Assembly: GCF_025024155.1 (NCBI RefSeq)
Contig: NW_026251718.1
Span: 491,001 to 555,000, forward strand
Length of the DNA: 64,000 nt
Source of the DNA: Gamsiella multidivaricata
Taxonomy: Eukaryota; Mortierellomycota; Mortierellomycetes; Mortierellales; Mortierellaceae
Reading direction: 5' to 3'
This document shows positions 1-64,000 of this stretch, piece by piece. How positions within the stretch are numbered: the stretch's first letter is position 1; every line of letters begins with the position of its first letter. Position numbers and translations under genes: made by a program. The notes beneath the pieces are model-generated. The model ran no database searches. It was given only the letters and a program-made list of their open reading frames with translations, and had not been told where the DNA came from.

Positions 1-629
1 GAAGAGCAAAGACGGAGGCAATGAAGGCCAGAGACAAGACGAGGACGACGACAGGGTCACTACAATCGAATAATGCGGTGACAGCGTCGTTAATAACCCA
101 TTAGTCGAAAGAACTCCTGCCTGATCCACTGAACAGTGCTTTGGACGATCCAATGCCGGCCCGTTTGAAAAAAAAACAAAAAAAAACACGACTTACACAC
201 GGAGTCCAGGGGAGTCATCGGTGTAGATGCGCATCATTCCTGAGGTGCTGGGGCCAGGTGCACGGGAGGTCTGGGCCTTAGAGGTAGTTGTACGTCTCCT
301 ATGTAGCGCGGAAGGCAATAGAGAGTGCAACATCTTCAGCATTAGGATATAACCGACCATCGAAACAAAGTGTGCGATGACAATTGACAGTTGACAAGTA
401 CCTGACAGCGGCAGCGCGGGGAGAGGCGCCGGCGAGGTTTGGGGAAGCAGCAGAGTCAGACTAAGCAAGCGATTAACCAGAATAAGGTCCAGGTTAGATG
501 TTGATCCGCGGATGAGAACACTGTGGAAGTCGCCTTCGTCTTGATGAACACCGCAAGGTGGTCGCATATTCAGTGTCGTTGGCTCAGTCGTTGAGGATAT
601 CCGGGAGACTGTGGTTGAAGTATTACCAT
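1..629 (-). CDS. SBH1: Sec61 complex subunit beta (3' end off the window)
   Basis: Beta subunit of the Sec61/SecYEG ER translocon, a tail-anchored ER protein. Four exons can be joined: an exon whose coding part is only the ATG (629-627), then 460-402, 298-197 and 59 to beyond base 1. The joined product begins MSDSAASPNLAGASPRAAAV, followed by three Arg, a Ser/Thr/Gly-rich cytosolic segment, the family signature MMRIYTDDSPGLRV and the start of the membrane anchor DPVVVLVLSLAFIASVFAL. Each junction (GTAATA, GTACTT, GTAAGT donors) keeps frame, and the signature plus hydrophobic tail is diagnostic of Sec61 beta. Only the last residues of the tail are missing. The gene is divergent from Argonaute. 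An intron placed directly after the start codon hides it from ORF callers. Confidence 0.93.
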
Positions 630-1165
630 GGCAGATCGGATGTGTCGTTTTGGGTGGAGGAGAAGAGAAGGATGGATGGAGGTGATGGAGGCGATGGAAG
701 AAAGAGCCAAGGAGGTTGGGTTGCGGAAAACAAGGTTGTGAGCAATGGCACCCAATCAGATTGCGCCAGTGAAATGCTTCTATCTCACATTCATTTAAAG
801 AATTCATCAATTACAGAGGGCGATCGACCTAGATTTTGTCTGTATGGCAACGCGCTTGGAAAGCTGTGTTCGCAACGGTGATCGAGTCTGCGATGGTACC
901 CTCCCTCCCTTCCCTGCTCCCAATGATGATATTCGCTGGTGATAACCACCAATGGAGACAATTGAGGGTGCTATCATGGACAGAAAGGCTAATATCGTAA
1001 GCTCTCAGCTTTCAAGCAATCACCTTCTCTGCTTATAAACACGCTCTTGCACCCAGTTTTCTCTTCCGCTCTTCTCAGATTTCACTTCAAACACAAACTT
1101 ATCAATTTCGAGCTACTTCTTTTCGGTACATCGTATAAAGCTCATCAAGAACATATAACAACACC
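630..1165. other. Divergent intergenic region, SBH1 / Argonaute
   Basis: 536 bp between two divergent starts. It should hold both promoters. A TATA-like TTATAAAC lies near 1033, about 130 bp before the Argonaute ATG. No other gene is seen. Confidence 0.5.
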
Positions 1166-4100
1166 ATGGCGGCCTTGCAGATCACCGGTTTTGCCAAGCG
1201 CCCCGGCTTTGGAATACTTGGCAAGCCGATACAGGTTCGTTCGAATCACTTTGAGGTCACTCAGGTTCCTGACATTGTCATCCACCACTACGATGTAACG
1301 GTGACCCCGGACGTGCCACGGGCCCTAAACCGAAGGATCTACTCAGAATTCCTGAACCAATACCGTGAAACGGATCTTATGGACGTCCAGCCAGTCTATG
1401 ATGGCCGCAAGAACATGTTCGCGTCCAGGACCCTGCCATTCGGCGACAGTCGAACATTTGACGTAAGAGCGAGAGATTTCTGCTACATTTTGTTTTCTCC
1501 ACACGCGCGCTGCAGCAGATGGACAACGCATTGCGTTTCAAGTACGATGCTAACATTCTTATTTACTTGCCTATCCTTCATTCTTTCTCTCTTTTCTTTC
1601 TTTTTTTTTTCTTCTGGGCAACTAAAAAGGTCACCCTCCCTGAGGATGTTGGCTCGAGACGCCAGCCTCAGATCTTCAAAATCAAGATTCGCAAAGCAGC
1701 CCAGATCAACCTCGAAGAACTCCATCGCTTTCTGCTAGGCAAAACTCCAGTGACCAACAACATCCTCACATCGATCATGGCTCTCGACCAGGTCATTCGG
1801 CACAAGCCCTCGATGCTCTATGTGACCGTCGGCCGCGCGTTTTATACGCCTGCATCGAGACAGACCCTTGCAGGCCCACTTGAGGCATGGAGAGGATACT
1901 ATCAATCGGTGCGTCCTGGGCTTGGGAGAATGCTGATCAACGTCGACACCTCTGCAACGGCTTTCTATCAATCTGGCTCGTTGCTCGAGATCATTGTCAA
2001 GATCCTTGGTCTGCGAAGTCCGGGTACGATCTGTTATGACCTTCGGTTTTTTTGCATCGAATTTATTCAATGCTAAAGCGTTTCTTTTTTCTTTTTTTTT
2101 CCCCCTTCTCTCTTTAACAATATCCAAAAGACGACCTTCGCCGCACCAGCCAACCAGTGAACTGGATTAAGGTCGAGAGGATGATCAAAGGCCTTCGCAT
2201 CACGGTCGAGCACCGTCAGCGGTCTCCGCGCTCCGTCAAGATCCTTGGCCTGACCAAGAAGTCTGCCCGCGAAAGCACCTTCGTGATGTCCGTGGAGGCA
2301 CGAGGTTGCACTGGCGCTGCATCCCAAGTTGAGATCGATATCGCCACCTACTTCAAACAGACGTACAACATGACCCTCAATTACCCGATGCTGCCGTGCG
2401 TGACCGTTGGAAAGAGCGCGATGCTTCCTCTGGAGGTCTGCAAGGTCGTCGAGGGCCAGCGCTACGTCCGGAAGCTGGACGAACGTCAGACAGCCGATAT
2501 GATCAAGTTCACGTCCCAGGCGCCGCACATCCGAGCCAACGGAATCAAGGAGGGTATCAGGCTGCTCAACTACGACGACAATGAGTACCTCCAGGACTTT
2601 GGGATGAAGGTCTCGAACGAGATGGTCTCCATCAAGGCCCGTATCCTGCAGGCGCCTGTCATCCGCTACCATCACTCGTCGCGTGAAGCCAACGTTACCC
2701 CGCGCGAAGGTGTTTGGAACATGAAGGACAAGAAGATCGCCAAGGGCGCCGTGCTAGGTTCCTGGGGTGTCGTGGCGTTTGCTACCGAGCGCGATTTCCC
2801 GCGAGCGCAGATCAAGTACTTCCTGCGAGAACTTGCCGTCACTTGCATGGACACCGGTATGAACATCGTCAACATGGACCCACCTATCTCATATGCCAAC
2901 CCGCACAGCAACATCGAAGGTACCCTCAAGAGCGCCTGGATCCAAGCTGGCAACGCCGTCAAGTCAGTGCCGCAACTTCTGGTCTGCATCTTGCCCAACA
3001 CTGGCACGCCGCTGTATGCCGAGATCAAGCGGGTGACGGATACGATCCTGGGCCTGAGTTCGCAGTGTCTGCAGATCAAGCACATGCGTGAACCCAAGAA
3101 GCAATATTGTGCGAATGTCTGTCTCAAGATGAACGTTAAGTTGGGCGGTATGAACGCGCATCTGGCCCAGGGTATCCCCTTCATCATGGCCAAACCCACG
3201 ATCATCTTCGGCGGTGATGTCTCGCATCCACAGGCTGGAGATACGGTTCGACCATCGATCGCATCGCTTGTGGGCTCGATGGACAGTTATGCTGCTCGCT
3301 ATGCTGCCACCGTCCGCGTGCAGAGCGCGAGGACGGAGACGATTGCCGATCTCGCCGATATGGCCGTCGAGCTTCTCAAGACCTTTTACCAGAAGTAAGT
3401 CATTGTGCGTGCCCTCCCCATCTTCACACTGTTTTATTCTCTTCCTCTGCCTATCTGATCTCTACCTTTCTTCTCTACATCTTTTTTCATAGCTGCGGCA
3501 AAAAGCCCGAACGCATTCTGTTCTACCGCGACGGCGTCTCTGAAGGCCAGTTCGCCGACATTCTCAAAACCGAGATCGCAGCCATCCGTGCCGCCTGCAG
3601 CCGCCTTGACAAGGACTACATGCCCACCCTGACCTTCGTCGTTGTCCAGAAGCGCCACCACACTCGCTTCTTCCCCATGCAACGCGCCGAGGGCGACCGA
3701 CTCGGCAACTGCCATCCCGGCACCATCATCGATACCGAGATCGTCCATCCCTTCGAATTCGATTTCTACTTACAGTCCCATAGCGGTCTCTTGGGTACCT
3801 CCCGCCCTGCACATTACTATGTACTTCTGGACGACAACAAGTTTTCGCCGGACGAACTTCAGGATGTGACCTACAAGCTTTGTTACCTGTTTGCGCGATG
3901 CACTCGATCCGTGTCCGTGGTTCCGCCGGCGTATTATGCCCATATAGTCGCAGCACGAGCGAGGTTTCATGCGAAAGAGGATCATTTCTTGGACACGGCA
4001 TCGTCTGCTAGTTCAGAGACAAGCGTTGGAGATACGGGCTCGTACATGAGCATCCACCGACATATTCAGAAAGGTAAATGATTCTTCACAATGTTTTTTT

Positions 4101-4179
4101 TTTTTTGTTGTTAAGAACCAGATCCTTTCTGCCTCTCTCTCTCTCTCTTTCTTTTCCTGTAGTGATGTGGTTCGTCTGA
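1166..4179 (+). CDS. AGO1: Argonaute (PIWI-domain slicer protein)
   Basis: Small-RNA-guided effector of RNA silencing. Five exons, 1166-1462, 1630-2023, 2131-3394, 3493-4073 and 4163-4179, join into an 850-residue protein, normal for a eukaryotic AGO. Order seen: N domain (to about 180), L1 linker with the [15 protein letters not shown] stretch, PAZ (about 240-360), L2/MID, and PIWI (about 520-840). The catalytic triad is present: Asp in [11 protein letters not shown] (residue 593), Asp in [11 protein letters not shown] (665) and His in [12 protein letters not shown] (802), so target slicing is expected. The last exon codes only VMWFV, matching the aromatic C-terminal tail (MYFV/MYFA) of AGOs. 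It ends convergently with the AP-2 alpha gene. No unusual residues were noticed. Confidence 0.97.
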
Positions 4180-4430
4180 GCTCCGAGCGGAAGCATGGAC
4201 GTGCCAAGTACTAGCCCAGTACCGTCACCCTGCTCCACTTTCGTGTTGCACAACACCGATATCTGGAATGGCATCTGTACCCGTAGCAATGCCATCAAAA
4301 TAAAACGAAATACAAAAAAAAAGTCTACCTCAAAGACTCGCTCTGTTGCCAGTACGATTTCAACATACCTGTCTTCAGATTATTTTTTTTTGGAGTGATA
4401 TGACACAACTCCTTGGCACGATCGTGCTTG

Positions 4431-4463
<33 letters not shown>

Positions 4464-4561
4464 GGTTCGGTTTGTCTCTTTATCTTTATTGACTTTGATT
4501 ATTTTTTTTTCCCTTCTTTTTCTTTTTTCCCCGCACGAAAGGCTCAGACGCGGTAGTGGTA
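4180..4561. other. Convergent 3' intergenic region
   Basis: 382 bp between the stop codons of Argonaute and AP-2 alpha. AATAAA-like signals near 4297-4303 fit the Argonaute 3' end, and a poly-A run of about 27 bases lies at 4434-4460. No gene seen. Confidence 0.5.
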
Positions 4562-7500
4562 TTAGAGCAGAGCAGACTGCAGAATATCCTTCAAGTGCTT
4601 CGAGACCACATCTGATGTCGTCCTGACTGTTAAGCGATACATCTAGAGAAGAAATCAGAAAGTCCGACTTAGTAAAGTCAAGTTCAAAGGTTCTGGCAAC
4701 TCCCAAAAAAAAAAAAAAAAAAAAAACTGACACATAAAAAGAACTTACATCGGTCTCACGATTGGGCTCGAGACGAAGCAGACATCCGACCTTACCATTG
4801 AGCGAGGTGTTCAAGACACCCGTGGCCACAAAATTACCAGGCTTGGGATCCACGTTCTCGCAAATTCCAAGTCTGCTATTCGCCAAAACCGAGCGCGCCT
4901 TCTCCAGATTGATCCTCTCGGATGACTTGAAGATTCCCTGCACTTCGCGTGGGGGCCCGCCAATCTGCTTCCAGCGGGCGAAAAAGTCTGCGCTCGAGAG
5001 CTGGATCGGCTCAATGAACCGCGTGAGCGTCACAGGGAGCTTGAGATAAATACTCTGGATCGATCCTGCCTGGTATGAGATACGGATCAGGGGCATCTCT
5101 GTTAAAATCTGCTGGCACTCCAAAGTGTAAAGCTGCTGAATCTGAGTAGATGGTCCGATAGATGTTCCCAACGTATGAGAACTGGTAATGATAAGGCCCT
5201 CGGGCGACTCCAGAGAGATAGCAAACGAGTTGAGCTGTGAGTGCGTCTTGTTGCCGAAGTACATGGCGAGACGACCCAGATGTCCGTGGTACTCTGATTT
5301 GATTCCGATCTGTAAGATGCTATCTTCATAGAGCACACCATCGGCGCCATCCCGCAGACGATTGTACCAGACCTCGTATCCTGGCGCCAGCTGATCCTTC
5401 CAAGCCAATCCAGACTTCGCTGCTGGCGCGGCTGGCGTAGCTGGCTGCAAAGCAGACCCATTGGATCCGTTAGCGCCATCTTCGGCTGCACCGCCGGGAG
5501 TACTGACGTTAGCACTGTTAATACCCGCCACCAAGTCGTCCACACTTCCATTTTCGTTCCTCTCCTTTGCAGCCAACAGATTTGCAGGAGTTTTCTCATT
5601 CGAGTCCTTGCCACCAATGTTCCAAGTTCTCTTGTCTTCTGTCTGGTTTGTCTTCTCGTTCAACCTTGAGAGTAGGGCGGACTCGCGCTCAGGGAACTGA
5701 GGCATCTCCTCGCACACAGTCTGGAGCAGGTCGTCCGTTGGCATAGTCGCAATGGCCATGTATTCGCATGCGCGCTGCTGCAGCTCTGCATCCAGAACAT
5801 GGCGGTACTGGTTAAAGACAGCCAGGATGGCTCCCTTGATCTCTGGGAACAAGTTGACAAATTTGATGTAGGTTGAGAGCAACAATGCTCGCGTAGCAAG
5901 CGAACAGAGTCCAAATCGGGCATGGAGGGTGTTGAACTGCTCAATGGGCGAGGCTCCTGGGAGGTTGGCGATCAAATGTCCGTACTCTCCGAGGATGTAC
6001 CCTCCAACCTTGAGCATGTTCTCGTGGCAATGTGGCGATCGCATGTAGTGCAGGACCATCTTGGCGGCGTATTCCTGGAGATTCTCATGGTTGGTGACAA
6101 TCTGTACGACTCTGTACCAGACCTCCTCGCTAACGTGGTCTCCTGCAGAGCTGATGAGCTGCAAGATCACGTCCACGTACCATGAATGCTCCGTTGCGTA
6201 CTTCTCCGTCATGATAGCAATCTTAAGTACCATCTCCTCTCGAAGGGCGTAGTCGGCGATATGAAGATACCGGATCAACTCCGAGACAATCGTCTTTGCG
6301 TTGGAGACATCACACATACTGTACAGTAAATCCAGGCCGCGACGACGAACACTGATATCCTTGTCCCGCAACGATAAAATGATGGTCTCCTCGTGCTTCT
6401 TAATTTCGTCCAGCTCGTCCGTCACAGCAGCCAAATGCGCCATGGTTTCCAGACCCAGATAGCGCACGTTGGTCTCCTTGGAAAGAATGAATCTGGCAAG
6501 AATGTTGGTAGCCTGGCGCACAATGTCGGATTCGCAGTCCAGATGAATAGCCAAGTTGATGGCCTCAAACAAAATAGCGTTCTGCGCGTTGTTGTGCTGA
6601 ACATTCCTTGGTGTCTCCTGTGAGTTGTTAATGATCGTCTGGAGTACATTGTGGAGCATTTCAGACATGTTGGCGTCCTCTGTGAGGCAAGAGAAAGGAA
6701 AAGAAAAAGCATTGGTTAGTTAATAAGCATAAGCATGTCACTATAATTTTGGGCTCCGCCAGAAAGCTTTCATGAGATATAGACGAACCTGTGGGAGGAA
6801 AGTATTGCAAAAGTCGGAGGAGCTTCACTTGGAGCCATGGGATGGGGATTTTGTAGTAAACATAGTCGGCTGAAAAGTCTCTTTCGACAATCACCTATCT
6901 CATGGCGCAAAGAACGAAAATACGCTTTATCAGTCTTGAATCCAGCCATTCAGCCACCTGTTATCTTGTAGCATTGTCCAAGTCGAGTTCAGGGATGCTG
7001 ACCTTGTGAAGTCGCATGATCGCCTTTGGAATGGCCATCATGAAGGCCTCTGGGTATTGCTGGGCAAGAGCTGTGATCAGACTGGTGACGGACAGACACA
7101 CTCCCAGGTCATAGTCATCGATGATGTTGGTAATACGCTCGGCCCAGTCTGGTGCCGGAATGACGTCGGGATGTTTCCGGAAGAGACGGAGCATGGTCAG
7201 GGCTGCCTTCTTCTTGACGAAGCTCTTCGAGTTCCTGTGAAAGCCAAGCCATGGTTTTTGTAGTTTTCATTCCAGCAGCATTAACGGTTATCCAAATGTA
7301 TTAAAAATAGGAAACGCAGAATTGTGAGCACCTTTGAGCCGTCTTCAGATCCAATAAATCTCCCTTCGGTCTGTTCATCGATATCAGCGTAGGCACTTCA
7401 CTTACGGCGAGACTAGAAGACGATGCACATCGCCCGCCAAAGACTCGGCCATTTCCCTGCCTCCGATGTTGGCGATGGCATGCAGAGCAAGGCAGTTGTG

Positions 7501-8163
7501 GATTTCATTGTTGTCGTCCAGGTCCTTGCGGATCGAATTGACGACCAGGCGTACAAGGTCACTGTTCTCGTGCATAAGCAGTGTTATCCCAAGATATCCC
7601 TATGGGCAACCAGATAAGGGCGATGGTTATTGACGTGGTTCGTCAACGAACGCTCAAACAGATCGTCAGAGTATAATGGGATGGGACACACTTACAATTT
7701 GCTTTTCGCTGTACTTTGGACTGGAGATGAGATTGACGGCCTCCATGTGTCCAAAGTCGATATCCCATCCGAGGATGTACATGTACAACAGCTTGCACAC
7801 GTATTTCTTCTTGTCGTAACCACTCAGATTGCCCTCTATTGCGACGGATGAAAAGATAAGCAGAAGATGGCATAGTAAGCTTTTTTGGAAAGATGGAGTG
7901 CAAGTCGAGAAAGCGCATAGAATTTGCTTTTGCCCCGACATTATTCACAATGCCCGTACCTTTGAACTTGGTGCGAATGTTGGCCATCTCTTTGTTGATT
8001 CTCTTTTCCTCAAGCTCGCGGACACGGCCTATAGGTGCGAGAAATCGAGTCCTTGTTAGTTCTTTCAATCAACAAGATGTGCGAATAAAGATTCCATAAA
8101 GCCGAATGCCGACCTACAGTTGCGAATGTCCGCGATGAAGACGGTCAAACCACGCATAGCCAT
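4562..8163 (-). CDS. APL3: AP-2 complex subunit alpha (alpha-adaptin)
   Basis: Large subunit of the AP-2 clathrin adaptor for endocytosis at the plasma membrane. About eight exons: 8163-8114, one ending near 7953, one ending 7696, one ending near 7407, about 7236-6998, about 6895-6791, 6680-4750, and 4642-4562. The N-terminal trunk begins [16 protein letters not shown] and contains [20 protein letters not shown] and [11 protein letters not shown], matching the alpha-adaptin start; armadillo-like helices follow. A Gly/Ala/Asn-rich hinge lies in the large exon near 5400-5550, then the ear ([20 protein letters not shown]) and platform subdomains to the C-terminal [10 protein letters not shown]. 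The joint between the first two exons is uncertain: a GTCGGC donor at 8113 fits best with an acceptor near 8048, which adds about ten residues compared with animal AP2A. Full length otherwise. Confidence 0.93.
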
Positions 8164-9419
8164 GATGGATAGATGATCGAGGTCAGGGTCGGTACGGGCG
8201 TTGGGTTGTCGAAGTGGATGTAGACCGTTGGAGGAGCAAGTGGGTTGATGCGATCGGTTTCTCCTGAAATAAAGCGAGCAGTCCTCTCGTGCTCCTGAGG
8301 CACGGTTCTATGTTTGTATGGGTGATGTATGAGATGAGGAGGTATTTGGGGGAAAGAGGACTGGCGTGGTGGATGAGCGGGAAAGGAACGATTCTCGGAG
8401 GCGAGAAAGTGGGGATTGATGATGAGAGAGGGAGAGAGATCGGGGATGATGATAGGAGGGAGCTGAGATGATGGAGAGTGGAGATGCAGTGGAGTTGAGA
8501 GCACAGGCGGGGGACTATGGCAATAATTGACCGATTGAGTATGTTTCAAACCGCAAGTGGAGAAAGCGAGACAGGCCAGGGGTAAATTGTTCGAGCCTCT
8601 GCACAGCAAGCGCATGCACTCAGCCAGCGAACAAGAAAAAACCACGCGTACGAGGACCGCATGGACTCATCCACACACCACTGCAACATCGCGTCCCTCC
8701 TATATGGAGGCGGCTACGGCCAGAGGTCCGTGGCTCTTTCATGTCTACGCGTGTATGAAAACGCGTAGAAGGACTTTCAGGGCCAACTAAACCTAGTCCA
8801 CAGCAGAAACATGTATTGGCAGCCTACAGGGCATCAGCCAAAGTACATGTATGAGAGTGGGTTTTGGGAGCTAGAGGTTTTTAGGGTTAATGTTATCATG
8901 CTAGGGTGGGGGTGGCGATGGCAAGTTGCGAGAGGAGCGACGGCATTTGTTCTTCCTCAAACGAGGCCGTGAGCAAGACTGCGACTGAGACACCAGCTGT
9001 CCTCCCTCCTCGGTTCGCAATCCGGCTTTCTTTTAATATCGGCACACGGACCAGTAGCGATCTTATCCAGGTCTCGTTTTGGATTCCCTTCTCGGGTCGG
9101 TGTCTGTCTCAACGTGCAGAGCCATGGCGAGGCGAAGCATAATTAAATCCCGGCAGGTCTCATGGACGCCCTGAATAATAATGAATACGCTTGGCATGGA
9201 TATTATCCCTGATTTTTCCCCCACAGTCAAGCCGAACTGCCACATGTGTTGACTATGCATGTTGTCCACTCGGCTTGTGAACTTTAATTAGATGGACAAT
9301 CCAAAGTGACAGTAGACTATAAGAAGGCCGATACATAAACCGGCGTCTTTTCTTCTTCTGTCCTTTTCAGTCTCATTCCTCTTTCTCAACCTCATTCATC
9401 CCATTCACTTCACTTCACA
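8164..9419. other. Divergent intergenic region, APL3 / SDR
   Basis: 1.26 kb with no supportable gene. Purine-rich stretches near 8330-8470 give shadow ORFs. A weak TATA-like ACTATAAG at about 9316 lies roughly 100 bp before the downstream ATG. Confidence 0.4.
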
Positions 9420-10675
9420 ATGACCGTCACCAACCCCGCCAACCTCGTCGTCGTTATCACGGGCTGCGATACTGGCTTTGGCTCAGAAATTGTCGATGAA
9501 CTCTACAAGCGCGGAGGCTACACAGTCTATGCCACATGCCTGACAGAACAGGCCGTGGAATCCTACAAGGCGAAGCAGTCGTCGCGCATCAGGGCTATCC
9601 AGGTCGATGTCACCAACCAGGACGACGTCAACCGCCTCCGCGCCCAGATCGAGGCGGAATGTCCCCAGGGTGTTTATTGTATCCTCAACAATGCCGGTAA
9701 GGGATCTACTTTTCTTACATAGCATATCATATCTTCTGCGTGGGTTGTCGCTTATCTAATGGGGGAATGAATGCATTGTCACTCATAGGTATCTATGCCG
9801 GAGGATTCTTTGACTTCGCCTCGGAGGACAGCTTCCAGGTACGACATTTTTGAAGCAAGTGCCGCGTATTTTAAGCATTTTAACATTTTACCCCTGAAGA
9901 ATCCATTCAGTCACCAGAATCAACGGCTGAGATTGGATTGCTCCTGTTTTTTGTTGGGGAGTGAACAAATGAACAGCACGCGTTCTAGACAATGTTTTTA
10001 ACATCTCGTACTCCTTCATCTTACCATGCCCTGCAGAAAATCATGGACGTCAACTATATGGGAATCATCCGCATCAGCAAGGCCATGCTCCCCAGCATGC
10101 GCATCTTTGCCAAATCACGCCACAGCCCTCAGGGCAAGCATCTGCCTCGTGCGCGTCTCCTCAGCATCACCTCAGTCGCAGGCCGTTCCAACCCTCCTGC
10201 TCACGGCGGCTACAATGCCTCCAAGCACGCTGCAGAATCGATCATGGATACGCTGCGCGTGGAACTATCGCCATGGGAAATCGATGTCTCGATGCTGGAA
10301 CCCTTCTACGCAAAGACCCCACTGGTCGCATCGGCTCACGTTGTCCTTGAGAAGGTCTGGAAGGCATCAGATCTGAAGACACAGAAGATGTATGGCCCCC
10401 AGTTTATTCAGGGAGTTCGCAAACACTCGGAGGAGTTGTACAATCAGTCCATGCCCTCAAAGTGGGTCGTCGATGCTGCAGTCAGCGCCATCAGGAAAAA
10501 GGCCGGAGCAAAAAAGGCTCGTATCTTGATCGGTTTCTGGTGGGTCGGCACATTGATCCGCTTTCAAGAGATGGCGCCCTCGTGGATCGTCGACTTTTTC
10601 ACGAAGCTCATCATGAAGCGCGTTGGCGCCTGGCCATCGGATCCTTTCCTGCTCAAGGATAGCAAGAGCATCTAG
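9420..10675 (+). CDS. Short-chain dehydrogenase/reductase, retinol/hydroxybutyrate dehydrogenase-like
   Basis: Classical SDR oxidoreductase, NAD(P)-dependent; substrate not deducible. Exons 9420-9696, 9789-9838 and 10037-10675 join to 321 residues. The Rossmann cofactor motif is TGCDTGFG near residue 14, the structural NNAG motif lies at the end of exon 1, the catalytic Ser is in LLSITSVAGRS, and the YxxxK pair is in GGYNASKHAAE. The C-terminal third is long, with hydrophobic stretches (WWVGTLIRF, MAPSWIVDFFTKLIM) suggesting membrane association, as in the 11-cis-retinol/17-beta/BDH1-like SDRs, which it most resembles by layout. The short 3' UTR carries three copies of CCCGTATA at 10690-10712. 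Confidence 0.9.
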
Positions 10676-10689
10676 AGAGGAAATCGATC

Positions 10690-10716
10690 CCCGTATACCC
10701 GTATACCCGTATACCG
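10690..10716 (+). repeat. Tandem octamer repeat in 3' UTR
   Basis: Three copies of CCCGTATA in a row, just after the SDR stop codon. Simple tandem repeat; no function assigned. Confidence 0.6.
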
Positions 10717-10862
10717 GAACAGTTATTTATTTATAAAAAGTACTGTAATAAAACGAAGCAGCGCTTTCTGTTCAGTCAACTGTCTTTTATTTTCCGGACC
10801 GATGTCATGTCTAGCGTGCGTTTGCAAATTGCTATCAAGCCCGTGATACTCTATCGAATCAA

Positions 10863-12652
10863 CTACGTGAGCTTTGAAGCCTTCTCATACAGCGATTCGA
10901 CGACATTGGCCATGTTCTTCATCGTTTCCAGCGCACTCTCGTATGTTTTGTCCACTGGTGTCTCCTCGAAAACGACCAGGCATCCTGCACCCTGATCTAG
11001 TACTCCGTGAAATGTCTTATCCAGGATCATCTGCGACAGCTTGGTCTCGACCTGTAGTGCAGGCAATTTGACGATCTTTGCGATGTGTGCAATCTCGACC
11101 CTTGAGAACGGTTCAATAACACGGACCAAGTTCTGCTCCAGCAATTTGTCATACAGCGAGTTGAGATGGTTCTTGATAATGGGATCGTTACCCAGTTCTA
11201 TAACAATGATGTGGCCGGGTTAATCTTACTTTCCTTACACTGGTGAAAATGCAGACAGTTCTTGCGACGAATAATGAGCACCATACCATCACGATAAGCA
11301 GCCAATGCTTGCTCGAATTCTTGTAAAGAGCGGTTCTGGTGAGCTGATGCAATCGCCTTCATGGCATCCACTTCCACACCGCGGTACTTGAGAGCCACTT
11401 TGCTGTTTAGGATCGACTGAATGTCTTCAGACTATCAAAGCGTACCCAAGGAGATGTAAATATTGATGTCAATACGATCCGACCGGAATATAAGCGAACC
11501 GATTCCAATGCCAGATTGAGACTATACCAAGTTGAGCATGACTTTGCAGAGCAGCATGTACTTCAACGCAGAAATGGCTCTTGGGTCCTCCAACGACGAA
11601 TATCCTTCCAGTGTTTCGTAAAAGTAAGAGAATGCTGTTTTGTAGTCCTTTTCCTCCGCATGAAGGATTCCTGATTGCATATCCAGTGCTGCTTGTAGCA
11701 GCGGTGGGCAGTAAATAGAATTTGCTGATGTGCGTGCAGACGTAAGCGCAGCCTATATATAGAGTAATAAAATGGTGTCGTTAAGATCCGGACATGCTTC
11801 ACCTGTAAAGGAACGTACAGCAGTTCTTGATGAAGAGGCTTACCTTAGCCTTTGGCAGGTTACGCAGGGCATGGCAAACTCGACTCTCCAGCAGCTGGAC
11901 CTCAACCAGAACCATTTTGTCATCCAGCTTTTTGAGCTCCTTGAGTAATGTCGCCACCAACGCCAGTGAATCACTATACATCTTGTTGTCCAAGTACAGA
12001 GCAATCAATCGCGTTTCCAATGCCTGCTTCAAAAAAATTCGCTTCTCCTGAATTGTCCATTGAATCGTCTGTTTGCACACGTCGATCTGCAGCGGGAGAG
12101 TATTGGGAATCTCTGAGAAATAATCGATCAAGGTGCGAACTATAAAAGGTAGAGCAAGGCAAGCGATGTTAGTACAGAACAGGTTCGGTAGTCCAAAGCT
12201 CGTAATCATCTACCCCCTGTAACTTACTGATCTTCGCAGTCTTTGCTTTAGGAATGGAGGTGATCAAGGTGCGCGAATCGTGGATAAGGGCGGCGAGCTC
12301 ATTGGGGCGGCTACAAAGGGACGAGACCAAATATTAGATATCTTTACTCATAATAAGAGTAAGATACAGAGTTTAAACGAAGCACATACTGAAGGTCACG
12401 GTAGCATTGTGCCAACTTCAAAAGAGCAGCTTCTTGGTCACTCTTGACTTTAACGTCTATTATTCGTGAAGTGTTGAAGGCCGGTTAGAGAAAGAACGCG
12501 TAACGTGTGCGACCTTCGTGAGGCGTGTCCTGTTCCAGCGTTGACGTGCCTGTTCCTGCAGCGGCGAGAATGGCTTGGTAAAGAGGGATAGCCTGCTCTG
12601 GAGAGGTCTTCTGAATCTCTTCAGCTTGGGCGATGGAGGCAACAGTGGGCAT
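10863..12652 (-). CDS. RPN6: 26S proteasome regulatory subunit Rpn6 (PSMD11)
   Basis: PCI-domain subunit of the 19S lid that clamps lid, base and core particle. Multi-exon. The start ATG at 12652 gives [14 protein letters not shown]; upstream in-frame ATGs add residues with no counterpart in the family. Exons then encode [39 protein letters not shown], an alpha-solenoid ([20 protein letters not shown] and [16 protein letters not shown]) and the C-terminal PCI winged helix with [20 protein letters not shown] and [20 protein letters not shown], ending YEKASKLT. The last segment is nearly identical in style to animal PSMD11. It faces Rpn7 divergently, with the mobile island between them. No lesions seen. 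Confidence 0.95.
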
Positions 12653-12845
12653 GGTGTTGTATGAGGGTATGCGGTTGGGTGAAAGTACGAAGGAGAAGGG
12701 AGCACATGCATGCAAAGAAATGCGTCTATGCTCCTGCGTAAGCGATCTGGTAGCAGTACATTTCAGGCGTAAACTACGTCATCGAAGTGCCATAGTTGCA
12801 CGCCCTACACTGCCACCCAAACGCAGACCTATGTATTTACTTATA
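12653..12845. other. Rpn6 upstream region up to the transposon
   Basis: 193 bp between the Rpn6 ATG and the transposon's TA duplication. An ACGTCA half-site lies near 12776 and a GGTGGCAG motif (minus strand, near 12811) resembles the yeast proteasome control element GGTGGCAAA, but the match is incomplete. Confidence 0.3.
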
Positions 12846-12987
12846 CAGTCAATCTCCCCTTACTGTCACGATCATGACAGTTAGCCAAGATTCAAAGGAA
12901 TCGCGCGATGTCACTGGTCAATAGCCGTTTTAATTCAAAATTTTTATTTTATCCTCCTTAGTCATGTGAGGGATCTAACCTGTGTAT
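12846..12987 (+). repeat. Left terminal inverted repeat of the pogo element
   Basis: 142 bp matching the reverse complement of 15522-15663 with a single difference noticed (C at 12914 against T in the mate). It contains an internal small palindrome CTGTCACGATCATGACAG. Confidence 0.93.
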
Positions 12988-13266
12988 TTTGAATTGAATG
13001 TTGGGATATTTCTTCCTGATGCTTACCTCCTCTTCCTCGAGCATGCGCTCCTCCTCCATCCTCTCACGCTCTCTGCTGTTATAGTCCTTTACAAATCCAG
13101 ACTTTGCGATCCCTATTGCAGGGCTGACTAGCTTCTCTGCAGCAACATCTATAGCGTGTCGCAGGTCTTTATTCCCATCGCCTTGCAGAACTTCCGCTGC
13201 CCGTGATAAAATATCTATTCGCTCATCCTCGCTTTTCTCCTCGCTCCAAGTCTCATCCTCATTATA

Positions 13267-15508
13267 CTAAAGGAATTCCGGTTCCGAGATGTCGGAAGAA
13301 CGCAGATCATCCGTAGGCCATGCATAGAATTGGTGCTTGGTTTGAAGAGTCCTTTGCGCCACGATCGATCCAGACGGTGCTACAATCGTTCCAGGGGCCA
13401 ATAAGATCGCTCCTTCTGTCAATACAAGCACGTCCGATGTCCTGAGCGTTGATGACGATGTAGTCAATCCGAGACGTGGTGCCTCTAGCAATTGGGATAA
13501 CGGACACGTTTCTAACGACTGTACGGCTGCTCCAGGTTGCCGCATACTTGTAGAGTCGTTTCCGTAGTCCTCATCATCCGTGTCATCCTCGTCAGGGAAG
13601 AGCTCGTCAAGCGGCACTGTTCTTGGTTCCATGGCAAAGCACTCCATAAAATCGCTGTTTTTCCTTCGTTGATGAATAACGTCGTTGAGGAAGGTAGACC
13701 CATCCAGAAGCGCGCTGAGCCTTGTGTAGTAGTCCCGTTCAGCGCTGGTATATGTTGCTGGGACAAGACTGCTGTTCTGAGTCGATTGACAGATTGCTGG
13801 TCCAAACGCGCCAGGGAAGCGTTGCTCTAATGTCATCCTCGGATATCTGTTCATCATGGAGGCACGGTCAGCGATGTCTTCGCGCGCATCCCTGATAGCT
13901 GCTTGCACATTTGCATCGATTTCGTCGCAGGTCCTCAGTTCCTTTTTCTGGTCATCGTTCAATATAGGGACGTGAGCAAAGCAATTCCTGATGGACTGCG
14001 GCTTGACCTCGCTCCAGGCTTGGGCGGCAAGCTGCCAGCCCTCAAAATTCGAGACCTTTGCCATGGCCACCCTGGATGCCTTAGACGAATTTGTTGCATC
14101 AACTGCCCTCGCGCCATTCTGCTCCACTTCCTCCTCTTCATTTCCATCCGACTCCACTTGTACTGTCTCTTCTGCAGCCCTGATATCCGCGTGCAAGCCA
14201 TTTTCATAAGCGCGGCTGGCAACATGGTGACGGTAGCGTCGCTTGAAGACCGCTATGATTCCGGCGTCCAGTGGCTGAGTGACAGAGGTAGAGTTCGCTG
14301 GCAACGCTTCCACCCTGATATTAGGGAAGTCCTGAGGTGACCGCATTGCCACTGTATGCGAGCCATGGTTGTCTACTAATAGGAGAATCTTCCTGTCAGG
14401 ATCCTTGGCTTCGATGTCGTGCTGTGTATGCTTCAGCCATGCTAAGAAAGCACCCCCGGTCATGTAGTCTGGGCGCCCCTTCCTTGACCGTTTCTTTTTC
14501 TTATCTTCGCCCTCCTCCCTCCAGCCGCTGCCTCATCCGTCCTGGCTATCCTGCTCTGGCTTCCATGGTAGCACGTCCACCTGGCTCCGTAAATGGGCAC
14601 CTACGCCAGTCTTGAACCCGATTGGAAGACTAGTGCCTAACAATATATAATCGCATCAGAACGCTATATGCATAAAGATCATGATGATGATGACAACAAG
14701 TTACAGAGTACATACTTAGAACAAATGGTTTCCTCTTATCTGTGCCAGTTGCATTCACGCAAAACAAGATAGACACGCGTGCGGAGACAGACTTGGTGCC
14801 GGATCGTCGATCGAAGTCCAGTGTCCATGGAGACATTGTTTGAAGGAAAAGACCGGTTTCATCGGCGTTATACACGTCGTCTAGTGTATACTCGGCAATG
14901 ATACTTTTGATCCGCTCAACGTCGCCTGCAATCGCGTCCATGTCCACCGAACCCGCCTCGCCCTCCATCTTATGATAATCCAGGTTCCATGCATTCTTGA
15001 AGCCTTCTACCCAGGAGCTGCCGAAAGCTGGACGCGGGAATGGCATAAAACCCATCCGGTTCCATAGAATCGTATAGACATCGTGCGCCAGCGCCTGTAA
15101 CAGGATAGTGTCCACTGGTATGCGTCGGGACCGAACGTCCTTGATCAAATCGACTAGGACCGTTTCAACAGCGTATAAAGGGCGCTTGACAACCCGGCAT
15201 CTTTTTTTGGCTAGCACTGGTTCCATCGCCTCTAAATTCTCTCTGTCCTCCATAAGCCGTCGAATGGTGTGAGTTGTCCAGCCATGGTTTCGCTCGTACT
15301 CTGCCTTTGGAGGATCGCAGCCAGCTCCAGCTCGATAGGCATCGCGATGGGCGAGCCATTGTTGGAGACGTTGTAATCTCTCTTCCACAGTTTTGCGGCC
15401 CCCTTCGCCTCCCTTGGACACCAGCGTCTTGCGTTTAGTCATAAGGAGCGAGAGGAATGTTGATGAGCGAGGGGAATGCTGATGTCTGTCCCATGCCATG
15501 TGGACCAA
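13267..15508 (-). pseudogene. Pogo/CENP-B-type DDE transposase, interrupted
   Basis: Transposase of the surrounding element. The first part (from 15508, or the likelier ATG at 15442) has a helix-turn-helix region (YAVETVLVDLIKDVRSRR), then the first catalytic Asp in DVYNADETGLFLQ. An intron fits between about 14725 and 14641. The second part has the second Asp in LLLVDNHGSHT and the third in TSVTQPLDAGIIAVF, the DDD arrangement of DDE_1/pogo enzymes. An in-frame TGA at 14535-14533 splits the gene between the first and second catalytic Asp (readable as a former CGA). After the TAG at 13269-13267 the same frame stays open for about 100 codons to near 12964, with an acidic, Arg/Glu-rich stretch, so that TAG may also be secondary. 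Probably inactive. Confidence 0.85.
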
Positions 15509-15521
15509 TGTTCATTTGCAT

Positions 15522-15663
15522 ATACACAGGTTAGATCCCTCACATGACTAAGGAGGATAAAATAAAAATTTTGAATTAAAACGGCTATTGACCAATGACA
15601 TCGCGCGATTCCTTTGAATCTTGGCTAACTGTCATGATCGTGACAGTAAGGGGAGATTGACTG
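15522..15663 (-). repeat. Right terminal inverted repeat of the pogo element
   Basis: Mate of the left repeat, ending GACTG directly before the TA duplication. Confidence 0.93.
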
Positions 15664-15709
15664 TATATACACACAAATTGGTCTGTCTAACTATTTGAAA
15701 AAAAAAAAA

Positions 15710-18700
15710 TTATGCCACTGGTCTCTTGCGCCGACCTGGCTCAGTCTCCTCGTCTTCTGGTGCCATCCGTTCGACGCGTGGTTGTTCCACCTCCGTCACA
15801 TCCAATCGTGCCACCATATACTCGACAGACCGACTACTTTCCTCCATTTCCCAAATGTAGTTTGCTTCCTTGTCGTATGGCTGCAAATAGTGAGGGCGCT
15901 GCTGGTGGAGAAGATGTCCTCGAATGACATTGGACATATTATGACCGGCCATGACATCTCGATGAATTTTTGCTCCACACGTCGGCGTCGGGCAGTAGAG
16001 TTGCCGGATGTCGACCTAACCCACAAACTCCTTGCAGACCGAACAGCGCTTGGATGTGTAATATTCATTGACACCCATGACAATGTAATCCAGCGATCGC
16101 GCCTAAATAAAACGATACCAGAGTAAAAAAAATTTTTAACCGTCGATCCTTGTATTGTCAGTGAAATGGAGGTTGTAAGCAAGCTCAAATACTTACCAGC
16201 TGCACAAAGTACGCGGAGAATGCTGTGTGAAGGGAGGACAACCGCGACGTTGAAGAAAACTCTCCGAGTCCGATACCGATGACCACCTTGTTATCCCTAT
16301 CCCTTTTCTTGCCAGGAGTTCCTCCGATCATCTCCAGAAGGCGTTCTGCGACCAGCTTGAATTCCCTGTCCCTGGCTCTTTTGGCATCCCATAGATGTTT
16401 CTTGAGGGCAACGTTGTTGTAAAACGTTTCGAGATCCGATTCCTTGACTTTTGACTGTTCAACATGGTTTGCGATTGACGCCTCTGGACCATGGAGTGCC
16501 GGCAAGTTGGTCTCCATCTGAGCAATCGACTCCTGGCCCTCGGCTGAACGTCTCTTCCTCTGTTCGAGCCATCTCCTATGCTTGAACATTGGCTGGTACA
16601 CCGCCTTCTGGCTGACTGCCAGGTTGTGGAATTTCATGGGAGGAATCTCGATTTCGGCAATACCTCCTTGCTCCTGTCCATCGGTGGCGGTCACTGATGC
16701 TGAGGAGGGTAAGAGGGCACTGGCTCCAACGACGAAGGCCTTTCCTAAATCGGTCCCCAAAATCTTGATATCAAGAGGGTCACACCCCCAAAGTCTCTCA
16801 ACGTCCTCCTTCGTCTTGACCACGTTTCGGATCTCCGTCAGGTACTGGTCTGTCCCACCCAGAGTCGATGTGAGCCTGTCCGGCAGCTTATCTGCATCAA
16901 GCCGTCGGTATTTCATGCAGTTGAGCTCGTTCAGTTTAAAGGCGAGCAGCTGGATCCGAAATCCGTCCGTCTTGATCGATTCTCGGAGAGCATAGCCCTT
17001 TCCCGAATACGAAACCTTGGGATTGAAATCCTTGTGCCGAATGTTGGAGATGTGAGCAGTTATATCGCCAATCGACATACGGTGCGCGGATCGTGACCAG
17101 TGCTTCTTTTTCCTCCTCTCTTCCTTTACAAATCCTCCAATGTCGGTCAAAAGCCTGTTGATTAACTCTCCTGGGTCGAGGTTCTTGAGCCACCCAACCA
17201 CGTCGTCTTGAGCAACGCGGCCAGGTTCTGGGACAGATTTGATGACAGTTGAATGGGCATAGAGCTGGAGCTGTTTCCGTAGCGTTTCGTCTTTCCAAAA
17301 GATCTTGACCAGATCATCCTCCGAGAGACTGACGAACTTGCTTCCACGGGGTGACATTGGTGATAGTCGCCAACTTCTTCCGATGGCCCTGTTCAGAATG
17401 ATAAAGTTCTCCGCTGGGGTCTTGTCTGGATCGACACGATCTGGGGTACTCTGGGGCAAGAGTCCATTCTTCTTCTGCTGCTGGATCTACAGCGGAAAAG
17501 AAGAGAAGAAAAAAGAAAAAATGTCAGGCACGTTTCTTGTAACCAGGGTCTTGAACCATTTAAATTGTTATTACCTTTTTGGAAAGATCAAAGGAACCGT
17601 TCTTGAAGTGCCTTCTGTACTCAGTTGCGAGTCGCTTCGCTGTGGACTGGAGAAAGACGGAGGGGTTGTTGTAAGATTCTGCAGGTAATGCGTGTAAATA
17701 AGAAATGGAGAAGATAATGAGAAAGTATTAGAGAGTTGGTTCTCAATAGGTCACATTACTGCCACAATTACAAGAGACAAACCTACCACTGCCAGTTTTC
17801 GGTGGCAAATAGTCTTTGGCTTTGCGTAAGAACAAGCACGCAGCCGCACCTGCACTCGCCTTCTTTTTTTCCTGAGGAGTGCTGGCCTTGTAGACGGTAA
17901 CCAGAAGCGACAGGAAGAATTCAACTGGAGAGTTCTTGTTTTCGTTGCTGGCCTCGGAGCCGTCCTCGTCGTCAGATGACTTATCTTCTGGGTTCGGGGT
18001 GGTGCCTTTTTTAGCCGCGGCGATTTCCTGGACCGAGAAGTGAGGAGTCAAGTAGCTGAGAATGGTTCTGTCGTCCTCGTCAAGGTGATCGACTGACAGG
18101 CTTTCTAGGTACTGACCAATAACCTGTTGGCACGCACGTTTCGATTTCGAAGCCAGGTTAGAGATATCAGAGAGACAGGTGGTCACAGCGTGCCGAAGCT
18201 TGTCCTGTAGATCCTCGTCGTATGGAACCTCCTTCTTTATTGCTCGAGACGTATTCGCCTTCAAAATTCCAATGTCCAAGGTTCGAAGAGGGTGCTCTGT
18301 CTGCATCGCTCTGATCAGTTGAATCTTGGTCATCTCATCCGCTGCAAGTTGATCCTTTTTGGGCGTAGACTTTTTTTTCTTTTTCGGTGGCGGATTGGTC
18401 GCGCCGACGTTGGTACTTGTGCTGGGGCCCGCCTCGGTACTAGTGCTGGTGCTTATGGTACTGCTGGGATTGTTGGTTGACTTGGTATTCTCTTTTGGAG
18501 CCTTCCAGACGTACTGCTTGAATATGTCGGGCTTCTCGTGCTGGATGAGACGTGATCGAGTTTTAATCGCATAGCGTTCCCGATACTTGTACTGTCTTCC
18601 CGAGCTGTGCAGAGGCGGTAACTGACTCGGAGGACGATCAACAGTGGAGTATCGAATGAAATTTGTTGTTCGCTCTTCTTCTTGAAGACCAGGGACGGAT
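15710..18700 (-). pseudogene. Fanzor-like (TnpB/Cas12f-type) RuvC nuclease, C-terminal part of an XPG-Fanzor composite
   Basis: Exons 18700-17787, about 17680-17578, about 17487-16197 and 16102-15710 join in frame. The first encodes a linker with a Lys-rich patch (PPPKKKKKSTPKK, a possible nuclear signal) and acidic segments. The long third exon holds the nuclease: RuvC-I Asp in KILGTDLGKAFVVGASAL and a RuvC-II-like VVIGIGLGEFSSTS. The last exon encodes GVNEYYTSKRCSVCKEF, a second Cys pair in LYCPTPTCGAKIH, and the RuvC-III Asp in HRDVMAGHNMSNVI. This order (RuvC-I, RuvC-II, four-Cys ribbon, RDxxAxxN) is the IS605 OrfB/TnpB C-terminus; in a eukaryote with introns it is Fanzor-like. A TAG at 16018-16016, between the two Cys pairs, removes RuvC-III, so the protein is broken. 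Family call from motifs only; no guide RNA was identified. Confidence 0.8.
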
Positions 18701-18781
18701 CTGGGCATCCATCAACAACTGTTAAAAAAAAGATCCTTTTTTTTTGCCGTCAAGAAACCTGAATTTGTTCATTATCATAAC

Positions 18782-19883
18782 GTGGGCCTATATCTTGATG
18801 TTTGTCGGCTAATCTTGAGATGCAGGCGAATGTCTGCAACCCTTTGCGTCATCTCCTGTAGCTCGTTAATGGGATCCTGAATGTGAGGTAGAGTAAGAGT
18901 CGTACACTGCTGTACGGTAAAGATCCGAATAGCCGAGCCAAATAGTCTCTCCGTCGGGTGCCTGCTAGATATAATAGTGTGTACCAAGTAGGCCTGAACA
19001 AGCTCCTGAACACTCGCAGCCGTCGACGGAACTGAACAAAAGAAAAATATAAAAGGTGAGATGGGGATGAACAAGGCAATGAAAACAAGGGAGAATACAT
19101 AGTCTATTTCGGCTTACCGTCCTTTTCCAGAGCCAAAATAATCATGAAATTTGTCTTGACACCGAGCTTGTGGATCCCCTTGCCGTAGTCGTTCTGGGTA
19201 ACGACTCCAAGGGTAGTCAATCCTGCTCTCGAGAGCTGAAGGTGGCGTAACAGTTCCGGGACATTATAGACGAGGTACCGGTTTCGGCCAAAGGGTCTCC
19301 AGATTGTGGTGATGTGCTGTAGATAAGCGAGTCACTATCACGGGTGATGACAATATCCTGTTGCTGGCAAATGGACCCAATGCAGGTATCTGCTTCCGAA
19401 CGGCATCTGCAGACATTCCAGCCATTTGTGACAAGATACTGGACAAGTACTTGGCGGAGATCATGATTGAAATAGAAGGAGTCGACAATGGCCTTGTTGA
19501 CAGACTTGAATTGCTGTTTCCGTAGTTTTCTGTTGTTCTCGAGGGTCTCTTCCATGTTGGTCAAGAGCTTGTTGGCCTTGGAAAGGGCTTTTGTGCGTTT
19601 TGATTGACGTTCTTCGTTGGTGGCGTTCTTCTCAGCAGGAGAAGGTCCGTCCATGTGCAGAATCGTCGTTGCCTTGGGGAACTGACAGGCGATCAAATGT
19701 CGTTCGAAGTTGATACATGCGACTGTCGTGTCAGGGTAAAGGAAACAGCGGCGAATGACTGAAAAGAAAGAGCCGAGAATGTCTGTGATAAAGAGTGTTT
19801 GGTGAAGGGGCGGTAGGGAATGCTTTGAGGAGGGCAATGTATCCTTGTTCTTTGATAAACTGCCAAAGTTTCAGCACCCCCAT
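18782..19883 (-). pseudogene. XPG/FEN1-like nuclease, N-terminal part of the composite gene, frameshifted
   Basis: Begins MGVLKLWQFIKEQGY, the XPG N-region start, then ITDILGSFFSVIRR and ILHMDGPSPAEKNA (VDG-like), a Lys/Arg-rich helix, an XPG I-region-like CRSEADTCIGSICQQQDIVI and TRDSDSLIY, and a helix-three-turn-helix-like segment LTTLGVVTQNDYGKGIHKLG. Keeping this protein requires two one-base frame changes, near 19838 (after KEQGY) and near 19308 (between SLIYSTS and TIWRP), with no room for introns. An intron at about 19114-19025 joins on to PSTAASVQELVQAYL. A further GTTATG-AG intron (18781-18701) keeps frame into the next exon, so this and the Fanzor-like part were probably one gene of over 1,000 residues. 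Flap/PIN-type nuclease fold inferred from motifs. Confidence 0.72.
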
Positions 19884-20270
19884 GACGAGGGATATGTGGA
19901 TAATAGTGGCAATGGGAAAGAGACAGTAGAGGGAGGATGTAATGCTTTTTTTCCTTCCACGCGGGTATTTATTAGGGAGCGAAAGGTGGTTTGCGAAGAC
20001 GATACGAGAGACACTGAAGGTCCTAATTGCCATCCTCCAAAAAAACTTATTTCCGTCCAAAGAGTCCAGCCAATCAGGAGGCTTACGCGACCTAAGTGAC
20101 GTCACAGCTGAAATCAGTGAGGTGCCTTACGCTATCTCTGCCTTTGCATGCGCGTTCGCTTTCACAGTTAACATACCCTCAGCACCAGTACCTACATACT
20201 CACTCTTCCTCCATTTGCTTCCTACTCAACCACTTTCTATACGAAACCACAGTCCAGACCAACATAAGCT
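19884..20270. other. Divergent upstream region of RPN7
   Basis: 387 bp between the XPG-like start and Rpn7. A CCAAT box lies at about 20071 and a palindromic CRE at 20097. Nothing else recognised. Confidence 0.4.
20097..20104. promoter_or_regulatory. Palindromic CRE/ATF site TGACGTCA
   Basis: Perfect TGACGTCA 167 bp upstream of the Rpn7 ATG, the binding site of CREB/ATF-type bZIP factors. Stress control of proteasome genes through it is plausible but inferred. Confidence 0.5.
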
Positions 20271-21894
20271 ATGTCGTCCGAAGAGGTTCCAAAGATCCCC
20301 AGCATCGAGCTGTCGCAGAACCGATTCCTGCTTACCAGTGGACCCAAGGAGACTCATGCCCAGGCGCAGGAGGCTATCATGAAGAAGATCAAGGAAGACA
20401 GTATGTTTTATGCGCCATGTTGGAAATCCTTGTAAGACTGCGTTATCCCAACGGGCCAATTCACCAACTGATCGCTGTGGCAATGAATATAGATATGGCA
20501 CCTTTCTACGAGCTCATTTGTGAAGAGCAGGGTTGGCCTGTGGACGCCGCTCTTCTGGAGAACATGAAGAAGGAGAACGAGGAAGCCTTGAAGAAGCTGG
20601 ATGAGCGCCTCAAGGATGCAGAGGAAAATTTGGGTGAGACCGAAATTTCGGACACTCTTCTTGCCAGAGCTGAGCACTTTGCAAAGATTGGCGAAAAGGT
20701 ACATCTCTTTCTCTATTATTTCGAAGCGTGGAATAGATCAGAGGAAATCTGTTACAGATACTGACTATGCCTGGTGCTATGTTTCGATGCAATAGGAGAA
20801 GAGTTTGACAGCGTACAGGGTGGCATTTGACAAGACCGTGGCACTCGGAAGCAGACTGGATATCTTGTTTGCCAACATCCGTACTGGATTCTTTTACCGA
20901 GATAACGATATCGTCAGCAGGAACATCGAGAAGGCTAGAACGTATGAATGACAACATGTGGATGGTTTTCAGTGCTGAAGTGAAATCTCATTTTGTACAT
21001 GGAAGGCTAACATGATGTCCCTTACCTGCTTGACTAGTATGATCGAAGAAGGAGGCGATTGGGACCGCAGGAATCGCCTTAAGGTGTACGAGGGCGCCTA
21101 CTTGATGACTATCCGCGACTTTAAGGGCGCTGCAGATCTTTTCATCGCCACGCTGTCAACATTCACATCTACGGAACTCATGGAGTACAAGGACTTTGTG
21201 ACCTATGCTGTTCTCTCCAGTGTACTCGCCTTGAAGCGCGTGGATATCAAGAACAAGGTATTTTAATCCCTTATGCAAGTGGTCGTTTGATTGATGACAC
21301 GATATCGAGGCATTCGTACTGACCATCACCCAATCTGTGTTTTTCATAGGTGATCGATTCGCCAGAGGTGTTGGAGGTACTGCATGAGATTCCCCATCTG
21401 GAGGATTACCTGAAGTCACTCTATGGTGGAGATTACGCCAAGTTCTTTGTATCCTTGGCTGCCCTGGAGACATCTACATTCAAGCGCTCCTGGGTCTTGT
21501 TCCCACACTACCGCTACTATGTTCGTGAAATGCGCATTCGAGCGTACGCCCAATTGTTGGAATCCTATCGATCTCTCACCATGCAGAGCATGGCACATTC
21601 CTTTGGAGTTGGCGAGGAGTTCATTGACAGGTACTGATACAATCCAGGATGGATCTCGCTGCTGTTGGATGCTCAATCGCAATATGTTTAATGACCCATG
21701 GGCTGTATTTCTGCAATAGGGATTTGTCCAAGTTCATCTCGGCAGGCCGTCTCAACTGCGTGGTTGATAAAGTGAATGGCATTGTGGAAACCAACAGACC
21801 CGATGCGAAGAACGCTCAATACCAGCAGGCCATCAAGCAGGGCGATATTCTTTTGAACCGTGTCCAAAAATTGAGCCGCGTAATCAACGTTTAG
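20271..21894 (+). CDS. RPN7: 26S proteasome regulatory subunit Rpn7 (PSMD6)
   Basis: PCI-domain subunit of the 19S lid. Exons 20271-20400, 20493-20698, 20796-20941, 21038-21257, 21350-21630 and 21720-21894 join in frame to 385 residues, the usual PSMD6 length. Recognisable segments are the N-terminal [15 protein letters not shown] start of the solenoid (here [16 protein letters not shown]), [20 protein letters not shown], the [20 protein letters not shown] repeat region, and the C-terminal PCI domain with [29 protein letters not shown] and [20 protein letters not shown], ending SRVINV. Intact. Divergent neighbour of Rpn6 beyond the mobile island. Confidence 0.96.
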
Positions 21895-22171
21895 AAACGC
21901 ATACCGCTGTTACATGAGCCTGCAAGATATCAAATAAAGCACCATTGAAAATGCAGTTTTGCATTGACTTGAAACAATCAAGATAGTTGAACCTTGGTTG
22001 CATGGTCTCGTGATGAAAGCCGCCAATTGCGCCAGACCTGAATACTTTATTCGAGCACCTTACAGTTCTCGCCTGTTTTTCCTCTTCACTTTTTCAGGAC
22101 GAATATTTCCAAACTGCCCTCTCGCACACTTTTCTCAACTTTGCATTCCACCTTGCTCTCGACATTTCGCC

Positions 22172-23822
22172 ATGGCAACTAAGGTACATGAGGATGCCTC
22201 AGTAGTTCTTAGTCACCACTTGCTCCCTCCCAGCACAAGCACAGCGGAACACTAACACAGCGAGTCTCTTATTGCCTCATACGCGTATACACAGAGAAAA
22301 GATCCTCCACTTTATACCCTGACCGCTGGATCCCTTGCAGGAGCAATTGAGGCTACGATCACATACCCCACAGAGTTCGTCAAGACACAGCTTCAACTGC
22401 AACAAGGATCCAAGAGCGCGGTCCGTCAGGGCGTACCAGTAAGGAACAATTTGTTGTGTCTTTTTTTTATCGTCCGTAGTACAGTGTCAATTGGTCGAAC
22501 TAGCAGCACCAGAACGGGGACCATAGGGCACCCGTTTTTGTAGATGACTACTTCAGGAACGATCTGATATGATTCAATCTTCGATAATATAAGATTCAGA
22601 CGATCTGATCTGGCACGCGCCACTGAGGAAGGGGACTGACTGCTCTTTTACTGGGCAAGAGTGTATGACTGACTTTTACAACGAAAAACTTTACGGATAG
22701 CCTCCCAAAGGGCCGATTGATATCCTGGTTGGCACTGTGAGAACTCATGGAATTACGGCTATCTACAGGGGCCTGTCTGCCATGGTGATTGGCAACACAG
22801 CCAAGGCAGGCGTCCGCTTCTTTGCGTTCGATCAGTATAAGCAACTACTCAAGGATTCAGAAGGCAAGACCACAGGGATCAGATCGGTTCTTGGTAGGCA
22901 TGGATAACGTGAATACGTCTGTTCGGCGATGCCTAAGCAAAAACCCGTTACTCATAACCAGTACCTATTCTTGATTTTCTCCTGTAGCGGGACTGGGTGC
23001 TGGAATGACGGAGGCGGTGCTTGTTGTTACACCTTCAGAAACGATCAAGTAAGTTGGAAACATGAGTACATGTGTGCTTTTTCTAGTAGTCGCAGGGATT
23101 TGAGCGCTAACACAGAGGCCTGCACTTAGGACGAAACTTATTCACGACGGAAATTTACCAAATCCTCAATACCGCGGATTGGTACATGGTACGGGCATCT
23201 CGGAAGCATTACACCAAAAGTTTACAATACATAGCTCTCGAGTAAGATCGTTTCTGTGAACATATCTCTTACCTTTATACGGTCTCCTATGATCTACAGG
23301 CGTCCAGTCGATCGTCAAGGCTGAGGGACTTGGAGGGATCTACCGAGGCGTAATTCCAGTGATGGCTCGTCAGGGTGCAAACAGTGCTGTCCGGTTTGGC
23401 GTGTACTCCTCATTGAGCGACTTCGCCAAGACGAGAGTAGCCCCAGGGACACAACTGCCTGCGGCATATACGTTCGGAATCGGGGCCATTGCTGGAATTA
23501 TCACAGTGTACACGACCATGCCTTTAGATGTGGTCAAGACCAAGATGCAGGGACTCAACGCCCGTGAGCTCTACAGCGGCGTTTTCGATTGCTGCTGGAA
23601 GGTGTTCAAGAGCGAAGGCATTTTGAGTTTCTGGAACGGAGCCACGCCACGACTCGCGCGTCTCTCGGTAGGGGTTGCCACCTGATGTTCAGCCAGTGCC
23701 CTCTAGATCTTTCATTTCAGCTAACACGTCTTTTACACTTCATTTTTCCCAAGATGTCTGGAGGAATTGTATTCAGTATCTATGAGAGCACGATGACTGT
23801 CCTTAGACGGCTTGACGATTGA
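22172..23822 (+). CDS. CTP1: Mitochondrial tricarboxylate (citrate) carrier
   Basis: Inner-membrane SLC25 carrier that exchanges citrate. Seven exons: 22172-22183, 22295-22438, 22701-22893, 22988-23048, 23130-23188, 23300-23667 and 23754-23822, giving 301 residues. The first exon codes only MATK. Three carrier repeats are seen with signatures YPTEFVKTQLQLQQ, TPSETIKTKLIHDG and MPLDVVKTKMQGL; the YPTEFVKT and TPSETIKTK versions and RFFAFDQYKQLL are typical of the citrate subfamily (SLC25A1/Ctp1). The C-terminus MSGGIVFSIYESTMTVLRRL also matches. Intact, with short introns throughout. Confidence 0.94.
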
Positions 23823-23919
23823 GGTCCTATCGGGTCTTAAATTATCGACCAAGGCAGGGACATGGAGCTCATGGATGGTCCTTCAAGAATCACCAGAGAT
23901 GGGGACCTATTACAATCAC

Positions 23920-24783
23920 AATGACAGCGAGATCGATTCCGCAGACAGCTTTGCATTTCGGTCTACTAACCCTTCATAACACCACAGCCTGTAGAAACAT
24001 AATAAAGAGTATACATTTAGAATCACTTTGAGGAACAGATAGCAACCTAGCTGTATGTACTTCATCCTGAACGTCGTCTCCAAAGCCTCGACCTTCTGAT
24101 CGCCTCCGAGCATTGTATCCGCCATCTGCTTCGCGACCGCATCGAATATCTCAATAATCCATCGGTCGTTCATGCTCCCGTCGTGGCCAAACTCACCATA
24201 CGCTGTAGCCTTGTAACAGGACTCATCTTCCTTACTCGAATACGACCTTTGCATAAGTAAATGTAAGCATGATCGCATCAGCACAGGTCATAGGCGTAGC
24301 GGCTTCTCATTCCTGAGATATTGCAATCTAGACGGGACCTCGTTGTTGCCATCCTTGTCTGAACAATGATCTAACGCGTGTCAAGTTCGGGTACTCGTAT
24401 CCTCCGAGTTGCTGTTGTTTCAATCCTGCGGAGGAGATCCCATGTAGTGAGTAGATGTACACGTCAACGATGTGGTAGGACTGACGCCAATCAATTTGAC
24501 TGCATGCCTTTCTCTAAACCCAGACCGCTTGAGGGTCGATTGGCCACGTTCGTAGAACCGGAGGAACAGCAGCGATCGGAGAAAGCCCCACGCCAGCAGT
24601 ACCAAGGCAGGTCTCATACTGCTTCTGTAAAGCAGTATTCCGGTGATGCTTATCCCTCGGTGAAGAAGTGCCATGAATGTAGTCGCAATGACAGACACCA
24701 AACTACCTTGCGACCTCGGCCTCAATGTTGAGATGATCACACTGCGCCAATGAGTTGGCAAAGAATGCATCCTTGATCGACAT
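23920..24783 (-). pseudogene. Decayed gene of unknown family
   Basis: From an ATG at 24783 (MSIKDAFFANSLAQCDHLNI) one frame reads for about 160 codons as plausible protein, including SPIAAVPPVLRTWPIDPQAV and SYHIVDVYIYSLHGISSAGL, but is cut by TAG at 24705, 24516 and 24330 and TGA at 24309 (all in the same frame). A frame change near 24240 is then needed to continue into GEFGHDGSMNDRWIIEIFDA and ALETTFRMKYIQ, which ends near 24040. Every stop is one C-to-T step from CAG or CGA. I do not recognise the family. Each stop could instead lie in an unseen intron, but donor and acceptor pairs are lacking. Confidence 0.45.
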
Positions 24784-26123
24784 CTTCCTCTATCATTCAT
24801 CTTTGGTTCGGTTATGGGATTCGCGCATAATTTATGGACCTTGACGGGACCAGCCATGGATGGGGTGGACTTGACGATGTTGGGTTCTTAGACGACTTCT
24901 CGGATCAATTCGCTGTCTTTGTGGCGGTATTTGGAAGGTTCGCTTATGGATGCTTTCCTTTGCGGTTTTATATTGAGGGGAGAAAAGGATTGTAGCAGTG
25001 TGTTAAATTGCCCTAGGCTAAGCAAGAAAAGATGATATGATAGTGCATTCTGTACTACATCTACTCGCGCACTGAATACGTTTTTTTTTTTTTTTTTATC
25101 TGATCTGAGTGTGGAAGGAGTATCGCCGATGGTACGAAGCCATAGAGAGAACGCCAAATATGAAAAGAGGAGGAGCGACGTTAATTGAGGGCATGAAAAC
25201 CGACAAAGATCTGATCTTATGTTTGGCGCCATGGACCATGCCGACCATAACTGAGAAGTAGATCGGACGAGAGAGAGGATACATCAGGCTCATATCCACA
25301 AGCCCAGCTTCATGGACGATTTAATCCGCCTGCTACACGATGCTGGATAGGAGTAAAGGAATCGTTTGCTTCATGATACATTGCATTGCGTTGGTTTTTT
25401 TTTTCTTTTTTCTTGCTTTATTCGAACAATACGAAACCCTTTGCAACCTTTGCATTTCAATATGGTTGCCCTTGTTGCGTTAACAGTAAAGCGAACCAAA
25501 CATTCTAAGAAATCCAATTTGTACAAGCACCGCTTAATTGGTTGGAATCATAAAGCGCGTCGTGCCTCTCTGTCTGTGCACTACGGGCTTCTTTTTTTTT
25601 TTTTTTGCTCTTTGGCTCTTCACTCCTACCTTGGATTCTCTTTCAGCTGCCATCACGAATCCGGACGGTAACAGCTCCGATGTGTCGCTGACGAATCCAC
25701 TGCAGTCAACGTCGACTACTGCAGCTTTGCAATTGGGTGCAGACTGTTAGATTAGGCGGAGCAGACAATTCCGGTAATAATGTGTTCGGTTTTTGTAATC
25801 AGAAGTGAGCCGGTTGGACCTGGTCTCAGTGTGTGCTGCCGACATTTATCTTTGGCAACTGGAGCGGATTGTCGATTCTATCCGTATATCCGTAGATCGG
25901 CCCTCTGATTGGTCAGAGCTCATTCCACCGTGCCAGCTCAGAAAAAAAAAAAAAAAAAAAAAAACAACCTCAACCGTCCTCCGCTTTGTCCTGCTGGGTC
26001 ATCTTTTGTTCTTCGCCCTCTTTACTTTCTTTCTCTCTTTCTTTCTTTCTTTCTTTCATTCTTCTCTTGCTTTTCATCTCTTCCTCACCGCTACTCTTCG
26101 CTTCCTGCTTTCTGCACCCTCTC

Positions 26124-26165
<42 letters not shown>

Positions 26166-26315
26166 TTCCACCTCTCCACTCGAACTCTCCTTTAAGCTGC
26201 CCTGTGCCAGACCCTTTTATTTTGGTTCCTGAGTGCATAACCTTAATTTTTAACACTTCCAGCCGCTGCCCCACGGAGCACATACACAAACACACATATA
26301 TCAGAATCCAACGTC
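24784..26315. other. Intergenic region upstream of YMC1
   Basis: 1.5 kb without a recognised gene. Homopolymers at 25081-25097 and 25591-25606 (T) and 25943-25964 (A), then tetra- and dinucleotide repeats in the presumed YMC1 5' UTR. A short hydrophobic minus-strand reading near 25100-25300 was not assignable. Confidence 0.4.
26027..26162 (+). repeat. CTTT and CT microsatellites in 5' leader
   Basis: CTTT repeated at 26027-26058, a mixed pyrimidine stretch, and an uninterrupted CT run at about 26127-26162. They lie 150-290 bp before the YMC1 ATG, probably in promoter or 5' UTR. Confidence 0.8.
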
Positions 26316-28124
26316 ATGTCAAGCAACTCTATGCAAGCTGCCAAGGACTGTGCCAGTGGCACCATCGGAGGGTTCCTCCAGGTCTTTGTTGGACAGGTAA
26401 TGTCTTGCGTTTTTGGTTAGGTTGGAGATACTCTCGATTCAGGCTAGCCTGGGCAAGAGATAACGGGAAAAAAAAACAATCTGATGTAAGAGTTGACTGC
26501 TTGGACTAACGTTGCTGTCTCTGCTATATTTTCGTTAATTAATTATAGCCCTTTGATACCGTTAAAGTGGTAAGAAACCAATCTTGATTCTCAGATTGTT
26601 GAGGCAGGATCATTGGCAGGCATCAGGCAGGACATCACAGGAACAGGACTCAGAATCGAAAAAGAAGCATTCTTTGACGCCGCTGCTCATGTTTCCGTCT
26701 CCTTCTTTGCTTATGTCTTTTCATTTCGGTGAAGACAACAAAGCAAACGACGAATGAGAGCGGGAAAAAATGAATGAGTGAGGGAGAAGAGAAGGAGGTG
26801 GGAAAAAAAAGAAGAAAAGAACTACGTGTAGGCTGAGAGAGCACTGTTTCAGTTGGAATGCGACGATCCACCTGCGCTTTGAGATTGATAAAGAATGAAG
26901 AGAAGGAGTGGAGGCGACTTCTTTACCATTTCTTTCCGAATCTTTCATGGAGGACATCATGGAGGATAATAACACATGGATGAACAGAAGCATTTTCTTT
27001 CTCTTAGAAACGTGGCACATACTAAGTTACACAATCTAAAAAATTCCTCCAATAGCGCCTGCAAACCATGCCGGCTCCTCTGCCCGGCCAGGCACCCCTT
27101 TACACCGGCATGCTCGACTGTGTTAAGCAAACCATTGCGAAGGAGGGCTTCCGAGGCTTCTACAAGGGCACGACCACCCCCCTTGTCGGCGTCGGTGCCT
27201 GTGTCTCCATCCAATTCGTGACCCTCCAGGCCATGAAACGCTACTACAACGACAAGAACGGTCCTGGCGCCAACGGCTTCCTCTCAAACTCCCAGCTCTA
27301 CCTCGCGGGCGCTGTTAGTGGTATCACGAACTCGATCGTCTCAGGACCGGTTGAACATATTCGTACACGACTTCAGGTCCAGACAGGAAGCAGTGCTGCA
27401 CCCGCTGTCAAGACGATTGTGGGCGCGGCGGAGAAGGCGGCGATTGATTCGGGCCTGAAGGAATCGGTGGTCGTGGCAGCGAAGGCGGCTTCGGAAAGTG
27501 CGGTCGCGGCAGCGGCGACGGCGGGTTCCAAGGATATGTTGTTCTTTACGGGACCTGTGGATGCGGTCCAGAAGATCTATGCGCAGTATGGGCTGAAGGG
27601 TCTGTTCAAGGGCCAGGCGGTGACGATGGTGAGGGAGTTCCAGGGATATGGTGCCTATTTTGCGGCGTATGAATATTTGGTCCAGAGAGCTATGCAGCTT
27701 GAGAATAAGAAGCGGAATGAGTTGGGTACGGGCAAGTTTGTGGCCTATGGTGCCTGCGCTGGATATGCCATGTGGTAAGGACTCGGAAGGAATCGCTAAC
27801 CATGACGATGAATTTGCTTTTGCTTTGTAGTGGCATGGTTGATCTTGAACATGAATGCTGAATTTTCTTTTTCTTTTTTTTGCTTGTATGGATTATAGGA
27901 CGGCGGTGTACCCGATCGATGTGATCAAGAGCAAGTTGCAGACGGACGGATTCACAGTCGCGACGCGTCAGTACTCCTCTGCAATGGACTGTGTTCGTCA
28001 GACCTTGGCCAAGGAGGGTGCCGCTGGATTCTTCAAGGGTATTGCGCCATGCATGCTGCGTGCTGCCCCCGCTAACGCGGTCACCTTCCTTGGTTTTGAG
28101 ATGGCCATGCGACTTCTGCGTTAA
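26316..28124 (+). CDS. YMC1: Mitochondrial carrier of the Ymc1/Ymc2 type
   Basis: Inner-membrane SLC25 carrier; yeast Ymc1/2 are linked to glycine/organic-acid transport. Exons 26316-26396, 26549-26569, 27056-27774 and 27899-28124 give 348 residues. The second exon is only 21 nt and encodes exactly PFDTVKV of the first carrier signature. Other signatures are GPVEHIRTRLQVQ and YPIDVIKSKLQTDG; GTTTPLVGVGACVSIQF and the ending MLRAAPANAVTFLGFEMAMR match Ymc1. Between signature two and the next repeat half (about residues 142-196) is an Ala-rich insert (KAASESAVAAAATAGSKDM and similar) not usual for the family, which averages about 300 residues. Intact. Confidence 0.92.
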
Positions 28125-28890
28125 AACACAAATGGTGAACAGGAAGGAGAGGGGGATTTTTTATTTTTTTTTCGTCACGGAAAAGAGAAGCAAGCATGAC
28201 ATAGAACTATACAGCATTCAAAAAAAAAAATTGAAGAACAATAAATTCTAGGATACCAAGGACGCTCTGGACACCGATTCGATGGGGACGGGAAGGACGA
28301 AGGTACGGGTTTCTGGATGGACTCGATTTGAAAACGTTTAGATATCTGATTTCTGCAGCTCATGGTCTTTATTGAACGATAATGACAATAACACGTCCGT
28401 CTCTTGTAATCCGTATCGCATTTTTTTTATTATTGGCATTGACATTGGCATTATTATTAAAAAGATCTATTTTATTTAACTGGCACAAGGCTGAAAGCAC
28501 AATACGCGCGCGCTATTCGATGTAGATTGTGGGAAGGAACGCGTTTTAGCAATAGAAAATACGCGTTGGTTTGTTGGGTTTGGCAGCTGATATTATTGTT
28601 CAGTTTTATTGTGCAACAATGGTTTCTGCTCAATTATTATTATAATTATTATTATGATGACCAGGGAGCCCTTGGCGTCCCTCCACGTTCATATGCGGAA
28701 TGGGTAACCCCTGGTGAGAGGAATCACGTGTGAATGAAGAGAGGGGGACAACACGTCAAGAAAGTTCCCGCGACCGTGGTGCCGTATAAAGAGTGCTGAT
28801 TCCTCATCGCCCTTTTCTTTTTTTTTCTTTTTTTCTTTTCCTTCATCTCCCCAACACATTTCCTCACCTTTCACACCACACCACATCAAC
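28125..28890. other. Intergenic region YMC1 / ACB1
   Basis: 766 bp. The first part is the YMC1 3' UTR with AATAAA-like signals near 28239. The second has the ACB1 promoter with a TATA box and a long pyrimidine tract (28806-28850). No gene seen. Confidence 0.4.
28785..28790 (+). promoter_or_regulatory. TATA box of ACB1
   Basis: TATAAA 106 bp before the ATG, followed by a CT-rich stretch often seen near transcription starts of strongly expressed fungal genes. Confidence 0.55.
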
Positions 28891-29481
28891 ATGGTAAGTC
28901 CAAATTGCTGGAAAAGTGCTTGTTCTTCAGTGACTTTCCTTCAGGACGTTCGTGGACATTTCACACTCGACATGATACGATACAAGGCAATGGCACGATA
29001 CAACGCGCGCGAGATGACCAATCCAGACGACAAAAGACGCAACGAACGGGAGGCAAAGAGCACAACACGATAGGGACCTATGACACCCCCACAGGAAAGA
29101 ACCATGACGGTCTTTCTAGGACACTCAACTACTCTTCTGGAGCACCCTACGTTCTATTCTCAGTTTTCTAACCCGACCTTCCTGCATTCTACCTGCTCCT
29201 CCTCTCTCTCCGTCCCCTCTTGGTACACGCAGCCTTCCGCCGAATTCAACGCCGCTGCCGAGAAGATCAAGACGTTGCCTAGCCCACCCAGCAACGACAA
29301 ACTCCTCGAGCTCTACGGTCTCTTCAAGCAGGCGACCGTTGGCGACAACACCACCGCTGCCCCCGGCATGTTCGACCTCAAGGGCAAGGCCAAGCACAAC
29401 GCCTGGACCGAGAAGAAGGGTCTCTCCCAGGAGCAGGCCGAGAAGGAGTATATCGCATTGGTTGCCCAGCTCACTGCTTAA
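28891..29481 (+). CDS. ACB1: Acyl-CoA-binding protein
   Basis: Small cytosolic carrier of long-chain acyl-CoA esters. The first exon contributes only the ATG (28891-28893), followed by a 339-nt intron with a GTAAGT donor; the second exon 29233-29481 encodes the rest, giving 83 residues, the classic ACBP size. Recognisable are PSAEFNAAAEKIKTLP at the N-terminus, the acyl-CoA-binding LLELYGLFKQATVGDN, and GMFDLKGKAKHNAWTEKKGL with the conserved Lys and Trp, then EYIALVAQL. All four helices are covered. It ends convergently with the MAPK gene. Confidence 0.96.
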
Positions 29482-29979
29482 GAACCCGAAGCAACATTCC
29501 TCGACCGAACAACTACCTTTTGTATATACAAATGTTATCGCCGATTAAAAAGAAGACAAAATAAAGCGAGTTTGCTTTTGTTTCTGTAACTGTCGTCTTG
29601 TGCTGAGAGTATTGCGACGATTGCAGGAAAGGGACACGCAAAACCCTGTGAACTTTTTTTTTTTTTTTTTTTTTTTTGGGTTTGTGAAGAAAATGACATC
29701 GTCGGACAGCATATGAAAATAACCACCATGACTAAGAGGAAAACGAAGAACGAGGGCTCCCAGCAGTAGTGACCCACTCGTGATTCTTCTCATCAAAGAT
29801 TCTTTTCTCGGCAGCATCAGTAAGAGAACCATTAGTTATTATTAACGAGCACTGAAAAAAAAAATGAAAGGAACCATCGAATCTAAACAGAAAGGGCAAG
29901 AGGAAAGAGTTCCCCAATAGCAACTCGTGACCCCCACTACCACCACCGCCACCAAAAAAAAAATGGGGGAGAACGACCC
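29482..29979. other. Convergent intergenic region ACB1 / MAPK
   Basis: 498 bp of 3' sequence with AATAAA (29560) for ACB1 and a poly-T run at 29654-29677. No gene seen. Confidence 0.4.
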
Positions 29980-32048
<2,069 letters not shown>

Positions 32049-32996
32049 CCTGCTTGGTCAAAATGAGATGGGTCAATCGAGTCGAGAGAGAGAAGAAAGG
32101 TGATGAGGGGGGAGGGAAAGAGAGGACAAAAAAAAAGAAAGAGGGAAGAAAGGAGAGAAGTCGGGGTGTATGTGTGTATGTGTGTGTGTGAGAGAGTGGT
32201 GCGGCGAAGTCTTGTGCACTTTGCACTTTCTTTCAAAGGAAGCGTGCTGATTCGCCCTGACAAAATGAAAAAAATGGAAAATGGAAAAAAATAAATGCAA
32301 ACTGCAGAAAAAGTACAGACTTATGGTTGGATAACAGAACAATCGATCGCGGCAGGAAAGGATGAAGGGGAGAGTCAGGGTGCTCACTCATAGCCTATGC
32401 CACTGTCGTTCCTGCTACCCATCCTTCGTACAGATCACTAGCAATGCTGGCCTCGACAGGGACGCGTATTTGCACATTGCGCAATCCCTTGACTTTGAAT
32501 GCAGGGTCTATGTCTTCTGGAGGAGATCGCAGTGCCTGTCTGCCCTCCCTCATCCTCGTTCAAAGGGGGCGGTGTAGTGCTGCAGAGTAGCTGTCTATTG
32601 CGTAGAGTGGTGGAGTGGAGTAGTGTATGTGAGCAATAACCAAAAAAAGACACACAGCCACTACATGTACACAACATAGGTTCAGTGTCAGCATGACTTC
32701 TCCCCCCACCTCTCGTTTCTCTCGTTCTCTCTCTCTTTTCCGCTGCAGCCTCATCGATAAAAATAATACGATTCAAATAAGGTTCATTGCAGGCAGCCCA
32801 TTCATTCGCTGCCAGCGCATTCCCAATTGAAATAAAGTGACTGCGATGCGTTTAAAGAGAACCTTCACACCTCCTTCGTCCCTCTTCCATCAACCAGATC
32901 TCTCACTCCCACTCCATCTGCATCCACCCCACTTGCTCTTCGCTTGCCCTCCCCATAGCCTCCTCTTTGCACACATAAACACATTATACTACCAGG
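32049..32996. other. Divergent intergenic region MAPK / HUT1
   Basis: 948 bp. A GTGTGTATGTGTG stretch near 32170 and purine-rich tracts; promoters for both genes expected here. No further gene supported. Confidence 0.4.
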
Positions 32997-34167
32997 ATGC
33001 TGCGTCTGACTGCGTGTGTAGTCGGGTAAGGATGAAACTCCCCTCTTCACTATGCTTTTCTAGCAATTTGCTTCCAAAAGGAAATACATCCACTAATGCT
33101 TTCTCCACAGTATCTACTCGTGCTTCTTGACCTGGGGCTACTTCCAAGAAAAGGTCTCGACTACTCCCTATGGATCCGATGCCCTCAAGTTCAAGTTCTT
33201 TATCTTCCTCAACCTCATCCAGGCCCTCTTCGCCTCCACCATCGCTTTTTTCTACCTCAAGCTTCAACACAAATCCCTCTCCACACCCTCCAAACCCCTC
33301 GTCCTCAAGTACCTCCAAGTCGCCTTCCTCTCGGTCATTGCCTCCCCCTTCTCCTATGCGGCCCTCAAACATATCGACTACCCGACCATGATCCTCACCA
33401 AATCCTGTAAACTCATCCCCGTCATGTTCATGAACATCCTCCTCTACCGCCGCAAGTTCCCAACCTATAAATACGTCTGTGTCGCCCTCGTCACCATCGG
33501 TGTATCCGGATTCATGCTCTACGCTCCCCTGGATGAACATAAAGCATCCAAGAAGGCTGCCGTCGAAAGCTCCCTCTACGGTCTGTTCCTCGTCGCCATC
33601 AACCTCACCCTCGACGGCATCACCAACTCGACCCAGGACCAGATCTTCCACTCCTTCAAAGTCTCAGGACAACAGATGATGTGCTACATGAACCTCTTCA
33701 TGTCCGGATACATGACCCTCTGGCTCCTGAACCCCTACAACTCTGAGTTCGCCAACGCCATCAGCTTCTGTCAGACCCATCCAGCCATCATCAAGGACAT
33801 CATCATGTTCTCGCTCTGTGGAGCTCTGGGCCAGTGCTTTATCTTCTATACCCTGGAGCACTACGGGTCCCTGTCCTTGGTCACCGTTACGGTGACGAGG
33901 AAGCTGTTCACGATCCTGTTGTCCGTCGTCGCTTACGGACATGAGCTTAACCTGAAGCAATGGGGCATGGTTGCGGTCGTCTTTTCCGGAATCGGCCTTG
34001 AGGCCTACATCAAGCGGGCGGAGAAACTCAGGCAGGTGGCGGACAAAAAGAAGGGTCCCAAGGACTTGAGCTCCCAGATCTTGAGCTCCGTCTCTTCTTC
34101 CACAGTCCTCTCGGAAAAGCACACCACGGCAACACACAGAACTACCCTCGTTGCTCCCAAGAACTAG
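32997..34167 (+). CDS. HUT1: UDP-galactose transporter homolog 1 (SLC35B1 family)
   Basis: Multipass nucleotide-sugar transporter family protein of the ER; SLC35B1/Hut1 members are linked to UDP-galactose or ATP transport into the ER. Exons 32997-33025 and 33111-34167 give 361 residues. The short first exon supplies MLRLTACVVG, which joins to IYSCFLTWGYFQEKVSTTPY, the conserved Hut1 start. About ten hydrophobic segments follow; YPTMILTKSCKLIPVMFMN, LTLDGITNSTQDQIF and VTVTRKLFTILLSVVAYGH are family signatures. The C-terminal tail after IKRAEKLRQ is hydrophilic and Ser/Thr-rich. Intact. Confidence 0.94.
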
Positions 34168-34694
34168 ACATGCATTCCTTCTTTCCTTCTTCATTCCCTC
34201 CTCACCCCCTTAGAATTAGCTCCCCCTTTTTTTTTCTTTATTCAAGACGTAGACGTTTTACAGTACTTTCCCAAAAAGATATCGCTCCTGCCGGACAAGA
34301 CACAATATATTTGGGCAAAGCAGCAACCGAGACCTGCAAATGATCTTCAATCCATGAATGATAACAAAATTTAGGTCTTTTTTATTTTTTTATGTTTTTT
34401 TTAATACATCAAGAAGATTGCCTCTGAAAAGAAAAGAAAGTAAACGAAGGAGGGGGGATATTTGTACAAAAAGGGCGGCTACCGAGCAAAAGAAATCTGG
34501 TCACGATCTGTCGTAAAAAGAACGAGATGCTGAAATACAGGAAGAATATAATAAAAAAAAAAAAAGAGAATGCTGTCATAAAGGTCATATCACCATGATC
34601 ATCGTTTCTTCTGCCACCATCATCATCCATGGCAAAGTAGATCCTGAGGAAGCTCGGTAGGGCCGGGTCATGGCATCAAGAACAAGAGCAGAAG

Positions 34695-34734
<40 letters not shown>

Positions 34735-35163
34735 CCTGAGTTAACCAGCTTCCGATCCATGGAACCCTGTACTGTAAAAAGTGCTGTCGACATAATAGTC
34801 GCTGTCGGGGGTATGATCGGCGTGTTCTCCTGTCCAAGAGAAGGCCATTGCGCCCAACTTCCTACCGTCGCGCCGGTCGTCCTGGCGGTTCAAGTCGATG
34901 GTGTACTGCACTTAGCGCCTCCATTTGAGGGGACTGGGTAAAAAGAAAAAAGAAAAAAGAAAATAAAAGAGCTGCACATCCTCTTCCTCCGCTCGCTCTT
35001 CGCTTCGGTTCATATATACACTCGCTCGTTCGCGCTGCAGCCTCGATCGCCCGCACTACTCCCTCCTTCATGCAGCCCATCTGCATCCTGCATCCATGTC
35101 TACATCCCTCTCTCCCTCTCGTCTCTCGCTTCTCGTCCATGTAACGTGTTGAAAATAATCGGC
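34168..35163. other. Convergent intergenic region HUT1 / bHLH
   Basis: 996 bp of AT-rich 3' sequence. A poly-A run of about 37 bases lies at 34695-34731. No gene supported. Confidence 0.4.
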
Positions 35164-37415
35164 CTAGTTTTGTCCGCCGTTGCTGCCCCCAGAGACGATT
35201 CTCATCATTCCGAAATCCTGCTGGAGCTGTGGTCCTGGTCCAGAGCCATTGGCATTGTTCGCATCCTCGGCCCCAGTGCTGCTGGCTCCACCATTCTTGG
35301 CCTGGAGCTGTGCTTCGAGCTCCTGGTTACGGGTCGCTTGAGACGATACCAGCTGTTGTAGATGTCGGATATAATCCACAGACTTTCGGAGAATCACGCC
35401 CTTGTTCGGCTTGTTAGCGCTGTCCACATAGATATCGGGCAGAAGCGTCGACAGCTCTTGAATCTTTTCGTTGATGTTGTCGCGTCGTCGTCGCTCAACT
35501 ATTAAGCGTCATGGGGTGCATGGAAAAACAGAGCAACAATGAGAAGGTTAGCAAAAAAAAAAAAAAAAAAGTGTACAGACATCTATTTTTGCACATAAAA
35601 AAATACGCGGCGTTGGCATTGGAGCATCTTTCTTACCTGCGTTGTGGCTCTCCCGTCTTCGACGTCGCTTCTCGTTCATAATCAAAGCCCTGTTGGTGCC
35701 CCTAGGACACGGCGAGAATGGATTAGTGCTGCGCTATGCATTCCGTGGATGTTTTTCCACTTTTTTTTCCCTTTGACCATATCCTTCCCCTCTTTGTTAT
35801 TTTCATGCGTGTTTGCGTCACTCAGGGCCTCACTCTCAGTCCTTTGGTTTTTTTTTGCCCACCCGATTTTTTTTTCTTTTCTACATCGACTCCCCCTTTT
35901 TTTCGGTCTCGAACCCAACTGTCAGTAAAAACAACAAAAAAAAAAAAAGTGCGGTAAGACAGGACATGGCGCACCACGATGGTTGTAGAGCTCAGAAAAA
36001 AATATGGTCATGGCGATTCTCGACAAAAGGATCAATAAAAAAATAAAATAAAAAAAAGAAGGGGTCGAAAGGAGTGCAAAACAGACCGCGCAAGAGCAAG
36101 TTGTTTTTGCATAAACCCCACAATTGTATACTGTATGCATGCACATTTACAATACACAATACAAAGGAGGGATGTGCGCGCCTGGTGAGTAGCTGACTGA
36201 TCCATATCATGCAATTGTACATCATTTCCTCCTCCGACCCCCTATTACTAGAACTCTACTTCCGTTTTGTCCCCAAACAACGAGCGCAGGCAGGTTGCGG
36301 ACAAAAGAAAAAAAGTTACCCCCCCCCCCCCCCGTCCAACCTATGCTGTAGCCCCCATTGGCCCTCGTGGCACCATTGTACAAACCAATGCTATAAGGTT
36401 TGCTCCGCCGATTGATATTCTCCACCAGCGCCATCGCCATCCCATGAAAAAAGAAAAGGAAAAAAAGAAACTTCAATTGAAAGTGCACAAAAAAAACTTA
36501 CTTTTGTTCTCCTTCGTCCTCAAAGAGGCTGCTCATCATGCCCGTCATCTCGCCAGGCGCAAACTGAAGGCCAGATGGGTTCTCGAAAGATCCCACGGCA
36601 TGGCCATCTGCAGCACCAAACCAGTCTGATCGAGGGACGGGCATAGACATGCTGTGAAACGGGTTGCTTGTGTTGGGGACCGATCCCGGATGCATATGGC
36701 GGCCAAACTTCATGTCGAGCGGACGCGAACTCGTCGGCAGACTGAAATCGCCCTCGGGGAAAAAGTCGGACTCGACAGGCGAATAGAGCGAGCCGTTTCC
36801 TGGAGATTCGCCATAGGAGTTTTGGTGTTGGATGTTCATTGGCAAGGGCTTTGCGTGGGAACCCATCGTAGTACCGAAATCGTCGGGACTGTCGAAATCG
36901 TTCCTGGGCGAGTTCAAGGGCGAGCTTGAACCGGGCGAGAGCATGTTGCTGGGCTCGCCAAAGTCCATCTCAGAGGCCAAAAAGTCTGGAGAGCCGGTCT
37001 CTTGCTTGATGGCGTGGTTAGTCGTGGAATTGCTGCTGTTTCGCTTGCTTCCAAGTCCAGAGCGGCCGAGGGCGGCTGGATGGTGACTATTGGGGTTGCC
37101 AAGAGAATTGAGGGAGGTGGCCGAGGACGAAGGGAAAAGCGGGTTCATGTTCTGGAGCTGGGAGGTGTCCATGCGGTTCATGGTCACTTGCAGGAGACCG
37201 GGGTCGATGGTGCCTGCGTAGGAGTTGTTGGGCGTGCCCGCGTTGTTGCCACTGTGATGCTGGTTATTGAAGGACATGGGCATGGGCATGGACTGCTGTG
37301 GCTGTGGCTGTGGCTGCTGCTGATGCTGATGCTGCTGCTGCTGTTGAAGGTGATAGTTTGTCGGGAACTGCAATCTCATGGGCTGTGAAGACTGCGGAAA
37401 CTGCTGGGTGAACAT
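35164..37415 (-). CDS. bHLH transcription factor
   Basis: Nuclear DNA-binding regulator, 437 residues from exons 37415-36502, 35701-35637 and 35498-35164. The N-terminal two thirds are low complexity: Gln/His runs near residues 20-45, then Ser/Asn/Pro-rich sequence with acidic patches (activation-domain-like). The C-terminus has the basic region [20 protein letters not shown], with the E-box contacting His-Asn-x-x-Glu-Arg-x-Arg pattern, helix 1 [15 protein letters not shown], a loop, helix 2 [18 protein letters not shown], and a leucine/glutamine coiled segment. The His-Glu-Arg arrangement places it with CACGTG-binding bHLH-Zip factors (USF/MITF/Rtg3-like). The basic region is split by introns. 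A Gly/Asn-rich tail ends the protein. Confidence 0.9.
36319..36335. repeat. Poly-C tract in bHLH intron 1
   Basis: About 16-17 consecutive C on the plus strand, inside the 800-nt first intron of the bHLH gene. Only two such poly-C tracts occur in the window. Confidence 0.7.
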
Positions 37416-37489
37416 ATTTTGCGAGAGAGAGAGAGAGAAAGAAAAAAAAAACGTAAAGAGAAGAGGGATGGTGGAGAAATATATTCAAA

Positions 37490-37548
37490 AAGGGATTGAT
37501 GGGGATTGGTGGGGACTGATAGGGACTGGTGGCGATTGGTGGGTGAAA
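37490..37548. repeat. Minisatellite, about 14-bp unit
   Basis: Four degenerate copies of a GGGGATTGGTGGGGACTG-like unit in the presumed 5' leader of the bHLH gene (C-rich on the coding strand). Confidence 0.6.
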
Positions 37549-39334
37549 GAATGTAGAAAAGGAAGTAGCGCTTGGCGAAGATGATGATGATGAAATAAAT
37601 GGCAGTAAGTAGTAGAAGGGAAAAGGATGAAAAGAAAAGAGAGAAGAGAAAGGTGTTAAATAGTCCCTGACAACAACCGGTCCTTTATGGTTGTGTACAC
37701 ACAGTTATGTAAACGGACAGAGGGCAGAGCCCATGGGCTTCGGCTGGGTGGAAGTAGAGTCGACTTAACTTGGCTCGATGCGGAAGAGTTGGTGCGATGG
37801 GCTGATGAGAGCTGATGAGAGTGAGTGAGCGAAAGAAACCAGCAAGGGAGACCAGGTTTTCTTTTCTTTCGATGGAGTTCATGGAGCTGATATGAGACCC
37901 CCCCCTTACTTCCTACTTTTCTTTACACCCATCTTCCCTGGATGTAGTCTCATCGAGCGTAGCCGATGTGTAACTCACAGAGGCCAATGCTTCCTTGGTA
38001 ACGTTATGGCTGCCATGCGCCCCATGCACCATGCACCATAGTAGAGATAAATAGGACAAGGGGATGAACAATAGAAATTGTACACACACTCTCTCTCTCC
38101 TTCCCGCTATTCAGTAGCAACATGACTACGCGTTTGTTCTGCCGCAGCAGACCCTTTTTAGCAGAAGACATGGGATGCATTGCATTCAAAGAGTTGACTG
38201 TAAACTGCATTGATACCCGCACTCCTTCAGTCAATGATGGCGGTGATGAATCACTCGTTAAAAGTATCCAAGTGAAAAAGGCATTGAATAACGAATGCAA
38301 AGTGGCGCCATTTCCACAGCAATGACTGAGAATGACTCTGTCGCACATTGACATGTCTACTTTTTGTTCGTCCTTAGTTTCCTCCGCAATGCAAAAGTGT
38401 AGTGCCCATTACCCGCTCTTCTCTCTTTCGTACTCTTTTTTGCGTCAAAGAAAGAATTGGCGGCAACTGAACCCAGGAAAAGGGAACGAGCCAAGGTCCA
38501 GGAAGCTTTGTTACCTTTTTTTTTTTTTTTTTTTTTTTTTTCATCCCCCGCTCTTTGGTCTGTTTGTTGTACCATCGCTGCAATGTCCGAGATCGACACT
38601 TTTTATCACACAAACAAACATCTCCCTCCCTTTCTGGACTTGAACCCTATCACTCTGTTGTGCCTGTAATCCCCTTTCCCCTTGCTATCCATCCTCGCCC
38701 CACTCTTTCATAATAGCTTCTTTCTCCACATCTCATCTCCCATCTGGAGCAAACAAAAAACCACGTTAATCTGACTCGGAATCTCGGGACAGACTTCCCA
38801 CGCATGCGCAAGTCCATATAGTGATATACTCCGACTAAGGCATTCTTTTTTTTTTCTTTTATATTCCTCATAGGCCAGATGAACCTAGACTCCTCTGAGG
38901 AAGATATGGCAGGACACCTCATTTGGCGCTAAAAGTTCTCGTTTAGCTTGTTCAACAGCTAAGTTCATAGACCCCCAAGGCTTTTCTGGCAGATTTTTTG
39001 TTGAGATCTTGCCTCTGCCAAAAAAAAAAAAACAACGAGCGTCGATATGCAGGATGATGCAGGCCCAGGAACTATATCTGAATGAACCCCCATGGCTTTT
39101 TTTTGTTTTTTTGGAGAGAGAGTTGCATGAAGACAAACAAGTTTGTCTGAGTCTTGTCACAGCAACTATAGTTTCTCTAAAGTATCGAAGCGCATAACGA
39201 ACTTCTTCCTTGCTGGGTGAGTAAAAACGAATTTCTAGTCGGATAATGTCCAATTCGTTAGAGGGATGGGAGTTTCCAGGAATAAAGGCAGTACTCAGAA
39301 AGCACACCGTACTCTTTGTAGTACTGTAGACAAG

Positions 39335-39414
39335 TCCCCTCTTTCTGGCAGATAGACCTGCATGGATATATCGTTTGGCCGTATCCATGCATGTCTATCT
39401 GCTAGAAAGAGGGA
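39335..39414. repeat. Imperfect inverted repeat / hairpin
   Basis: Arms of about 34 bases (39335-39369 and 39382-39414) pair with a few mismatches around a 12-base loop; both contain a CTTTCT-GCAGATAGAC-TGCATGGATA-like core. No gene overlaps. Confidence 0.75.
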
Positions 39415-40024
39415 ACTGTTGAAGGTGTATGTGTATTGAAAGGGCGAAGAAGCAAAAAATAAATTGTGCGAAGGGAATGAAAAGGGCCATATTTACTTTT
39501 TGTGCGAATGCACTGCCAGGGCTAAAAGGCTGTAAGAACGTCAAAAATAGAACGGCTACAAAAACGCGCCTTAGAAGCGCCTTCGCAAGACTGGCGTACA
39601 TCGTAGCCGCCATTGAGTGACCTTCACTCTCTATCGGTCCTCGCTCCGCACACCGCCTATGACTAGCCGTGCATTGTCATTTCCAAACAAGGAAGAGAAT
39701 CCTCTTCAACCTATACACACACGCATGCCAACTCACGAGCAAACAAGAAGGGCATAGGGAGGGCGTATGACCCTGGCATTACCCTTCCTGGATCGAATCC
39801 ACGGGCGTAGCTCCCTCCATACTGCCGACACTCACCTCACGAGATAGTGCTTCGCCTTGGTCAGTGGTAGCACGCCCTGCGCCTGTCTAAAGATAGCGAA
39901 CGGCGATAGGAATGACAAACAGTGCCCCATTTCATACGTGTGCCTACGGAAGGTGGTAACATCCACACTCTAGGATTCCTTTGGCGACTTCAACAGCCAA
40001 CCTGAAGATGACCAGAACGACGCG

Positions 40025-40032
40025 TATAAAAA
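40025..40032 (+). promoter_or_regulatory. TATA box of secreted protein 1
   Basis: TATAAAAA 150 bp before the ATG at 40175. Confidence 0.5.
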
Positions 40033-40174
40033 GAACGACAACGATCCTCCAAAATTCCCTTCTCACCATCATCGTTATCAGCATCCTCATCAAGTCCAAA
40101 TCAGAAACGCAACAATAACACCAGCAACACCAGCAATAACAACACCGCACACAAGCAACGCACGCCAAAGCATT

Positions 40175-40711
40175 ATGGTCCGGTCATTCACCTTCACCGC
40201 TGTTGTCGCCACCGCAGCCCTCTTCCTCCTCTCCACATCGACCACCGAAGCCGCTCCTCTTCGGAGAGCCACCTACGGCCAAACTGCCGCCTTGGTCTCC
40301 GCCTCCGAGTACTGTCTCTTCTTGCCCCCACTCCAGGGCGGCGACATTGCCGAGAACGAGGACCGCGCCGTGGCCTTTTGCAACGTCCCCATTGCCTCCG
40401 CACCGAATGCAGGTATCCTCCCCACGGGTTTTATCAAGACTCTGAACTTTGTCGAGAACACCTCAGAGCAATGGGTCCAGATTACAGGTCAGATGGACGG
40501 ATCTACGTACGATTTGTCATCAAAGGATGAAGGTGGACAGTACGATATGCGGGCGCCCGTGGGAGCGATCTGTGCGGATTACAACGCGTTCGTGCAGATC
40601 ACGGAGCCGGACCAGGGGATTTACTGTTTGAGGTGCTGTAAGAACAAGAAGGATTGTCCGGTGAACAAGTCAGAGGATGGTTGCGAGCAGGTTCTGGGCG
40701 GTGTTTACTAA
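40175..40711 (+). CDS. Secreted Cys-rich protein, paralog 1
   Basis: 178 residues, single exon. The N-terminus is a signal peptide (MVRSFTFTAVVATAALFLL, cleavage near STTEA-AP). The mature domain has YCLFLPPLQGGDIAENEDRA, FCNVP, WVQITGQMD, GGQYDMRAPVGAICADYN and the Cys-rich end YCLRCCKNKKDCPVNKSEDG. This pattern occurs in a widespread fungal secreted family of unknown function; I cannot name a biochemical role. It is the first of three local paralogs and lacks the Thr-rich spacer of the second. Expected extracellular or cell-wall location. Confidence 0.9.
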   Translation: MVRSFTFTAVVATAALFLLSTSTTEAAPLRRATYGQTAALVSASEYCLFLPPLQGGDIAENEDRAVAFCNVPIASAPNAGILPTGFIKTLNFVENTSEQWVQITGQMDGSTYDLSSKDEGGQYDMRAPVGAICADYNAFVQITEPDQGIYCLRCCKNKKDCPVNKSEDGCEQVLGGVY

Positions 40712-40936
40712 GACTAGCAACGCGCGAAAAGCAACATCTTTGTTACTATAAACTCCTTTTAATGAAACTTTCTGTCCCTGAACCCATATTTTATTTTTTC
40801 TATGGTAAAAGATAATGGAATGAACATGAAACAATAGCGAATGATATTATGAGCCGCTGTAATTCCCTACAGTTCATGTTCAACCGAAGCCCTGCTCGTT
40901 GGCAAAAAAAAAAAAAAAAAAAAGAAAGGGTATTCT
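40712..40936. other. Convergent intergenic region, secreted paralogs 1 and 2
   Basis: 225 bp between two stop codons, with a 21-base poly-A run ending at 40923. No gene. Confidence 0.4.
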
Positions 40937-41710
40937 CTACAAATAGCTGCCACCCAGAACTTTCACGCATCCATGGGTCGACTTGTTAACGGGGCAATCG
41001 GTCTTGTTCTGGCAGCAGCGAATGCAGTAGATCTGAGCATCGGGCTCCGTCAGCTGGACAAAGGACTTGTATCCGTTGCACAACGCACCAACGGGGGCGC
41101 GCATATCGTACTGTCCACCTCCATCCTTGGGTGAAAGACCATACTTGGAGCGGTCGATGCGGCCGGTGACCTGGACCCAGTTCGCGGTTGTGTTAGCAAC
41201 AAAGTGGGCGGTCTTGATGAATCCAGCAGGGAGCACCTGGGCGTTAGCTGCGCCGGGCATGTTGGGCTTGGTGCAGAAGGCCACGGCGCGGTCCTCGTTC
41301 AGGGCAATGTCGCCGCCGAACTTGGGAGGCAAAAAGATACAGAAATCGGTCTGACTCAAGATCGTACCCGTCTGGCCCATCTTAGCGGGCGTGGTAGGCT
41401 TGGGGGCTGCGCTGGTGGTGTGAGTGGTGGTCGTAGCCTTGGGCTTGGGAGCTGCGCTGGTGGTGTGAGTGGTGGTCGTAGCCTTGGGCTTGTGAGCTGC
41501 GCTGGTGGTGTGAGTGGTGGTCGTAACCTTGGGCTTGACGGCCTTTGACTTGTGGAGGGCAGTGGTGGTATGGGTGGCCTTCTTGTGAGGGTTGGCCGTG
41601 GTTGTAGTATGATGAGTCGTTGATGCCTTGGCGGGGGCAGCCATGGCCATCGTGGCAATCAAGGCCACGAGCATTGCAGCAAGGACGATCTTAAGCTGGG
41701 TGTGCATCAT
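40937..41710 (-). CDS. Secreted Cys-rich protein with Thr-rich spacer, paralog 2
   Basis: 257 residues, single exon, start chosen at the double ATG 41710-41705 because it begins the signal peptide (MMHTQLKIVLAAMLVALIAT). A spacer of about 90 residues follows, made of Thr/His/Lys/Ala repeats; three 16-residue units (ATTTTHTTSAAPKPK type, 48 bp each) are nearly identical and should be heavily O-glycosylated. The C-terminal domain is the family domain: FCIFLPPKFGGDIALNEDRA, WVQVTGRIDRSKYGL, GGGQYDMRAPVGALCNGY, YCIRCCQNKTDCPVNKS. The longer upstream reading begins outside the signal peptide and is not favoured. Wall-anchored or spacer-displayed extracellular protein inferred. Confidence 0.9.
   Translation of the reverse strand: MMHTQLKIVLAAMLVALIATMAMAAPAKASTTHHTTTTANPHKKATHTTTALHKSKAVKPKVTTTTHTTSAAHKPKATTTTHTTSAAPKPKATTTTHTTSAAPKPTTPAKMGQTGTILSQTDFCIFLPPKFGGDIALNEDRAVAFCTKPNMPGAANAQVLPAGFIKTAHFVANTTANWVQVTGRIDRSKYGLSPKDGGGQYDMRAPVGALCNGYKSFVQLTEPDAQIYCIRCCQNKTDCPVNKSTHGCVKVLGGSYL
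41390..41535 (-). repeat. 48-bp coding tandem repeat
   Basis: Three consecutive near-identical 48-bp units within the spacer of secreted paralog 2, differing at a few bases. Confidence 0.8.
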
Positions 41711-41840
41711 TCTGAGGGTCGTAAAGCGGAAGTAGAGGGGAGAGGAGAGTGTGGGGGAGGGTGTCCGTGAATGTAGTGGAAAGGGATTGTCTGTCAAGAT
41801 GGAATGGGCGGATATGGGGACGAGGAACCTGCTATCCAGC

Positions 41841-41848
41841 CTTTTATA
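41841..41848 (-). promoter_or_regulatory. TATA box of secreted protein 2
   Basis: TATAAAAG on the minus strand about 135 bp before the ATG at 41710. Confidence 0.5.
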
Positions 41849-44179
41849 CGTGCCAGGGGCTAATGTATGGGGCCCAGGCAGGAATGCAATATGGGGCTCA
41901 CTGACTCTATTATTATCCCAATTTGTACGGAGAAGTATGAAAACGTTAATTCATGTCCGGTTGGACAGTGGCGCTAGAACGAATGCTACCCAAGAAGGAA
42001 CCAAGAGCACACGATTTGTTCCAATTTGGATGTCGAACAAAGACATCTGCGGCTGCTGGACAACTTCGCCTCTCCCCAGCGGAGGCGTCCATGCCCCGCC
42101 CTAGATTCCCAAAGAGAGAAGCCCTCGTGCTCGCTCGCCTCTCCGTGCTGCTATACTTTCCACTACCCCGTTATCCCACAAGCCAGTCCCCGCGGCACTT
42201 TGTCGATCGCAGCCACTGCTCTTTCCCAAACACAACCTTCGTCTGTTAAAGTTGAATGAGATATACCTTTCTGACCAATTAATGTTGTGGCAACGAAGGG
42301 GTCTCTCCTGCCGCCATTATTCCAATGCTTCCCCTAGAATCGTGACCAAAAAGGTCGGCGAGGCCAATTTGCCTTTCGCAGCGCCATACAAAAAAAAGAC
42401 AACGCGCGCGCCATTATGAATTTGATCCACCTTTCTCGTTTCCCCGTTTACGAGCCAGCTCCTTTGCTACCTATCTTTAACATCACTTTACGCCAGGCTG
42501 GCATCCCTATTAATAAATACTGCACATCCCTGAGAGGAAGCATTAGTGCGCATTCAGAATTCCCGGCTGTTGCTTTAGCTGAGGGTCTCTCAATTCTTTT
42601 TTAAAAAAAAAAAAGGTACACGGGCTGTAGCATAGGAGTGGTGGTTAAAAATGAAGAGGAGCTTGGACAGTATCTGCACCGGACACTCTGCCAGTCCCCA
42701 AATTTGTGAATGCTTGTATGAAACGAGACAATGACGCCCTAAAAAAGTAAATGCTCATGGCATCCGTAAACCTCCTCTCTATCCATATACACCTTTCTAT
42801 CCATCTAACCTTCCGCCCATATGCTCTCGCAGCCAATATCACTAGTGCCTCCAATGGTATCTTTCTCATGCATCACATTCTTTTTATGGACAGTTCGCTT
42901 TTCGTTTTTGGACTAGTCAGTGCATGGCGGGTTAAATGCGGGACCTGGAGGCCATCGCCAAAATGAAAGCAATTAGGGGGGGATGTGGACAGCAAATGGC
43001 AGTATACCTGCTGTATGCCTTTAGTGGAGAGCGAAGAGCATTTTGGGGATGGAAACATCAGAAGGATCCTTTACCTGTTGCTTTATCCGTAAAAATAGAC
43101 GCACGCAGGACAGATGAAGCCAAACGCCAATGGCTTTTCTGTTCATTTCTACCCAATTGGGGCTAGAATAATCTCTTTCAAACCCAAATCAGCACTACAC
43201 CTCTCGGCCAGACCTGGACACACACTCTTCCTTATATGAAGTTAGTGGGTCTTATTTCGCGCGCAAAGGTGTAAATGCGGACAGGCTGTCCATATACTGT
43301 TTAATTAATCCTCGCAGCGCCGTAAAGTGAAGGGAGGACCTTCTTCCCCATTGACATGAGTACGGCGCTGGACTCATGCGGTACTGTGCCCTTCTTCCGT
43401 CTTTTGGCGCTATAAGGACCCTTAAATCTATCTGTGTAGTATATCTAGCTGGTGTATTTTTACAACTGGCTATAATGGCTACTCTTATCATTGGAAAATA
43501 AAAAAAGAAAAGAAAGGAGATGGCCGACAGACCAATTGGCCATAGCCTGGGATAGACAGTAAAGGGCTCAGATAATTTCATGAACCTCCGCTTTTCGATC
43601 TGTGTAACGTCCATATGGGCCATTTTTACCGAGATTTGCATGTCTGCATGCGGCATGCATCACATTCCTTCAAGACATACGCCTCATGTAGGAACCAAAA
43701 TGTCCTCCATTTCTGGGAGGATAAATGGTCCGTGGATGTAGCACAATAATAATTTTATCCGCCCTAGTAGCGCGCAAGAGTAGTTTCGTGCCACCTGATT
43801 CTGTGGTTGTTATTGTCTACCAACCGAATATACAACACCATTCGGAATGGTTTTTGCCAGCTAAAGAGGCCTGACATCGCGTCCTCGATGATAATTGTCG
43901 AGGGTAAGAAAGGAAAAAAAACTATCATATCTATCCACCAAGGTGCTCTTCCATGAAAGCATAAAGCAGAAAATAGATCGCTGAAGTGAGAGGGCAAAAT
44001 GTCGCAGTAAGGGCCCGCGAGGCCGTTTACCGGGAAATCGCGCCTGTGCTAGACTCTAAAGCCCAAGAGCATATTACCAGGGAGCATTTACAAAAATAAA
44101 ACGTAAACATGTGCGCCCCAGTTGCCCTGAAGATAACAAAGCAGACGGATTGGATCCAGGGAACAACTCTTCGAAAAGG
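41849..44179. other. Gene-poor region between secreted paralogs 2 and 3
   Basis: 2.3 kb with scattered short ORFs only; none shows a domain, signal peptide or supportable splice structure. No repeats of note. Confidence 0.4.
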
Positions 44180-44187
44180 TATAAAAG
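44180..44187 (+). promoter_or_regulatory. TATA box of secreted protein 3
   Basis: TATAAAAG 123 bp before the ATG at 44303. Confidence 0.5.
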
Positions 44188-44302
44188 AGTTTCTTGACCG
44201 CCTACTCCACAATCCCTTGTCTTTCTTACTCCAATTCTCTCAGCCTCTCAACCTTCTCCACTCCTACACGCCACAACCCACCCCCACAAACGAACCAACA
44301 AA

Positions 44303-44833
44303 ATGCTCTTCACAAAGTCTTTCGTCGCCGCCACTTTCCTCGCCGTCCTCTCGGTCGCTTCGGCTGGCAAGTCTAGCACCAAGGCCGTCAAGGGCCAGAC
44401 CGGCGTCATCACCAACGCCAAGGATTTCTGCCTCTTCCTTCCCCCCATGTATGGCGGTGGTATCTCCGAGAACGAGGACCGCGCCGTTGCCTTCTGCACC
44501 AAGCCCAACATGACTGGCGCGCCCAACGCTGGAGTCCTCCCCGCTGGATTCATCAAGACCGCCCACTTTGTCCGCAACACTGCTGCCGACTGGGTCCAGG
44601 TCACTGGACGCATGAATGGTAAGACCTACGGTCTCTCCAAGAAGGACGGTGGCGGACAGTACGACATCAAGGCCCCCGTCGGCTCCAAGTGCTCCGGCTA
44701 CAAGTACTTTGTTGAGTTGGTCGAGCCCGATCAGGACATCTACTGCATCCGCTGCTGCAAGACCAAGTCTGACTGCCCCGTCAACAAGTCGACCTACGGA
44801 TGCAAGAAGGTCCTCGGCGGCAACTACGCTTAA
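44303..44833 (+). CDS. Secreted Cys-rich protein, paralog 3
   Basis: 176 residues, single exon. Signal peptide MLFTKSFVAATFLAVLSVAS followed by a short basic link and the family domain: FCLFLPPMYGGGISENEDRA, FCTKPNMTGAPNAGVLPAGF, WVQVTGRMNGKTYGL, GGGQYDIKAPVGSKCSGYKY, YCIRCCKTKSDCPVNKSTYG. It is closer to paralog 2 (shared CTKPNM and PAGFIKTAHFV) than to paralog 1. Codon use is strongly C-ending, suggesting high expression. Function unknown. Confidence 0.9.
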   Translation: MLFTKSFVAATFLAVLSVASAGKSSTKAVKGQTGVITNAKDFCLFLPPMYGGGISENEDRAVAFCTKPNMTGAPNAGVLPAGFIKTAHFVRNTAADWVQVTGRMNGKTYGLSKKDGGGQYDIKAPVGSKCSGYKYFVELVEPDQDIYCIRCCKTKSDCPVNKSTYGCKKVLGGNYA

Positions 44834-45131
44834 GCTGCTTTCGCTTTACTAGACCGCGTAACAATATCACACCATCATATGCCACCACCCTCCATACAAT
44901 AGAGAGACCCCCACACCGTACCTGACGTACATTTTAGACAAATTCCCAATAAAAAATAAAAAAACAAAAAAAAGCACGCGTTCAAAGTTCAACGAAAGTT
45001 AGTGGCAATTAGGCTGGCCTCAAGATTGGTGGCAACACATTTTTTTTTTTTTTTTTCCTCGCACGCTGCAACATCACAACACCTTCTCATTGCAATCAAG
45101 ACAACTGGACGCGATTGCTGCATTAATCAAC

Positions 45132-46653
45132 ATGAATCCAGAACACGAAGACTCTGTCATTACTAAGGACCTTCGCAGGCAGTTTCATCGCGATGGATTC
45201 CTCATTGTCAGGAACGGTAATCTTATTGCGCCACACAGACATTTTCAAGGACATACATGTTTTCTGCGCTGCAGTCCGCCATCGAAGTTGAGGTTGCCTA
45301 ACCTAACCGCTTCTTCATATATCCCTAATGCCATAGCATTGGATCATGAAGAAGTCGAGGTCTTTCGTCGAGAGGTCGATTGCCTCGTGAACTTTCTAAT
45401 CTCAGAAAACATCGATATTATGAAGGACTATGGCGGAGTCATTGGTAGGCACTCATTCATTCTCGATCCCTGTCCGTAGTCATGGTTAACTTTATAATGT
45501 TTCCTCATGCTTGTTTTTTTTTTATGAATATAGAGCCGATCTCATGTGGATACATCGACCCTCCTGTCTCGCAAATGTATATTCTGTCCAAACGGCCCTA
45601 CTCGGCTCTCAGGAACTTGGTAACAGAAGACCCTGATACCGTGGTGCCCGTTCTGTTTGGAAAGATGCCAGCGCTTGCAAAGCACTTGTTACCAACGGAT
45701 ACGTCAGAAAATCCGCTGTGCTTGGTACGTATTGCCTATGAGATCGCGTTTTTGTACAAGCATTCTGCCATTACTTCCACCTACCAATAAGACGTCTTCA
45801 ACTTCGTGCTCTCTTTAGTTCAACGAACAATACATCGTAAAGACACCAAAATCAGCATCGATATCATCCTTTGCATGGCATCAGGTATGCCTCTTTGTTC
45901 TGCGCAGCGTTTATTTCATTATGGCTGAAAATAAAGACGATGAACAAGGCGCGCAGTAGCTGATGCGCTGTCTTTGGTTTCTAGGACTCGCAGTACATGG
46001 ACTCTACAGCTCAAACAGCGTACCCGATCGTGTCTTGCTGGACAGCCTTGGATGATGTGAACATTGTAGGCATTTTCGTCATGTAGTGCTGCTTCGATGA
46101 ACGTATGTTAATGTAAGCTGCGCCCCCATCTTATTTGTATCCTTTTCTTGCCCTATCTCTCTAGTCAAACGGAACACTGCTGATTGAGCCGTTCCCTATA
46201 CCAATTGACCCCACGACTGGGGAACGCCTTGACCTGCCTAACTCGCTGGACGATCTTGATACACACCTTCAGCTCCACAGGGGGCTTGCGTCCCTTTACC
46301 AAGGAGAGTTGGACCGCGACAAGGCTCTTGTACAGGCGCAAGAAAAGGATCCTTTCTCCATGTTGAAACACAAGGCTGGAAGACCAATTAATGTCTCGGA
46401 TCCCGAGCAATGGATGAAGCGATGCGAGAGGCAACGCCCTGTACTGGTTGACATTTCTGCGGGCTCGATCGTGTTTCTATCAGGGTTTGTGAGGCATTGT
46501 AGTTTGGGCAATACATCTTCAAAGTTTCGAAGGGCTTACATGCCCCAGTTCTCGGCGGGGAAGGTCGTGACAGACGATGGTGGGATCGTCTCGTTAGCCG
46601 TGCCTTGTACGGACCACTTGCATGACAGAGATCAGGATATGGACGCGGTCTGA
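45132..46653 (+). CDS. Phytanoyl-CoA dioxygenase (PhyH) family protein
   Basis: Fe(II)/2-oxoglutarate-dependent oxygenase family. Exons 45132-45216, 45337-45444, 45534-45724, 45819-45884, 45985-46065 and 46165-46653 give 339 residues. The ATG at 45132 is the first in frame. DLRRQFHRDGFLIVRN is the typical PhyH opening. The metal-binding HxD is in SSFAWHQDSQYMD (formed across an intron after WHQ), and the distal His plus 2-oxoglutarate Arg are in FLSGFVRHCSLGNTSSKFRR, followed by AYMPQFSAG. The facial triad is complete, so activity is expected; the substrate is not deducible (fungal members act on varied secondary metabolites and lipids). Confidence 0.88.
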
Positions 46654-48463
46654 TAGATAAGATGAAACACACACCTATTATGTTGGCGACAAAATGTGTG
46701 GTCTTTGCTACTTATTCCTCTACCGTCTGGTAATCCGCTCAGGATATATACTTAAAATAAAAAAACGGTGCTACCGCCTTTTGACATTTACTTTGTCCAA
46801 TGATGTCAAGCAAGGAATACAAAATACAAAGTGCCTGACTCTCCACATACCTGCAAGGTATCGCTGCCTCACGGTCCACATTCCTTCACAAGAGCACGTC
46901 CAAATACAGGAACGCTCTCGCTGCTCTCACTGCTCTCACTATAGCTCCGAGCGATATTTGGTGGCACACAACCAAGAGAGCAGATGTTGCCCTTGTGTCG
47001 CAAATATGGTTTGCCCGTCCAAAGAAGTGTCCTGGAGGACACAATTGGACATGACAGGTCAATGGTTTATGTAATGAAGGTAGGGCTAGACTCATTTGCA
47101 AAAGGCCAATCGTCGCATTGCATAGGAAGTTGAGTGTTCTGGCTACGACCGAGGTGTCATGTTTTTTCCACATGCTATTCGTAAAACTAGCAAAGAGAAC
47201 TAAAACGCGTTCGACTCACACCAGACGCGCGTTTCGAAGCGTCAATCACAGAAAGCGAGCGCAAGAAAATAAATAATGCCGGTGATTTTGTTTTTTTTTT
47301 TGCGTTGCTCGTGGTGAGAACTGATCGCGCCTCGGCTGATGCCTTGAGATGAGTTGGAGTTGGCGCGTGACGAAGGATCTATTTAAATGGTCGCGATGAT
47401 CGGTCCTCTCAATCAAGTTTAGTTTGCGCTAACAGGATAGGCGCCCCTATGTTGAAATCAAAGCAATGGTCTCCAGACGCGCAGTATCCATAGTGGAACG
47501 AGGCTGCTAGGGTTCCTTCGGGGCCGCCAACGGCTGACTATTTTTTATGACAGCTCTCAGTATTGTTTTTTCCCGGAAGCCTGCCTCCACTTCATTGTTC
47601 CTTGCACAAAAAAAAAAGAACGAGAACTGGCTGGCTGGCTAGCGCGCCCTACACACTGTTCTTGTTTGGATCCCAGGGCAGGCGTTGATATTCAGGAGCC
47701 CCAGTCGCTGGTTCTCTGGATGAACTTTTTTTCTTTAATATTTTTGTCGTGGCTCATAGTGATAAAATGGCCAATGTAGCGAGCTGTAATAACAAATACG
47801 GCAATTCGAATTACGACCTATTCCCATTTTCTTGCGGTCAGCCTACTGTAAGTCGCTTGCTCAGCTTCTGGTCCTTTGCATGCAGCCGACCTCATAAACC
47901 AGGAATGCGGTAATGCACAGCAAAATGAAGAGATCGTTTGAGATTCACCAAAAACGGTGGATCTCAGCGCCTCACTAGATTATATGGCGCACTTCCCCGA
48001 TTGAACGAATTTTTCGGCAAGAACTGGATTGTTTACTGCATAGCTTACATACTCCTCTTCTTTCTTTCGCGGCGAGATGGCGCCCACGGCACACTCATAC
48101 ACCATCCCAAGAGAGTCCATGCGAAGGGGCAGCTAACGGACTGAAGCGCGGATAAAAAAGACATATATCGATGGATGTACTCGCGGTTCCATGCTGCGAG
48201 AGGCTGGTGTCCGTCCCTATCACTCGCATTCCGTTCGCTCCGTATGCTTGGGAACCATGTTTTGAGTCCCATTTAAAACTTTATCTCAACAACTACGGAG
48301 CTCGTCCCACAATTCACGGCCCTTGCGCTCTCAAGAAAGAAAGATGGTAGTTCCTTGCAGGCACATGTGCACCGAACCTCTTGAAGTAAAAGAACAACTA
48401 TGGAGAAACGCATGCGAGATTGAAAAAAGAACCTCGTTTACAAGTTTCCATTCCGGTGCTCCA
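46654..48463. other. Gene-poor region upstream of sphingomyelinase 1
   Basis: 1.8 kb with no recognised gene or repeat family; several ACGCG motifs near 47200-47240. Short ORFs look random. Confidence 0.4.
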
Positions 48464-48470
48464 TATAAAA
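48464..48470 (+). promoter_or_regulatory. TATA box of sphingomyelinase 1
   Basis: TATAAAA 200 bp before the ATG at 48664. Confidence 0.45.
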
Positions 48471-48663
48471 GGCTCTGCATTTTTCGAGGCGTTCTGTTGC
48501 TGTTACCGCCTTGACCTCCGTCCTATCTCAGAATCGACTCTCTTTCTTTTCCTTCATACATCCTCAGATCATCCTTCTGGGCTACACAGCATTTCATTTC
48601 TAGGGGTCACCGACCTCCTCAGTGGATACAACTCTTCCTTTCCACACACACACATAAAAAAAA

Positions 48664-50751
48664 ATGCTTATTCGTGTTTCAGCAGTTATTCTCTCATTGA
48701 TAGCTGCCACCTCGGTCTGCGCTGCCCCTACTCCAGCTCACCTCGAGAAGCAGGATACCATTTTGAACCATCTGAAAGACGTGATCACCGAGGCGCTCAG
48801 GGATCTTGGATGCGACGCCTGTGTCGCTGCACTAGTTGCCGCCAAAGACGCTGCCCACCAGAACAAAGATTGGGTCCTCAAAGCTGCCAATGGGTTATGC
48901 AGAGAACTCAAGTTGATGGACGCGGATGTGGTATGTGCTTTCAATCTCTTTGTTCCATGAGAGAAAAAATCGATTGTCAAATCAACCCTGTGGGATAATG
49001 TCTATCCGTCTCCTCCTAATTAACTTTTTTCTTTCTCCTCTCCAATTGATTTAGTGCCAGGGATTGGTCTACAGTCAAGGTTCAGTGTTCATCGACGCTA
49101 TTCTGCGAGCGAAATTGTTGTCCGGCGATGGCAAGATGATTTGCTACCAGATCTTGGGTGCTTGCCCTGCGCCTGCTATCACGTCCGGAGCCGTGAAATT
49201 CCCCAAGCCTAAGCCTGTCAACGCCAACATTCCTGCTCCCAGCGGGAGGCGAATCGATGTCCTGCATTTGTCCGAGTACGCTTTGCACTCTTTACTCATT
49301 ACCACGTAACTCTCGGTCCGTTCAACAACACATTAATAGGTTCTTTATTTTTTTCTCTCTGTTTCAGTTGGCACGTTGATGACCAGTATACGCCTGGTTC
49401 TGAAGGCGCCTGCAACAAGCCCTTGTGCTGCCGCAAGTATGCAGACTCACCTGTCACCCCAACTCTTGCTGCTTCTACCTGGGGTGAGTACAACTGCGAC
49501 TCTCCAGTCAAGCTTGGAGAAGACCTATTAGAGTTCGTGCCCTCGGTCGCCAAGCCCAAATTCGCCATCATGACCGGTGATGTCCCTCCACACGATGTCT
49601 GGCTGGGAAACAAAAGCTCAGTGCTCCCACAAGAGGAGAAAGCGTACGATGTCATGGCCTCTGGATTTTCGGGTAAGATCTATCCTACTGTTGGCAACCA
49701 CGAAGCTGGACCTACGAATCTGTTCCCCACGCCTAGAACTGGCGGCGACAATTCATGGCTCTACGCCAGCTTGGCCGACAACTGGTCCCGTTGGTTGCCC
49801 TCAGATGCTGTCGACTCGGTCAAGGACTATGGCGCCTATGCCGCCAGTCCTCGAAAGGGCCTCCGCATCATCTCGCTCAACACCAACTTTTGCTACAAAT
49901 TGAACTTTTATCTCTACGGTAACACCAGGGATTACGATCCCTTTGGCGAACTCAAGTGGCTCATTAACCAACTCCAGGCCGCTGAAGACACAGGCGAGCG
50001 CGCTTGGATCATTGGCCACGTCGGTCCCTCCCAGATAGATTGCCTCCAGAACTGGTCTGCACAGTACTACCAGGTCATCCAACGCTACTCTCCACATGTC
50101 ATTGCTGAGCAGTTCTTTGGGCATGCCCATTACGATGAGTTTTCGGTCTATTACCAGTCTGGCATCAAGGACGCCCAGAACGCTATCTCGACTGCTTGGA
50201 CTGGACCCTCTGTTACTCCTTACACGAATATAAATCCTGGTTTTCGCGTCTATAAGGTCGACACCGGCAACTGGAACGTTTATGATTCCCTGACCTACAT
50301 TGCCGATCTCTCGCAAGCCGCTACCTGGGATGCCACGGGTGTAACGCCTAACTGGCACCTGGAATACTCGGCACGTCAGGTCTACGGTACCTACGTGCCC
50401 ATCGCCGCTGATGCACCCTTGAGCGCCTCATGGTGGCATAATGTCACGACAGTGTTCCAGAGCAACAATACTGCCTTCCAGCAGTACTGGACCTACCGCG
50501 GCAAGTCTGCTAACCGAATGGCTGCATGCGTGCCCGGATCCGGGTGCCCAGAGGAGATGATCTGTAAACTGCGTGCGGGCAATAGTTCGGACGAATGCAG
50601 TACGGCTTCGTTCGGAATCAAACACGATGATCATGAAGGCGAGACCATGGATTGGAAGGCGACAGATTCTACGGAACTACACAGTCTTTACAGACGCACT
50701 GCCCCCAAACCTTGGAACAAGAGCCTGTGTGGACTGACATCTCACATATAG
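48664..50751 (+). CDS. Acid sphingomyelinase-like phosphodiesterase, copy 1
   Basis: Secreted sphingomyelin phosphodiesterase (hydrolyses sphingomyelin-type phosphosphingolipids to ceramide). Exons 48664-48930, 49055-49275 and 49368-50751 give 623 residues. Signal peptide to about residue 20; saposin-B-like Cys region (LGCDACVAALVAAK, LCRELKLM, ICYQILGACPAP); then the metallophosphatase domain. Metal and catalytic residues are all present: Asp and His in VLHLSDWHVDDQY (the Asp codon spans intron 2), Asp in MTGDVPPHDVW, Asn-His in PTVGNHEAGP, His in WIIGHVGPSQ, and two His in FFGHAHYDEF. A Cys-rich C-terminal domain follows. Compared with copy 2 it has about 40 extra C-terminal residues after FGIKHDDHEGE. 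Confidence 0.94.
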
Positions 50752-52224
50752 TAGCGAGTTGACTTTCATAGAAAAAAGGGAACTTCTCTCGCCTTATATT
50801 TGATTATCTATAATAACAATGAAATGCGCTATTCATATATCAATCAATCGCGATGCCGAAAGGTCGCGTGGGTGGTTTTATTAAATAAATTCGACGCCCC
50901 CGAAAACGAGTTTCATTCGGTCCGATCATGCAACAGCCGCATCTGTTTGCGTACATCTTGAGCATTAATCAGTGCGGAATGTATTCCTCGCGTGGTGCAA
51001 TGACTCTAAACACGCCTTCATTGGCCGATCGCGTTGCCCAACCACTCTCTTTCCTAGGAACATATATGTGCTCGCGTTCCTATATTCAATGGAGAAAGTA
51101 GATGGCGCGGCGCTCGACAGGACGCTCCATCTGAATAAATAGGAAGCCGACTCTTTTTCTTTTTTTCTATGCGACCGACGTAGAAGGAAAATGCAGTAGT
51201 GCGCGTCCTCTTGGACTGGGGGCCAACTCCTGGACTTGGAAAAACATAGTTGCTTGTCAACCAGTTGTCTGGATATGTGAACAAGCAATGTTGTAGTATG
51301 CTGTCTTTTTTCATTTGGAAAGGCTGTGGTGGGGTGCTTACCTCTGCCAAATCCCTCAATTTTCTTGATCATAGAGTACACTCCGCGCTGTCGGTCGATG
51401 CTCTGCAAGCTGGGTTGTTTGAGCGTTGTCTCCAATGGCCGCTTGGGTCGATGCTTTTTTTTTGTGATTAACGGTATTGAGAGTGCATATACGGACATGG
51501 CTCAAATGAAACACTGTATAGGGAGTGGCCATCCATCGTTTAATTTTTCAAGAACATATTCTAAGAAAGTCCAGAAAAAAAGAGAATAGAGGACAATAGT
51601 CGCATAAGTATAATGAGACATGATCTCGATGAGAAGAGAGAGAGAGAGAGAGAGAGGGAAGGAGCAGAATGGAAATGGCTTTTTTGCATTGAACCCCGGT
51701 AAGGACCAAGTCAAAAAGTTCAGAACATGAGAGCAAGGTCAATTCAGGCCGGCCTATTGTTCTCTCTGCTCCCTACTCGAACAGACCTTTCTCTAGCTTC
51801 ATGTACAAAAGCCATAGACTACATCCGCGCGAATGCATATTCTTAGCCAATATCGCAGGGTTAATAGTGGCATCTTATTGCTGCGACATATGCTCAAGCC
51901 TACAGTTGTCAGTCAGGAGGCGATGTTCTGAAAGTATTTCTGGGCGAGAAGGCATAGCGCCTGTGATTTATTCGACGTACCATTATTACAGGGCGCAATT
52001 AATCTGCACCACCCGGTTACTGCCAATGAGAGAAAGAAGTGCCTGTCTCATTAACCTTGTTCGTTATATCTCTGGATGACTGGCATCCACACGTCGTTGG
52101 ATTTGACGCTTCAGGGGATTCATTAACAAGACCAGGAGTATCTTTTTTTCCGACGCGTATATGCTAAACAAAGTTTGGCATTTTAATTAGGCTGCCTCAA
52201 ACCAGACCGTGAAAATGTACCTCT
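50752..52224. other. Intergenic region between the sphingomyelinase copies, left part
   Basis: 1.5 kb without a gene. A GA repeat lies at about 51635-51655. Sequence AT-rich, with no recognised domain in any frame. Confidence 0.4.
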
Positions 52225-52880
52225 CTTTTTGGACTTACCTATTTGTAAAAGCGAAGACCTTACCGTTAGGACAAAACGCACAGCAAACACTTTCCATGTA
52301 AAGCAGAACGAACAGCCAACGTTTAGACTTGAAAACGAATACTTCGTTTGCACCGTGCAGAATTTTCACGGGCTAATTAATCACTTGGCCTACAGGCTTG
52401 CGATATTGATAGGAGTAACGGTGTTGGATAGAGCTTGATCAAGGCTTTCCTGCTGTAGGATCTGCACTGTATTGACCTATGAAGTACGTACGAGTACCCT
52501 TCACGTGGTGCAGACGGGACCCGCTTTGACTTTCTTGTCTGTAAGTGAAAATAAGGGTAAAATATCGCACTGCGTTCTGTGATACGGCTGTTCATTTTTT
52601 ATTCCTTACTACTGGGCAGCCAACATCTAACCTGGCGCCATCCGATCTGCAGCAGGAAAGCCTTGATCAAGCTCTATCCAACACCGTTACTCCTATCAAT
52701 ATCGCAAGCCTGTAGGCCAAGTGATTAATTAGCCCGTGAAAATTCTGCACGGTGCAAACGAAGTATTCGTTTTCAAGTCTAAACGTTGGCTGTTCGTTCT
52801 GCTTTACATGGAAAGTGTTTGCTGTGCGTTTTGTCCTAACGGTAAGGTCTTCGCTTTTACAAATAGGTAAGTCCAAAAAG
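52225..52880. repeat. Foldback element: 231-bp perfect inverted repeat with 194-bp spacer
   Basis: Arms 52225-52455 and 52650-52880 are reverse complements with no mismatch found on full hand comparison. Spacer 52456-52649. Weaker complementarity seems to continue outward (left GCCTCAAACCAGACCGT against right ACAGTTTGGTTTGACGC). No coding sequence: each arm carries the same 69-codon chance ORF. Right arm ends 193 bp before the second sphingomyelinase ATG. Could be a MITE/foldback transposon or a hairpin-RNA locus. Confidence 0.92.
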
Positions 52881-52938
52881 GGGACAGTTTGGTTTGACGC
52901 AGGCTATTATGATGTTTCGCATCCCATCAACAGGTGCC

Positions 52939-52944
52939 TATATA
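52939..52944 (+). promoter_or_regulatory. TATA box of sphingomyelinase 2
   Basis: CTATATAA about 135 bp before the ATG at 53074, just outside the foldback element. Confidence 0.45.
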
Positions 52945-53073
52945 ACGCGCTTAATCCGTCGTCTTTTTTTTATTCTTCCTCCTTGTCTCCATCAATTGGC
53001 ACCTTCAATCAAGTGCCTAATCCTCTCACTCTCTCCTTTGCCATATTCACACCTTAACTCACCCTCATTTACT

Positions 53074-55042
53074 ATGCGCGTTCGTGTCTCCTCCGTCATT
53101 CTTTCTCTGGTGGTCGCCACTTTGGTTATTGCCGCCCCAGCTCCTCATGCCGCCCGCCTTGAGAAGCGTGACGAGGCCGAGGACAAAATCAGTGATTTGC
53201 TGACCAAAGCGCTCGAGTCTTTGGGATGTGATGACTGTCTTGCTGCGTTGGTTGGGGTGAAAGAATATGCGATCTCGGACAAGTCCAGGGTGCTGGAGAT
53301 TGTCAATAATCTCTGCCCGACCCTGTCCATGTACCCTACTGATGTAGTATGTTCACGTCGCTGGTCAGATCGTTTAATCCATTTAACGTATTATTCATAT
53401 TCTCGCGTTGTTGACTATATGAGGCTAACCATATCATGTCCTTTTTAAATCCCAGTGCACTGGTGTGGTCTACATGCAAGGCCCCGTCCTCCTCGACTCG
53501 ATCATCGCTGCCGACCTCACCTCCGACGACGGTAGAAAACTCTGCTTTCAGGCCGCCGGCGCTTGTCCTGCTCCTGATATCGGCGATACCACCGTTATCT
53601 TCCCAAAGCCCAGGCCCGCTGACCCTGTCGCCCCTCCTCCAAGTGGTACTCAAGTGGAGGTTCTCCACTTCTCCGAGTAAGCTGACCAGGCTTTTTTTCT
53701 TTTTTTAAAGTCTCCCTTAGACGGATACATCCAGATATTTTAAACCCTAACGCGTTTTTAAAACTTTATTTTTATCAACAGCTGGCACGTTGACGAGGAA
53801 TACGTCCCTGGCACCGATGCTATCTGCAACAGACCCATGTGCTGCCGAAAGTACGACGACTCTCCCTCAAACATCACACGCGCCGCTGCCTCTTGGGGCG
53901 ACTACAGCTGTGACGCCCCTGTCAAGCTGGGCCTGGACCTGCTGAGCTATATTCCCTCGGTCGCCAAGCCCAGCTTCTCCATCATGACCGGTGATGTCCC
54001 TCCACACGATGTCTGGCTCGAGGACCGATCCGCCGTCCTCCCCATAGAGAGACATGCATACGCAAATATGGATAATTTGGGCATCAATATTTATCCCACT
54101 GTCGGAAACCATGAGTCTGGACCCACGAACCTGTACCCCACCGAGGCCTCTGGCGGAGATCTCTCCTGGTTATATTCCAGCTTGGCCGACAACTGGTCCC
54201 GTTGGTTGCCTTCAGATGCTGTCGACTGGGTTAAGAACTACGGTGCCTATGCCGCCAGTCCTCAAAAGGGCCTCCGCATCATCTCGCTCAACACCAACTT
54301 TTGCTACAGAATGAACTTTTATCTTTATGCCGACGTCGATGATCACGATCCCAACGGAATGATCAAATGGTTCATCAACCAACTCCAGGCCGCTGAAGAC
54401 GCAGGCGAACGCGTTTGGATTATTGCACACTTCAACCCCTCCCAGATAAATTGCCTCCAGAACTGGTCTGCACAGTACTACGAGATCGTTCAACGCTACT
54501 CTCCACATGTCATTGCTGAGCAGTTCTTTGGGCATACCCATTACGATGAGCTTTCGATCTACTACCAGCCTGGCATCAAGGACGCCCAGAACGCTATCTC
54601 GACTGCATGGACTGGACCCTCTGTCACTCCTCACTCGAATTTGAATCCCGGTTTCCGCATCTACCAGGTCGACACCGGCAACTGGAACGTTTATGATTCC
54701 CTGACCTACATCGCCGACCTCTCGCAAGCCACTACCTGGGATGCCACGGGTGCAACACCTAACTGGCACCTGGAATACTCGGCACGTCAGGCCTATGGTT
54801 CCTATGTGCCCATTGCAGACGACGCCCCCCTGAGCGCCTCATGGTGGCACGATGTCACTGTCGCGTTCGAGTCCGACAGTGCCGCCTTCCAGCAGTACTG
54901 GACATATCGCGGCAAGTCTGCTAACAGGATTGGCGCCTGCGCTGCCAACACAACATGTCCTGCTCAGACGATTTGCAATATGCGTGCCGGAATGAGCTCG
55001 GAACTTTGCTCGAAGATCACATTCTCGCTCACGAAGGAATGA
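53074..55042 (+). CDS. Acid sphingomyelinase-like phosphodiesterase, copy 2
   Basis: Tandem paralog of the gene at 48664 with the same intron positions. Exons 53074-53346, 53456-53676 and 53782-55042 give 584 residues. Signal peptide, saposin-like LGCDDCLAALVGVK and CFQAAGACPAP, then a metallophosphatase domain with every metal ligand: VLHFSDWHVDEEY (Asp again split by intron 2), MTGDVPPHDVW, PTVGNHESGP, WIIAHFNPSQ, FFGHTHYDEL. Identity to copy 1 is highest in the C-terminal half (LNTNFCY, AQNAISTAWTGPSVTP). The position after the catalytic-site His in motif 4 differs (AHFNPSQ against GHVGPSQ; animal ASM has GHIPPG), so substrate preference may differ. It ends with a short C-terminus. Confidence 0.94.
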
Positions 55043-55453
55043 GATGGAAACCAGGAGGGGGCTGTCCCGGGCATGCACAGCCAATATGAAAGTGCTCCTT
55101 GGGACTTGGAATGAGAGGCTGTGCTGAACCTTCGACAAGCGTTAGTGTCGACTCGGATAATCCAATATCGAACACCCTCCCAATCTTCCCATGTCGTTAA
55201 AGAATACAACGATAGATTCTGATAGTGTATCTTTTCTTTATTTTCTTTTCTTCTTTATTTTTTCTTTTTGGTCATTCAGTCCGGAACTGATGAGCCAGCT
55301 TCACCTCGGAACCCTTTACATTTCGTATTTATCACCCACATTTGAAATAAAGCAACCCCGTCTTTGAAAAGCATGCATTTTTTAACTGGGGGAGGGGGGG
55401 GGGTTTGTTGCTATGGTACAGATATTCGTCCCATAAATCCATCCTTCCATTGC
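55043..55453. other. Convergent intergenic region
   Basis: 411 bp of 3' sequence with T-rich runs (55225-55270) and AATAAA near 55347. No gene. Confidence 0.4.
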
Positions 55454-55579
55454 CTAATCCCCCTTGCCACCCATGGTCGAATCTTCTGCCAAAGCAGATG
55501 TCTGCTTCAGGAGTTCTTCGTCCACTGGCGCGAACTGCAGCAGGCGTACACCACCTTGGACCAGACCGACCTGTAATAA

Positions 55580-55637
<58 letters not shown>

Positions 55638-58363
55638 GAAATAGGAGCGATTAGCAAAAGGTAGCATTAATCACAACAAAAAAAATAAAAAATAAAAGCG
55701 CCAGGTCAGAAGAGCGCGCGTAAACTTACGGCAATGTACTCGGGGTCGCAGTCGATACGCGAAGGACGAAGACCTTGAATAATCTTCTCCAGTTCAGGAT
55801 TCAGGCTGTGTGCTGTGACATACTCGCCATGCTGCCAACCATAACCCTCCTCCCCACCTTCTATCACAGAATCTGAGTCTGCATCGGCGCCAGCACCCTG
55901 GGGTCTTCCACTGTGCCTCAAAGAATGAACACGGATTGGCACATGATCCATCAAGTTCTCAAAGATCTGGACATAGAGCAGCTGGAACCGTCCGCCACCC
56001 ATGGCCGCAAAGTTACATGTGTGCTCAAGTTGATGTCTCCAATAGACCTCAGCACCCTGGGCATCCCACTCCTCCTGAGAGATGGAGCGGTCAAGTCGGT
56101 TGTTCTGGAGACCCTTGGAGGATTCGTCCTGCAGGAGGAGCGGTAGACGGATATGGGCCATTGTGTTGCTCGACTCCCAGACTACCATTGAGAAATCATT
56201 ATGAAACCAGCAGAATGATACTTGGTGGTTCGGCAGGATGTTGTCGAGTGTGAAGCGGCCGTAGCATTCACCATGGATCGAGAACAGTCGGATCATGCCA
56301 TCGTAGTGCAGTTCGAGGATCGTGTTCTGCACTAGATACAGAGCCTCGGTGATTGATGACTAAAGAAAAAACGCGTTTATAAGCAGGAAAATGGATGAGC
56401 AATTGCGGTTGATAGTATGGCTTTTGATCTTTGCAGAAGCAAAAGTCCAGGCGCCGGCATATCTTACCTCATCTTTCACTTTGAAATGGCTCACTTTGGC
56501 GCCTGTTTTCCAGTTCCAGGTGGTATATCGGCCCTCACCATCAGACGCCACCAGATACGTCCCATTGATGGCACATATAGCCAGGTCCCAAAAGTCCTCT
56601 TTATAGAATCCAATCTCCTCCCCAGTCTCGGTTGAGAACAGGCGGATCTCGGACTCCATCTTGTCAATATTGTACCCTAAACCAGCGACGATCTTCTGCT
56701 CCTGTAGATGCTCGACCCAGGTGATCTCACCGTGGATCTGGAATCGATGGAGCAGTGTCCTTGTGTTGATGTTCCACAAATGGATGCGGCCATCGTCAGA
56801 GCCAGTCAGGACATAGGGCGCCATGATCTGGAGCGTGGTCAACTTTTGATAGTTATCATCAAGCGAGATCACGTCTTGGACTTGACCACGTCGCCAGTTC
56901 TTTTGCCGCAGCAGATGTCGCTTGCAAAAGAACTTCCAATTGGGAATATTGGCTGGGAGTGCTCGTGGGATGTCAAAGTAGAACTCGCCCTGGATGAGTT
57001 TCAGTGCGATTCGCTTCCAGATCAATTGATCCGAAGTTGCCCAGTAGAGTAGCTTGCATGCCTACGATGCGATGTAGTAGCAGCAATACAGAAAAAAAAA
57101 TTGATTAGAAGCAGCGGTCTCATGTTCATTTTCGAGTTGACAACAAATACTCTTTGCGCGCCCTTTATCTCATCATCATATCCGTAGAAAGTGCAACGCG
57201 GAAAGAATGTGGAAGGACGGGGGGTTTGTTTGTTTGTACAAGACCACAATGGTGACACGAAGGAACGAGGGAGAAGGGTATATCTTCAGAAAATGGCAAA
57301 ATGCGGGGTAATTGAGGGTTCCCAGGCGTAAATCCCATATGGCAAATCGCCTCCGTCATGCCTATGAGCTTCCCCGCGTTTTTCTTGGTAACCTTTTTTT
57401 TTTTTTTTTTTTTTCAAGGTCCTTTGTGAAGATATAAAAAAAAAAAACAAAAAAAATTGTTATTCAGAACCATAATCATGATCATGATACGTAAAGACAA
57501 TGAAAGAACGGGATAACCCCTACGTCGAACAATAGAACCCGGTAGCCTTATTCAGTAGCCATCATCGAACCACAACATGAGGACGGGCGATGCTTAGAAC
57601 GAGAGGCAGATACTGCCGCAAAGTACAGGCCCTCGCATTAGCATCGTACAGCACAGTCGTCAACATGTCAATAAAAGAATAAAAGAAAGAACCTTACCAA
57701 TTGACAATGGTAAATGTCCTGAAGTGACAGATGGCCAAAGATCGAGTATCGAATGTCGTAGGGCATCAATAAATTCTCGAGCCTGGCTTTGGCCTCCATG
57801 TCTTGATGGACGGCATGGGATTGCGCTTGCACCGCAGACACATCGCTATGTGTGTCCAGCTTGACGACCTTCTTCTGGGATCCAATAACTGAAATGGACT
57901 CGTGCTCCACGCTGGCAGTATGGGCATCCGCTGCTGTTGCTTGGGACAATGCATCTTCGCAATAGTCCTGCGGAGCCCGCTGCTGCGGTCGTGCCTGAGT
58001 AAAATTTGATTTCTGGTCGTTTTGGCGGCGAAGCGTGGAATAGGGCACAGGATTGTCTGAGACGGTCTGCCGGATTTCCTGTCTAAGATGGTGGTGGTTG
58101 TGGGATTCGAGATGGGCATGAGAGTCAGGGGTGACAGTGCTGATAGAGAGGTCAACAATGCTGCCTTCCTTTAACAAGGCATCAGGCGTATTAAGATGGT
58201 CGATTGGCAGCTGAGCGAGAGCTGACGAGGAGCCATGGCTGTTGTTGGTGTTGTGGGTATTGGCGGTGGAGTGAAAGGAATGAGAGAGCAGTCGAAGCGG
58301 TGCCGAGGCAAGACTGTAGGATCTCGACACCTTCGATTCACCCTCAGGCTCCTGGCGAGTCAT
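55454..58363 (-). CDS. F-box protein with WD40-like C-terminal repeats
   Basis: Probable substrate receptor of an SCF ubiquitin ligase. Exons 58363-57698, 57061-56468, 56359-55730 and 55570-55454 join to 668 residues. The N-terminal 190 residues are low complexity (Ser/His/Gln). An F-box is formed across intron 1: LMPYDIRYSIFGHLSLQDIY joined to ACKLLYWATSDQLIWKRIAL. WD-like blades follow: APYVLTGSDDGRIHLWNINT, HGEITWVEHLQEQKIVAGLG, EIRLFSTETGEEIGFYKEDF, YLVASDGEGRYTTWNWKTGA, LELHYDGMIRLFSIHGECYG. The ATG at 58363 is the first in frame. The last intron holds a long AAT microsatellite. No orthologue recognised by name. Confidence 0.82.
55575..55637. repeat. AAT trinucleotide microsatellite
   Basis: About 20 uninterrupted AAT/ATA units in the final intron of the F-box/WD40 gene (ATT on its coding strand), ending six bases from the acceptor. 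Confidence 0.95.
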
Positions 58364-59765
58364 TGGTAAAGCGACGATGCGAACGATGTAAGGAAAGAAT
58401 TTAGGAGGGGAGGAAGAGAATGGAGGTGTGTGCGATGAAAGATTGCGGAAGAAGAGATTCAACTGGGGGTCAAGGGTATATGGCGAGAAGGGCTATTATG
58501 AGTATAATGAATTAGCGTGTTTAGTGTTGAATGAAGAAAGTGGGAATGAGGGAAGGAGTGCGATCGAAAGTGGGGAAGGGCGGGGAAATGGCGGGGGGAG
58601 ACCAACATATGAGTTCTTATGGTACACCTCGAGTCGTAGCGAGGTCAACACATGAAGGTCTATACGACTGAACGGGAGAAGGATGTCGACGATTAAGCCC
58701 TATGGGATTGGGGTTACGTTGTGGAATCAGCAGGGAAGGACGGGAAAAGGGGACTACAGAGATGAATGACGGCGATGAAGGTGGAGTTGTCGGTGTGGAT
58801 GAACAAGAGTGTGCTTTATTCCTTTGTTTGTTGTATTCAATTGACAGACTATTAAATAAAAATAAAGTTCAATTGGACTTTCTTCAAGCTTTGACTACAC
58901 ACCAGGCACAGGAACTTCGGCGATGGTCCCACTGCGTTCCCAGTGGGGCGACATACCGCTCCTCCATCTCCTGGCCTACTTGCGCCTGTCAATAAACAAA
59001 CTGTCCCCTGCTCGACTATCGTGTTGTTAACGCTGTACACCTAGAAATATATCAAGTAGAGAGAACTCTGCTGTAGAAAGAACATGGAGCCATCACCCAG
59101 AAAAACTGATCTTCCCAAGGACACAGTGCAATATGAAGACCACATAGTGAACTGGCTTTACGCCCACAAAAACCTTCGGTGGCTACGACATTTACGGCAA
59201 CCATGTGGATGCCGGGTAATGCTGATAGTAAGGGAATTCACTCTTCTTTCCGCGGGTGAGTTTGAGTTTCTGATCCAGTGAGCTTCTCGGGATGGAGCTG
59301 CAATTCCAGCCAACCAGAGTCGAGTCAACGTTGCACAAGCAACTTTTCATCCCCGAACTTGTCCGAATGTACAAAATAAAAAGACGCGTCGACAGTACGC
59401 TGTTGCTGAGAGGATTAGCAGGAAATGGTACTACGAGACATATGAGATATGTGAACAAGATGATACTTCTCTTCATTCTTCCGCTTGGCTCAACAATTGC
59501 ACTGACGAAAAATAATTGAAGCCTCTGGGATCTTATCAGAGATGGAGCCAGGGCGTATCATAATGGTGTCCATGATAATTGTTTACGCACCAAGATTTGT
59601 CTCCATCTCGCCGCAATCAAAGTGCCCGTGCTCCAGACTACCATCGTCGTAGAGAGAAACGCGTGCTTCTGACAACTCTTTAACAACATATTCAACCTTA
59701 GGACGACCTTTTATTTTTTTTACTGGGTCCTCACTCCGAAGAATTGGGTCATATTAGACTCATGC
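58364..59765. other. Intergenic region F-box / GCN20
   Basis: 1.4 kb. Purine-rich leader near 58400-58600. On the minus strand 59715-59590 a short reading (EYVVKELSEARVSLYDDGSL then EHGHFDCGEMETNLGA) looks protein-like, and short plus readings at 59084-59519 exist, but none can be tied to a family or given a splice structure; possible gene remnants. Confidence 0.3.
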
Positions 59766-62406
59766 CTATAGTCCTTTTGCAAGAACGTATTCTTTGTACT
59801 CCTTGATGCCCTCGCCTTGGAACTTCTTGAGACTGCCTCCCTCACACACCCAGAGTTCATTGCATACCGACTTGATGAAGCGCTCGTCGTGAGAGACGAT
59901 CACGACTCCTCCCTTGAACTGCCCCAGTGCACTTGTGAGGGCGTCGATAGAGTCCATGTCCAAGTGATTAGTAGGCTAGACAACAGCAAAAAGCAACAGT
60001 AATGTTAGTCATAGATGTAAATGCGATGTTGAATGAGCCATTCAGCACAACATCGAAGAAAGCGTGCATTAGACATACCTCATCAAGAATCAGGAAATGA
60101 GGGTTCTGAAGTCCAAGGCAAGCAAATGCCACTCTCGACTTTTGGCCTCCAGACAGCGTGGCGATTTGCTGTAATCCGACCATGCCGGTGATACCGAAAG
60201 ATCCAAGCTGGCGACGGTATTCTTCTTCGCTCTTTCCAGGCCAGGTCTTGGCCATAAACTCGACAGATGTGAGATTGACATCCAGCTGGTCTACGTGGTG
60301 CTGACTGAAGAGCGCGAAACGAAGGCGTCCATGGCGATGGACCATACCCTTTTGTGGCTCCAGCTTTCCAGTCAAGAGCTTCAGCATAGTAGTCTTACCG
60401 GCTCCGTTTGGTCCAACAACAGCGATACGAGAGTCCATCTGCATGTCGAGATAAATATGCTCCAGAATGTTATTTCCGGGTGTGTATCCAAAGGTGCAAT
60501 CAGTCATTTGCAGAATTGGTGGTCCAAGCTTCTCCGGATCTGGGAACTTGAAGAAAATCGAATTCTCTACTTCTGGTGGCTCCAATTCAGGAAGTTTCTC
60601 CAGAATCTTGATCTTCATTTGTGCCTGGGCTGCTCTGTTGGCGTTATATCTCCAGCGATCAATAAATGCCTGCAGGTGAGCGCGGTACTGGATTTGATTC
60701 TCATACTCGCGAAGTTGGCTCTTGTGACGCTCCGCCTTTGTTGTGTCGAACTGAGTAAAGTTGCCTTTGTAGTAATCCAGTTTCTCGGAATGCTGGTGCA
60801 AAATGTCGGTCGCCACTTCATCCAGGAACTCTGTGGAGATAATAAACGGCAAGCAAATATAAACATTTAGCAAGGTATATCTGATTCAATTGAGTAATCT
60901 AATGTACTAAAACGAAAAAAAAAAAAAAAAAAAAAAAAAAAAGGAAAAAATGCTTACCTCTGTCGTGAGAAACGACAAGCAGGGTATTGGGCCATGTCTT
61001 GAGATAGTTTTCGAGCCAAATGACTGCAGGGATATCTAACATGTTTGTGGGCTCGTCCAGAAGTAGCAAGTCGGGCTTGTTGAAGAGCGCACGAGCCAGT
61101 GCCAAACGCATGCGCCATCCTCCTGAGAAACTCCTTGTAGGTGAATGGTGTCTGTCGGGGGTGAATCCGAGACCGGAGAGAATCGACGCGGCACTGTTAC
61201 ATGAAAAAGGGCAATGAGTGAGCATTTTGTTCAAGTCCAAGATTGTCAAGGACTCGAAAACAAACAACATTTCGCTGGCTTACCGCGATTCTGCCTTATC
61301 GGACTCGATGGCCTCCAACTTGCCGTACACTTCCTTAAGATCCGCCAAGGCCTTTTCACGGTCGTTCTCAAACTCCTCTTTAGATCGTGGGTCGCCCTCA
61401 GGCAGACCTTTCTCCATTTCCTGAGTGAGGGCGTTCAGGCGCTTCTCCTCTGCCAACAAATGCTCACGCCACTGATCGGCTGCCAAGACGGCCTGCATCG
61501 CCTCGGTATCATTTCCAACCATCTATCAGATCCGCGATGAAGAAAAGAATAATCCAAACAATGTTAATATACACTGTTGCATCATGGAAAATCCTTGGCA
61601 GCGAATATCAAAGCAAACGAAATGACATCCTTTACCTCCTGTTCGACATGGAGGATACTAATATGAGTCGGAACATTGAGCTCACGTTTGGATAGTGTTC
61701 GCAGAAGAGTCGACTTTCCGATACCGTTACGACCGACCAGACCATAGCGACGTCCAAATGCCAAAGTTAGGTTGGCATTCGTCAGAATGCGCTTTCCAGC
61801 AAAAGAAATGTCGAAGTTCTCCAGCTTGACGTCCTTGAGTTTTCCTTTTGTTGAAGTGTAATCCAGAATCGGGTTGACAGCCATATAGTCGACCTCGTCC
61901 TTCTTGTCCAACAATTTACTGGCCGCGTATTCGACACGTGCCGTGCGCTTGGCCATCTTGGCTGCGATCTTGGCCTCTGCCTTCTCCAGTTTCTTAGTAT
62001 CTACCTGGGACAGGATCTTACGGCCAGACAGCGCCTCGAGATCCACCGAGCGCGCTCCGATCTTTCCTGTAGCCGAAACGGAATCCTGACTCAGCATGTG
62101 CACGGGCTTCTCCAAGAGCCTTGAAAGACCATCCGATCCAACACTCTGGCTCGTGTGTCGTTCCTTAGCCTGTGACTCGAAAAGCGTCTGGAAGCGGCTG
62201 CAAAGCTTGTCAATAGCCTTGGGCTCGCCGCCGGCATCCTCCAACAGGGGACGGACGAATTCTGAGATAGCGTCCTCCTCGTCACCCAAACTTGAGTTCT
62301 CGTCCAGGTATCCAACAATGTAGTCGACGATGGCGTCATCCGCATCAGGCACACATTCGCGCACCATGCGCGACATCTCGTCCTTGCTGAGAGTGGTTGC
62401 AACCAT
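59766..62406 (-). CDS. GCN20: ABC-F ATPase, Gcn20/ABCF3 type
   Basis: Ribosome-associated ABC-F protein; yeast Gcn20 acts with Gcn1 to activate Gcn2. Five exons: 62406-61636, about 61522-61283, about 61194-60958, about 60833-60080 and about 59977-59766. The N-terminal Gcn20-specific region ([20 protein letters not shown], a predicted helical Gcn1-binding domain) precedes cassette 1: Walker [10 protein letters not shown], signature [15 protein letters not shown], Walker [14 protein letters not shown], His switch VVSHDR. The inter-cassette linker includes [18 protein letters not shown]. Cassette 2: [27 protein letters not shown] joined across an intron to [22 protein letters not shown]. No membrane segment, as expected. 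Intact. Confidence 0.95.
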
Positions 62407-62987
62407 GATAGGAACCAGATGGGATGGTCGAAAGAGGTAGGGGTAGCGAAGTGAAGAGGAATGATAACAGATTCAAAACTGTGTTGTTTTGTGCCACTGA
62501 TCACGTGGTTTGGCTGCTCCAGTTGATCCCCTCTATCCAAAGGGTCCAAGGATCATTTGAGTGCTCTGAGTTTATTCCGCACGCGTCCCGGGCCTTTTGG
62601 TCATATTGCCTTTGATAATCCTGCTAGTGCCTCTGCAATAGAAACTCTTATTATTCAGCTTGACGCAATGCATGCCTGCTTTAGTCCCTAAAAATCATAG
62701 GATTCAATTTAAAAAGCAAATGGGGGTATCCTCTGAAGGCATTGGGGACTCCTTATGCGTAACTTCGAGAGCTTCTCGTTATGGGAAGGAAGCTGAACTT
62801 GAGGGCCCTTTTTGTAACTCAGTGAAGAATCCTTGATATATTGAGGAAGCTGAACAACCCGACAAAAAAAATAGATATGCCGCACTGTTTTTAATTGAGA
62901 TACCACACATGATACGCTACATGATATGTGAGGCATCTAAGTAAAGATATGGCAAAGCAGATGTGCTTCTCGTCGATATGAGGAAAG
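62407..62987. other. Upstream region of GCN20
   Basis: 581 bp, promoter of GCN20 and the tail of the downstream GH16 pseudogene locus. No gene recognised. Confidence 0.35.
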
Positions 62988-63480
62988 TTAGGACTCATAA
63001 CGGGCATTCCTGAACTGTGCCTGAGGTGCCCAATCGTTTTTTGGGTACTTAAACTGGTCAGCCCATTTGATGTTGATCTCAGGGTTAACTTGTGTCCACG
63101 AGTTGATAACCAGTCTGTAGTTGGCACCCGAAGGATTTGTAATCGCAATGTCGGAGAAGTTCAACGCGATGTTCACGTCCACAGATCAGGTAATAGAATT
63201 CTTCCGCCGCTCAATCGAGCACCGTGCCAATCCTCAAAGGTGTCAAAGGGAAGGTCGATCGATACCAGGCGCTACTGATTCTTACTCCAGACATTCGTCC
63301 ATCTAATCCGGTTGTTCAGCCCCGTAAGCTCAATATCGATTTCTGACTTCCCATTGGCGATCAAGAAGAGTGCTGTGACCTGGCCGGCCACGATAGAAGC
63401 AATCATGTCGACTGAATAGTGGCCGTAGGTCAAATCCTCCTTTCTGTAAATAGGCTCTCTACACGAGTAGGGTTTCCGAT
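62988..63480 (-). pseudogene. GH16 family glucanase remnant
   Basis: The reading from about 63460 gives EPIYRKEDLTYGHYSVDM, then AGQVTALFLIANGKSEIDIE, where EIDIE is the GH16 catalytic ExDxE motif (nucleophile and acid/base Glu), and NNRIRWTNVWSKNQ. A TAG at 63274-63272 interrupts, after which RLVSIDLPFDTFEDWH continues the GH16 fold. One frame change is then needed to reach SIERRKNSIT, a TGA at 63188-63186 follows where GH16 proteins have Trp before the VDG-type turn, and the frame ends with WAPQAQFRNARYES at 62990. Secreted beta-glucan hydrolase/transferase ancestry; now broken. N-terminal part not resolved, though YYIALESSFPFPRVAIPAIS near 63600 may belong. Confidence 0.6.
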
Positions 63481-63548
63481 CAGTCCGTGCCGATGGTGAT
63501 ACCGTGCCGTACCTGCCCTGGTGAATTCGAGTACTCCCAAAAAGAGCA

Positions 63549-63569
63549 CCCCCCCCCCCCCCCCCCCCA
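63549..63569. repeat. Poly-C tract
   Basis: About 20 consecutive C on the plus strand within or beside the GH16 remnant; it may have changed the reading frame by slippage. Confidence 0.7.
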
Positions 63570-64000
63570 TCTATAGATCACATCCAACATATGAGATCGC
63601 CGGGATAGCGACTCGAGGAAACGGGAAGGAAGATTCCAATGCAATGTAGTACCTATCTGGTGCGTAAATATCTGCGACGATAAAGCTGCCATGATCATCC
63701 AGACCATTCATGGATTCATGATATGTTCAAATGGTATTGGAATTCAGTTGGAAAGAGGGGATTATTTTTTCCTCTCCTGTGTTGATGCTGTATGGAAATA
63801 GCTGCAAACGTGGGGAAAGAGTTCGAGGGACGAATGAGATGTTCCTGACATGTTTAAATCAGCCTTTTAAAAAGGTGGGGAACAGGTTGGAATGCCACCG
63901 CCCTGCCGGAGCAAAAGAGAGCACGAAGCATACGCGTGAGATGAGCCCTGATCCTTGAGCATGGGGGCTGCGCGATCTGTTGCCCAACAGGCCAGGCTGT
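63570..64000. other. Right end of window
   Basis: About 430 bp. Apart from the possible GH16 N-terminal fragment on the minus strand near 63560-63700, nothing is recognised. Confidence 0.3.

Follow-up and report, generated by a model that had tools for sequence, protein, structure and literature searches.

The window analysed here, a stretch of 64,000 nucleotides from a Gamsiella multidivaricata contig (NW_026251718.1, positions 491,001 to 555,000), contains a six-exon gene on the minus strand (19883–15710) in which the coding sequence of an XPG/FEN1-family nuclease continues in phase into that of a TnpB/Fanzor-like nuclease (Table 1). The five introns are of the GT-AG type, 81–108 bases long and phase-compatible throughout. 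The first-pass annotation had placed an XPG N-region, an I-region, an H3TH-like segment, a Lys-rich linker and a RuvC domain with zinc ribbon in one gene, and this organization was confirmed by the six exons in phase and by recurrent copies elsewhere in the genome. The frame continuity that it proposed across an intron at 18781–18701 also held, with the phase kept, but the donor at 18781 is a fallback only, because the deposited models P0020 and P0001 join ...SR directly to SVPG, which places the donor at 18793.

Table 1. Features of the fusion gene and of the surrounding element in the window
Feature	Position	Strand	Description
Whole element remnant	12750..20088	-	Beyond these limits L009, L012 and other copies are no longer similar
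Exon 1	19118..19883	-	XPG N-region, I-region and H3TH-like segment; frameshifted twice in the window copy, open in L009
Exon 2	18782..19031	-	End of XPG half; donor in deposited models 18793, mutated in the window
Exon 3	17787..18700	-	Linker with Lys-rich run and beginning of Fanzor-like half
Exon 4	17575..17678	-	Fanzor-like half
Exon 5	16197..17486	-	REC/WED-like part and RuvC-I; motif GTDLGKAF, aspartate codon 16751-16749
Exon 6	15710..16102	-	Glutamate of RuvC-II (16066-16064, 'Ealt' position); zinc ribbon of the TNB family; aspartate of RuvC-III (15958-15956); in-frame stop at 16018-16016
Pogo/Tc5-like DNA transposon	12846..15663	-	Lies within the 3' region, flanked by TA on each side; TIRs of ~180 bp, 92% alike
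Right-end hairpin	12750..12816	-	Right TIR forms the 3' arm; z -4.3 relative to 200 shuffles

The window copy of the fusion gene is dead. Relative to the copy at locus L009 (contig C98), which is 90% identical, exon 1 carries two frameshifts; the in-frame TAG inside the zinc ribbon stands at a sense codon of L009, and the intron-2 donor used by the deposited models is mutated. The order and domains of the earlier gene model were right, but the gene is a decayed copy and its element runs beyond it. The right terminal inverted repeat (TIR) of the element ends at 12750, while its left end is truncated near 20088, where no more than the inner portion of the TIR remains, and the transposase gene present in other copies is absent. 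A recoded stop or programmed readthrough was suggested by a single TAG in many copies. This was rejected, as the TAG of L028 proved to be the 3' splice site of its last intron, and that of the window lies inside the ribbon at a position where L009 has a sense codon.

The XPG half was assessed mainly on the open exon 1 of L009, which resembled yeast RAD2 in a search of the PDB (E=7.6e-5) and had a Pfam XPG_I score of 15.8, below the cut-off of 24.9. Seven metal-binding acidic positions, which we take to correspond to the FEN1 residues whose labels were used for them, were invariant wherever an aligned row had a letter (4, 8, 12, 13, 13, 13 and 14 of 19 rows). One FEN1-type glutamate, the second acid of the I-region, was an aspartate in all aligned rows. 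Among the copy pairs computed, some of them with stops, dN/dS for the XPG half was 0.31–0.57; two exon-1 pieces gave dN of 0.017 and 0.015 at dS of 0.080 and 0.069. The linker was without visible constraint, because its dN was 0.025 at a dS of 0.020. The Lys-rich run within it is possibly a nuclear localization signal.

For the Fanzor-like half, exon 6 of the window, its stop translated as X, matched Cas12f1-like_TNB (PF07282) with E=2.1e-10; of the profile checks proposed with the first-pass annotation this one gave a match, whereas the XPG part of the window was under the Pfam cut-offs. The TNB match was over the Pfam cut-off in seven of the eight proteins scanned, the exception being P0002. 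The RuvC D, E and D columns were invariant in all rows with a letter (4 to 17 rows per catalytic column across both halves, leaving out the out-of-frame tail of P0020), and the zinc cysteines of the ribbon were kept in the alignment. The RuvC glutamate lies six residues before the first CxxC in 15/15 rows with a letter, an 'Ealt' arrangement described as a feature of Fanzors in the excerpted text of PMC10711439. The same excerpt gives RuvC-I as 'near exclusively' DPG among Fanzors. Here the motif was DLG in 14/17 rows and DPG in 1/17, with DPG also found at two diverged loci, L031 and L032, and the half is named Fanzor-like rather than Fanzor because of this predominance of DLG. The RuvC exon gave a dN/dS of 0.21 between the window and L009 (dS 0.48) and 0.16–0.70 across the other copy pairs computed, including copies with stops. 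By profile, fold and acidic residues the N-terminal half belongs to the XPG/FEN1 family, with flap cleavage as its predicted activity. Both halves of the protein look maintained.

To determine how often the two halves occur together, matches to each were located across the G. multidivaricata genome. There were at least 109 TNB matches, and 49 of the 109 had an XPG match lying 5' on the same strand at a distance of 1–7 kb, compared with 3, 2 and 4 in the other arrangements. A second query located 14 extra XPG places, which raised the count to 55/109, against 3, 4 and 4. Chance pairing is excluded, because these spacing counts are one-sided. With both XPG queries no XPG partner was detected for the remaining 54 TNB matches; four of these loci were inspected, of which two (C12 and C62) hit contig ends, one (C131) showed a pogo-like disruption and one (C32) was without the 5' part. 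Among 20 fetched loci, chosen mainly for having matches to both halves, 17 had the five query pieces complete and in a constant order, many with frameshifts or stops, and the others had four pieces (L017), the 5' part only (L011) or the 3' part only (L012). That a recurrent two-nuclease architecture is present, carried by a transposable element, we regard as close to certain.

Relatives were found in other species of the same family. A first protein search returned 17 predicted proteins, all from mortierellaceous fungi by name, and a profile search returned eight, four of them new relative to the first; the four species checked, including G. multidivaricata, all belong to the Mortierellaceae. 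Proteins bearing both halves were present among these: all five I-region acidic sites and the three RuvC sites occurred in one chain in 8 of the 19 aligned proteins, and one more had four of the five acidic sites, the rest being partial models. Two proteins, P0012 from Linnemannia zychae and P0005 from Entomortierella parvispora, were the only ones with every checked site from the N-terminal aspartate to RuvC-III, and P0015 was above the Pfam cut-offs for XPG_I and TNB alike. Pieces of the L032 type had no match among predicted proteins and none in the PDB, and no match was found in phage records. Structure prediction, a check put forward with the first-pass annotation, agreed with the domain calls: in the P0012 model residues 20–307 matched FEN1/EXO1/XPG and residues 830–1150 matched the Fanzor SpuFz. 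The overall pLDDT of the two models was low (57 and 53), and the L009 RuvC exon used alone had no PDB match.

The element carrying the fusion gene was of Mutator-like type. The divergent transposase of L028, read from joined exon pieces, scored 27.7 bits for MULE (cut-off 27.6) and 24.5 for SWIM (cut-off 19.6), and the C-terminal transposase piece was found at 60 places in the genome. At 20 of the 109 TNB loci such a piece lies upstream of the fusion gene in head-to-head orientation, compared with 2, 4 and 1 in the other arrangements. A single end-to-end element was recovered (L018), with a left TIR at 996, opposite-strand transposase pieces, the fusion gene and a right end at 8735, flanked by the perfect 9-bp duplication GCTTGGATG. 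Inspection of 17 loci showed a left TIR in L013, L018, L020 and L027 and a partial one in the window; the duplication was perfect in L018 only, with an A-run match in L020 and none in L013 or L027. The other left ends were truncated, lay beyond the fetched stretch or were without a duplication. A duplication read by eye at L013 (ATGACAAA) was discounted, as it lies inside the left TIR of that locus.

The final 67–76 bases before the right end form a hairpin in which the TIR makes up the 3' arm. Its z-scores were -4.1 in L009, -4.3 in the window and -4.9 in L018, which represent two element groups, -2.6 and -2.5 in L015 and L019 of a third group, and -1.2 to -2.0 in a fourth, the L013 type (L013, L020, L021 and L026). 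Because of this spread among groups, the hairpin is taken as clear in two groups and suggestive elsewhere. When 150-base right ends were compared with mononucleotide shuffles, z was below -2 in 3/15 loci (L009, L012 and L018) and above it in 12/15. No covariation beyond shuffles was detected in four near-identical right ends, in which 98% of pairs were kept with one two-sided change, a pair count equalled in 383/500 shuffles, and a search of Rfam gave no match in five loci. The hairpin is a candidate part of a guide-RNA scaffold.

These observations suggest the following model. The right end would be transcribed onward into flanking DNA to give a guide RNA, and the guided Fanzor-like half would cut a matching unoccupied site on the sister chromatid, on the homologue or at a post-excision site. 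The tethered FEN1/XPG half might then trim flaps or branched DNA at the cut, after which repair could copy the element back. That the Fanzor-like half is RNA-guided we consider probable; for the XPG half working on the Fanzor cut the odds appear evenly balanced. The statement as a whole, that the window holds a decayed Mutator-like element of the Mortierellaceae in which one protein joins FEN1/XPG and Fanzor-like nucleases and acts by right-end guide, cut and flap trimming, is given a probability of roughly 0.5. The weakness of the L013-type hairpins lowers both this value and that for RNA guidance.

The strongest alternative concerns the partner of the XPG half. The fusion gene is head to head with a MULE-SWIM transposase at 20 of the 109 TNB loci, and the XPG half could serve this transposase by trimming excision or insertion flaps or branched intermediates, the fusion then being a co-delivery of two accessory functions. 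Such a role is rather unlikely, as the XPG domain is fused to the Fanzor-like half and not to the transposase, and 89/109 TNB loci are without a head-to-head MULE match, though many copies are partial.

The coincidence of the 3' arm of the hairpin with the TIR would also be expected if the hairpin served the transposase only, as a terminal DNA structure, and the Fanzor-like half had ceased to use a guide, the protein serving as a DNA-binding or repair factor of the element. The weakness of the L013-type hairpins and the REC/WED part, which is diverged and was modelled at low confidence, point the same way. However, RuvC D-E-D and the zinc cysteines are retained, three left ends bearing the TIR do not fold (z of 0.4, 1.0 and -0.2), and SpuFz aligns to nearly the full length of the second model, albeit at 8.1 A; we consider the loss of guide use improbable. 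Two tandem genes merged by gene finders, with the XPG and Fanzor-like proteins made separately, would fit the mostly automatic gene models and P0020, the model deposited for L009, which joins XPG to the linker and stops short of the RuvC half because L009 is frameshifted in exon 3, but this is very improbable given that all introns keep the phase, the linker is shared, the order and spacing of the pieces recur across loci and gene models in several genera run through both halves.

Three known systems, and one similar in name, bear comparison with the fusion. To Fanzor1 of fungal transposons (SpuFz, 8gkh; PpFz, 9cf1; the Mucorales elements of PMC3627910) the protein is linked, as far as the excerpted sources go, by the RuvC/TNB fold, the Ealt glutamate, a transposon-borne location and, in L018, a 9-bp duplication; it differs in the N-terminal XPG/FEN1 fusion, in a RuvC-I motif that is mostly DLG rather than DPG and in the MULE transposase gene alongside. 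The Mucorales MuDR-like elements, as set out in section 12 of PMC3627910, have Fanzor1 genes, no transposase and 9-bp duplications. With the FEN1/XPG/EXO1/RAD2 family the protein shares the fold and the seven acidic positions, but here the domain is part of a transposon protein, its second I-region acid is Asp and no host repair partners are implied. In common with Mutator-like elements there is a divergent gene with MULE and SWIM domains and, in L018, TIRs with a perfect 9-bp duplication, the differences being the two-nuclease cargo gene and the loss of the transposase from the window copy. 'Fanzor flap endonuclease homologs (Fendons)' of animal viruses are mentioned in one sentence of a preprint (PMC11071296); from that excerpt the likeness is one of nuclease names only, with no domain evidence given and no fusion shown there.

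In the open-access literature subset searched, no description of a joined flap nuclease and Fanzor-like enzyme was found, and the protein predicted here would accordingly be new to that subset as a Fanzor-like nuclease that carries its own flap nuclease. Eukaryotic TnpBs were reportedly surveyed in a 2023 Science Advances study, which may contain an earlier mention. To our knowledge, the TnpB/Fanzor proteins studied to date are thought to cut and then leave repair to the host. If the model is true, a natural flap-nuclease fusion in which several genera retain the catalytic residues of both halves would show how evolution itself has dealt with the aftermath of an RNA-guided cut. The fusion makes testable how RNA-guided nucleases aid the persistence of transposons, and it would be a natural model for linking programmable cutting to end processing. 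More tentatively, and with less confidence than in the model itself, it may be a two-nuclease, RNA-programmed homing machine, in which an OMEGA-type nuclease has gained a flap/branch nuclease within the same polypeptide and so steers the repair of its own cuts; it would spread Mutator-like transposons through the Mortierellaceae and would have diverged there into several subfamilies.

The surroundings of the window copy showed two further features. Its 3' region is interrupted by the 2.8-kb pogo-like insertion, which scored 71.9 bits for DDE_1 and 19.9, under the Pfam cut-off, for HTH_Tnp_Tc5, and the uninterrupted site was seen in both L009 and L012. On the other side, an RPN7 gene on the opposite strand starts about 180 bases beyond the truncated left end.

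Synonymous divergence between the window element and L009, the 90%-identical copy on contig C98, was 0.02–0.08 across the exons encoding the XPG half and linker of the fusion gene (window 19883–17787) but 0.48 in the RuvC exon (window 17486–16197). By this measure, the copies of the Mutator-like element are mosaics. Locus L023 was also mosaic, its two halves differing in affinity.

The copy at L010 is, as judged from its arrangement, nested or chimeric. Its reversed XPG exon and SWIM-like sequence share a reading frame. In L012, a 5'-truncated copy on contig C32 (near 39624–40001), sequence searching placed the RuvC match within an open frame of 1808 residues.

The XPG-like and TNB (zinc ribbon) pieces of L031 and L032 were in unchanged order, and RuvC-I carried a DPG motif in both; a search of predicted proteins found no relatives of L032.

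Features of the window and of related loci
Feature	Location	Description
Window-type XPG exon	L010 404–1260 (contig C1)	Reverse orientation, within another element's transposase region
L031	Contig C126	Diverged subfamily
L032	Contig C108	Diverged subfamily
Pogo/Tc5-like DNA transposon	Window 12846–15663	Terminal inverted repeats of ~180 bp
Argonaute gene	Window 1139–4081	PAZ, Mid and Piwi domains

A TA within the upstream right-end hairpin of the window element is the insertion site of the Pogo/Tc5-like transposon, and a similar pogo-like element likewise interrupts the copy at L033. The window holds the Argonaute gene as well as the fusion-gene element.
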